Origin: a virus
Virus record (IMG/VR): IMGVR_UViG_3300026484_000013
Span: 1 to 43,711 of that record
Strand: one strand, 5' to 3'
DNA length: 43,711 nt
This document shows, in pieces, positions 1 to 43,711 of the stretch. The first letter of the stretch is position 1; each line of letters starts with the position of its first letter. The translations under genes and the position numbers were made by a program. The notes under the pieces were generated by a model. That model was not told the origin of the DNA and ran no database searches. It saw nothing but the letters and a program-made list of their open reading frames with translations.

Positions 1-164
1 GGCTCTTAAAGGCTCATAGTGTAGCATAAGGTAACAATTAACAATAGTAAGTGAGTGATTTGGAGGTGTTTAAAGAAACTTGAAGAAACTCTGAGGTAGC
101 CTGAGTATCTTGGAGAGGCTATGGGGGGACTTTGGGAACTCTGTGATATGATGATACCCATTGG
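1..164. repeat. Left direct terminal repeat
   Basis: This segment recurs at 43549-43711 in the same orientation. The copies differ only by one extra G in the G-run near 124-129 and by C versus A near position 158. T7-like phages have direct terminal repeats of about this size, made when concatemers are cut during packaging. The match stops exactly where the window ends, so this is either a true terminal repeat or the overlap of a circular assembly. The mismatches are unlike a simple k-mer overlap. Confidence 0.85.
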
Positions 165-636
165 AATTTCTAAGGTAATTTTCAAAGCACCCTAGAGGTT
201 CTTGCAGCCACATTAAACTTCCTGAAGAACTGTGTCTTGCTCGAGAGGTAGGCTACGAAACGTTAGGACTCTACAAGGTACTCGGAGGCTGTAAGGTATG
301 TTGAGCAATCCAAACAGCGATACAAGAACCTTGTAGAAACCTAAGCAATCCAAACAGAGTAATAAGAACTACTTTAACTAGATTAGGGTATTGATTTCGT
401 TCTTCCAGCTCCCAAACAAAGTAACAATCCCTAGAGGTATCGAGGAGCTCATCCCTTACTACCAATGGCACTGCTGAGTGTGTTGTTCCATGGCTGATAC
501 ATATTGATTATTACTACCAGCATAGGCTTAAGAGAACCCTCGGAGGCAAGAGGGAACTATTAAGACCACTATGGTTATAATGTTTGAGGCTGGAATAAGG
601 TAACAATACTTTAACTGAGTTAGTAATATTTGATAC
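165..636. other. Non-coding left terminal region
   Basis: This stretch lies between the terminal repeat and the last phage promoter. I see no convincing gene. A 66-codon minus-strand frame at 271-471 opens with GTG, has no ribosome binding site and no recognisable motif. The DNA holds a duplicated 14-mer around a hairpin (304-357), a small hairpin at 537-554 (ccctc/gaggg) and a piece at 212-228 like the right-end repeats (ttaaacttcctgaag). By position it matches the T7 end where concatemer junction and packaging signals lie; that role is inference. Confidence 0.6.
304..357. repeat. Duplicated 14-mer flanking a hairpin
   Basis: The 14-mer agcaatccaaacag occurs at 304-317 and again at 344-357, 40 bp apart. 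Between the copies is a perfect 6-bp inverted repeat, TACAAG-AAC-CTTGTA (321-335). Two direct repeats flanking a dyad suggest a protein-binding site or a structured transcript end, close to where packaging machinery must act. Function is unknown. Confidence 0.5.
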
Positions 637-662
637 GCTCTTCCTAATATGTCCACTCTAAT
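637..662 (-). promoter_or_regulatory. Putative phage RNA polymerase promoter (end of genome)
   Basis: The minus strand here reads ATTAGAGTGGACATATTAGG followed by AAGAGC. The same block occurs at 23621-23650 and 41489-41514, in gaps between genes and always on the minus strand. It lies downstream of the last gene (TerL) and fires into the terminus. T7 has a comparable promoter, phi-OR, at its right end. The promoter assignment rests on conservation and position. Confidence 0.65.
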
Positions 663-678
663 TACAATAATGCTTCAC

Positions 679-697
679 AGCCCCGTGGTTAAGGGCT
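679..697 (-). terminator. Hairpin at the end of the terminase gene
   Basis: The minus strand reads AGCCC-TTAACCAC-GGGGCT, a stem of five to six pairs overlapping the TerL stop codon. There is no long U-tract, so it may be a weak terminator or a 3'-end stabilising or processing hairpin. A hairpin followed at once by a phage promoter is also found at 23664-23683. Confidence 0.4.
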
Positions 698-2414
698 ATC
701 TGAAGGATTTAAGGCCTTTTAAGGCAGACTTAGCTTTAGGCTTAAATTTACCAGCCATAGGGTTAGTCCTAAAGTTCTTACGGAAGTCTTTAAGGGCTTC
801 GTCAAGTTGTTTCTCTTTGTATCTTGCCATAGCTGTATCAATGTTTTGGTCGAGTATATCTCGTTCTAACCAATAACTAACTGCTAAAGCTAATACATCT
901 AGTCTATCATCATGACGTAATGATTGTCTATCACGAGTAATATGGCTTAACTGAAACATTAAAGAGTACATCATGTTCTGAGGTTCTCTAAGACCAAACT
1001 GTACATCATTTAAACAACTACTATAGTTAAAGATAAGTCTATGTTGGTTCATTATAGGTTCTAATGTATCAATTATTCTCACTTCTTTTTGCATAGTTAC
1101 CTTAACCTCTTCAAGATTACAAGGATATACTGCATTCATAATAGGAGATAGTAATGAACTAAACATACCATCACCAAAGTTGGCTTCGATGTAACAGTCA
1201 TTTACCTTATACTTCTTAGCGATACGAGCAAGACGCATTAAGTTTGCTTCACCATAACCACCACGTATGCCACCAAAGTCTAATACATACAATCTACCAA
1301 GTAAGTGAGCAACAACACACCAACCCATTTCATCTGTACCTGTACCAGCCGGGTCAATCGCTAGGATTACACCCTCATAGTTCTTAAGGTCATCTGAGTA
1401 TGTTCCGGGTCTATGGAGTTTATCGCCTCTAAACCCTACATTAGGTATTGTATCTATTTCCTTAGAAGGCTCTGAACTCCAAGTGATTGCACTCGGCCCG
1501 GAAAAGTCATCTAAGTCTGTTACGATTAAGTCTTTCAATTTAAGAGGATACTTTTCTGCATCACTCAATGTTGTATCTAACATAAATTGTAATTTAAAGC
1601 CTGAGCGACCATAACGGTTCTCACGCATAATCAAGTCTTCCTCAGTAAACCTTGGCTCTGTTGTAGTACCAATTATACTAGGGTCTCTTTCCATCTTCTC
1701 CGTCATATAAGGAGCTAGACATCCTTCATAGATTGAAGTCTCTTCAGGATAACGAGCTGGGAATATACGAGTTACATACCCATCTTCTCTAAATCCATTA
1801 TAAATAGACTCAGCAGATTGAGGTGTACCAAGAACAAGTATCTGAGCACCATCAGTAGTCTGAAGGATTGCCTCGAACTCTGCTGTCTGCACTCTTAACT
1901 GTTCACGTCTCATTTCGGTAGCACTATTTTGCTGCCCTTCAACATCATCTGCAATTAGAAGTGATGCTCTATTTCCCTGTAGCTGTGAGGTAATACCCAA
2001 AGCTCTTAGAGAAGGTTGAACCGATACTTCACAACCATCAACATCGAAAGAAACATTAGAGGTACGGTGACCTTTAGATTTCTTTGGTATTAAGTGTTGT
2101 AGTATCGGCATTGTTTCGATTATCTTTCTGATGAATATAGCAATATTATCTGAGTGTGCTCCTGATTGAGATACAATAAGTATCTTTTCATTTGGGTCGC
2201 GTAGTAATCTCCAAGCCGCAAAAGCACCTGTCTCCCAAGTCTTACCAGCACCACGAAGGGCTTGAAGAACTTGACGACTGTGACCTTCTTGTAGGAAGTC
2301 CGCTATCTCATATTGTAATTCACTAGGGTCAGGTAGTCTTAAATGCTCCCAAGTAAGCTTCAGGAATATCTTGAAGTCATTGAGTGCCGCCATTTCTAGT
2401 TCTGCTCTAGTCAT
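696..2414 (-). CDS. Terminase large subunit (TerL, gp19-like)
   Basis: This is the packaging motor: an ATPase that pumps DNA into the prohead plus a nuclease that cuts the concatemer. The 572 residues are close to T7 gp19 (586). The Walker A-type motif is LRGAGKT near residue 54, and Walker B is LLIADDVE near 152. The C-terminal RNase H-like nuclease shows Asp residues in LAIDPAGTGTDE and HDDRLDVLAL. The start ATG overlaps the preceding stop by 8 nt (ATGACTAG) behind a strong GGAGGG site, implying translational coupling. It is the last gene of the late operon, followed by a hairpin and a phage promoter. Identification is secure. Confidence 0.95.
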   Translation of the reverse strand: MTRAELEMAALNDFKIFLKLTWEHLRLPDPSELQYEIADFLQEGHSRQVLQALRGAGKTWETGAFAAWRLLRDPNEKILIVSQSGAHSDNIAIFIRKIIETMPILQHLIPKKSKGHRTSNVSFDVDGCEVSVQPSLRALGITSQLQGNRASLLIADDVEGQQNSATEMRREQLRVQTAEFEAILQTTDGAQILVLGTPQSAESIYNGFREDGYVTRIFPARYPEETSIYEGCLAPYMTEKMERDPSIIGTTTEPRFTEEDLIMRENRYGRSGFKLQFMLDTTLSDAEKYPLKLKDLIVTDLDDFSGPSAITWSSEPSKEIDTIPNVGFRGDKLHRPGTYSDDLKNYEGVILAIDPAGTGTDEMGWCVVAHLLGRLYVLDFGGIRGGYGEANLMRLARIAKKYKVNDCYIEANFGDGMFSSLLSPIMNAVYPCNLEEVKVTMQKEVRIIDTLEPIMNQHRLIFNYSSCLNDVQFGLREPQNMMYSLMFQLSHITRDRQSLRHDDRLDVLALAVSYWLERDILDQNIDTAMARYKEKQLDEALKDFRKNFRTNPMAGKFKPKAKSALKGLKSFR

Positions 2415-2805
2415 TAATTCCCTCCACTAGGTGTATGATATGTTCAGGTCTACTAGCAAGTACCCACTCACCTTTGACCTCATAGAATTTTCTTAGTTCG
2501 TCCAATACTGCTTTCTCAGATACATTCATATTATGTACTTTTATAGTAGTTAAGTATTTATAATCCCTCTTGGGACTAGCAGTTTGATACGAGCCTAAAC
2601 GTTTTGCTAAATTTATTGTTTGACCAATCTTGTAATAGCCTTTCCAAGCCTTATTGATAATTACATAGATATAGCCTTCATTGTTTGGGACATCAGTTGA
2701 TTTTTCTTTGTTATTTATAGATATACATTTCTTACAACGAGAATTGTTATTAGGATAAAAGTGTTTATCTTCTTTCTTCTTCTCGCATTGCTTACAGTAT
2801 TTCAT
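2407..2805 (-). CDS. GIY-YIG nuclease with N-terminal zinc motif
   Basis: This 132-residue protein begins with two CxxC pairs (CKQC near residue 4, CKKC near 24), likely a zinc-binding module. A GIY-YIG/T5orf172-type domain follows: GYIYVIINK, then YYKIGQT, a conserved Arg in KRLGSYQ, and a late Glu in SEKAVLDEL. GIY-YIG enzymes cut DNA and are common as phage homing endonucleases. The gene sits between the terminase subunits, has a strong GGAGG site and overlaps TerL by 8 nt, so it is well built into the operon rather than a disruptive insertion. It could be a homing endonuclease or a nuclease recruited to packaging or exclusion of competitors. Fold is fairly sure; role is not. Confidence 0.8.
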   Translation of the reverse strand: MKYCKQCEKKKEDKHFYPNNNSRCKKCISINNKEKSTDVPNNEGYIYVIINKAWKGYYKIGQTINLAKRLGSYQTASPKRDYKYLTTIKVHNMNVSEKAVLDELRKFYEVKGEWVLASRPEHIIHLVEGIND

Positions 2806-2821
2806 ATAGCCTCCAATAACT

Positions 2822-3076
2822 TTATGCTCCTAGCTCAAGCATATCACCAACTGATAGCTTCACCATATTTGTCCCTGACTTCTCAAGGTGTTCTTTAATA
2901 GTAGATTGTAAGTCACTTACGTCTTCACTCTCTACTAAATCCGCTGTTACATCGTTGTCCTTTAAGAACTTAATTGCATTTGCAAGAGTCTTAGGGTCGT
3001 CGATATTAGCCATAAGGCTTTTAGCCACAGCATCGTGAAGAGCATTTAAGCTCTCCATACTCGCCTTTTGTTTCAT
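2822..3076 (-). CDS. Terminase small subunit (TerS, gp18-like)
   Basis: This 84-residue, mostly helical acidic protein is the size of T7 gp18 (89 residues), the small terminase subunit that recognises DNA and regulates the motor. It lies after the internal virion genes and before TerL, as expected for a T7-like phage apart from the GIY-YIG gene in between. There is no catalytic motif, as is normal for TerS. The call rests mainly on size, composition and position. Confidence 0.7.
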   Translation of the reverse strand: MKQKASMESLNALHDAVAKSLMANIDDPKTLANAIKFLKDNDVTADLVESEDVSDLQSTIKEHLEKSGTNMVKLSVGDMLELGA

Positions 3077-3077
3077 A

Positions 3078-6000
3078 TTAATCCTTATCTGTAACTTCTT
3101 TTAATATATTACCAAGTACCGGTAATGATTGTACAGGACTTAGTTTAACCGCATCCTCAACTAATCTATCTAAATCCCCTGACCCGGCATCGTTAACGAA
3201 AGTCTGAGCTTTTCGTAGTGTATTACCTGCCGGCCCAAGAAAACTTGAAATGCCATATCGTCCTGACCCAGCGAGTTCTTCTCCTGTAGCCGTTGCATAC
3301 GCTTTCTCCATATAACTCATAAGAGGTCCAGCACCTAAACCATTCGTACCTAGATACATTAGTAAGTTCTTTCTACCTTCATCAGTTGACATATCGTAAC
3401 GTGCTTCTCCAGCTCCAAGGTCTTTAACCTGTGCTATAATCGAGAACAACATCATTGAACTAACAATACCTACAGCTTGATTTGCATCAAACTCTGTCAT
3501 ACCACGTAGCATAAGAGTTTCGTGCGCAGCAATAGGAAACCTAAAGAACTGCATCATTACTTTACTAACAAAAGAGTTAGGGTCACTCATAAATACAGGT
3601 AGTGTCATCCCATCGGGGTGTAATATTGTAGACTCCATATGACGCATAATAGTATTTTGTACATCATCTGCTAGCCCTTTGTTCCACAAGTGGAAGTTAA
3701 AATCAGTCAGATGTCCTTTCTCATTATACTTAATTACATCAGTATCAATTAGATGCTGTATCTTCTTTAGGTCTGCCACATCAAGGCCAAGTCTAGCTAA
3801 TTTCTGTTGGTCAACTTTAGTTAACTCCATCTTACCAGCCATTTCAACTATCATATTAAACCCACTACCCATTGCTAAAGCTCTTGAAGCTTCTGTAACA
3901 TGTGCAAGTCCGCCATGACTAACCAATCTATTATTAATCTTGTCCATAATTTTCTCAATCATAATAGTTGAGTCAATGCTGTCTACTGCATCAAATCTTT
4001 GGTGTTGTCGAGTATCCAAAATCTCTCCAAACAATCCCCAAGCTCTCAACTCATTAATCCAAGGAGCACCTAAATCTTGTTCTCCCCTCGCAGCTTTAAA
4101 CGCGGCACTAATTGAGTCAAAGTGCATACCAATAGTATTCTTAAAACCTGTAGAGGCAATAATATTGGCAACCTCAGAAGTAGCAGTTAGGCCAAAACCT
4201 AAAGCGTACTGCATAAAGTTAGACTTAGTTACAATTCTCATTGCAGTATTACTAAGAGACTCAGGGTTCTTCATAATTTCACGCGTACCAGCAATAGTAT
4301 CAATTACAACTTGAATGTAATCTAACTCTTTAGCGGTTGCACCACCCTCCGTAAGAACTTCACGTATCTTTTGGAAGCCTTCAAAATCTGAAGCACCTAT
4401 AGATTGCTGTAAAGCAAACCTACCACTATTAGTATAGCTGTAAGCCTCAACAGTCTCTAGTAAATCATTACTTAGAAACTCTGCCATATCGTTATCAGTA
4501 TAATATATTGTACGCTTATTCATTGTACTTACACTTGAAGCTTCAGTCATTGGTATAGTCATTTGAGATATAATGTTCTTGTGTGAAGCTTTAGTAAATA
4601 TAGCATCTACTTTATCCCATAGTTCAGCATCATTAATCAATTGATTTCCCGGATGTACTCGCATACTATTATATAGCTTATTACGTGCAACTTCGAGGTT
4701 CTTGCCTAGTTTATCTTTATCAAAATGCCTAGGGAAATATCCATTCATCACAATATCTTCAAATCCTTTCACACCTAAAGCCTGTCCATCTTTAGCCATT
4801 GACTTAAAATAATGTGCAACTGCCTCAGAGCCTAAATTGATTTCGTCTATTTTATGTATCTTGTACTCCACCGACCCTTCATTCAATCTCTTATTGATTT
4901 CAGCTTTTATAAGAGCATCATCATCAAAGTTAAGGTGCATATTCTCTAAAGCTTTATTACTAAATTGAGCATTAGCTGTGTGGTAATTAGCGAGAGTATC
5001 CTTATGGAACTTAGATAAAGTACCTTCATACCCGCCTTCCTTAGCTTGTTTATGTAATTGAGTTAATACAAGATTTAATGCTCTACTACGAGAGGCATAT
5101 TGTCTCTTGAAGTCTCTAGCTGTCTTTCGGGTTTTAACATAGTTACCAGCAGCATCTTTCATAGCCATCATAGGTGGAGCTAATTTACTCATAATACCTT
5201 TAGCTATTACATTATCCCCAGCAAACACTTTACTTGTAGGTGTAATTAAAATACGTTTAGCAAGAGCACCAACTTCCATTGTCATTTTTCCAGCTTCTTC
5301 AAAGTTAAACCTAGCTTTTTCTTCTAGTTCTTTTAACTCTCGTTCCAACTGAGCTACATTAGTTTCAGCAGTCACCTTAAGTTTCTGAGCACTCTTACGA
5401 GCACTTTTAGTTTCCTTTAACATACGCTCATTAACAGCTCGTATCTCAGCGTTTGTTTTAGCTTTCTGCTGATAACCTTCAAGTTTACTTTGAGCTACAT
5501 CAGCTTCCATCTTAAGAGTATCGTGGTCTTGAACTTCCATACCTTCATAGTCTTTCTGTTTTAAACCTTTAACCTTTGTGTAGGCTTTAGTTTCTTTACG
5601 CTTTGCAATCTCGTGTTGCTTACTAAAGTATTTAGTTTCTTTAACGGCTTCCTTAAGACTAGCTTTAGAAGCCGCTAGGTCTGCTTGCTGTGTTTCAGTA
5701 AGGTTCTTCTTCTTAGATAGAGCTTTAACAGTTCTTTCAAACCCTTTAACTTTCTTAGAAATATCCTTTAGCTCTGCGGCAGCTTCTTTAGCTGCTTTCT
5801 TTGCCTTTTGATAAACGGAGACATTATGCACCCGTTTATTGGTTTCTACTTTAGCTTTAGCTTCTTTAACATACTCTGTATGTTCAGCAATCTTACTTTT
5901 ATTAAGTTTATGTTGAGCTGTACGTTGTTGTACATCTTTCTCTAACATACTTACATCTTCTTCAAGTCCTTTAGCAACTATATGTTGTCTATCAATCTCT

Positions 6001-6728
6001 AACTTCCCATTTATAATTTCTACATTCTTACCATCTTCTTTAGATAGAGGAATATCCACATCTGTAATTGGGTCGTGTGCAGAAACTTTAGTTGGGTGAG
6101 GGTTTGGTACATCTAAAAAATGACTAGGAATACCTGAGATAGCCCCAGCTAATGTAAACGCCATAACTCTCTCATGAGCACTATCAGTACCTGCAGCTTG
6201 TTGAAATAATTCATCATACATAACACCTTGAGCACCAGCAACAGTATATTGTATAGCCCCTCTAGCAAGTTTGTTGGAAACTCTCGCGGCATTTAGGGCT
6301 CTCCCTACTGTCCTAATCCCAGCAAATGGTAATAGGTTCTCAGGACTTATAGCACCAACTACGACACTCCCTATAAGAGTCCCCGCTGTGCCAAGTTCTT
6401 CGTGCATAACTTGGTAAGCTTCACTTCTCTTCTTGAACCTAGCAACTTGTGCGTGGTACTGAGCATACGTACGTACTTCCCCTACTTCCTCAAAGAAAGC
6501 TTCAGGCAATTGTGATGCTTCTTCAGCTACATCTTCGTTTGTCCATTTGAATGGTTTTGTTAACCCAGCGAATTCACGTGCGCCCTCTTGGTAATCAACT
6601 GTTATACCCTCTTCCGTGTTATTAGCAACGGCAGAGTATAAGGCATTTGATGTGTATGCTAATGACTCTAGAACACCTTGTTTTTCTTCTACTTTTGGCA
6701 CACTAGGTGCATCATTATAATTAATCAA
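3078..6728 (-). CDS. Internal virion protein, gp16-like (ejected core protein)
   Basis: At 1216 residues this is the largest protein, matching T7 gp16 (about 1,300), which leaves the capsid with the DNA and lines the channel across the cell envelope. An Ala/Gly-rich, membrane-prone stretch lies near residues 110-200 (TLIGSVVVGAISPENLLPFA). A very Lys/Ala/Glu-rich coiled coil covers about 245-480, followed by a long helical C-terminal part. I cannot find the N-terminal lytic transglycosylase domain of T7 gp16. It follows the gp14- and gp15-like genes in T7 order. Family by context and architecture; the missing murein-cutting domain is notable. Confidence 0.8.
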   Translation of the reverse strand: MINYNDAPSVPKVEEKQGVLESLAYTSNALYSAVANNTEEGITVDYQEGAREFAGLTKPFKWTNEDVAEEASQLPEAFFEEVGEVRTYAQYHAQVARFKKRSEAYQVMHEELGTAGTLIGSVVVGAISPENLLPFAGIRTVGRALNAARVSNKLARGAIQYTVAGAQGVMYDELFQQAAGTDSAHERVMAFTLAGAISGIPSHFLDVPNPHPTKVSAHDPITDVDIPLSKEDGKNVEIINGKLEIDRQHIVAKGLEEDVSMLEKDVQQRTAQHKLNKSKIAEHTEYVKEAKAKVETNKRVHNVSVYQKAKKAAKEAAAELKDISKKVKGFERTVKALSKKKNLTETQQADLAASKASLKEAVKETKYFSKQHEIAKRKETKAYTKVKGLKQKDYEGMEVQDHDTLKMEADVAQSKLEGYQQKAKTNAEIRAVNERMLKETKSARKSAQKLKVTAETNVAQLERELKELEEKARFNFEEAGKMTMEVGALAKRILITPTSKVFAGDNVIAKGIMSKLAPPMMAMKDAAGNYVKTRKTARDFKRQYASRSRALNLVLTQLHKQAKEGGYEGTLSKFHKDTLANYHTANAQFSNKALENMHLNFDDDALIKAEINKRLNEGSVEYKIHKIDEINLGSEAVAHYFKSMAKDGQALGVKGFEDIVMNGYFPRHFDKDKLGKNLEVARNKLYNSMRVHPGNQLINDAELWDKVDAIFTKASHKNIISQMTIPMTEASSVSTMNKRTIYYTDNDMAEFLSNDLLETVEAYSYTNSGRFALQQSIGASDFEGFQKIREVLTEGGATAKELDYIQVVIDTIAGTREIMKNPESLSNTAMRIVTKSNFMQYALGFGLTATSEVANIIASTGFKNTIGMHFDSISAAFKAARGEQDLGAPWINELRAWGLFGEILDTRQHQRFDAVDSIDSTIMIEKIMDKINNRLVSHGGLAHVTEASRALAMGSGFNMIVEMAGKMELTKVDQQKLARLGLDVADLKKIQHLIDTDVIKYNEKGHLTDFNFHLWNKGLADDVQNTIMRHMESTILHPDGMTLPVFMSDPNSFVSKVMMQFFRFPIAAHETLMLRGMTEFDANQAVGIVSSMMLFSIIAQVKDLGAGEARYDMSTDEGRKNLLMYLGTNGLGAGPLMSYMEKAYATATGEELAGSGRYGISSFLGPAGNTLRKAQTFVNDAGSGDLDRLVEDAVKLSPVQSLPVLGNILKEVTDKD

Positions 6729-6744
6729 ATTAACCTCCTATTGA

Positions 6745-9099
6745 TTACTTCTTAGCCTTCTCGGCATCCTCTTTTGCTATTGTTCTTTCATAAGCACTTA
6801 TTGGCTCTCTCTTAGCTCCGTCAGACTTCGGCCCTACTCCCCAAGTAGCATACAATCTCTCAGACTGCGCTTGTAAGGCTTTAACTTCAAAGGTACCTCT
6901 AAAGATACTAAACCCATCTATTGATAATTGATGCATGGCTTGTTGGTGTGATTTACCCTCTTTTCTGTAAGCTTGATATTGAGTTTTAACCCCTTGGAAT
7001 ATTTCTTCGTTCTTAGCATCAGTAACTCTTTGTTGTTCTACTAATTTAGCTCGTCTGTATTCTTTAAGGTGTTCTTTATACTGTGGTAATACAAATGAGG
7101 GCTTAGTTTTATCCTTACCATATAAAACCAATGTTGTACCATTAGCTTTAATATCAATAGTAATTTCATCATCACTTAAATATTTAGCTACAAACCCTTC
7201 TCCTATAGCATTTTCATTACCTCTAGTCGTATCTTTGAGATACTGCTGTAACACATTAGTATTTCCAATATTCTCCATAGCTCTAGGAGAAGCAAACGTG
7301 ACAGTTATATCCCCAAGGTCTTGAGAGTAAGGCTTCATAGAAGCTTTGAGTCGTTCCAAAGATACCTCTTCACTAACATTCATAATGCCTAGGGTATCAT
7401 AGGTCTTCTTTGCCATTTCTCTAAAAACTACAGGAAGCTCCTTAATAAATGTTTTTACATCAGCAGACTGTTCACGATTTGGTAATGATTTACCTGATGA
7501 TATATACTCTAGTGCTTTTGCCGCCATATTATAATCTACACCACTTGTGATTATATCAAATTGTAATCTATCTTTTGGTGTCATACTAAACTCAAAGAGT
7601 TGTTCACCCATAGCTAATCTAGCATCTAGGAAAGCTTGTTTAGTTGCTCCGAAACCCTCAGGAGTTGAAACATCTACTTGTGATAGCATCTGCCCAATTA
7701 CTTGTCCTACTTGTTTTTTTACTATAGTAGCTTGACTATTCATACGAGTAGTTAAACCACCCCAATCTTTATTCTGTATCTCTTGAGCTACCTGACTTGT
7801 AATGCGTTTGGTTGCGAGAGCTTTTACATCTTCATCTTGAATTAGTGTAGGGTCTACATTATCCATACCGCCAGCAAACACTTGGTCTGTTTTGAACTCT
7901 TTATATTGGTACTTTTTCCATTTAACTACTTCATCACGCACCAAGTTCTTCATAACAACACCTGTTTCAGTCGTGAATTTTTTAGTTACTAACTCTAACA
8001 TACTATCAGGCATCATTATATCATTATAATTATGCACAGCTGTATTATTATAATTAGCTGCTTTACCATCAGTATTCTTGTATCCAACCACAGGAAACTT
8101 TTGATGGAATGCATTCTTATAGAGGTCTTTAGCTGCTTTAGCTTTAGCACTATTAATCTTATTGGCTTTAGTTAAATCTCTACTCTTTTTATCGTGTATC
8201 AATTTATCAATCTTTATCTGAACTTTCTGCCAATCAGCATCATCACCATATTTATCCTTTAACATTAAGGTATCTACACGCATCTTATTGTTCTGTAATG
8301 TACCTAAATCATCCCAATGTTCATCCATAGCTGTTAGCATAGCAGTAGCAACCACAGTCGACCCTCTAACTTGCACACCATTTCTATCAAACTGAGCTGC
8401 AAATGTTTCTGCGTGGTCACTAATTACTTCCTCAAGCGCCTTATCATCATCTTTCGTTGTTGAAATAGACACGGCTGCATAAGCATTCTCTTGTATTTCC
8501 GTAATATTTGCCTTCTGTGTTTTAGCTAATATAGAGTTAAGAACAGTTTTCTGACTAGGGTGTGCAATAGCCGCCCAATAGTTGTTTAGTTTATCAGCAG
8601 TTCCTTTGCCCCAAACATCCATATTATCTTCCACATACTTTTTCATCTTAGCATTTTGTGCTGCAATTCTAGTTGTTGTTTGTTCGTCTGATACAGACGC
8701 TAGGAGTTCTTTCTGTGCTTCCGCATCCAATGTACTAGGGTCATCTAAGAACGCTTGATATTGGGCTTTAATGGAAGCCTCAGTCGCATTAAATGAAACT
8801 AGGTCTTTAGCCATAGCCACTTTAGCAGAACTTTCAACTTCTTTATCATATTTATCTTCTTTAGCTTTCTTTAAAATCTTTTGGTCATTAATACCTTTAA
8901 CAATAGATAAAGAGCCTTTGGCAGCTGCCATTGTGTTACTCCATAAATTACCCCATTGTTCAGCATCACGATTACCATTATCTGTTTTACCAGCTACAAC
9001 TCTTGTATCTCTTTTCTTTTCCGCCCTAATAAATTCTGAATTAGACCTACCCGGTATACCTAAAGTACCCGTACTATAACTTAATAAATCTTCAGCCAT
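6745..9099 (-). CDS. Internal virion protein, gp15-like
   Basis: This 784-residue soluble, largely helical protein is similar in length to T7 gp15 (747), the internal core protein ejected at infection that helps build the periplasmic part of the DNA channel. No enzymatic motif or membrane segment is evident, and the C-terminus is charged and Lys-rich. It is preceded by the gp14-like gene (1-bp gap) and followed after 16 bp by the gp16-like gene, the canonical 14-15-16 order. The call is based on position, size and composition. Confidence 0.8.
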   Translation of the reverse strand: MAEDLLSYSTGTLGIPGRSNSEFIRAEKKRDTRVVAGKTDNGNRDAEQWGNLWSNTMAAAKGSLSIVKGINDQKILKKAKEDKYDKEVESSAKVAMAKDLVSFNATEASIKAQYQAFLDDPSTLDAEAQKELLASVSDEQTTTRIAAQNAKMKKYVEDNMDVWGKGTADKLNNYWAAIAHPSQKTVLNSILAKTQKANITEIQENAYAAVSISTTKDDDKALEEVISDHAETFAAQFDRNGVQVRGSTVVATAMLTAMDEHWDDLGTLQNNKMRVDTLMLKDKYGDDADWQKVQIKIDKLIHDKKSRDLTKANKINSAKAKAAKDLYKNAFHQKFPVVGYKNTDGKAANYNNTAVHNYNDIMMPDSMLELVTKKFTTETGVVMKNLVRDEVVKWKKYQYKEFKTDQVFAGGMDNVDPTLIQDEDVKALATKRITSQVAQEIQNKDWGGLTTRMNSQATIVKKQVGQVIGQMLSQVDVSTPEGFGATKQAFLDARLAMGEQLFEFSMTPKDRLQFDIITSGVDYNMAAKALEYISSGKSLPNREQSADVKTFIKELPVVFREMAKKTYDTLGIMNVSEEVSLERLKASMKPYSQDLGDITVTFASPRAMENIGNTNVLQQYLKDTTRGNENAIGEGFVAKYLSDDEITIDIKANGTTLVLYGKDKTKPSFVLPQYKEHLKEYRRAKLVEQQRVTDAKNEEIFQGVKTQYQAYRKEGKSHQQAMHQLSIDGFSIFRGTFEVKALQAQSERLYATWGVGPKSDGAKREPISAYERTIAKEDAEKAKK

Positions 9100-9100
9100 C

Positions 9101-9808
9101 TTATGCTCCTGTATTTACAGCCGGAGCTGTTCCTGTACTTACTGTACCTGCCTTATAAGAATTGTAAGCCCCTGCTGCGGAACTATACATACTTAATCCT
9201 TGTGCTAAACCGCCTATCGCCGCATTAGCGACACCTAAGGAACCTGAAGATGTGCTAGCTGTCCATCCTTTAACTTCTTGGTTGTTTGCCCCATTTATAC
9301 TATTTGATAAATCAACATCTATACCTGAGTCTTCAGTTTCTTTATTCATCAATAGGCTTTCAAGCTTACTTCCAATTTCTCTATGTGATTGTTCCCCAGC
9401 TTGAATTAGACCTGATTTACTCATTGATGCCTGTACCGCTTGAGCACTCCGCATTCTATTAGCAAGACGTCCTGTTATATGTTTTGTCGCTAGAGCATTG
9501 TCTGTTACACTAGAGGCTTTTTGATAAGCTAATTCAAAAGAAGTAAGCTTAGTAGCAAGTCCCATATTAATTTGTTGGTTAGAGTCTTTCATCTTTCCGC
9601 TCTTTATATCAAAGCGACGTAATAACTCTGCTTTTCTATTCTTAGCGTTTTGAGCCGCTAAATCCCGACTCCTACTAGCTGCTTGTGTATTTGCAAAATT
9701 TGCGTCCTCTGCTCGTTGGTCAGCCGCTTTATTAGCCGCGCTTGCGCTTGCCATTCCTACGCCAATTCCTGCTACCCCTACAACTACTGCTGCTATTGCT
9801 GCACTCAT
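9101..9808 (-). CDS. Internal virion protein, gp14-like
   Basis: The 235-residue protein opens with a hydrophobic Ala/Val/Gly segment (AAIAAVVVGVAGIGVGMA, residues 3-20) and then an Ala-rich helical region. A second Gly/Ala-rich stretch is near residues 190-215. T7 gp14 (196 residues) is the ejected protein that enters the outer membrane, and the N-terminal segment fits that role. Its ATG overlaps the stop of the upstream cupin-like gene, so translation is probably coupled. It starts the gp14-gp15-gp16 run. Confidence 0.8.
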   Translation of the reverse strand: MSAAIAAVVVGVAGIGVGMASASAANKAADQRAEDANFANTQAASRSRDLAAQNAKNRKAELLRRFDIKSGKMKDSNQQINMGLATKLTSFELAYQKASSVTDNALATKHITGRLANRMRSAQAVQASMSKSGLIQAGEQSHREIGSKLESLLMNKETEDSGIDVDLSNSINGANNQEVKGWTASTSSGSLGVANAAIGGLAQGLSMYSSAAGAYNSYKAGTVSTGTAPAVNTGA

Positions 9809-10200
9809 TAATTCTCCTTAAATATTTCTTCTACGAATAGTTCTCGTTCTGCATCCTCTACAGTTGTAGTATCAGTACGAAACACATTAACCCAAACACA
9901 ATCTGTAAGAGCATAGCCTATCTTTTGAACACCAGCCCTCCCTATAAATGTCTGAGGAGCTTTAAGTGTAACTTCTTGTTCACCATTGCTAATTACAATA
10001 GTACCTTCAGTTAAAAGGTTTAAACACGCTTTAGTGTGAGTTGCTCCAACTAATAGAGTACCTGCACCTATGAATAATTCCCTACAATACATACCGTCAA
10101 CAAAGTGATGTTTAGTAGGGAGTTCAAAACAATCAGGATGTTCAATTAACTGACTAGTTAAATCCTTTACTGCTAATTCATTTCCCATAATGGTCGCCAT
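9808..10200 (-). CDS. Small cupin-like protein
   Basis: This 130-residue protein has a beta-rich pattern typical of a single cupin barrel: FIGAGTLLVGATHTK, then LTEGTIVISNGE, then APQTFIGRAGVQKIGYAL. The classic metal-binding HxH plus Glu set is only partly present (H near 56, E near 65), so enzymatic activity is uncertain. Its start overlaps the SET-domain gene by 23 nt and its stop overlaps the gp14-like start, so the three are co-translated. It may be a virion-associated or accessory protein. A role linked to the SET protein is inferred from adjacency only. Confidence 0.6.
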   Translation of the reverse strand: MATIMGNELAVKDLTSQLIEHPDCFELPTKHHFVDGMYCRELFIGAGTLLVGATHTKACLNLLTEGTIVISNGEQEVTLKAPQTFIGRAGVQKIGYALTDCVWVNVFRTDTTTVEDAERELFVEEIFKEN

Positions 10201-10519
10201 AATCTACTAAGAGTTCTTCATCTGCCTTTATATCTCTACAAGCAACACAATTAACACCTACAAACTTACAATTAGGAGTATCACTATGATTAGTAAATCT
10301 CCCTAATAAAGACCTATGGTAAGCATCTACGAATATTTCATCTAGTACCTCACCATTCCTAATGTCTTTTAACACTTTAACTCCAATCCCATGAATAGGG
10401 CTGGTAAATAAAGTATAGCATTTGAATTCATCAATCAATACATTATCTAAATGTACAAATTGCTGTACCTCTTGTTCAGTCATGTTAAAGCTTTTAATAG
10501 TCTTAGAATACCCTAGCAT
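10178..10519 (-). CDS. Minimal SET-domain protein (putative lysine methyltransferase)
   Basis: SET domains transfer methyl groups from S-adenosylmethionine to protein lysines. From the ATG at 10519 (AAGGA site six bases upstream) the protein has 113 residues. It shows the whole set of core motifs: HGIGVKV (43-49) with the GxG turn, an IxxGE step (53-57), RFTNHSDTPN (74-83) for cofactor binding and the pseudoknot, and EELLVDYG (101-108) with the catalytic Tyr107. It lacks a large insert and the post-SET cysteines, like the roughly 119-residue vSET of a chlorovirus. A longer frame to 10564 has no better start. The gene overlaps its neighbours on both sides. The fold is convincing; the substrate is unknown. 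Confidence 0.85.
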   Translation of the reverse strand: MLGYSKTIKSFNMTEQEVQQFVHLDNVLIDEFKCYTLFTSPIHGIGVKVLKDIRNGEVLDEIFVDAYHRSLLGRFTNHSDTPNCKFVGVNCVACRDIKADEELLVDYGDHYGK

Positions 10520-10787
10520 CTTTATCCTTCCACACAAACTTAAAAATCTCTTGCTTCGTATCATCGAAATGACCTACAAGCTGTCTATGGTTTTTCCATA
10601 CATTATCTAATCCTTCACAGAAATATATCGTCTTCTCGAATGACTTTAAATGCTTAACCATCTTTAGTAATTTCCTATCCCCTTGCATATGTAAGATAAA
10701 AATACCTTCGTCATTGTTAAAAGTGAAATCATACCATACGATATAACTATCACCATCTATTATACTCTTTGTATTAACTATATTCAT
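10503..10787 (-). CDS. Unknown protein preceding the SET gene
   Basis: I do not recognise this 94-residue protein. It is rich in aromatic and charged residues (YIVWYDFTF, IYFCEGLDNVW, FKFVWKDKD), with alternating patterns suggesting a small beta-rich fold, and has no signal peptide or membrane segment. An AGGAGG-type site precedes its ATG. Its end overlaps the start of the SET gene by 17 nt, so the pair is probably translated together. It is the first gene after an 88-bp gap, so it may begin a sub-operon. A partner of the SET protein is possible but unproven. Confidence 0.65.
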   Translation of the reverse strand: MNIVNTKSIIDGDSYIVWYDFTFNNDEGIFILHMQGDRKLLKMVKHLKSFEKTIYFCEGLDNVWKNHRQLVGHFDDTKQEIFKFVWKDKDARVF

Positions 10788-10875
10788 AGTGCCTCCTAAT
10801 ACTAATTCTAATGAGCGTAGAACTCTTTAAAAGACTCTAGGTAACCAATGGTATTCCTAAAGCCCTTTGAGAGAC
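10788..10875. other. Short gap between lysis genes and the SET cassette
   Basis: This is the only appreciable gap between the endolysin and the gp14-like genes. It has no clear match to the phage promoter block and no stable hairpin with a U-tract. It supplies the AGGAGG ribosome site of the gene ending at 10503. Confidence 0.5.
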
Positions 10876-11265
10876 CTAAGCCAACTCTATGTGAGGGAAA
10901 TCCTTGAAACTCCAAAATGCACCAAAGGTGATTGGAATTCTTAGTTTGATTGAAGCTCTTTTAAAATGCCATAGCATCCTCCAAAACATCAATTCACTCT
11001 CATCTGAGCCATCAAACGCGTTGTGACCCTTCTTATATGGTAATACATCAATAGCCAAACTTGGCATATAATTATGTTTACCTTTCTTAATAACACCATC
11101 AATCTGAGACTTTCCACTTTCGTAGAGTTCTTTTTGACGCTGTAAACTACGTGTAGCTTCAATAACACTAAAGTCATAATGTTTTATAACTTCATTACAT
11201 AGTGCTTGAAGTCTCTCATCAGCCGTATCTAGTATTAATCTAGAATGGTCTCCGAAACTAAACAT
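10876..11265 (-). CDS. Endolysin, M15-type peptidoglycan peptidase
   Basis: The enzyme probably cuts peptide stems of peptidoglycan at the end of infection. The 129 residues fit small VanY/L-alanyl-D-glutamate peptidase endolysins. Zinc-ligand patterns are KKGKHNYMPSLAIDV (His near 65, Asp near 73) and the terminal HIEL, with SLQRQKELYESGKS resembling the substrate-side helix of this family. It follows holin-type genes, and its AAGGAG ribosome site lies in the end of the preceding gene. T7 itself uses an early amidase (gp3.5), and none is found here, so this is probably the only soluble lysin. Confidence 0.85.
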   Translation of the reverse strand: MFSFGDHSRLILDTADERLQALCNEVIKHYDFSVIEATRSLQRQKELYESGKSQIDGVIKKGKHNYMPSLAIDVLPYKKGHNAFDGSDESELMFWRMLWHFKRASIKLRIPITFGAFWSFKDFPHIELA

Positions 11266-11266
11266 A

Positions 11267-11671
11267 TTAACTCCTTGCTAATATAAATAATGAACCAATC
11301 ATACCGGAAATCAATCCACCTATAATCACCCTAACAACCCAAGTCTGAGAGGCTTCAAGCTTCTTTAATCGTGCATCACGACCTTCATCCGCTTGGGCAT
11401 TAACCTTTAAAGCCGTACATCCTTCCCCACTCTGAGCCTCTTCAATGCGTCTTACTTTATCGTGTACCCTATCAAAGGACTCTTTAAGGTTCTCTTCAAG
11501 GTTATGAAATTTCTCCATTAGTATATTTTGTTTAGTAATCACATCTATAACATCATCTAATTTCTTAGTAGTAGTACCAACAGCACCCGCTAAGTGTTCG
11601 ATTGACTGAGCCATGAGGTCTATATGTTTATCATGCTCAACTACAAGGTTCTTTAATTCTTCTTCTTTCAC
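11267..11671 (-). CDS. XhlA-like coiled-coil protein with C-terminal membrane anchor
   Basis: This 134-residue protein has a long Glu/Lys/Leu coiled coil over about residues 1-105 (EELKNLVVEHDKHIDLM) and one membrane segment near the C-terminus (VVRVIIGGLISGMIGSLFIL). That layout matches XhlA/hemolysin-type lysis accessory proteins, which sit on the cytoplasmic face and work with a holin. It overlaps the holin stop and is followed directly by the endolysin. A spanin is less likely because there is no N-terminal anchor or lipobox. Confidence 0.6.
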   Translation of the reverse strand: MKEEELKNLVVEHDKHIDLMAQSIEHLAGAVGTTTKKLDDVIDVITKQNILMEKFHNLEENLKESFDRVHDKVRRIEEAQSGEGCTALKVNAQADEGRDARLKKLEASQTWVVRVIIGGLISGMIGSLFILARS

Positions 11672-12030
11672 TATTTCCCTTTAGTGGCATTTAAACCATT
11701 AACACCAAATGATGCGCCAACGATTGCTGTAAACATAGTTGTAATAGGTACAAATAAATCTGTTAGACTTGTAATAGCTAATTTAACTTCCTCAGGTTTA
11801 AACCCAAATGATTGCATTAATACTAACACCATAACTAACGATATATACACCACATACATACTAGATACTTTTGTTGATATGTTTCGTCTCATAAGTCCAT
11901 TAGGGTCTAAGGTTTTAACCATAAGAGCCTTTGCCTCTGCACTTTCCATATCTGTTTCAATAAACTCTGAGGCTATATTCTCGATGGATTTCACCACACC
12001 GCCTCCGAAGAGACTAGCAACCCAGCCCAT
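11671..12030 (-). CDS. Holin (3TM gene-transfer-agent type)
   Basis: The 119 residues begin with an amphipathic segment (MGWVASLFGGGVVKSIENIA), then a charged part, then two hydrophobic segments near residues 57-78 (MYVVYISLVMVLVLMQ) and 88-112. This resembles the family of 3TM holins described for gene transfer agent release. A holin would accumulate in the inner membrane and open it so that the M15 endolysin reaches the wall. Its ATG overlaps the preceding stop and its stop overlaps the XhlA-like start, a tightly coupled lysis cassette. Confidence 0.75.
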   Translation of the reverse strand: MGWVASLFGGGVVKSIENIASEFIETDMESAEAKALMVKTLDPNGLMRRNISTKVSSMYVVYISLVMVLVLMQSFGFKPEEVKLAITSLTDLFVPITTMFTAIVGASFGVNGLNATKGK

Positions 12031-12341
12031 TAGAGTTCCTCAGGCTTTGTAGGTTTTGGGTATTTCTCTTTAATAGCCTTAATTGTGTCAACCCATAGAG
12101 TTGTACCATTAACTTCATCATCAAACCTTAAGTCATCTTGATTAATCTCTGCATACGCACTAACTCTTGCATTTATACAAGCAGTTAATTTATCATTATA
12201 GAACTCCATATCGTTGTCACGAAGTCTATAAGTATCGTAATGTTCCGGAGTCTCCGTAGAGACCTCCACACCTGTTGAGTAAGTACCTAATACTTTATCT
12301 CCAACTATTTGTTTAAACCCGTGTTTTACGTAAATGTCCAT
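12030..12341 (-). CDS. Unknown protein between tail and lysis genes
   Basis: This 103-residue soluble acidic protein is not recognised. It has mixed strands at the N-terminus (DIYVKHGFKQIVGDKVLGTY) and ends in a Lys/Pro-rich tail (KEKYPKPTKPEEL). It follows the tail fibre and RCC1-type genes, and its stop overlaps the holin start by 1 nt. Small genes in this position often encode tail-fibre assembly chaperones; that is only a suggestion. Confidence 0.6.
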   Translation of the reverse strand: MDIYVKHGFKQIVGDKVLGTYSTGVEVSTETPEHYDTYRLRDNDMEFYNDKLTACINARVSAYAEINQDDLRFDDEVNGTTLWVDTIKAIKEKYPKPTKPEEL

Positions 12342-12350
12342 TAAGACTCC

Positions 12351-14039
12351 TTAAAAGTGTACTCTAGTTAAATGAGAGTAATAAGATGTATCTGATGTTT
12401 GACCATTACAGTTACCATATCCATTATAACCACAAGCATATAAATTACCATCAGTTAGCTTAAAGTATGTTGCATTCGCACTAGAGTAACCTGAAGTACC
12501 AAAAGACTCAATTTTACCTACTTCAGTAAAGTTTACTTGAGCTGGCGCGTTCATCTGAGTTGTATGGTCTAAACCAAGCTCTCCGTGTGCATTATAACCC
12601 CAAGACCACAAAGTATCGTCAGTCTTTACTATAAATAGTGAAGGGTAATCCGTGGCATCTGCGCCGATTGTTTGATGTAATAATTTAACGTTATCTGTAA
12701 CATATTGAAACGACGTTTGGTCTGTGGTATTATCAATACCTAAGTGTCCATAATTATTTCTACCAACTGAATATAACTCTCCAGCCTCAGTTACCATATA
12801 AACTGCATGCCACCCAATTTCTATTTGACGCACAGGGTCTGTTAATACATCGTGATTAGAGTTATAGTTTACTTCTCTGAAAGTAGTTCGTTGGTCAGTA
12901 GTACCATCAGCACATTGACCATAACCATTATAACCTGTGCACCAAACTTTACCTGATGCTGTAATAACATAAGTAGCACTTGTATATTTATCATCAGTAT
13001 AGCCACTCCCCATAATAACATCTGAGATAGCTTCATCGTTAAAAGTAGAAGGGTCTACTAATGTGAAAGTGTCTAGGTTAGTTGTATCACCTGTACCTAG
13101 TTGTCCATAGCCATTATATCCTGTTACAAACAAATTACCATTTTCAGTTAGGATGGATGTGTATGCTACATTATCCCCTTCCGTAACTACCTTGATAGCC
13201 TTGTCTCCTGCATAATCATTTGGATTATAAGCTCTAGTCCAAGTGTATGTATTTGTTGTGTTACCAATACCTAACTCTCCATGCCCATTATCACCAGCAC
13301 TCCATACAGAACCATCAGTCTTGATTATCTTAGCACTAGGTTGTTCGTCTTGGTCACCATGACTTGATGTATTGTAATCAACAACATTAGTAGACATTAA
13401 TACGAATGTGTTTTGTTGTGCTGTATTACCAATACCAAAGTGCCCTTCAGATTGTAACCCTCTACCATAGAGTTTTCCATCAACATATAAGATTGCAATA
13501 TGGCGTCCAACAACCCAAATCTTAGCTATTTCTATCCCTTGTTGCTCTGCCGGTTGATTTAATTCTTGCATAGATTGAGCGTTAGCCGCCCCATTTATAT
13601 TAGCCCAACCACCATTATTGTAGCCCCAAAACATAATCTTATTTGCTCTATTTACAAAAGCCATAAAGTGATATGAGGGCATACTTCTACCTTGATTAAG
13701 AGGCATTAGTTTAACACTTCTCTCGTCGAAGAATGAATTGTATAACTCACTATATTCAGCTAGGGTTAAACCTCCAAACTTATCGACACTTAAAGGTGTG
13801 TCATCATCTGCAACAACAGTGCCACCTACATTCTTAATATTAATATTACCTTGCCAAGTAGCGAAGGTGTCTTGCATTTTCTTATGATTTGGGATGGTAA
13901 CATCTACTATATCACCAATATCATTAATAACTTTGATTGTAACATCTTGTGCTACGTCACTATAGAATACGTCAGACACCTTAGATGCCCAACTTTGTAC
14001 TAAGTCTGTAAACTTAGCTATATCTGTACTTAAACTCAT
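12351..14039 (-). CDS. RCC1-repeat beta-propeller protein, putative tail/receptor-binding protein
   Basis: The 562-residue protein has an N-terminal part of about 100 residues and then eight RCC1-type blades. Signatures such as WSAGDNGHGELGIGNTTNT, FVTGYNGYGQLGTGDTTN, YSVGRNNYGHLGIDNTTD and WSWGYNAHGELGLDHTTQ recur every 50-60 residues. RCC1 repeats form a closed propeller used for binding. The gene lies 11 bp after the tail-fibre gene and before the lysis genes, so it is probably a virion appendage that binds the host surface. No peptidase, lyase or membrane segment is visible. The repeats are certain; virion location and receptor binding are inferred. Confidence 0.8.
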   Translation of the reverse strand: MSLSTDIAKFTDLVQSWASKVSDVFYSDVAQDVTIKVINDIGDIVDVTIPNHKKMQDTFATWQGNINIKNVGGTVVADDDTPLSVDKFGGLTLAEYSELYNSFFDERSVKLMPLNQGRSMPSYHFMAFVNRANKIMFWGYNNGGWANINGAANAQSMQELNQPAEQQGIEIAKIWVVGRHIAILYVDGKLYGRGLQSEGHFGIGNTAQQNTFVLMSTNVVDYNTSSHGDQDEQPSAKIIKTDGSVWSAGDNGHGELGIGNTTNTYTWTRAYNPNDYAGDKAIKVVTEGDNVAYTSILTENGNLFVTGYNGYGQLGTGDTTNLDTFTLVDPSTFNDEAISDVIMGSGYTDDKYTSATYVITASGKVWCTGYNGYGQCADGTTDQRTTFREVNYNSNHDVLTDPVRQIEIGWHAVYMVTEAGELYSVGRNNYGHLGIDNTTDQTSFQYVTDNVKLLHQTIGADATDYPSLFIVKTDDTLWSWGYNAHGELGLDHTTQMNAPAQVNFTEVGKIESFGTSGYSSANATYFKLTDGNLYACGYNGYGNCNGQTSDTSYYSHLTRVHF

Positions 14040-14050
14040 TTAGTTCCTTC

Positions 14051-15826
14051 TTATATATATTTTATACAATACATTACTGTACCATTTCTAGGTCTAGTTT
14101 CTTTACCACCAAAGCTCGTCTGAGCAGGCTTGGTGTACCCATTATTATTTCGATACCAACCATACCTATCTGTGTCCGATTTGAATATAGCACGCCAACT
14201 CAGAGATAACTCAGGATGTTTATGTTCTTTTATCATATCCATCTGTAAACTACCAAAAGGTCTATTAGCATCTACACCAGCTCCGTCATCGAAGCCTCTT
14301 ATAAATTCCCCACGATAGTCAGGAACTCTAAAAGTAGTAGAGCCATCACCATCGCTATAAGCAACCTTTCTGTTAATATGCCACTCTTCATCTGTAACTA
14401 GATTTCCACTTGTCTGAGCATACTCCCAAAGCTTAGGAGCATCCGCCCTCTTGTAAAGTGTACCATCAGCCTTAAGACAATCATTGAACGGAGTCAACCC
14501 TGTCATCATTACCAACTCACCAACTCTACTAGTCTTTGGATACTCACGCATAGTGTCTATAATACCAATAGCTTCACCTTGCTCTATATCAATGATACCA
14601 CCAATAATAGCAGCGTGTTCTATATTAGTTTGTATATCGTAATCAGCACTAGAGGTAATAACGCTATTAAATTTCTTTAATGAATATTTCTCTGTATCTT
14701 CTTTTACTTCTAGTCTTAAAGTAACCGGAGCATTTGGAAAACCATTCTTACCTATAGTTAGTAACCCAAGCATACTAAAGATAGTTATATCCCCTGATGT
14801 AGTTTCTACTATAGCCTCGCGTGTATAGACTGTAGTATCATCAGATACATCTACTATTCTAAAATTAATAGTACGCTCGCCATTTGTATGGGACTCTAAA
14901 GTTAGAGTTTGATTTAAACTATAACTAGCGTTCTTCTTAAATGTAATCGTATTGGAACTCTCATCTATTTCAAATACTTCATCATCAGTTGAGGGGACTA
15001 TAGTATCAATAGGAACTTCTGTAAATACATCAGGAATTCTATCTAATACATACCCACTCGTTTGTGTTCCTTCAACTTCTCCTTGAGAACTTGCAAGATT
15101 GTTAACAGCTTCTGTATTTAAAGCAATCTGAGCTGTATTATTAGCAACAGCATCTATTAACTCTTGCCCAACAGCATTAAATGCTTCTACTTGCCAATGC
15201 TTAGCTGAGTAGAAAGAGCAATCACAATGACTAAAAGTACCATCACCATTACTTGTATATGTCTTTACATTTACATTATGGTCTTCATTTGCAAAACTAT
15301 TAGCTGACATTTCATTAGCTTTAGCTTCCCAAGCTCTAAGTTGAGCCTCGTGGGCATTATCCTCAGCACCAGCGATTATGTCAATATTATTGTAGTTAAA
15401 CTCAATTTGAGCTAGAGCCGCATGTACTGCATCTAATTCGTCTTTGTCTGTATAAAGAGCCTCAAGAGCATCTGAAACAGAGTATACTTTTTCTATGTGT
15501 TCCATATTATTAGCAAGTTCAACTATCATATTTAAACTAGCCGCAACATTTGTTACATCACTTGGAGCAGTATCTAAGCCCTCACCATCTGAACTTACTG
15601 AAATCTTTACAATATATCCAGCGGCTGGAGGAACTCTAAATACAACACTATTATTGATAATATCCCAATTACCACTTGTTATGTGATGGTCTGTATAACC
15701 TTCACCTATCACATCTTCATAATAAAAGTCTACTCTTACGTGACTTTCAGATAGTATAGGAGATATAACTGTAAATATCCTATTACTACCATCACCATTA
15801 TAGTTCTCTACAAAAGGAACTGCCAT
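14051..15826 (-). CDS. Tail fibre protein with T7 gp17-like N-terminus and collar domain
   Basis: The 591-residue protein starts with a segment typical of the tail-attachment domain of T7 gp17 fibres (VPFVENYNGDGSNRIFTV, then FRVPPAAGYIVKISVSSDG). The middle is a helical and beta-rich shaft (about 100-420). The C-terminus carries a phage tail-collar domain (FNDCLKADGTLYKR, then TFRVPDYRGEFIRGFDDGAG) and ends with ETRPRNGTVMYCIKYI, a common fibre tip. It probably forms the side fibres that touch the host. In T7 the fibre gene follows gp16; here it directly follows tail tubular protein B. Confidence 0.9.
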   Translation of the reverse strand: MAVPFVENYNGDGSNRIFTVISPILSESHVRVDFYYEDVIGEGYTDHHITSGNWDIINNSVVFRVPPAAGYIVKISVSSDGEGLDTAPSDVTNVAASLNMIVELANNMEHIEKVYSVSDALEALYTDKDELDAVHAALAQIEFNYNNIDIIAGAEDNAHEAQLRAWEAKANEMSANSFANEDHNVNVKTYTSNGDGTFSHCDCSFYSAKHWQVEAFNAVGQELIDAVANNTAQIALNTEAVNNLASSQGEVEGTQTSGYVLDRIPDVFTEVPIDTIVPSTDDEVFEIDESSNTITFKKNASYSLNQTLTLESHTNGERTINFRIVDVSDDTTVYTREAIVETTSGDITIFSMLGLLTIGKNGFPNAPVTLRLEVKEDTEKYSLKKFNSVITSSADYDIQTNIEHAAIIGGIIDIEQGEAIGIIDTMREYPKTSRVGELVMMTGLTPFNDCLKADGTLYKRADAPKLWEYAQTSGNLVTDEEWHINRKVAYSDGDGSTTFRVPDYRGEFIRGFDDGAGVDANRPFGSLQMDMIKEHKHPELSLSWRAIFKSDTDRYGWYRNNNGYTKPAQTSFGGKETRPRNGTVMYCIKYI

Positions 15827-15834
15827 TTAATCTC

Positions 15835-18261
15835 CTATATTCGTTCTTTACCTTTTTCACGGTACGTACCACTAAATGCGATACCACTAATTGTGAAAGG
15901 CTTTAAACCATCATTTTTTATACTCAGAACTGTTTTATCTGTATTACTTAATACGTTGATACTTCTATTATGTCTGATAGGTTTATTCTGAGTAAAATCC
16001 CTATCTTCTTTGTAAATGTCTAAGACAGCTTCACCTTCTATAGCTACTGATACTGTCCTCAACTGTAGCCGACCACGAGGTGTCTGTACTTGTGCTTGAG
16101 TTTTCTTTGGTCTCCATTTTGTTAACTCTATTGAACTATCATATGGAATATTTCCAACATCTTCATGGCGGTAATCACTACCAAAGACTTGAATTCCTAA
16201 AGGCAACTTAAAGACTCCTTCTGTAGCAACAAGATACAAATAAGTGTCTATAACCATTATATGTAATATATCGCTAGAAAGTATGTTACTAAAATCCCAA
16301 GTGTACCAAGAACTCTGAACCATTTGGTCGCCTGAGATAACCTCTCGGTATAAATAAAGCTTCTTAGAGTTCTCAGTTAATACTACAAGAGTACCATCTT
16401 CAACAAAGTTAGTAATTTGCATTACTGTTCCTTGAATGTAAGTTGGAATTTGAATAGTTAAATCAATAGCCTTATTCTCTGAGGTCAATCTAGCAACTCG
16501 GTATCTGTAGAGTCTAGCAGTATCACCGGTAAATCCTGAGAAGACAATACTATCTCCATCATAAACCGTACCACCTTTATCATTATATGCGTAATTACTC
16601 AACTTATTTACTATTACAGTTGCTGGTGTTATACCTTGTTCAGTATTAAATAAGTATTGTCCTTCAGATGTCATAATTAAAAGACCTGATTGGAATATAG
16701 CAACCCTAAGTATCTCGAGGACTTTCTCAGAAGCAATCTTAACTTCTATTGTATCTCCATCTAATACATTAATAATAGTAGACGCATAGAAATTCCAAAG
16801 AACATCTGTTTGGCTGAATGTAAGGGCATCACCTGCTACAATACAAATCCTACCATTGATATAAAATAACTGTTTAATCTTCTTATCAACAAAATAAGGG
16901 TCTTTATTATTATCTTCATTTCCTACAAGAGGTGGTTTTAATTGGTCAGATGTATTTAAAAGTCGAGCTTCAAATGTACCATCTTCCTTCCTTTCAACAA
17001 CAATAGGCATATTGTTCAACAATGGTAGCTTTCTATCAGTACCATCGAATTCTGCTCTATTAGTATATTCTTGCCAAGTACCTTTCCATCTAACTGCATA
17101 ATAATCAGTAGTAGTATCTCCATCGCTAGAATTGATTTTAACAACCGCCCCATCCCAAGGGAAACTTGAAGGTAAATCTTGGAGCTTACCAACATCTAAC
17201 TTCCAGCCATAGGATGCTAAAGAACCCCAAGAGTCCCAATAGTTAAATTCAAAGTCTGATAAATCATCTTTCCAAATCTTTAACACAGAACCTATAGCCT
17301 CAGCATTATAGCCATTAGGGTTTCTATTTGTAGTTACTAAAGATAAGGCTTTACCATTTATCTTATTTACAAATTCATCCCTTACATCCTCAACTGTAGA
17401 AGCAATAACAGTATAGAAGGAGCCGCCAGCAAATAGAGTATAACTATCGAACTCTGAGTCCGCCTGCACAATCTTAATCATCCATTCAGTTTTATCGGGA
17501 TGCTCAGTAACCTCCATTGAAATATTATCATTAGAGTCAAACCCTTCAGCTTCAAAAGGGCTTCCTGTATCCGCTGTAAGAATGAAAGCGTCTGTTCCAT
17601 CTGCAACTGCACTCCAGGTTGTGGTCTCCATTTCATACTTAATCTTTGCCGCTAACAATGTAGCCGCTTCATCAGCTTTATCGCTTTCAGCCTCATACTT
17701 AACTTCATCTAGCTCAGCCGTGTAATTATAAGGATGGTCAGCATCATTAGAACTTCTTGATAGCCAATAATAAGCTATACGCTCTGAATTACTCTCTCCT
17801 AAGGTTACATCACTTCTATAGATTTCATCTAGTTCCGGCATTAAACTTGTAGATACATATGAAATACCTACGGTTTGCTCACTATTAACTATATAAGAGG
17901 TATCACCAATAGTAATCCCACTAAGAGATTGTGGCTCACTGTGAGTCAAATATTCTTTAACTTCAGGGTCAACTACAATAGTCTTAGTACCTTCTCCTAT
18001 TGTTTGAGCAGTCATACTACCATCTGTAGCTACGGTAAGAATATTCGCTTCATCACCACTCCTTTGATAATCATAGATAAAACTAGCATCATCAGGGATT
18101 GATATTACACCAGCTTCAACATTTGGTCGTCTAGTAGTACCGAGAACTAGCGAAGGATTACAATTAATCATTTCTGATACTTGATTATCCTTACGAAGAC
18201 TCTCGGTTTGATTAGACACACCACCATAAACTCCAGGAATTGTCTTAACAATCAATGCCAT
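15835..18261 (-). CDS. Tail tubular protein B (gp12-like)
   Basis: At 808 residues this matches T7 gp12 (794), the nozzle that forms the lower part of the short tail and closes the DNA channel. The start VKTIPGVYGGVSNQTESLRK followed by NQVSEMINCNPSLV is characteristic of the family. The rest is beta-rich with no enzymatic motif. Its ATG overlaps the stop of tail tubular protein A (1 nt), so the two tail proteins are translationally coupled. Confidence 0.93.
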   Translation of the reverse strand: MALIVKTIPGVYGGVSNQTESLRKDNQVSEMINCNPSLVLGTTRRPNVEAGVISIPDDASFIYDYQRSGDEANILTVATDGSMTAQTIGEGTKTIVVDPEVKEYLTHSEPQSLSGITIGDTSYIVNSEQTVGISYVSTSLMPELDEIYRSDVTLGESNSERIAYYWLSRSSNDADHPYNYTAELDEVKYEAESDKADEAATLLAAKIKYEMETTTWSAVADGTDAFILTADTGSPFEAEGFDSNDNISMEVTEHPDKTEWMIKIVQADSEFDSYTLFAGGSFYTVIASTVEDVRDEFVNKINGKALSLVTTNRNPNGYNAEAIGSVLKIWKDDLSDFEFNYWDSWGSLASYGWKLDVGKLQDLPSSFPWDGAVVKINSSDGDTTTDYYAVRWKGTWQEYTNRAEFDGTDRKLPLLNNMPIVVERKEDGTFEARLLNTSDQLKPPLVGNEDNNKDPYFVDKKIKQLFYINGRICIVAGDALTFSQTDVLWNFYASTIINVLDGDTIEVKIASEKVLEILRVAIFQSGLLIMTSEGQYLFNTEQGITPATVIVNKLSNYAYNDKGGTVYDGDSIVFSGFTGDTARLYRYRVARLTSENKAIDLTIQIPTYIQGTVMQITNFVEDGTLVVLTENSKKLYLYREVISGDQMVQSSWYTWDFSNILSSDILHIMVIDTYLYLVATEGVFKLPLGIQVFGSDYRHEDVGNIPYDSSIELTKWRPKKTQAQVQTPRGRLQLRTVSVAIEGEAVLDIYKEDRDFTQNKPIRHNRSINVLSNTDKTVLSIKNDGLKPFTISGIAFSGTYREKGKERI

Positions 18262-18830
18262 TATCTAACTCCTGTAGGATTTGTACTTCTAGTAATCAAT
18301 CTACTCCCAGCAATTAGGTTTGTTTTCCTATGTTTAGCTTGAGCTTTCTGTAAGGACACCTGCGCTTTCTCAGCATTGGTTTGAAGTATTCTAAGTTCCT
18401 GAGTATCCCCAAGGATATTATTGTAGAACTCTGTAGACGCCTCTCTTACAATAGCATCAGCAGCAACATTAGGTAAGTCATCAAACTGTAAGTTGAATAT
18501 AATATCTACATCTTGTGTATCTTCAAATAAGTAAGACCTTGTCTCTGTATTGTAAAGTTTGTGGTCTTTTACTATCAATGTAGGACTATATACACTTAAT
18601 ATATTATTTCCAATTGGGATATAACCATCTGTATTCGGAACTAATGGGTATGCCTTCTCTTTATTAAACCAAAAGCCTTGCTCTTGTATTGACCTACTCA
18701 TAGATAATAATGCATCTCTAGCCATACCTACATCACTTGTAGCATCTGCTTCCATAGCTGACGTATTATCTGTAATTGGAATTTCACCAATCGCTCCTAA
18801 TAGAGTATTAACACCTTCATATAAATTCAA
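18261..18830 (-). CDS. Tail tubular protein A (gp11-like)
   Basis: The 189-residue protein matches T7 gp11 (196), the adaptor ring joining portal and nozzle. Diagnostic features are the N-terminal NLYEGVNTLLGAIGEIP and QEQGFWFNKEKAYPLVPNT with IPIGNNILSV. It lies after the capsid gene and its terminator and before gp12, in T7 order. An AAGGAGA site precedes the ATG. Confidence 0.93.
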   Translation of the reverse strand: MNLYEGVNTLLGAIGEIPITDNTSAMEADATSDVGMARDALLSMSRSIQEQGFWFNKEKAYPLVPNTDGYIPIGNNILSVYSPTLIVKDHKLYNTETRSYLFEDTQDVDIIFNLQFDDLPNVAADAIVREASTEFYNNILGDTQELRILQTNAEKAQVSLQKAQAKHRKTNLIAGSRLITRSTNPTGVR

Positions 18831-18869
18831 ACTTTCTCCTTTGTTTTGTTTAAAATTTCCTAGAACCTC

Positions 18870-18901
18870 TTAAAGAAAACAAAGGGAAGCCTAAGCTCCC
18901 C
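18870..18901 (-). terminator. Rho-independent terminator after the capsid gene
   Basis: The minus strand reads GGGGAGC-TTAG-GCTTCCC, a seven-pair stem with one G-U pair, followed by TTTGTTTTCTTT. It lies just after the major capsid gene, as T-phi does after gene 10 in T7. It would reduce transcription of tail genes relative to capsid and scaffold. Confidence 0.75.
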
Positions 18902-18908
18902 GAATGTT

Positions 18909-19853
18909 CTATACAGTTCCACCTGTGATTGCTACTGATGCTCCTGGATTAAGAACACCCATACCTAATGCATACGTTGATGTCATTAGTGTACCAAGTT
19001 TCTCAGGAATGTAGTTAGACTCTGAACTTACGTCCATAAGCTTAACAACACCTACAGCATCTGATGTAAACAATAGACCCTGGAGTTTCTTGTCTGTACC
19101 AGCAACATCTACTGCTGTATCTTTACCAAAGTGGTTAGACATTACAATAGAGATACCTGCAACTTGAATTACATTACCTTTTGCAATTGAACCATTACCA
19201 CCATCATTGAAGTCTCTGTTAACTGCTTTAGCAGACTGAACAACATTGAAGTAGTTAATTGGGTCAGTTACAAAGATAGGGTCACCTGTAACATCATTAG
19301 CTTCTAAATGAGCTTTAGCTGCAAAGATAGTAGCAAGAATTGCATCACCTTTATCTTCTGCTGTAGCACCATCAACAATATCATCGTTGTTTACTTCAAA
19401 GCCATCAGGCTGAGCCGCAACACCTACTGCTTGAGTAGCCGCTAATACTGTAGCAAATACTTGCTTGTCGATTTTAGTTGCAAGTGCTTCACCTGAACGT
19501 TTTGCCAACTCACCACGGATTTCGAAGTGTGCCATTTTCTCTTCGTAGTTATCTACTAAAGATGAAACGTATTGTAAATCTTCAATAAGAATTACTCTCT
19601 CGTTATCAGGCATGTTAGTTGTAGAAACGTCAGCACCCGGAGTGTGTGTTGCTACATCAGAGTCTGACATATTACCTGTAACTACGAACTGTGCAGACTT
19701 ACCGTTTGCGATTGTTCTAACTTTAACTAGGTCAAGCCCAATATTTTTCTTATCAAATGCGTTAAGAACTTCACCTGAATAAACCTTAAGATTTAAGGCT
19801 TTTCTGTCTCCAGCGCCCTCAATTTGTGTAAAACCATTTGCTGTAATAGCCAT
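18909..19853 (-). CDS. Major capsid protein (gp10-like)
   Basis: This 314-residue protein is the expected major head protein with an HK97-type fold, forming the icosahedral shell. Typical features are the N-terminal FTQIEGAGDRKALNLKVYSG, the central DAILATIFAAKAHLEANDV, and VMSNHFGKD near the C-terminus. It lies between the scaffold gene and the gp11-like gene and is followed by a strong terminator. I see no extension that would need a frameshift like T7 gp10B. T7 gp10A is 345 residues. Confidence 0.92.
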   Translation of the reverse strand: MAITANGFTQIEGAGDRKALNLKVYSGEVLNAFDKKNIGLDLVKVRTIANGKSAQFVVTGNMSDSDVATHTPGADVSTTNMPDNERVILIEDLQYVSSLVDNYEEKMAHFEIRGELAKRSGEALATKIDKQVFATVLAATQAVGVAAQPDGFEVNNDDIVDGATAEDKGDAILATIFAAKAHLEANDVTGDPIFVTDPINYFNVVQSAKAVNRDFNDGGNGSIAKGNVIQVAGISIVMSNHFGKDTAVDVAGTDKKLQGLLFTSDAVGVVKLMDVSSESNYIPEKLGTLMTSTYALGMGVLNPGASVAITGGTV

Positions 19854-19899
19854 ATGTATTCCTTGTGTTATTTAATTAAATACTCTTCCATTATGCCTA

Positions 19900-19925
19900 G
19901 GGAAGCAAGAAGAGACAATCTTCCC
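19900..19925 (-). promoter_or_regulatory. Hairpin in the scaffold-capsid gap
   Basis: In the 83-bp gap the DNA can pair GGGAAG with CTTCCC (outer stem) or GAAGA with TCTTC (inner stem). There is no U-tract after it on the transcribed strand. It may be an RNA-processing or stability element that sets the scaffold to capsid ratio. No phage promoter block is present here. Confidence 0.35.
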
Positions 19926-19936
19926 CGATAGACGAC

Positions 19937-20749
19937 TTAAAACGAACTTTGTTCTATTTTCTTTGCAACTGCATTAGTATATGAAGCATCTTTCCCATAC
20001 ATTGGGTTTCTCATTGCTTTATACATTTCACCTTTGTCTGCATAACCTTTAGCTCCACCTGAAGAAGCTTGTGTGCTTCCACTAAGAGCTCTTTTAGGAA
20101 TTGGACTCCCATTAGCCGCTTTGAACTGAGCCGATAAACTTTCAACACCAAACATAATTTGGTCACTGTTACCGCTCTGCACTTGAGAGTTAAATACAGA
20201 AATCTGTTCAGGACTCCAAGTATCTTTAGCCCAAGCTACCATTTCTGCATAAGCCTCTTCACCACCAACAGCAGAGTATGCTTTAGTATTTTGAGCTTCT
20301 TGAATAGCAGATTGACCTTGAATATAACTGTCTACAACAGCCTTAGATAAACCAAGTTTACTTAATTCATCATAAGAACCCTCAGCTAACTTACCATTAG
20401 CATTAAACTCTGCATTAAACTTACTCATTTGTTCAGGAGTTAATGTACCCTCAACTTCAGTAGGTGTCTCTTCAGGAGTCTCTTCAGGTGTCTCTTCAGG
20501 TGTATCTTCAATAGTAAGCCCTTCAGGAGCCTCAGTAGGTGTTTCTTTACCAGCTAGTAATTCTTCATACTTAGCTTTGTAATCAATTTCATCTTCTGAG
20601 GGAGTTTCCTCTGTAGGCTCTATATATTCCGGAGCATCTTCAGGGTTAACAGAACCAGCCGAAGCTGCCTCTTTGTTATCCACTAAATCTACCATTGCCT
20701 GTTCGTGTTCAGTCAACTCAGGAGTTTCACCTGATACCTCCGTTGCCAT
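19937..20749 (-). CDS. Capsid assembly scaffold (gp9-like)
   Basis: This 270-residue, very acidic protein (T7 gp9 is 307) has a disordered N-terminal half with the tandem repeat TPEETPEETPEETPTE near residues 80-95, then a helical domain and a short basic C-terminal helix (AVAKKIEQSS). That layout fits a scaffold that lines the prohead and leaves before DNA fills it. It sits between portal and capsid genes. The small Lys-rich gene upstream ends 2 bp before its ATG. Confidence 0.88.
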   Translation of the reverse strand: MATEVSGETPELTEHEQAMVDLVDNKEAASAGSVNPEDAPEYIEPTEETPSEDEIDYKAKYEELLAGKETPTEAPEGLTIEDTPEETPEETPEETPTEVEGTLTPEQMSKFNAEFNANGKLAEGSYDELSKLGLSKAVVDSYIQGQSAIQEAQNTKAYSAVGGEEAYAEMVAWAKDTWSPEQISVFNSQVQSGNSDQIMFGVESLSAQFKAANGSPIPKRALSGSTQASSGGAKGYADKGEMYKAMRNPMYGKDASYTNAVAKKIEQSSF

Positions 20750-20751
20750 AC

Positions 20752-20874
20752 TTACTTACCTTTGGGCTTAGTTAAATCCATATAACCCGGTTTTGCTTTT
20801 CCAGCTTTAGCTTTCGCTACCTCTGCTTTCTTATCTCTTTTAACGTAACTTGCATCTGTTAGTAATTTTGCCAT
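20752..20874 (-). CDS. 40-residue Lys-rich small protein
   Basis: A short frame begins at ATG 20874 with an AAGGA ribosome site about nine bases upstream, inside the end of the portal gene, and stops 2 bp before the scaffold start. The peptide opens MAKLLTDASYVKRDKKAEV and continues with AKAKAGKAKPGY. It is strongly basic and has no membrane segment. Good ribosome site, tight packing and basic composition support a real gene. It might be a DNA- or scaffold-binding minor head protein; function unknown. Confidence 0.6.
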   Translation of the reverse strand: MAKLLTDASYVKRDKKAEVAKAKAGKAKPGYMDLTKPKGK

Positions 20875-20879
20875 AAATA

Positions 20880-22397
20880 TTATCCTTGTGGTTGTTCCGG
20901 TTGTGCTACATTTGGCACACCAGCATCTGTTTGACCCTGTTGTTCTTGGGCAACTTCTTCTTTACTTACGAATAAGCTCTTAACATCTTTAATACCTAAA
21001 GCACTTCCGATACGAACTAAATACTCTTCAATATTGAGGTATTTCATTACATAATCAGGATTAACTTCAGCGATTAAGCCATTAAGTTGTCTTAGTTTCT
21101 CTAAATCTTGTGTTCTACCTAAAGCGTTCAGACCTGTTGTAATAGTAGGTTCAACTAAATCACCTAAATCATACGTCATGTCTTGCATAAGAAGATTAAC
21201 TAATGGTAATTGAAACTCTTGTGCTATGATACTATAAATACCACCAAGGGCATCTTCAAGTTCTCTAGCTAAGAATTGGATTTCTAATGCTGTTGTACGC
21301 TCACTATCTCTAGTTGTTGTACTTTGTAATAGAAAAGCCGCACCAATACGTCTTGTAATCTCTTCAACGAGTTTCATAGGGATTTGTAAGTCAGCTTGTT
21401 TATCTACTGCGAGTCTTGAAACATCACGTTCCAAATCTCCAATAACAACACCGCCATTCTCTACATCTTCTAATTCATCTTGTTCAATTACAGAACCTGG
21501 TTTTATCCCAAATACTACCTTAGCCGCAATAGCTGAGTATTCTAACATCATCTGAGTTAATCCCTCAAGAGACCTAAAGTCCCCTAGATGCATTTCAACT
21601 AAACCACGACCATAATGCTCACCATTTATCTTAGACCATCTAAGAACCATAAGAGGCATATGTTTATCTTCTATAGACTGTTCTGAGCCATCTACTAAAA
21701 CAGACTTAACTTCTTGGTATGTTAACCATTTCTTGCCTTGCCTAATGTATCTAGTATATAACTCTATGTCTCGCTTTCTTTCTTCTTCAGTAACTTCAAT
21801 ATTATTCATTAAATCTTCAGGAAGTGCTTCAAAAGCAATCTTCTCTTTTAGAATTACATCTGTAATATTACCACTAAAGTCTCTAATTACAACATAAGCA
21901 TCTACCTTATACATATGCATTTTACCTTCATCGTATAATAGAGCCGCATTTCCTGTTGTAATTAAATGTACAAACGCTTGATGTACAATAGGTCTCATTC
22001 CTGAGCCTTCAATTTTGTTCATCACTTTTGTTTCTAGGTTACTTAGTTGAGCTTCAAGTGCAGTATCTTCTTTCGAAGGCTCTGCACCGGCTTCAATGTC
22101 TTCTTCAAGTTCTTGTGACTGTCTTAATCTAAAGAAAGCCGAACTTGGAGGCAGTAATCCTAGTAATAGTTTGTTACTTAAATTGTTTACAGCACGAGCA
22201 CCTAACGAATTATAAGTATCCGGTAGGTCTGTTTGTTCTGTAAAACTATCGTCAGGTAGTACACTAGGTATGGTCATCTTACTACAGTCTCTAGCTTTCT
22301 TAAGAGTTGTAATCCTATCGCCATCACGTTTATCGAATAGAGACTTAAGACCCGCTTCTTCTAAAAGTTCTTGGGCTGTCTTAAAATCTTCTGCCAT
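20880..22397 (-). CDS. Portal (head-tail connector, gp8-like)
   Basis: The 505 residues are close to T7 gp8 (536). The protein forms the dodecameric ring at the capsid vertex through which DNA passes. Family features are KARDCSKMTIPSVLPDD near residue 35, SLGARAVNNLSNKLLLGLLPP near 65-85, and RDSERTTALEIQFLARELE in the C-terminal helical part. The Gln/Pro-rich tail is probably disordered. Its ATG overlaps the stop of the upstream gene. Confidence 0.94.
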   Translation of the reverse strand: MAEDFKTAQELLEEAGLKSLFDKRDGDRITTLKKARDCSKMTIPSVLPDDSFTEQTDLPDTYNSLGARAVNNLSNKLLLGLLPPSSAFFRLRQSQELEEDIEAGAEPSKEDTALEAQLSNLETKVMNKIEGSGMRPIVHQAFVHLITTGNAALLYDEGKMHMYKVDAYVVIRDFSGNITDVILKEKIAFEALPEDLMNNIEVTEEERKRDIELYTRYIRQGKKWLTYQEVKSVLVDGSEQSIEDKHMPLMVLRWSKINGEHYGRGLVEMHLGDFRSLEGLTQMMLEYSAIAAKVVFGIKPGSVIEQDELEDVENGGVVIGDLERDVSRLAVDKQADLQIPMKLVEEITRRIGAAFLLQSTTTRDSERTTALEIQFLARELEDALGGIYSIIAQEFQLPLVNLLMQDMTYDLGDLVEPTITTGLNALGRTQDLEKLRQLNGLIAEVNPDYVMKYLNIEEYLVRIGSALGIKDVKSLFVSKEEVAQEQQGQTDAGVPNVAQPEQPQG

Positions 22398-23020
22398 TAA
22401 TAAATTCCTAATGATTGGTTAGTTGAAGCTGTACTAGGAGAAGTATCAAAACTCTCAATAGCTCCAACTGAGCTTTCTTTCTTATCGTCGTCTTTAGTAA
22501 TTGCCAACGAATAATCTACATTCCCTGAAGTACCTGTAAGTTCATCCGGAGCTTCTTTTCTACGAGTCTCCTTAGCACCATATTCAGCTATCTCAGTTCT
22601 TTCACCAGCGTAGTTACTCCAATCGTTTAGAGCCGCTTCCATATCAACACCGGTAGATGTTTTCCATCTATTCCATTTAGCATCGTATGTAGCGCCTCCA
22701 AGCCCTTTGGTGTACTTACCGTAAGCCGCAGTATCATTAACCATCTTATACAAAGGTTGTCCATTATTACCAATCTTCTGACGCTGTTTAGTTATAGTGT
22801 TACCTTCTTTGTCAGTAGTATTATAAGACTCCATAACATTAACTCTATTCATAAAGTCAGCTTGGGTTTTACCACGTCCTTTAGTGCTTTTACTATACTG
22901 TTTATATTGGTCAATACTCTGAATACCGGTTTTACTTAGTTCGCCGTAACGTCGTTTATCAACACCTACCCTTGTAGGTTCGTACTCAGTTATGTGAGAG
23001 CCACCGCCACCGCCACCCAT
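22397..23020 (-). CDS. Oligoglycine-headed protein, 207 residues
   Basis: The protein begins MGGGGGGSHITEYEPTRVG and continues with a hydrophilic, Lys/Thr/Tyr-rich sequence including YGKYTKGLGGATYDAKWNRW. No enzyme motif or membrane segment is visible. It lies directly upstream of the portal gene and overlaps both neighbours by 1 nt. In T7-like phages this slot holds genes 6.5-7.7, several of which encode minor virion proteins. A virion or tail-assembly role is inferred from position. The adjacent gene has the same oligoglycine start. Confidence 0.65.
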   Translation of the reverse strand: MGGGGGGSHITEYEPTRVGVDKRRYGELSKTGIQSIDQYKQYSKSTKGRGKTQADFMNRVNVMESYNTTDKEGNTITKQRQKIGNNGQPLYKMVNDTAAYGKYTKGLGGATYDAKWNRWKTSTGVDMEAALNDWSNYAGERTEIAEYGAKETRRKEAPDELTGTSGNVDYSLAITKDDDKKESSVGAIESFDTSPSTASTNQSLGIY

Positions 23021-23283
23021 TATACTACTCCTGTTGGAGTTCTAGGGGTTTCATAACCACCTGACTGTGCTGCACCCTCTAAAGGAATAACAAGTCTCGA
23101 AGTCCCTAAGTTCTTTTTTGCTTTTTCATCGGCAGTTGTTTTAGCACCACCTGTAAATAATGCTTTGTCAATGTTCTCCGGCATAGCTTCTGCTGAGGTT
23201 CTCTCAGGGGCTACAGGGTTAAACATATCAGGTAAGTCAGCTTTAACACTTGTTACTGTGTCACCACCTCCACCTCCGCCCAT
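23020..23283 (-). CDS. Oligoglycine-headed protein, 87 residues (possible gp6.7/gp7.3-like virion protein)
   Basis: It begins MGGGGGGDTVTSVKADLPDM and ends with a basic, low-complexity tail after LGTSRLVIPL, a short motif I associate with small virion proteins of T7-like phages encoded before the portal. The protein is probably largely disordered. Its ATG and stop overlap the neighbouring genes. A role in tail assembly or ejection like T7 gp7.3 or gp6.7 is plausible but not shown. Confidence 0.6.
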   Translation of the reverse strand: MGGGGGGDTVTSVKADLPDMFNPVAPERTSAEAMPENIDKALFTGGAKTTADEKAKKNLGTSRLVIPLEGAAQSGGYETPRTPTGVV

Positions 23284-23477
23284 TATGCACTTACTGTAAT
23301 TTTATTCACAGTTTCTCCTTTTAAATTATGTTTTAGTTCTCGTAGTAATTCTACAACTCCAGCTTTCTTCCCTCTTTCAAAAGGTGATGCATCTTCCACA
23401 TCAAGCTTATCCGGAAATCGTAACTCTAATTGTTGAATTAAATCCGAACTCTTTATTGGTATTATAGTTTTAGCCAT
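23283..23477 (-). CDS. Small unknown protein, first late gene
   Basis: This 64-residue charged, helical protein (SSDLIQQLELRFPDK, then GKKAGVVELLRELKHNL) is not recognised. It is the first gene after the late phage promoter, with an AAGGA ribosome site before the ATG, and its stop overlaps the next start. It may be a minor structural or regulatory protein. Confidence 0.65.
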   Translation of the reverse strand: MAKTIIPIKSSDLIQQLELRFPDKLDVEDASPFERGKKAGVVELLRELKHNLKGETVNKITVSA

Positions 23478-23576
23478 AATAAATCCTTATGTAATTTTAG
23501 TAGTCAGTCCGCAGTTTACCTGAGAGAGATTACAAACTCTATACTTAAAGACTCTTTAGCTTATTTATTAATTATA

Positions 23577-23650
23577 TTTATAGTAATTATAATAATAATT
23601 CTCTAAGCTTCTTTAAGAGCCATTCTTTCTAATATGTCCACTCTAATCTC
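23577..23650 (-). promoter_or_regulatory. Phage promoter and conserved leader before the late genes
   Basis: On the minus strand 23650-23621 reads AGATTAGAGTGGACATATTA then GAAAGAATG. This is the same block as at 637-662 and 41489-41514. Downstream, to about 23577, the leader (AAAGAAGCTTAGAGAAT, then an A/T-rich TATTATAATTACTA) matches the leader of the 41.5-kb promoter. It is positioned to drive the structural operon, as class III promoters do in T7. Confidence 0.75.
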
Positions 23651-23663
23651 ATCACGCTCCGTA

Positions 23664-23683
23664 AAGCCCTATTTCTTGGGCTT
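23664..23683 (-). terminator. Hairpin upstream of the late promoter
   Basis: The minus strand shows AAGCCC-AAGAAATA-GGGCTT followed by TACG. The perfect six-pair stem lies between the exonuclease gene and the late promoter and could end middle transcripts. The U-tract is short, so it may instead be a processing hairpin. Confidence 0.45.
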
Positions 23684-23753
23684 CTTAAAGGTTTTTATAA
23701 ACCATGTGACTTGTATAAAAGTATTTGTAATAATTGCCACTCCAACTATTAAA

Positions 23754-24542
23754 TCAAAACTGTAAGGCATCAATCTGACATTCTCCTTTTGCTGGAGGAG
23801 TCCATAATTTTAACTTAAGTTTACCGTTAACTCGCTCAAGCTGATGCATCTGTGCTAATCTCATTGTAGCAAGTGCTTCCTTTTTAGTTTGTTTACACTT
23901 TCTATAGGTAGCAAGAACTCTTGCGTAAAGCTGTCGCTCGTCAAACTGTCCCGGAGTTCCGAGGATGACATCAGCTTTCTTAGGCCCAATCCTATAAGCA
24001 CCTTTATAACCATCTGTTGTATCGCCAACAAGGGTTTGATAATAAGCATAGTGTATAGCTTCTTCTTTAGTGACTGTAACAAATTCATCTTTACCATAAT
24101 TGTAATGTCTTCCTTCTGTTTGATATAATACATCCTTATCAATTGCACATAATACATAATCATCAGGAGTCTCGGTCTTCTTAGTGACCACTACATCATC
24201 TGCTTCACAGAATGGAGTTAGTTTAGCTTTGTGAGTCTTTCTTAAATAATCCCACATTTCCTTAAACTTATCAGGTTTCCTCGAGTCCTTACGGTTATGT
24301 TTGTAAGCGTGGGCTAAATCATTAGCAACTTCGTACCTAAAGTTTTCTTTACCTGTTAACCACAGCTCATAATCGTCACAGTCGGTTGAAAATAGTATCC
24401 CATCTATCAATCCATCTATAGCGTCCTTAGCATTTACTAGGTCTACAACGTGGTATTCAGTACCATCTTCTTTCTCAAAAGTCTCTTCTAAAGCAAATCC
24501 TATTTTGTATAGGAAGCTATCTGCGTCAATTAGTGCTGTCAT
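23754..24542 (-). CDS. 5'-3' exonuclease (gp6-like, FEN family)
   Basis: The 262-residue enzyme resembles T7 gp6 (300), which degrades DNA 5' to 3' to remove RNA primers, aid recombination and recycle host DNA. Metal-binding acidic motifs of the flap-nuclease fold are visible: LIDADSFLY near residue 4, FCEADDVVV near 128, CAIDKDVLY near 146, and GDTTDGYKGAYRIGPKKA near 185-202 with the helix-hairpin turn. It closes the replication block. Confidence 0.92.
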   Translation of the reverse strand: MTALIDADSFLYKIGFALEETFEKEDGTEYHVVDLVNAKDAIDGLIDGILFSTDCDDYELWLTGKENFRYEVANDLAHAYKHNRKDSRKPDKFKEMWDYLRKTHKAKLTPFCEADDVVVTKKTETPDDYVLCAIDKDVLYQTEGRHYNYGKDEFVTVTKEEAIHYAYYQTLVGDTTDGYKGAYRIGPKKADVILGTPGQFDERQLYARVLATYRKCKQTKKEALATMRLAQMHQLERVNGKLKLKLWTPPAKGECQIDALQF

Positions 24543-24551
24543 TATTTATCC

Positions 24552-24863
24552 TTATCTTAGTTGTTCAATATCATTATTTAATTGTAGCTGTCTATCAAAG
24601 TAATCAAGAAACATTACATTACAGCTTATATGATAGAGGTGAGACTGTCCACTTTCCGGGTCAATCTTTTCGCCTCCCAAATAAGCATATAGATGCCTAA
24701 GTAAAGCATCATTATACCGCTCGATATCTTTAGTCTTAGCTGTTTTCCAATTGTCTTTACCATATTTATTTGCTCCAAATGTTAGTATCTTTGCTGTACC
24801 TAACACAAACTCCGGCTCAACAAGAGAAACCATAGGCTTCCCTTCATCGGCTTTCTTAAACAT
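24552..24863 (-). CDS. dATP/dGTP diphosphohydrolase-like protein
   Basis: About 103 residues from the ATG at 24863 (an in-frame TTG two codons earlier is the alternative). Conserved pieces are EGKPMVSLVEPEFV, FGANKYGKDNW, RYNDALLRHLYAYLGGEK and ESGQSHLYHISCNVMFL, typical of the small phage family named for its dATP/dGTP diphosphohydrolase domain. Such enzymes hydrolyse dNTPs to dNMPs and shape the nucleotide pool. The gene overlaps the MazG-like gene and lies beside RNR genes, consistent with pool control. Family is fairly sure; substrate is not. Confidence 0.75.
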   Translation of the reverse strand: MFKKADEGKPMVSLVEPEFVLGTAKILTFGANKYGKDNWKTAKTKDIERYNDALLRHLYAYLGGEKIDPESGQSHLYHISCNVMFLDYFDRQLQLNNDIEQLR

Positions 24864-25311
24864 CTTCAAGATACATTCTAATTTGTGATTTAGGGTCTAC
24901 CCAATCGTCACCTTTTTGTATCTTACCATTTACCTTCTGAGTTCCTTTAGCTTCATTAGCTACTATTACAGCATCTAATGCTCTCTCAAGTACAGCACCA
25001 TTAATTTGTAAGTCCTGATTAAGTAATGTGTACATATATTGTTCTGTTTCTTCCACGCCACTAAAGTCTATCATAGTACCTAAGGCTTTAAACTTAGTTC
25101 CTTGAAAGACAAAGTTAAAATCTGCCCACGCATCAACCAACTCTACTTTAGCATCTAGGATAGCTTCTTGGTTAATACCTTTGATTGCATTGAAGTAATC
25201 TACTAAGCCATCTTTAAACTCTTGAGCTTCTTCAGCTAACATATTTGTCTCTAACTCTACATCGAAACTTGTATTGTTTCTATCGAAATTCCATTTTGCT
25301 ACTTTAATCAT
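24856..25311 (-). CDS. MazG-like nucleotide pyrophosphohydrolase
   Basis: From ATG 25311 (AAAGGT site upstream; a longer frame from 25341 overlaps NrdB and lacks support) the protein has 151 residues. The all-alpha NTP pyrophosphatase signature appears as LAEEAQEFKDG followed by AKVELVDAWADFNFV, i.e. ExxE then ExxD metal-binding helices. Such enzymes remove non-canonical or excess nucleoside triphosphates, and phage MazG homologues may also influence host stress nucleotides. It follows NrdB and overlaps the next nucleotide hydrolase gene. Confidence 0.8.
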   Translation of the reverse strand: MIKVAKWNFDRNNTSFDVELETNMLAEEAQEFKDGLVDYFNAIKGINQEAILDAKVELVDAWADFNFVFQGTKFKALGTMIDFSGVEETEQYMYTLLNQDLQINGAVLERALDAVIVANEAKGTQKVNGKIQKGDDWVDPKSQIRMYLEDV

Positions 25312-25313
25312 TG

Positions 25314-26324
25314 TTATACCTTTGCTTTTAATTCGTCCCAAGAGCCTGTTAAAGCACCCTTAGCATAATCTGTAACTCTAGCTTCAAAGAAGTTTACTAG
25401 AGAAAGTCCATTTGTAACCTCTTCCATATAAGGAAGTGGGTTCTCTTTGATATTGTAATTGATTTTCATCCCTAATAAAGATAAAGCATTATCTGCCATA
25501 TACTCAATGTAAGTCTTAATCAATTCTTTATCCATATGAGGAGGATTTAAGTAGTCTACAAGAGCTTTTTCGTAAGCTACTATTTCTCTAACTGCCTCAT
25601 ATATCTCATATTTAAGTTCATCATCCCAAATATCAGAGTTCTCTTCTATGTACGCTCTAAACAGTCTTGAGTTACCTTCTTGATGTTGAGCTTCATCTTT
25701 GATACTCCAATCAACTATCTGACAAGCACCTTTATACTTATTCTGAAATTGAAATTGCAGTAACATAGCAAACTGTGCCATTAATGAGATACCCTCAGTA
25801 GCCCCAGCATATACAGCCAACATTCTAGCTACCCCTCGTCTGAATTGATTATCAACCTCAGCATTGGTCATACCATCAGCTTTGTAATCTTCAAACTTCT
25901 TAACTTTGGCTTTATCAATATACTCTGTCTTTGTTTCCATCAAAGGAATATCAAGGAACTCTGAATAGATTTCATCCCCAAACCCAAGTGTTTCAGTTAG
26001 TAACGCATAAGCAGAGATATGTGTATTCTCTCTGTTAGCGAATGTTCGAAGCATCATCTGTACCTCAGTTGGCTTGAAGATACGAAGCATTACATCATAT
26101 CCAGCCCCTACCATAATATCATTCTGAGTGAACAATCTCAATACATTAGTAAGAAACTCTTTCTCCTCAGGACTTGCTTGGGCAAAGTCTTTAACATCAT
26201 CAGCTAATGCAACTTCCTCTTCCGTCCAATGCATCTTTTCGTGTGTCTTCCAATAGTCGTAAGCCCACGGGTATTTCATAGGCTTATACATTGGGTATTT
26301 AGTTGTTTGTTTTATTAAACTCAT
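25314..26324 (-). CDS. nrdB: Ribonucleotide reductase class I small subunit (NrdB)
   Basis: NrdB houses the di-iron site and tyrosyl radical that starts ribonucleotide reduction in NrdA. The 336 residues show ligand motifs: Asp69 in TQNDIMV, Glu99-His102 in RENTHISAY with radical Tyr106, Glu177 in ATEGISLMA, and Glu211-His214 in KDEAQHQ. The spacing matches E. coli D84, E115, H118, Y122, E204, E238 and H241, although E. coli numbering differs. The start ATGA overlaps the stop of the small membrane protein. With NrdA it supplies dNDPs for phage DNA synthesis. Confidence 0.95.
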   Translation of the reverse strand: MSLIKQTTKYPMYKPMKYPWAYDYWKTHEKMHWTEEEVALADDVKDFAQASPEEKEFLTNVLRLFTQNDIMVGAGYDVMLRIFKPTEVQMMLRTFANRENTHISAYALLTETLGFGDEIYSEFLDIPLMETKTEYIDKAKVKKFEDYKADGMTNAEVDNQFRRGVARMLAVYAGATEGISLMAQFAMLLQFQFQNKYKGACQIVDWSIKDEAQHQEGNSRLFRAYIEENSDIWDDELKYEIYEAVREIVAYEKALVDYLNPPHMDKELIKTYIEYMADNALSLLGMKINYNIKENPLPYMEEVTNGLSLVNFFEARVTDYAKGALTGSWDELKAKV

Positions 26325-26509
26325 TTATAATATCCTTTTCTAACTTCATTAAATCTTTTATATGATAAATCTCTATTCTCATAGATGCTTTCATAAGCAC
26401 CTGTAACTCCGTGAGTTATTAAGATTATAGGTACTATCAATATAGCCAATAATAAGAAAGTTATGTAATTAAACATAAGTATTTTCATTACTATTGACAT
26501 GATAGACAT
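26321..26509 (-). CDS. Small membrane protein between NrdA and NrdB
   Basis: This 62-residue protein has one strong hydrophobic segment (ILMFNYITFLLLAILIVPII, about residues 10-30) followed by a charged tail (SIYENRDLSYKRFNEVRKG). Translation may start at the first ATG inside the end of NrdA or at an in-frame ATG at 26488; neither has a strong ribosome site. Its TGA overlaps the NrdB ATG, so it likely couples NrdB translation. Function unknown. Confidence 0.55.
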   Translation of the reverse strand: MSIMSIVMKILMFNYITFLLLAILIVPIILITHGVTGAYESIYENRDLSYKRFNEVRKGYYK

Positions 26510-28212
26510 TCATCATAGCTAATTATTTGACGCTCTTGAGTACCAGCAGAAGCTCTTGTAGCCGCTGTAGAACGGCAGTAATATAATGACTTAAGTCTTC
26601 CTTTCCAAGCTCTTATATGCAGGTTATATAGGTTTTCAACGTGAGTATCTGCACCTAAGAATACGTTTATACTCTGTGATTGGTCTACAAATGGCGCTCT
26701 ATCACAAGCTAAATCTATAATCACATGCTGGTTTATTTCATATGCAGTTTTAAATACATCTTTATCATAGTCACTCAGAAAATCTAAGTGTGCAACCGAG
26801 CCTTCATTCCTTACAATCGACTTCCAAATGGTCTCATTGTTTGCTCCGTGTTTCTCTAGGAGAGCTAAAAGATACTTGTTTCGTTGAGTGTATGTACCTA
26901 TATTAGTCTTATGTATATAACTATTACCTAATCTAGGGTCAACACCTTGACTACTACCATTACATAATGTACTTATAGAAGCCGTTGGTGCAATAGCCGA
27001 TACGTGTGTATTTCTTCTTGTCTTACTAAGAGGACAAGTACCAAACTTAACAGCCGCTAAGTGATTAGCATACTCATTGTATCTCTTGAAGTCCTTAAAT
27101 ATCTGTAGATTTAACCCTTTAGTCATTGGACTATCCCAAGGTAAGTTACGCTTTTGTAATAACCCCGCAAAACCCATAACACCTAGACCTAATGAACGCT
27201 CATTGATAGCAGACTTTCTTGCGTTCTCAAAGCCAATCTTACCTTCTGTAAGGTTAATGAAGCTCTCTAAAACATTATCTAAGAAACGATTACAATCATA
27301 TAAGAACTGTTCCATATCATCTTTGAATTCATCATAATATTCTAAGTTGATTGAGCCTAAACAACATACTCCTGTATAATCCGGAGCTGTATGTAATGCA
27401 ATCTCTGCACAAAGGTTACTCATTATAACTTCAAACTGCGCCTGTATATATTCATCAGGTCTCATAGAGTTTACAGTATCCTTAAAGATTATAAAAGGTT
27501 CACCTGTTTCCATACGAGTTATAAGTATTTTCTTGAATAGGTCAAAGGCATCAACTGTTTTAACAACTGAGTTATCTTTAGGACTTAGTAAATCCCAAGA
27601 AGCTCTGTTAACGACTGCCTCCATAAATAAATCACTAATAACCACGCCGTGATGAACATTAAGACTACGTCTGTTAGCGTCACCTGTAGGTCTCCTAACA
27701 TCTATGAACTCTTCAATTTCAGCGTGAGAGACATCGAGATAAACTGCTTGTGAAGCACGTCGAAGTCCTCCCTGACTGACTGCAAGTGTACTGCTATCTG
27801 AGACCTTGATGAACGGTACGATACCGCTAGACTCTCCGTTTGCTCCAACCTTCGCCCCAATCTCTCTAACGTTGCTCCAACTTGTTCCAATTCCTCCACC
27901 TTCTGCTCCTAACCAATTGTTTTCTGTAAACTTGGCAAATATACCTTCTTTACTATCTTCAACCTGATTAACGTAACAGCTAATAGGTAAACCTCTTTGT
28001 GGTGCATTGCCATTAGATGATACCGGAGTGCTTGGGTGGAACCAATAGTTGTTTATATACCTTTGTATTCTAACTACCATAGCTTGGTCATCTGCAAACA
28101 TAGACATTCTATCTAACCATAATGTATAATTTTCATCCTCTAGGAAGTATCTCTCTTGATACATATCCTTTGAAAACTGTGGGAGTCCTACCCAACCTCT
28201 AGTGTGTATCAT
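26491..28212 (-). CDS. nrdA: Ribonucleotide reductase class I large subunit (NrdA), short form
   Basis: NrdA reduces ribonucleoside diphosphates. The 573 residues include all catalytic elements: Cys79 in PISCY, Asn266-Cys268-Glu270 in NLCAEIALH, the partner cysteine in GVCCLGSINL (283/284), the radical-relay tyrosines in SLYYCRSTAATRAS, and the C-terminal dithiol in YDECLSCQ. It is much shorter than E. coli NrdA (761). The missing part is N-terminal and includes the ATP-cone, so allosteric activity control by dATP is probably absent. The start overlaps the DNA polymerase end by 14 nt with AGGAG upstream. Confidence 0.94.
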   Translation of the reverse strand: MIHTRGWVGLPQFSKDMYQERYFLEDENYTLWLDRMSMFADDQAMVVRIQRYINNYWFHPSTPVSSNGNAPQRGLPISCYVNQVEDSKEGIFAKFTENNWLGAEGGGIGTSWSNVREIGAKVGANGESSGIVPFIKVSDSSTLAVSQGGLRRASQAVYLDVSHAEIEEFIDVRRPTGDANRRSLNVHHGVVISDLFMEAVVNRASWDLLSPKDNSVVKTVDAFDLFKKILITRMETGEPFIIFKDTVNSMRPDEYIQAQFEVIMSNLCAEIALHTAPDYTGVCCLGSINLEYYDEFKDDMEQFLYDCNRFLDNVLESFINLTEGKIGFENARKSAINERSLGLGVMGFAGLLQKRNLPWDSPMTKGLNLQIFKDFKRYNEYANHLAAVKFGTCPLSKTRRNTHVSAIAPTASISTLCNGSSQGVDPRLGNSYIHKTNIGTYTQRNKYLLALLEKHGANNETIWKSIVRNEGSVAHLDFLSDYDKDVFKTAYEINQHVIIDLACDRAPFVDQSQSINVFLGADTHVENLYNLHIRAWKGRLKSLYYCRSTAATRASAGTQERQIISYDECLSCQ

Positions 28213-30043
28213 ACCAAGTATCTCCTATTTTTGACTCGCCTTCGAGTTTAATTCTAAATCCTATCTCATCACTAATAGTTTCAAAAGCCTGTTCAGCTAT
28301 CTTTCCTACTTGTTCAGCTATATCCTCGTCACATTCTACTTGAGCTTCATCGTGAATGTTTAAAACAAACTCATATTGCTCGCCAACTTTAAATCTCTTT
28401 TGTAATTGTTTATCATATTCTATTAACCAAAACTTCATTACCAATGCACCAGCACCCTGTAACAATACATTCAATGCTGAGTGTTCGCTTCTGATAGTGT
28501 AAGGGTTTCCATCAAGGGCTTTGAGAGTGCCTCGTGCTTTAACAGCACCCACAACTGCATCTCCAAGTTTTGCGATTGCTGGGATCTTTCTAAGAAAGCG
28601 TTTCTTAAGCTTATCGCCCTCTTTAAATCCACCTCCGACAATCTCTCCAAGTTTTGCTGCTCCTGCACCGTATAAGAACCCATAGATAAAAGTCTTAGCG
28701 TTATTTCTTGTTGGAAGCCCAGCAGCCTTTTGATTTGCTGTGTGTATATCCCCCTCAAGTATTGTTCGTCCATAATTTCCTCCATCATATTTAGCCAAGA
28801 AGTGTGCTAATACTCTAAGCTCTAGTCCGGATGCATCGCAACCAACAATCTTTTTACCTTTACCAGCCTTGAATAATGCTCTACATTCTGCACCTTTGAA
28901 TGCTGTAACACTTGGAACTTGTGCCATATTAGGACGACTGTGTGTACAACGTCTTGTGACTGCTCCTAGTGTATCAACTCCACCGTGAATTCTTCCATCT
29001 TCTCCTACAACCTTAAGCCAAGCTTGAGGGCCGAGCGCGAGCTGTCCGAGCAACTTACTTACATTGAAGTATTTAGCTAAGACTTTTGCTTCAGGATATT
29101 CAAGACCTTTAAGAACACCCTCATTAACTATAGGATTTCCTTTCTCAGTTGTCTCAGTTGGTACCCATCCATATAATTCTCCAAGCCAATATACAATATG
29201 TGCTCTACTACCGGGATTGAATTCTGTAATTACATCAACTCCCCATACGTCATTACCCTCTTTATCTTTCTTAAAGTAGAAGCCTTTATCAAGTTGCTTT
29301 TGATAAGCCATAGCTATTGAGCCATCTTTCTTATACTTATTCTTAATTTCATTCTTCTTAGTAAAGATACCTAAAGGCTTAAAGTTCCTCTGAACCTCAG
29401 CTATCATAGCTTCCTTTTCTTCTTCAAGTTCTATATGAAGTTTCTGAGCTGCTTTAACATCAAACCCAACTCCGTACTGTTCTTGACGTCCAATAATCTT
29501 AGCAAACTGTTGCTCTAGGTCTATAGCTTTTTGTGGCGGTAGCCCTTTCTCTATAAATCTTTCTAGTATTGCATTAGTAGCAACACCATCTTGTCTACAG
29601 TAATCAAACATATCTTGATTAAGTTCTTCCCAACCACCTGAGTAATCATCTTTCATAGTTTTAGTTCTGTATCCCCAAGCCCCTAAAGAGTGTGACCCTT
29701 TAAGTCTAGGAGGCATAGCAAACCTACGAGCATCTTCCTTCATCATATCAGGATACATAAGTTTACTGAGGATTAATGTATCTAACATTTTACAGTGGTC
29801 ATCTAAATCCACACCATAAAGTTTCTTAATAACTGCATTATCGAACTTAATAATATTATGACCTACAAGAGTATCTCCTGTTTTTAGGTGTGCAATCATT
29901 TCATCAATGTTTCCATCTGTACCCTTCATTGGTCTTGAAGAATACATCTTTGTAATCTTTGTTTCTGTATCATATACAACACCACAATGAATGGTATCAG
30001 TTGTACTTAATAAACCATTTGTTTCTAAATCATATACCAGCAT
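28199..30043 (-). CDS. T7-type DNA polymerase (family A)
   Basis: This is the replicative polymerase with a 3'-5' proofreading domain. Exonuclease motifs are DLETNG (Asp5, Glu7), GHNIIKFDN and YCRQD. Polymerase motif A is CDASGLELRVLAHF (about residue 402), motif B is RNNAKTFIYGFLYGAG, and motif C is NIHDEAQVE (about 564). It has 614 residues against 704 in T7, and the insert that binds thioredoxin in T7 looks shortened. The residue equivalent to E. coli Pol I Phe762 is Tyr (KTFIY). Its ATG overlaps the helicase stop. Confidence 0.96.
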   Translation of the reverse strand: MLVYDLETNGLLSTTDTIHCGVVYDTETKITKMYSSRPMKGTDGNIDEMIAHLKTGDTLVGHNIIKFDNAVIKKLYGVDLDDHCKMLDTLILSKLMYPDMMKEDARRFAMPPRLKGSHSLGAWGYRTKTMKDDYSGGWEELNQDMFDYCRQDGVATNAILERFIEKGLPPQKAIDLEQQFAKIIGRQEQYGVGFDVKAAQKLHIELEEEKEAMIAEVQRNFKPLGIFTKKNEIKNKYKKDGSIAMAYQKQLDKGFYFKKDKEGNDVWGVDVITEFNPGSRAHIVYWLGELYGWVPTETTEKGNPIVNEGVLKGLEYPEAKVLAKYFNVSKLLGQLALGPQAWLKVVGEDGRIHGGVDTLGAVTRRCTHSRPNMAQVPSVTAFKGAECRALFKAGKGKKIVGCDASGLELRVLAHFLAKYDGGNYGRTILEGDIHTANQKAAGLPTRNNAKTFIYGFLYGAGAAKLGEIVGGGFKEGDKLKKRFLRKIPAIAKLGDAVVGAVKARGTLKALDGNPYTIRSEHSALNVLLQGAGALVMKFWLIEYDKQLQKRFKVGEQYEFVLNIHDEAQVECDEDIAEQVGKIAEQAFETISDEIGFRIKLEGESKIGDTWYDTH

Positions 30044-31677
30044 TAAAAATCCTCCTCAGTATCTTCATCAGGCAATAAGCCATCTACTTCATCTGACTCC
30101 ATCATTATACCTGTCTCTAGGTCATAGATGAAACCGATTGTAACTCCTGTGGCTTTACCACTAAATCTATCTTTGATACACCGTACCAATCCTTTCTGAC
30201 GTTCCTCAGGGATTTCGTGTATTGTGTTTCTCTCAACACCTAACATAAAACTTGACCAACGCATAATTGCTCTTGAACCTGTGAACTGTGCTTGTTCTAC
30301 CTTACCGCCAGCTTCGTGAGCCGCACCTGTTTTAGGTGGATTAAGGTGTGATACTACAAGTACCCAAATGTTTAGCTCTTTTGCTAAAGCCGCTACATCT
30401 GCCATAAGTCCATCAAGGTTTCTTCTTTCATCTTGAGCGTGAGCATTAAGGGCTGTGAGATTATCAATATAGAAATGTTCAACACCATAGTTATGATACA
30501 TAAATCTTATCTTATCGCTAATCGTATCCCAATCAATACTACCAAAGTTATCATAGATATACAATCCGTTGATAGCTGTTATAGTTGCTTCAAGCTTCTT
30601 AGGGTCTGTGTTGTTATCAGGTAAGTGATAGTGTTGTCCATCTAGTTTACCAGCAATTCTTAAGAGTGTTTCTCTTGTTTGTTGCTCCAACATAAATGTA
30701 CCTACACTATAATTATTTTTCAAATCATAAGCTATACTCTGAGTTACAAAGTCAGTCTTACCTACTGATACTCCAGCGCCAAGTGCTACCACCTCGCCTA
30801 ATCTTCTCCCATATGTAATGTTTGTCATCTTCTCAAACATCCAAGGTCTTCCATACTCAATGGGCTTTAATACTTCTTCGAGCAATTCGCTAGGTAGTAA
30901 TATACCTTCAGGTTTGTATTCTTCTGCATTATAAAACGCATTAACAATCGCTGACTTGCCTCTGTGAACTAATAGTTCATTGGCATCTTTGTATTCACTA
31001 TGTCTAACAATCCTTACCTTACCTATCGGTAACATATTGATTACTTCATCTACTGCTTTGCGACCGGGTTCGTCGTTATCAAACCATAAGTAGATTTCCT
31101 CGAAGCTACTAATCCATTCTAAGTGTTTTGCTATTTCTTTCTTAGCACTCTGTGCTCCTGTTGATAGTGATACCACCGGGTATTTACCATCGAAAGCTGT
31201 TGCAACCGAGAGAGCATCTATCTCTCCCTCAGTAATTGTTAATTTCTTTCCACCTGAACTCCATAACTGTTGTCCATACATCATAGCATCTTTAGTATCT
31301 CCAAGAAACTTAAAGTCTTTATTGGCAAAACGAATTTTCTGTGCTACGGCTTTCCGGTCTTTGTCAAAATAGGTTGCTACCTGACACACCTTACCACCCA
31401 TAGAACCGATACCATACTTGTATTGTTTACAAATAGCCTCCGGTATCTTTCGATTAGTTAGTTCTCTGCTATCATAACTTAGTAAGTTCATAGCCATTCT
31501 CTTAGTCGCTTGAGGTCGTGAGTTAGTTCCGTCATCCGATGGAGGAGTCCAAGCTTCACAAGCGAAGCAATAGGCACTACCGTTAGTATATACTGCGTTG
31601 CCGTCAGTAGACCCACAGCTATCGCAAGAAGTATGATAGCTAAATTCACCGTTATCTTCTGTTTGATTACTTGCCAC
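30043..31677 (-). CDS. Primase-helicase (gp4-like)
   Basis: The protein makes RNA primers and unwinds the fork. The 544 residues begin at a GTG (31677) behind a GGGAGG site. An N-terminal zinc ribbon uses Cys18, Cys21, Cys37 and Cys40. The TOPRIM primase core shows TEGEIDALS and LWFDNDEPGRKA. The RecA-like helicase has the P-loop GAGVSVGKT near residue 300 and YIDNLTALNA as Walker B region. An in-frame Met at residue 61 (31497) matches the place where T7 starts its short helicase form 4B, though with only a weak ribosome site. Confidence 0.95.
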   Translation of the reverse strand: MASNQTEDNGEFSYHTSCDSCGSTDGNAVYTNGSAYCFACEAWTPPSDDGTNSRPQATKRMAMNLLSYDSRELTNRKIPEAICKQYKYGIGSMGGKVCQVATYFDKDRKAVAQKIRFANKDFKFLGDTKDAMMYGQQLWSSGGKKLTITEGEIDALSVATAFDGKYPVVSLSTGAQSAKKEIAKHLEWISSFEEIYLWFDNDEPGRKAVDEVINMLPIGKVRIVRHSEYKDANELLVHRGKSAIVNAFYNAEEYKPEGILLPSELLEEVLKPIEYGRPWMFEKMTNITYGRRLGEVVALGAGVSVGKTDFVTQSIAYDLKNNYSVGTFMLEQQTRETLLRIAGKLDGQHYHLPDNNTDPKKLEATITAINGLYIYDNFGSIDWDTISDKIRFMYHNYGVEHFYIDNLTALNAHAQDERRNLDGLMADVAALAKELNIWVLVVSHLNPPKTGAAHEAGGKVEQAQFTGSRAIMRWSSFMLGVERNTIHEIPEERQKGLVRCIKDRFSGKATGVTIGFIYDLETGIMMESDEVDGLLPDEDTEEDF

Positions 31678-31834
31678 ATTGTGCCTCCCTTGCTCTCTCT
31701 AAACACTCTTCATCTCTAGAAGATAGTATCCCTTTTGTCTGTACTATCTCCAACTCTACCCAACCTACATCATGACCATCATCTACTGCATAAGTCTCGA
31801 GGTATTCTAAATAATCTTCTAATTCATCATCCAT
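31667..31834 (-). CDS. Small acidic protein, 55 residues
   Basis: A frame from ATG 31834 to TAA 31667 has an AAGGA ribosome site eight bases upstream and overlaps the primase GTG start by 11 nt. The peptide opens MDDELEDYLEYLETYAVDDG and contains a short strand-like VGWVELEIVQ. It is very acidic. It fills an otherwise empty 170-bp gap and carries the primase ribosome site in its last codons, so it may couple primase translation. Function unknown. Confidence 0.6.
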   Translation of the reverse strand: MDDELEDYLEYLETYAVDDGHDVGWVELEIVQTKGILSSRDEECLERAREAQCGK

Positions 31835-31844
31835 TTATTTTTCC

Positions 31845-32237
31845 TTAAATTTCTTTTATTCTCATTTCTATATGAGGGTTCTTTTTATCTATAGTACCAA
31901 CTGTACCTGTTATTTGAACGATATGTCGATAGTTATCGTCCGGAAGTCGTCCAAGTTCCACTAAGGCATCTTGAGCAAACTTTGAGATAACGCTCATTAT
32001 ATTATCAATATCAAACAATCTTTTGTTCTCGTAATGAATTATATAATGTATCTTAATTGTTTCCATAACAGGTAAATCTAATACAGCATCTGTTATTATT
32101 TCCTTAAACTCTTTCTTAAGGGCATTTGTAACTCTGTAATGTGCTTGACGATATTTGTTTAAATTACAACTATGGCGTGTCTTCCCTAGTGTAATAAAGT
32201 ATGGGAGCTCAAGGGAATGTATATCCCCTATTGCCAT
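31845..32237 (-). CDS. RusA-like Holliday junction resolvase
   Basis: The 130-residue protein shows the acidic pattern of RusA-type resolvases: LFDIDNIMSVISKFAQDAL (Asp76, Asp78, Asn79), then GRLPDDN (Asp100, Asp101), with conserved strand IKIHYIIHYE before it. RusA dimers cut four-way junctions. Here it probably debranches replication intermediates before packaging, replacing T7 endonuclease I (gp3), which normally lies between SSB and primase. A stop/start junction without gap follows the preceding gene. Confidence 0.85.
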   Translation of the reverse strand: MAIGDIHSLELPYFITLGKTRHSCNLNKYRQAHYRVTNALKKEFKEIITDAVLDLPVMETIKIHYIIHYENKRLFDIDNIMSVISKFAQDALVELGRLPDDNYRHIVQITGTVGTIDKKNPHIEMRIKEI

Positions 32238-32462
32238 TTAAACTCTTTCGCAGTACATAAAACGAACGCCGTTAGTACCGAGTTCATCACAGAGCTCTTG
32301 TACTGTCATAGTTAGTGCTTCATTTTGTAGCTTAGCCCCACCACCACAGTTTAGTATAGCCATTCGCAAGCTATCCACCATATCAATAGAGCCTTTCTGC
32401 ATATTACGCAGTCTTATTAGCTCTAGTTCTTTAGTCTTAATTTGTTCACATAATGTTAACAT
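32238..32462 (-). CDS. Unknown small protein between SSB and resolvase
   Basis: This 74-residue protein is mostly helical (LCEQIKTKELELIRLRNMQ) with a GGGAKLQNEALTM turn and ends in FMYCERV. It is not recognised. Its ATG overlaps the SSB stop and its stop abuts the resolvase ATG, so it is part of the replication operon. Confidence 0.65.
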   Translation of the reverse strand: MLTLCEQIKTKELELIRLRNMQKGSIDMVDSLRMAILNCGGGAKLQNEALTMTVQELCDELGTNGVRFMYCERV

Positions 32463-33112
32463 TAGAAGTCGCCATCTTCGTCGTCATTATCAGGTAGCTC
32501 ACCATCTACATCTTCGTCACCTAAACCATCGTTAGGTAAATCTAACTCACCATCTTCATCATCTAGGTCGTCATCACCACCAAAACTTACAAGGTCAAGT
32601 AGTTGTACTTTCTCTAGGATTAAAGATACTCCGATAGTTTTGTCACTGCTCATTGCATAGGGGTTAGCAAAGGCAACACATCTAATTAAAGAGCCATTAC
32701 CGATTTGCACCATTGGGATTTCCCCTTCAGAGGCTTTAGGCCCGACTAAGATTACTTTATTTTGCCCAGGACGTCTATCGTCTACATTGTTCATTTTGAA
32801 CTTGAATACAATGTTACCTGTCTCATTACCATCTTTATCAAAGTCATCTTTAAATACAGGGCGCTTAGTATAAAGCTTGTTCTTAGGTTTCCCTTCGTTT
32901 GCTTGCTCAAATGCAGTATCTCTAAGTTTCTCCAACTTGTCAATGAATGCTTGTACTCCTTGAGCCCCTGGGTCTACCACTAAGTCTACTGAATATTGAC
33001 CTTTAGCATTATACTCTCTGTCCGGTTTGTCTAGTTTCGCCCATAAAGCGTCCCCTCTTGGTGATGTAACTTTCGTGCCTTTTACTGTGAATGGTTTTTT
33101 AATTGCTGCCAT
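32462..33112 (-). CDS. Single-stranded DNA-binding protein (gp2.5-like)
   Basis: The 216 residues match T7 gp2.5 (232). The N-terminal OB-fold region includes RGDALWAKLDKPDREYNAK and YSVDLVVDPG. The C-terminal 40 residues are almost wholly Asp/Glu/Gly and end DGDF, the acidic tail with terminal Phe that contacts polymerase and helicase in T7. It protects single strands and coordinates replication and annealing. Position before resolvase, primase and polymerase agrees. Confidence 0.9.
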   Translation of the reverse strand: MAAIKKPFTVKGTKVTSPRGDALWAKLDKPDREYNAKGQYSVDLVVDPGAQGVQAFIDKLEKLRDTAFEQANEGKPKNKLYTKRPVFKDDFDKDGNETGNIVFKFKMNNVDDRRPGQNKVILVGPKASEGEIPMVQIGNGSLIRCVAFANPYAMSSDKTIGVSLILEKVQLLDLVSFGGDDDLDDEDGELDLPNDGLGDEDVDGELPDNDDEDGDF

Positions 33113-33113
33113 G

Positions 33114-33317
33114 TTATTTGCTCCCTACGATTTTGTTAATTTGGTTTAATGCTTGTTGTGCTTGTACTTGCTCTGCGTTTGCAGTAGCTAACTCTGATTG
33201 AAGAACTTTAATCTCGTCACCATTTCCGTTGATGAAACCGATAAGGTCATCTTGTACCTTTGTGAATGTATCTAAAATCCCTGTAAGCTTCTTAGCTCCG
33301 AATATATTTTTAATCAT
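33114..33317 (-). CDS. Unknown helical small protein before SSB
   Basis: This 67-residue protein looks helical, with a Gln/Ala-rich heptad-like C-terminal half (LQSELATANAEQVQAQQAL) that could form a coiled coil. It is not recognised. It overlaps the end of the upstream gene by 8 nt and precedes SSB by 1 bp. Confidence 0.65.
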   Translation of the reverse strand: MIKNIFGAKKLTGILDTFTKVQDDLIGFINGNGDEIKVLQSELATANAEQVQAQQALNQINKIVGSK

Positions 33318-33513
33318 TTGTTTGTTCCTTGTTGTTTTTAATCTCTATAAGAGCTGTTAACTCACCTACATCAAGACTTAAAGAGTCTCGAAATTCCGTT
33401 ACAATATCTAGTATTGCTCCTAAAGCATTGCGCCTAAGTTCTAAGTTAGGTATCTTTTCAATACCCTCAATAGCCCTAACTACAGCGTGTCTTACTTTAT
33501 TTTTAGCAACCAA
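33310..33513 (-). CDS. Unknown small helical protein after RNA polymerase
   Basis: The 67-residue protein has a basic N-terminus (MVAKNKVRHAVVRAIEGIEK) and an amphipathic middle (LGAILDIVTEFRDSLSLDVG). No domain is recognised. It lies 2 bp after the RNA polymerase gene and overlaps the next gene. T7 uses small proteins in this region to modify host functions, but nothing here proves such a role. Confidence 0.65.
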   Translation of the reverse strand: MVAKNKVRHAVVRAIEGIEKIPNLELRRNALGAILDIVTEFRDSLSLDVGELTALIEIKNNKEQTND

Positions 33514-33515
33514 TG

Positions 33516-36035
33516 CTAACTGAAGATATAATCACTATCTCGTACCTCGTTTAAATCTAAGTCGCCAATCACAATCTCTTTGGCTTCTAAAGCTCTAAAA
33601 GGTGCGGCTTGTTCCACAAAGTTATATAAAGGGTCGTCCTCGAATAACTCTATGTAAGACTCTCTAACCTCTTCGGCTAGTTTCTCTGTATCTGAAGCGT
33701 GAACACCATAACTATCGTGTATCAAAGCAAAATCAGTTACTCCTCGTGCTAACAGCCTTTCAACTGTTCTAAACATCAATACTGCATCCAATGAATGAAT
33801 GTAGTTTGGTGCTATTCCATTTACCATCTTCCTAGCATCTAGCTGGGTTGTTGGTGTTCTTATAGTAAGCTTGGCTAATGCTGTTGTTACTCTTGTTGTA
33901 TCATATTTAACTATCCTATGGACTACAGGGAAACCAAAGATTGGAGTACGATAAAACACGTGACTTCCTTTCTCGATAACTTCCTTTGTTAAATCCTTAA
34001 GAAAATCTCTACATACAACAGCTCCTTCGACGACTTCACCAATTCCTCGGTAGTTAAGACGACTTAGGAAAGTTGCGGCTATCCACTTCTCTCCTGTCCA
34101 AAACTGTTTCTCAGTCCCTTCATAATCGTCTAATATGTCTGTCATAAGCTGGTCTTTCATACCAAAGGTTGATACATTGTAAGGGAATGTCATAACATTT
34201 CTCTTTGTAATCTTTCTATTGATTTTACCCACCATACTTTGAGCCATTGCTGTTGTAGGTACACTTCGTTGGACTCCATCAGATGTGCTATAGTTTATAA
34301 CATCCTCGTAATCTCCAAGTTCTAAATACTTATTAACACAGCCCGCAACATCACCATATATATCAGCTATAATCTGATTGTTATTATGATTAACAACATT
34401 GACTGCCTCAGCGCCTCTATTGTCTTTCATCAAACCTGAATATATTTGTATCCCACTACAGGTAGCGTCTAACGCAATTGGTAGGAAAGATAAGAAACTG
34501 CTAGGGTCAGCAACCCAATCTGCATACTCAAAACACCAAGCCAAAAATAGGTAGGGTTCATCTGCCTCTGTCCACTTGAGATTTCCCAAGGGGTCATTAG
34601 CAATTTGTATAATTTCTTCATTCATATCCTCCATTAAACTCATACGCTCAGGGAATAGCTCTTTATCATAACCAAAGAGGTTAGCTCCGTGTACTAAGAA
34701 CCATTTAATGGCTTCCGGAGAGTCAAGAGGTTTACCTTCTGCGAACATAAGTAGCGATTTGACTACCTTAGCACCTTGTGGATTTAAATGGGGTTGTATT
34801 GGATACAATCTACCTCTAAAGTCCACTTGATAACTAAAGTATATGTTGTCAAAGTCTTCATATTTACGAGCCGTAGACATTGCTAACTTGACAACAAGTC
34901 CTTTTGATTTTAATGTGTCGAATTTATCTTCAAGTTTCATTAACTCTTCCCTATACTTTGCATAAGGTTCGTAATTTTCCTTGTCGTATTCGACTGCCTC
35001 AATAATATCATAAGGATTTGGAAGGTCATCACTTGGTAATCCACCTATTAACGAGTAATCGGTTTGGAAATCCACTAGATGTTTATCATACACTTCTTCT
35101 AAAACTCGAAGTACCTTTGTATTAACTTGCCACGGAACTCTTTGTACCGCATTGACAATGTTGAAATATCTTTTAGCAAACTCAGGGTGATTATCGAAAT
35201 AACCTTTGACCATTTTCCTATTCACTCTGTCGTTATGCATTTTAACTAAATCTATATCGAGGTAATCTTGGTAATACCCTCCGGTACTACTAAACTCTAT
35301 CCATTCCTTAGGCTTCACTACGAATATAGGGTAACTATAGGTAAAGAAAGGACTTAAATCCTTCATATTCTCTATAATTGCCTGAGCACCATCGGTTAGC
35401 TTCAACAAAGTTCTCTTTTTCTTACCTTTAGTTCTGATAGTAACTGTTTGAACCAACCCAGCACCTGATTTTATTACACAATCAATAAGATTAACACCTA
35501 ATGTTAAACCTTGTGTGTTATCAGGGTTACTCAGTTCTAATTTCTTCTTACCTAGCATCATCTTTTTATTAGTTCGTCTTCTAACACTCAACTTTCTATA
35601 CTTTTCGTCAATATACTTGTTAAGTCTTGGAGCTTCCTCTTTAAAAGTCTCAAGTTTATACTCTTGTTTGATGTATCCCATAATAGTCCTAGCTACTACG
35701 AGGATTGGGACGTGATAAGTTGGATATTTACCATTGACACTTGCTAATGCATTGTTCATAATTGAAGCCAATACCATATAAGCTAAGGTGTCTTCGTTCC
35801 CTAGGTAATCCATAATAGGTTCTCTAGTGGCAAATGAAGTTCCTCGAAGACTCTTGGAGGTTAAATACTCGTGTATTTTGAGTGATACTTCCGGTATCGT
35901 CTTCTTTATGAGGATAATTCCTTCATTTGTTTCACTTCCTCTACCATCTTCTGTACTTTTATTAAAGATATTTCTAGCTTTTATAACCGATACATTATAT
36001 GCTTCATCTTCAAGCCTCTTTTGAACCTCAACCAT
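33516..36035 (-). CDS. Single-subunit phage RNA polymerase (gp1-like)
   Basis: This enzyme transcribes middle and late genes from phage-specific promoters. The 839 residues (T7: 883) contain motif A PIALDATCSGIQ (Asp near 522), motif B KRNVMTFPYNVSTFG (Lys near 610) and motif C ALIHDSYGVHA (Asp near 774), and the C-terminus DSDYIFS resembles the T7 C-terminal ESDFAFA. It lies about 7.5 kb from the genome end, further in than in T7, with ligase, ThyX and a peptidase ahead of it. Its likely promoters are the four GGACATATTAG/AGACATATTAG blocks of this window. Confidence 0.96.
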   Translation of the reverse strand: MVEVQKRLEDEAYNVSVIKARNIFNKSTEDGRGSETNEGIILIKKTIPEVSLKIHEYLTSKSLRGTSFATREPIMDYLGNEDTLAYMVLASIMNNALASVNGKYPTYHVPILVVARTIMGYIKQEYKLETFKEEAPRLNKYIDEKYRKLSVRRRTNKKMMLGKKKLELSNPDNTQGLTLGVNLIDCVIKSGAGLVQTVTIRTKGKKKRTLLKLTDGAQAIIENMKDLSPFFTYSYPIFVVKPKEWIEFSSTGGYYQDYLDIDLVKMHNDRVNRKMVKGYFDNHPEFAKRYFNIVNAVQRVPWQVNTKVLRVLEEVYDKHLVDFQTDYSLIGGLPSDDLPNPYDIIEAVEYDKENYEPYAKYREELMKLEDKFDTLKSKGLVVKLAMSTARKYEDFDNIYFSYQVDFRGRLYPIQPHLNPQGAKVVKSLLMFAEGKPLDSPEAIKWFLVHGANLFGYDKELFPERMSLMEDMNEEIIQIANDPLGNLKWTEADEPYLFLAWCFEYADWVADPSSFLSFLPIALDATCSGIQIYSGLMKDNRGAEAVNVVNHNNNQIIADIYGDVAGCVNKYLELGDYEDVINYSTSDGVQRSVPTTAMAQSMVGKINRKITKRNVMTFPYNVSTFGMKDQLMTDILDDYEGTEKQFWTGEKWIAATFLSRLNYRGIGEVVEGAVVCRDFLKDLTKEVIEKGSHVFYRTPIFGFPVVHRIVKYDTTRVTTALAKLTIRTPTTQLDARKMVNGIAPNYIHSLDAVLMFRTVERLLARGVTDFALIHDSYGVHASDTEKLAEEVRESYIELFEDDPLYNFVEQAAPFRALEAKEIVIGDLDLNEVRDSDYIFS

Positions 36036-36037
36036 AA

Positions 36038-36286
36038 CTAAGCCGCTTTTATACGGTGTCGTCTAACTGCCTTTGGTAATCTATCCTCGTTGCGATAAGG
36101 TTTTAAGTCACCTTTCTTGTGTACAACTACTGCAAATCTTTGTCCATTAGGAGCTAACACCATCTTAAATCTTACTCCGTTTGCACTCTTTTGAAGTAAT
36201 GGTGATTGGTCTGCTTTAACTAACTTAAAGTTATTGTTACCCATCATACCTTGTTGTTTGCTTGGTTGTTTCTTGTAATAATTCAT
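36038..36286 (-). CDS. Small basic protein ahead of RNA polymerase
   Basis: This 82-residue protein is rich in Lys, Arg, Gln and Asn (KKQPSKQQGMMGNNNFKLVK) with a short beta-like core (VRFKMVLAPNGQRFAVVVHK) and ends PKAVRRHRIKAA. Nucleic-acid binding is plausible. An AAAGGA site precedes the ATG, and a weaker copy of the phage promoter block lies just upstream. Not recognised. Confidence 0.65.
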   Translation of the reverse strand: MNYYKKQPSKQQGMMGNNNFKLVKADQSPLLQKSANGVRFKMVLAPNGQRFAVVVHKKGDLKPYRNEDRLPKAVRRHRIKAA

Positions 36287-36298
36287 AATTTTCCTTTG

Positions 36299-36324
36299 TT
36301 CTATCTAATATGTCTAGGATTAAG
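36299..36324 (-). promoter_or_regulatory. Variant phage promoter upstream of RNA polymerase
   Basis: The minus strand reads AATCCTAGACATATTAGATA then GAAC. The ACATATTAGA core and following AGA match the stronger copies, but the GTGG part upstream differs. It would let phage polymerase amplify its own gene. Likely weaker than the other sites. Confidence 0.5.
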
Positions 36325-36577
36325 CTTGAGTTAAGCTATCCAGCTTGGCTTGAGCGATTGCTCCAGCAACTAAGTTATTTTTAAGTCTAGCGAAAGTAAG
36401 GTTGAAAGCCAATACTCGCTCTTCGATTTCGTTTTGGTCTTCAAGTAAGGCTATATCAATAGCTTGATTACTCAGTAACATCAAATCCATACCAGCTAGT
36501 TGTTCTCTTTGAGTCGTGAAAACAGCTTCATCCATTACAACTAATTTCCCATCTTCAAATAAAGTAATATTACTCAT
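36320..36577 (-). CDS. Unknown helical protein, 85 residues
   Basis: The protein has a short beta start (ITLFEDGKLVVMDEAVF) and a helical remainder (LEDQNEIEERVLAFNLTFAR, then LVAGAIAQAKLDSL). It is not recognised and has no membrane segment. Its ATG overlaps the upstream stop, so it is co-translated with the gene ending at 36577. Confidence 0.65.
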   Translation of the reverse strand: MSNITLFEDGKLVVMDEAVFTTQREQLAGMDLMLLSNQAIDIALLEDQNEIEERVLAFNLTFARLKNNLVAGAIAQAKLDSLTQA

Positions 36578-37038
36578 TAGATAATCTTTGTAATCAAATC
36601 TTTTAAACTCATTCTCTTAGGTTTGATTTCCTGATACGGTTTTAACATCGTAAAATTTGTTCTTGGAGTATCTTCCAATACATCTGCAATCCAATCTAAA
36701 GCCTCTTCTTCATTAGCGAATGGCACAGGGTTCTTATCTTTGTTAGTAATAACTACTACTTTTACATCTTCATATTTCATTGTGTTTTCCTTTGGCATTA
36801 TTTGAGCCGTTTGTTTATTGAAGCCAGCCTGTAGGACGTCTTCACCTCTTACATTACATAGTCTAAAGTCATCATAGCTAAAAGCGGAAGAAAATCTTCG
36901 CACCCTAGAGCTAAATTCGCCATTGTTAAAGTAAGCTAATGACCCACCATATATTCCTATACAGAGTCCTCGAGAACCTCTTTGTCCCCAATTATCTCTA
37001 GTACAAAACATACCTTCTTGTAAGTCTGTTATTTTCAT
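36577..37038 (-). CDS. Unknown two-part protein with possible internal start
   Basis: The 153 residues fall into two parts. Residues 1-80 are Gly/Arg/Phe-rich and beta-like (GLCIGIYGGSLAYFNNG). Residues 87-153 begin MKYEDVKVVVITNKDKNP and look like a small alpha/beta unit. An in-frame ATG at 36780 starts the second part and has AAAGGA seven bases upstream, so a separate 67-residue product may be made. Neither part is recognised. Confidence 0.6.
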   Translation of the reverse strand: MKITDLQEGMFCTRDNWGQRGSRGLCIGIYGGSLAYFNNGEFSSRVRRFSSAFSYDDFRLCNVRGEDVLQAGFNKQTAQIMPKENTMKYEDVKVVVITNKDKNPVPFANEEEALDWIADVLEDTPRTNFTMLKPYQEIKPKRMSLKDLITKII

Positions 37039-37653
37039 TTAGTTCTCCGTTAGTTTGTCCTCTAAATATAAGTTATCTCTAAATAGAAACTTATGGTCTT
37101 GAGGTAATTGCTTAAATATCTCATAAGCTAATTCTCTGATTTCCCATAGTGCCGCTTTGTTTGTTCGTAGAGCTAGAAAGTTCTGTAGACTCCTAGCGTT
37201 TATAGTCCATACTAAACTTGTCTTGTAGGCTTCAGGCATACAATACTTAGCTACATCGTTACTTACACCTTTTTGTATTACTTCATGTAAATTTTCTAAT
37301 GCTGTTTGCATAGCACAGTCTACATAAACATTCTTTGTTGAGACTAAGAACCTATCATATTCAAAGTGAAGTTCATTGGCTGGTATACCTTTAAGTTCCT
37401 TAAGAGTATACCGACTGCTCTTAACACTTAAGTTAGTCATTCGATGTCTAGCTAGCTCTTGAAGAAGAGCCCTAGATACACCATCAATATCAAAATTATA
37501 GGTAAGATGTTCTATGGTACTTGAGTGCTTATGTTTATTAGCAACTCTTTCAATCCTCGCAACATCACATTCGTCCTTTGGTTTATCCCAACACTTCCCA
37601 ATAGCTTTATCAGCTATCTCTAAAGGAGTGTGGTTGAGTAAAGTTACTACCAA
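37039..37653 (-). CDS. thyX: Flavin-dependent thymidylate synthase (ThyX)
   Basis: ThyX makes dTMP from dUMP using FAD, NADPH and methylenetetrahydrofolate. The signature RHRMTNLSVKSSRY (about residues 69-82 of the form used here) is diagnostic, and SSTIEHLTYNFDIDG matches the conserved N-terminal helix/strand. I place the start at TTG 37653, giving 204 residues that begin VVTLLNHTPLEIADKAI as other ThyX proteins do. The longer ATG frame from 37755 adds 34 Arg/Cys/Ser-rich residues lying out of frame across the upstream membrane-protein gene and is unlikely. The TTG overlaps the stop of that gene, suggesting re-initiation. Confidence 0.9.
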   Translation of the reverse strand: MVVTLLNHTPLEIADKAIGKCWDKPKDECDVARIERVANKHKHSSTIEHLTYNFDIDGVSRALLQELARHRMTNLSVKSSRYTLKELKGIPANELHFEYDRFLVSTKNVYVDCAMQTALENLHEVIQKGVSNDVAKYCMPEAYKTSLVWTINARSLQNFLALRTNKAALWEIRELAYEIFKQLPQDHKFLFRDNLYLEDKLTEN

Positions 37654-37850
37654 ACCAAAAGACCGTGAATTGAACCTACAGGTGCTATAAGAAGACCTAC
37701 AGCTGATACAATTAGTTGTCCTTTTGGTACAGGGTCTGAATTTGTAATCAACCATATAACGTTATTAACCCAACCAGCTGTCATTATGACCGCTAAACTT
37801 AAATACACAAGTACCATTCCGATACCTAATCCTGTTCCTAATTTACTCAT
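37647..37850 (-). CDS. Small two-segment membrane protein
   Basis: This 67-residue protein has two hydrophobic segments (GTGLGIGMVLVYLSLAVIMT near the start and GQLIVSAVGLLIAPVGSI near the end) joined by a short polar loop. Its ATG overlaps the ligase stop with AGGAG ahead, and its stop overlaps the ThyX TTG start. It could be an early inner-membrane protein altering host physiology; there is no specific homology I can name. Confidence 0.7.
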   Translation of the reverse strand: MSKLGTGLGIGMVLVYLSLAVIMTAGWVNNVIWLITNSDPVPKGQLIVSAVGLLIAPVGSIHGLLVW

Positions 37851-38728
37851 TAATCTATCTCCTCTTTACTTTTATCATATCTGATACATTTGAATACCGG
37901 CTGAATGTAAGTATCTTCGATTTTCTCGTACTCTACTTCAACAACATACATTATGAAATCTGCTTTAGTTTTAGCTCTCTGTTCATCTGACAACCCACTA
38001 CCTACTGCAACAATTCGATTGGAGGAGTCTCTACATAGTAGACTTCCTATCAACCCTTCATATTTCCCTGTTCCCGGTCTTACATCAATACAGAGTAAAT
38101 CTGCTGTTAGCCGAGGTTTAATTTTAACTGCGTGGTGTACTCGTTTACCAATCATATAAGGACTATCAGTTTTTATTGCCATCAAGCCCTCCCAGCCTCT
38201 CTTAGTCATAGTGTTAGCTTTCATAATTACAGTATCGAATGTATCTATCATAAACTCAACTGCTTTAAGTCCTTTTGGTAACTCAAGGTTATTAAGATAT
38301 TCTCTTCTCATATAGAAAGGAGTATCAACTCTAAGATGCCCAGCATCAGTCATTGGAATACAATCAAACACTCTAATATTTGTAAGGTGTTCATCTCCTA
38401 CTAGGTTTGGAAAGCCTTTCTTAAAGTTAGTTCTGAATGTAGTAATCTTAGTTGAATGTGCTCTAGCACCTAACTTACCTTCAATACCATACATATATTC
38501 TCCAACTAACATAAAGTCACCCTCAAGTATCTCTAAAGGTCTTCTAATATAAGCTATATCAAAAGGCTTCCAATTACTTGTAAAGAATGATACTGTATGT
38601 CCCACTTTCATAATGAATACTTGATGCCCATCGTACTTGATAGACCAAGCCCACTCTCCTGAAAGGTCTTTAATCTTATCTTTACCATATGTTTTAGCTT
38701 TTTGTGGCTTTGTAGGATTAAAAATCAT
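37850..38728 (-). CDS. ATP-dependent DNA ligase
   Basis: The enzyme seals nicks during replication. The nucleophilic lysine is Lys31 in SIKYDGHQVF (motif I). Motif III is VGEYMYG, motif IV is WEGLMAIK, and motif V is AVKIKP, followed by a small OB-fold domain. With 292 residues it is a minimal ligase, shorter than T7 gp1.3 (359). In T7 the ligase gene follows RNA polymerase, whereas here it precedes it. A GGAGG site lies before the ATG, which overlaps the peptidase stop by 11 nt. Confidence 0.93.
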   Translation of the reverse strand: MIFNPTKPQKAKTYGKDKIKDLSGEWAWSIKYDGHQVFIMKVGHTVSFFTSNWKPFDIAYIRRPLEILEGDFMLVGEYMYGIEGKLGARAHSTKITTFRTNFKKGFPNLVGDEHLTNIRVFDCIPMTDAGHLRVDTPFYMRREYLNNLELPKGLKAVEFMIDTFDTVIMKANTMTKRGWEGLMAIKTDSPYMIGKRVHHAVKIKPRLTADLLCIDVRPGTGKYEGLIGSLLCRDSSNRIVAVGSGLSDEQRAKTKADFIMYVVEVEYEKIEDTYIQPVFKCIRYDKSKEEID

Positions 38729-39614
38729 TTAGAGCCTCCTCGTGAGCTTTTAGTAGTTTATCTACATCAATGTTTAGTGCTTCCAATGCACCTCTAAGTA
38801 TCTCATTTTCTGTTTCAAGTTCTTCTTGATACCAATCCTCCTTATAATCATAAACCCACGGATTAGTGTTGTAGAAGTGGTCATAATCAGCTAAATAAGG
38901 TGTTGCTTTCAAATCAAGGGCTTTAAGTTTCTCTAGTGTATCAATCATACAATGGAGATAAAGAACTTCTGAACTTGTATGTTCGTTATCGTAACCAATA
39001 CTAAGATTAACACAGGCAACATCCCCAGCTAAGTTTGAAGCATCTGTAACACTTCCCATATCGCTTACATAACCTAACTTATTGAATACTTCCATAAGCT
39101 CCTTGTTATCATCACCATACAATGCAACCTCTTGAACACCTTTAGTTGATTTTCTATCTAAACCAATATAACAAGTGGTGTTAAGTTGTATCGCAGCTTT
39201 GTCATTATTGTATGCAGTTGAGCCGTGGCAGCCAATTTCTTCGTCTTCAAAGAAACCTATATCATATTTGTAATCTCCTGAAGCCTCCATATAAGCTATC
39301 ATTTCCATAGCTATCCATACACCAGCTCTATCATCGCCACCTAAACAAGTTAATGGGCTATGTTTTGTAAGTCCTAGGATACCTAAGTTCTCGTCGTACT
39401 CAAAATCTCTTTGAGGTTTGATTTTACATTTAGGTCTGTGAGTATTTATAGTGTCCAAGTGAACACATAACATTGGTTTAGGAGTATTACTCTTACTATA
39501 AATCATATAGCCTTTACCTATAACCTCCATAGTAGCTTTGGTTTTTATAGTCTCTCTAAGACCACCCTGTGTTTGCCGTAATGTTTCTGTAATTTCTTCT
39601 AATACCTTATTCAT
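38718..39614 (-). CDS. M20/M28-like zinc metallopeptidase
   Basis: From ATG 39614 (GGAG site; overlaps the previous stop by 8 nt) the protein has 298 residues. The di-zinc peptidase pattern is visible in order: CVHLDTINTH (HxD), LGGDDRAGVWIA (Asp bridging ligand), FFEDEEIGCHGS (catalytic Glu and Glu ligand), TDASNLAGDVACVN (Asp region) and YDNEHTSSEVLY (late His). All key positions seem intact. Such enzymes are aminopeptidases or carboxypeptidases, e.g. peptidase T. In an early phage operon it may release amino acids or process a host peptide. Substrate unknown. Confidence 0.82.
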   Translation of the reverse strand: MNKVLEEITETLRQTQGGLRETIKTKATMEVIGKGYMIYSKSNTPKPMLCVHLDTINTHRPKCKIKPQRDFEYDENLGILGLTKHSPLTCLGGDDRAGVWIAMEMIAYMEASGDYKYDIGFFEDEEIGCHGSTAYNNDKAAIQLNTTCYIGLDRKSTKGVQEVALYGDDNKELMEVFNKLGYVSDMGSVTDASNLAGDVACVNLSIGYDNEHTSSEVLYLHCMIDTLEKLKALDLKATPYLADYDHFYNTNPWVYDYKEDWYQEELETENEILRGALEALNIDVDKLLKAHEEALNDF

Positions 39615-40905
39615 CATCTTCTCCATTCGCTTCAATATAAGCTTCTTCGTCACTCCAATAGTGACCGGTGTTGTCTTCGTACAGACCATCAGTTTCGTAG
39701 TGCCATTCATCTAAATCTTCAACTAGGTGTGCCGCACCTTCTGTAACATATTCTTCAATATCATCACAGTAAATTAAGTGATTAGTTGAACTATACCAAC
39801 AGTCGTTGTCATAAGCTAAGGTACACTCTTCTCTCCAACACCACCCTTCATCTTCAGTATGCTCTAATCTATCATCTTCACAATGGTAATAACCATCATC
39901 CATATAGACTAAATTATCATCATAAGCGTAGTAACTCTCGTGAGTATTATTCCAATATACATCATCTATATGTCTATCTTCTTCAATATCTTCACACCAA
40001 ACATAATCTTCATTGTCATAATCACTAATACCACAGTTACACTCTGAGTTTCCAGCAGTTGATTGTAAGGTATCATACTCATCACCATAGCCATTAGATA
40101 ATTGGTATTCATTGCCAACTTCTGACTTAATAACTGTGTACATATTATCAATATAAGGAACACCGTCAAAACCACTCCCAACACCTTTACAAGTTCTCGT
40201 ATCAGTAGTAAATGTAGTTAGATACCCTTTCTCTTGAGCCCAACGCTCTAATGTAATCTTATCATTCTCTTTTTGAAAGAAAATTCTATCGAGTATAGTT
40301 ACCACCTTGTTTTTATTGTTATCTTGATACACATTGTTGTCCCATAGAATAGCTCTAGCTCTAAGCCTGTCATCTGCATCAAGTAAATAAGCTACTTTAC
40401 AGCCTAACTCTTCATAAATTGCCATCCACTCTCCGTGACCAGCCATACAGCTACCGCCAACACTGCTAATATCGTAAACTTCTCCAATATCTGAAGAAAC
40501 TTTAACAGTCGTTGTATCAACTGTATAGACTGCTTTCCAATTTGTTACTGCTGTTTCAATTTCTGTTGAGTCTAAGCGACCCCATAACTGTTTAATTAGC
40601 TTACCTAATTTTAGCTTTTGGTCTCTCCCATTAATCCAAAACTCTCCTGAGTCCGCATTCTTAACATAGTTTTCTTCTGTGGTATTTAGAGCATTACGAA
40701 CCGGTATTTTATAACCTGTAAACACCCTTTCAGTCCAAGCACTTGCATCGTGTTCAGGCAACTTACATATTTGTTTCACTCTTTGTAGTGTATTACGAGA
40801 AATATATAAATATTTAGATAAATTCTCAGGCTTACTAGGCTGTTCTATAACTTCCTCAGCACGAGTCGTTTCTGTTAAAGTAATCATTTCTGTTAAAGTT
40901 GGCAT
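39607..40905 (-). CDS. Acidic Trp/Cys/Tyr-rich early protein
   Basis: This 432-residue protein has two parts. The N-terminal 250 residues resemble a widespread phage hypothetical (GGSCMAGHGEWMAIYEE, then LLDADDRLRARAILWDNN and VVTILDRIFFQ). The remaining 180 residues are extremely rich in Asp, Glu, Tyr, Trp and Cys, in degenerate units such as DDGYYHCEDDRLEHTED, HLIYCDDIEEYVTEGA and GHYWSDEEAYIEANGE. The Cys/His content could bind metal; the negative charge could mimic DNA. It is expressed early (AAGGAG site) ahead of the peptidase. Function unknown. Confidence 0.65.
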   Translation of the reverse strand: MPTLTEMITLTETTRAEEVIEQPSKPENLSKYLYISRNTLQRVKQICKLPEHDASAWTERVFTGYKIPVRNALNTTEENYVKNADSGEFWINGRDQKLKLGKLIKQLWGRLDSTEIETAVTNWKAVYTVDTTTVKVSSDIGEVYDISSVGGSCMAGHGEWMAIYEELGCKVAYLLDADDRLRARAILWDNNVYQDNNKNKVVTILDRIFFQKENDKITLERWAQEKGYLTTFTTDTRTCKGVGSGFDGVPYIDNMYTVIKSEVGNEYQLSNGYGDEYDTLQSTAGNSECNCGISDYDNEDYVWCEDIEEDRHIDDVYWNNTHESYYAYDDNLVYMDDGYYHCEDDRLEHTEDEGWCWREECTLAYDNDCWYSSTNHLIYCDDIEEYVTEGAAHLVEDLDEWHYETDGLYEDNTGHYWSDEEAYIEANGEDDE

Positions 40906-40916
40906 AACTAATCTCC

Positions 40917-41414
40917 TTAAATCTTAGCGTGTCTAAAAGCTACTGCTTTATCTAGGTGTAAACCATACAATTTATCATTTCTAACCCAAGAACTTACAGC
41001 CTCATAAGAGTAGCCTGAAAGTGCAGCCGCTTCTTTACGAGTCAATACATTATTCTTTACTAAAGTAATGTAGCTTAAACGGTCTTTTAAGAGGCTCTGA
41101 GGCTGTCTGTCTATCTTTCTAAGCAATCTATCACATACCTTTCTCATATGGTATATAAAGAGCTTATTGACTTGTAGAATACCACAAATAGTTGCATCTG
41201 TTACATTGAACTCAGTTTTTATTGTATCTATTACATCAAGAATTTCATTCTTAAACATTACCTCACTATTAAAAGGATTAGTTTTCATTTCTTGCCTTGA
41301 TGTGTTAATCAATATTCTTAAGCTATTCATACATCTTTTAAAGTCTTTACGATTGGTTAATACCTGCCCTTTTGTTACCTTATCTATTGCTATTAAGCTA
41401 ATTATCTTATTCAT
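40917..41414 (-). CDS. Putative helix-turn-helix DNA-binding protein
   Basis: The 165-residue basic, helical protein has a C-terminal segment (LTRKEAAALSGYSYEAVSSW followed by VRNDK) that fits a helix-turn-helix. A second possible helical pair is near residue 70 (VTDATICGILQVNKLFIYHM). It is the first gene after the 41.5-kb phage promoter and its conserved leader, with an AAGGA site. It may regulate early genes of phage or host. The HTH is a pattern call without family assignment. Confidence 0.6.
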   Translation of the reverse strand: MNKIISLIAIDKVTKGQVLTNRKDFKRCMNSLRILINTSRQEMKTNPFNSEVMFKNEILDVIDTIKTEFNVTDATICGILQVNKLFIYHMRKVCDRLLRKIDRQPQSLLKDRLSYITLVKNNVLTRKEAAALSGYSYEAVSSWVRNDKLYGLHLDKAVAFRHAKI

Positions 41415-41445
41415 TGTTTTTCCTTATTATTCTTTATCTATCATC

Positions 41446-41514
41446 TTTAGTAATTATAATAGTATTATTCTTTAGCTTCTTTAGAGAGGCTCTTTCTAAT
41501 ATGTCCTCTCTTAA
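41446..41514 (-). promoter_or_regulatory. Phage promoter and conserved leader in the early region
   Basis: The minus strand from 41514 reads TTAAGAGAGGACATATTAGA followed by AAGAGC. It shares the core with 637-662 and 23621-23650. Beyond the core, the leader (AAAGAAGCTAAAGAATAATA, then CTATTATAATTACTAAAG) is closely similar to the leader of the 23.64-kb promoter, giving about 65 related bases. It would transcribe the HTH-like gene and those beyond. Confidence 0.75.
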
Positions 41515-41527
41515 GCCACTTTTAAGT

Positions 41528-41830
41528 TTATAGAAATCTACTCCCACACCATACTAGCATATAATTGAATTTAAACCATAGTGATTGTGTATCCTGTATC
41601 TGCTCTCTGTAAGTATTACCCTCATCAAAGTCGATACATTGCCAATAATATGGATGTGTAAAGTCGTAAGCTTTCTTTCTGTTTGGATTGCTCCACTTTT
41701 GAGTGCCGTTAGGTCGCAATTCTACTGTATATCCCTCATTATTTATAAGGGTATAGCCATTTTCGAGGAGCTTTTTACACTCCTCTCTCGTTTCTAATGT
41801 GTGTATTTTTGGTATGAGCCATCTAGCCAT
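41528..41830 (-). CDS. Unknown small protein, 100 residues
   Basis: The protein has a short helical N-terminus (LETREECKKLLENGYTL) and a Tyr/Trp-rich body (RKKAYDFTHPYYWQCIDFDE). It is not recognised. An AAAGGA site precedes its ATG, inside the end of the tiny membrane-protein gene. It is among the first genes to be expressed, so it may target a host function. Confidence 0.65.
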   Translation of the reverse strand: MARWLIPKIHTLETREECKKLLENGYTLINNEGYTVELRPNGTQKWSNPNRKKAYDFTHPYYWQCIDFDEGNTYREQIQDTQSLWFKFNYMLVWCGSRFL

Positions 41831-41833
41831 AAT

Positions 41834-41908
41834 TTATCCTTTTACTCTAGTTATTCCTATGGCAAACACCACAACGCTTTGGATTACAATAAAGGCAAAG
41901 GTAGTCAT
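41834..41908 (-). CDS. 24-residue putative membrane peptide
   Basis: A frame from ATG 41908 to TAA 41834 encodes MTTFAFIVIQSVVVFAIGIT plus a basic end (RVKG). The ATG overlaps the TAA of the 195-residue gene (TAATG), and AGAGGT lies seven bases upstream. The hydrophobic run is long enough for a single membrane segment with the positive end in the cytoplasm. It fills the gap between two early genes. Real translation is likely but unproven. Confidence 0.5.
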   Translation of the reverse strand: MTTFAFIVIQSVVVFAIGITRVKG

Positions 41909-42495
41909 TATGCTACCTCTAGTTTCTTTTGAGCTTTAAGAAGCTTTGCTATAAGTTTAGCCTGTGTTTCAGCACTTAAGCTCTCAAAGGCTTTCTCAAT
42001 CTTTACACCTTTTTGCTCTTCATCATCTTCAAGCTTATACTCTTTATACAACTCCACCAATTCCGTAGCAAATACATCATTGTATTTTCTTTGCTCGGCT
42101 GGAGTAGCTACATTGATACCTTTAGGTCTAAGTTTATTCAGTTTATTCTTTACTTTACTTACATCATCTGTGTAGTGTTCTGCAAGGTGTTCCATAAGTT
42201 TTAAGGCTTTCTCTATGTTATACCACAATAAACTCTCAGCGTCAATAAACAGCTTTGTATCTGTTGCTATCTTTGCATAGTGTACGATTTTCTTCACTCT
42301 CTGTTGATAGTGTTTTGTCGTTTCTAAGGTATCTGCAAGACCATTGAGAGCTTTCTCTCCATCACTAAGGTTTGAGACACTCTTTAGGTACTTTAAACTT
42401 TGATTAAACAGTGATTTACTGCTTATATCTGCTCTCTCCATAAGGCTTACAGCCTCAACCATTGTGTTTTTAATTTCTACGATTTGATTACTCAT
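41908..42495 (-). CDS. First early gene, unknown helical protein
   Basis: This 195-residue protein is predicted almost all helical, with Lys/Glu/Leu-rich segments (SLLWYNIEKALKLMEHLAEH, and KAFESLSAETQAKLIAKLL). No domain is recognised. It is the gene closest to the right end and hence probably the first expressed in infection, from host-type promoters in the 1-kb leader region. T7 uses this slot for proteins blocking host defence or metabolism; function here is unknown. Confidence 0.7.
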   Translation of the reverse strand: MSNQIVEIKNTMVEAVSLMERADISSKSLFNQSLKYLKSVSNLSDGEKALNGLADTLETTKHYQQRVKKIVHYAKIATDTKLFIDAESLLWYNIEKALKLMEHLAEHYTDDVSKVKNKLNKLRPKGINVATPAEQRKYNDVFATELVELYKEYKLEDDEEQKGVKIEKAFESLSAETQAKLIAKLLKAQKKLEVA

Positions 42496-42700
42496 AATTC
42501 TTTTTCCTTTTCTTTGTTATTCATTAGCCAAAATAGGCACATCTGTTGAAACCATTGAAAGCTCTGAGAACTCTCAAGGATTACAACAATCCCGATAACT
42601 TTATGAGTTATATAGTTGCTACACTATAAACTATCTAGGGTGGTATCTCACTATTGGCATATCGCTTTGAAGTAGCCTCCAAAGGTCGTAGCCTCCCCAC

Positions 42701-42719
42701 CTATTCTGCACTAGAATAG
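42701..42719. other. Hairpin in the early leader
   Basis: CTATTCT-GCACT-AGAATAG is a perfect seven-pair stem with a five-base loop and extends by one more pair if G-U is allowed. It lies in the presumed 5' leader of the early transcript, between GAGGCTA repeats. No U-tract follows. It may be an RNA-processing or stability element. Confidence 0.45.
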
Positions 42720-42733
42720 CCTCTCGCTATCGT

Positions 42734-42826
42734 TTACCCACCGTTACCATTGTAGTCTTTTATTAATTGCTTACAGTCCATTATGGCTGGGCAATATTCT
42801 ACAATCCCTATTCTAGGAGGTGTCAT
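42734..42826 (-). CDS. Possible 30-residue leader peptide
   Basis: A minus-strand frame from ATG 42826 to TAA 42734 encodes MTPPRIGIVEYCPAIMDCKQ and ten more residues. There is no good ribosome site. If the promoter at 42835-42863 is real, the transcript would begin within a few bases of this ATG, so it would be leaderless. Weak candidate. Confidence 0.2.
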   Translation of the reverse strand: MTPPRIGIVEYCPAIMDCKQLIKDYNGNGG

Positions 42827-42834
42827 CACTTCTA

Positions 42835-42863
42835 CTTTTATTTATACTAGAGCATAGTGTCAA
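42835..42863 (-). promoter_or_regulatory. Candidate host sigma70 promoter for early genes
   Basis: The minus strand shows TTGACA (42863-42858), a 17-base spacer, and TAAAAG (42840-42835; four of six consensus positions). It points toward the early genes starting at 42495. Other possible host promoters lie in the repeat array to the right. The perfect -35 and exact spacing support the call; the -10 is weak. Confidence 0.45.
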
Positions 42864-42999
42864 ATCTAAGGTAATACATAAACAGAATAGTTTACATAAT
42901 TCGCCTATTATAGATATAATCTAGTTGCTTGGTTGATATAGCACACCTAAGTCAATGCTAAAGTTTTGCTTTAATTCAGGACTTCAAACTGAATATCGT

Positions 43000-43507
43000 A
43001 TTGTATCATACTTAAACTTCAAGTTACCTTAAAGTGCGAACCTTTTAACCACTTAATCCGTTTGGTGGTCGATATTTGTAATTGTATCATAAAGATACTT
43101 AAAGTTTCCTGAAGCCTTTTAGCTTAAATCAACTAATAAACTTTGGATACCGTATTGTACCACATTAAACTTAAAGGAAGCTGAAGTTAATCAGTCTTAT
43201 ATTAAGCATATACCCGTAAAGCAAAAAGCTATTATACAGTCATATACACACCATTAAATCAAGTGATACCGAAATGATACCATAAGAAACTTAAAGTAAT
43301 CTTAAAGAAACAATAAAGTTAAAATCAAATCAAGGGCTAAAGCCATAAACACCAACTCGGTGTCTTGATGGTGTAAGTATGACATAGTGTTTCTTAAAGT
43401 AAGCTGAATATATAAAAGAATTACAAAAGAATTAAAGCCCTAAAAAGTATATGGATACGCACATACACGCGAAGGATATCATAAGAAACTTAAAGAAAGC
43501 TGAAGTG
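43000..43507. repeat. Degenerate 30-bp repeat array beside the terminal repeat
   Basis: Related units occur near 43000-43035, 43081-43113, 43154-43186, 43274-43308, 43388-43410 and 43472-43507. On the plus strand the theme is a GATAC/GTACCA box, then AAACTTAAAG, then AAGCTGAAG or CTTAAAG. CTTAAAG itself occurs seven times here and once more at the start of the terminal repeat. T7 carries an array of short CCTAAAG-type repeats next to its terminal repeats, so this looks analogous. Three units also carry TGNTACAAT on the minus strand. Confidence 0.65.
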
Positions 43508-43548
43508 GCTGTAAGGATTTGATAAAGTGTAGCAAGGTGTAACCATAA

Positions 43549-43711
43549 GGCTCTTAAAGGCTCATAGTGTAGCATAAGGTAACAATTAACAATAGTAAGT
43601 GAGTGATTTGGAGGTGTTTAAAGAAACTTGAAGAAACTCTGAGGTAGCCTGAGTATCTTGGAGAGGCTATGGGGGACTTTGGGAACTCTGTGATATGATG
43701 ATACACATTGG
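43549..43711. repeat. Right direct terminal repeat
   Basis: This is the second copy of the sequence at 1-164, starting ggctcttaaaggctcatagt. It has one G fewer in the G-run and A for C five bases from the window end. See the left copy for interpretation. Confidence 0.85.

Follow-up and report, generated by a model that had tools for sequence, protein, structure and literature searches.

A predicted SET-domain methyltransferase lacking the SET-I insert, encoded with a cupin beside phage ejection genes

Introduction

What might a SET-domain protein do among the virion genes of a bacteriophage, and which proteins would it modify? The question is raised by a virus record of 43,711 nucleotides (IMG/VR IMGVR_UViG_3300026484_000013), the whole of which was analysed here and is called the window. 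A first-pass annotation, made from the sequence alone, had proposed a phage-encoded minimal SET protein of about the size of the algal-virus enzyme vSET, lying in a late, virion-side operon and acting on either host or phage proteins; the description of the gene is supported by our analysis. SET domains have already been annotated in phages (UniProt A0A6J5PTS6, MW202744, Ps15 ORF62), the last as a brief mention of a "SET domain protein" in a phage paper. We found no description in the open-access literature of a phage subfamily lacking the SET-I insert, of its fusion to a cupin, or of its linkage to ejection and chaperonin genes. A 2026 paper (PMC13288928) described, as a new finding, methylated phage proteins both inside cells and in free virions. 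The phage SET family offers candidate phage-encoded writers of virion methylation, with cultured examples in PH1 and P26218; the cupin is a possible adaptor, and ejection proteins and GroE are candidate substrates. Because SET-I is missing, these proteins would also illustrate how far a SET enzyme can be reduced in size.

Results

The SET gene lies within a run of minus-strand genes, given below; L092 denotes the nearest relative.

3078..6728, minus strand: gp16-like internal virion protein, 1216 aa, phrog_342
6745..9099, minus strand: gp15-like internal virion protein, 784 aa, assigned by position only, with no family match naming it
9101..9808, minus strand: gp14-like ejection (pore) protein, 235 aa, assigned by position, N-terminus and its L092 homologue (47%), with no PHROG match of its own
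9808..10200, minus strand: cupin gene, 130 aa, PHROG "short tail fiber", fold seen on the PH1 fusion
10178..10519 (read 10519..10178), minus strand: SET-domain gene, 113 aa plus stop, GxGV-to-NH spacing 29 residues, SET-I absent, no post-SET
10503..10787, minus strand: 94-aa gene, no assigned function, before the SET gene; its L092 homologue lies directly before the cupin

The 113-residue reading frame exists as first annotated, although its strand, which had not been given, is minus; the plus strand at 10178-10519 is packed with stops and non-coding. The ATG at 10519 is preceded at normal spacing by GGAAGGA, which resembles a ribosome site (GGAAGGATAAAGATG), and for this reason we retained the annotated start over a longer frame from the ATG at 10564 (128 aa), before which no ribosome site is visible. 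The SET gene overlaps its two neighbours, the preceding 94-aa gene and the following cupin gene. The cupin start lies inside the SET gene's end, with a 23-base overlap, and the two are separate genes. A search against SET families, suggested with the first-pass annotation, gave a Pfam SET (PF00856) match of 41.5 bits (E 2e-10); since the curated cutoff is 22.4, the match is not due to chance. It is the only SET match in the window. Among cultured phages, the Lau218 podophages come nearest by TerL, at ~50%. Elsewhere in the window, a 562-aa protein of the tail-gene region (12351-14039, minus strand) has RCC1/WD40-like beta-propeller repeats (PF25390, 168 bits) and is possibly a receptor-binding or tail component, while a 132-aa protein encoded between the gp16-like and TerL genes (2407-2805, minus strand) looks by eye like a GIY-YIG (T5orf172-like) nuclease.

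The SET motifs named in the first-pass annotation are all present, as SPIHGIGV, RFTNHSDTPN and EELLVDYG, and the post-SET zinc cysteines are absent as described: no cysteine cluster is seen and the C-terminus reads GDHYGK. An AlphaFold2 model made with 59 relatives (mean pLDDT 83.7) predicts a SET (beta-clip) fold, and the 50 PDB matches listed for it are all SET or PR structures, among them SETD8, MLL1, ASH1L and vSET. A profile of the 59 relatives matched 149 solved chains at E<=0.01, MLL1 best at 1.1e-15; the 60 listed are all SET methyltransferases. Cofactor and catalytic motif residues, the loss of which would have spoken against the assignment, are kept: S40, G44, G46, N77, H78, N83, E102 and Y107 are invariant in the alignment of relatives. 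GxG, NHSxxPN and the C-terminal catalytic Tyr are invariant or nearly so in 59-72 members; within this diverse set of phage SETs, no member departs from GxG, NH, Glu and Tyr.

That the protein has no large insert turned out to be an understatement. Its GxGV motif and NH are separated by 29 residues, compared with 41-70 in the cellular SETs retrieved by the same query; the spacing is 28-29 residues in 68/72 phage members and 27-32 in all except L072 (55). When the family profile is aligned with MLL1, SPIHGRGLF is aligned, ~36 MLL1 residues are skipped and RFINHS is aligned again. Only three short-spaced SETs were found in genome contigs, namely the cupin-SET fusions L183 and L217 and a third, L203, and all three are likely phage-derived. 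L183 (5482-6390) and L217 (5443-6300) are on contigs binned as Bathyarchaeota and Lentisphaera, probably phage contigs in these bins. L203 (5764-6330) encodes a 188-aa phage-type SET with a spacing of 28 on a Comamonadaceae contig, a possible prophage, and no cupin was detected with it. Short GxG-NH spacing is specific to a phage-type SET subfamily in which SET-I is essentially gone. SET-I is variable across the SET superfamily, so a protein without it still belongs there, as a variant. Short-type SETs were also seen by eye in cyanophage P-RSM6 and Pelagibacter phage Kolga. The SET of P-RSM6, which is T4-like, has 99 aa and lies directly before baseplate gene gp25 (L254 2965-3264), again in a virion module.

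We read the window protein as a putative protein lysine methyltransferase of the phage SET type, almost wholly devoid of SET-I, which would be active with SAM. Its likeness to vSET (PBCV-1 A612L; PDB 1N3J, 3KMA) holds for size and fold: vSET is likewise a minimal viral SET (~119 aa) without post-SET, and the two folds match at TM 0.57/0.61. It does not extend to closest kinship, as MLL1 and SETD8 rank higher by sequence and fold. The sequence match of vSET to the window SET is weak (phmmer E 0.23), with 1.4e-11 for the family profile, behind MLL1, so that the close relationship looked for in a vSET-like effector was not found. Whereas vSET is a packaged enzyme of an algal virus that trimethylates histone H3K27, the window SET belongs to a phage, and in the phage type the GxG-NH stretch is shorter and a cupin accompanies the SET. 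MLL1 (KMT2A) and SETD8 (KMT5A), the closest solved relatives by profile and fold, share SPIHGxGLF and NHSxxPN with it but possess SET-I and have histone substrates. MLL1 also has a post-SET.

A 3-sequence alignment used as query found relatives of the window SET on at least 275 viral contigs, whereas a single-sequence query of the viral contigs found none. Each of 59 relatives (59/59) matches Pfam SET individually. Close pairs of phage SETs mostly have dN/dS of 0.03-0.25 (0.36 in one pair), which indicates purifying selection. The size of this family had been overlooked in the first-pass annotation, as had the loss of SET-I, the cupin partner and its fusions, and the ejection and chaperonin neighbours.

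SET and cupin are linked in three arrangements: fused in either order or, as in the window, encoded by separate, overlapping genes. They are fused in 70 of the 82 loci examined, five as SET-cupin, the order of the window (L024, L040, L054, L058, L081), and the rest as cupin-SET; in the other 12, SET stands alone. A single PHROG, phrog_34170, spans both domains as one protein, and cupin and SET form one polypeptide in Pseudoalteromonas phage PH1, phage zth2-2, Rhodoferax phage P26218 and a Manatee Spring podovirus. The model of the PH1 fusion (pLDDT 89.6) matches RmlC-like cupins and SET domains. Members of this group (phrog_34170, PH1 gp49, P26218 gp30, UOF81456.1) have the same SET type and the same cupin beside a DNA-ejection gene as the window, but in one polypeptide with the cupin first, whereas the window has two genes with the SET first. 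The PHROG name of the cupin family, "short tail fiber protein/tail fiber adhesin", looks like a misannotation, given an RmlC-like cupin fold and a constant place beside ejection genes. A profile search of the PDB with the cupin gave no significant match. The HxH motif, the usual metal ligand, is kept in only 14/64 cupins; since these ligands are not conserved, the cupin looks non-catalytic and is probably a binding or structural domain.

A single gene cluster directly follows cupin-SET in 45 of the 46 loci in which the cluster occurs. This cluster corresponds to PHROG "DNA ejection", with 33/48 and 7/48 of the downstream proteins matching the two PHROGs of that name, and one member has a weak P22_gp7 match. 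P22 gp7 and T7 gp14 have been grouped in one class, the outer-membrane pore protein, which is insoluble in vitro (PMC8954989). The two counts out of 48 come from PHROG scans; those from a composition filter for ejection proteins, which 42% of control genes passed, were dropped as too loose. Cupins without SET occupy the same place beside ejection genes, and most cupin-ejection cassettes have no SET. One such cassette is that of L092, whose cupin is 69% identical to that of the window and is flanked by homologues of the 94-aa gene and the ejection gene, with no SET between the former and the cupin. The direct succession of 94-aa-gene homologue and cupin in L092 marks the 94-aa gene as the edge of the SET insertion. 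In the explanation that we prefer, the SET would be an accessory module that has joined a podophage cassette, itself conserved, of cupin followed by gp14/15/16.

In a tree of phage SETs, the window SET, on a long branch, groups with stand-alone SETs (support 97/92), apart from the fused ones; placement is resolved among phage SETs only, and a tree including cellular SETs gave the window SET no resolved position. This grouping makes its cupin link look independent of the fusions. If the placement is right, SET and cupin became linked on more than one occasion, and this speaks for a function in common.

The stand-alone SETs closest to that of the window (L005, L006, L007, L009, L014, L016, L017, L029) have chaperonin neighbours and, unlike the window, no cupin, larger contigs and different structural genes. 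Among ten distinct stand-alone SETs, eight adjoin or lie two genes from phage chaperonin genes (GroES or GroEL). Here a long GroES-like protein was recognised by PHROGs and not by Pfam, which recognised GroEL and short GroES. The SET starts 4 bases before a GroES-like gene ends in L005, L009, L014 and L017, lies two genes away from one in L016 and precedes one in L029; in L006/L007 it precedes GroEL, then GroES. The stand-alone SETs of L004 and L015 are not near chaperonin genes. The theme common to the chaperonin and cupin/ejection contexts is the making of the particle.

Discussion

Genomic context favours phage assembly or ejection proteins over host nucleoid or ribosomal proteins as targets. 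Our preferred explanation, to which we give a little under an even chance, is that the SET is an accessory enzyme which, guided by the cupin, methylates lysines of proteins involved in virion assembly or ejection. Encoded directly before the gp14-like pore protein, and associated with SET as one polypeptide in most relatives and as a putative co-translated partner in the window, the cupin would be an adaptor bringing the enzyme to freshly made virion proteins. Late in infection, lysine methylation by the SET may then alter how ejection proteins or other assembly proteins pack, how soluble they are or how they behave at membranes; in the stand-alone sister class, the neighbouring chaperonin may be target or helper. 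A broader proposal, that many podophages have a dedicated assembly methylation in which a cupin-guided, SET-I-less SET marks lysines of ejection proteins (in the sister group, chaperonin and clients) as a phage-encoded writer, we consider rather unlikely.

Several observations weigh against the preferred explanation. One of its direct predictions, a lysine signature in the ejection proteins, gained no support, as lysine content and the N-terminal lysine motif are the same in SET-bearing and SET-lacking phages. The prevalence of cupin-ejection cassettes without SET suggests that a methylation step is dispensable, and without SET-I the usual peptide groove is incomplete. In Cellulophaga phages without a known methyltransferase, virion proteins and a phage GroEL have been reported to be methylated (PMC13288928); this favours the explanation in that such marks exist, but implies that host enzymes can suffice; a search of Cellulophaga phi38:1, the phage with methylated GroEL, for a SET gene gave no match.

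An active lysine methyltransferase could instead be directed at a host target (nucleoid or ribosomal protein, EF-Tu, GroEL, RNA polymerase), either made during infection or delivered with the virion as vSET is. Chromatin is the target of eukaryotic SETs and of those that bacteria secrete, the packaged vSET works on its host (PMC7019647), genes beside ejection proteins could encode ejected cargo, and host protein methylation rises in phage-infected Cellulophaga (PMC13288928). However, the partner cupin is conserved beside ejection genes even where there is no SET, which points to particle making, related SETs adjoin phage chaperonin or baseplate genes, and packaging of the cupin or SET in the virion would be hypothetical. 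We regard a host target as unlikely.

Still less probable, in our assessment, is a SET fold kept for binding or structure, as an assembly factor or SAM sensor that transfers no methyl group to lysine. Such a role would suit the missing SET-I, which helps form the substrate groove, and the seemingly non-catalytic cupin, but it would not require GxG, NH, Glu and Tyr to be invariant in so many diverse members. The least probable of the alternatives, which we rate as very doubtful, is that SET and cupin of the window are really one fusion, split by a frameshift or an assembly error. Fusions in the same order exist, and a single +1 shift at the overlap would suffice and leave a linker of approximately the right length. 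Nevertheless, stand-alone SETs are the group in which the window SET falls, no slippery site is seen at the overlap, and the cupin, like that of L092, has a start of its own and is complete at the N-terminus.

A different group-transfer enzyme is found beside the same cupin family in Bordetella phage BPP-1, where bbp24-bbp23 pairs the cupin with a GNAT acetyltransferase; this locus has an acetyltransferase fold and no SET, and lies between the terminase and portal genes. T7 gp13, considered as a GNAT or cupin homologue, was rejected, as it matches its own families only. The PHROG of the BPP-1 GNAT (1249) is also represented in phage zth2-2, which has a cupin-SET as well; the GNAT is near the cupin-SET in zth2-2 (L003 6562-7050) and beside the cupin in BPP-1 (L086 4444-5363). 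Protein-modifying enzymes may therefore recur at the cupin locus.
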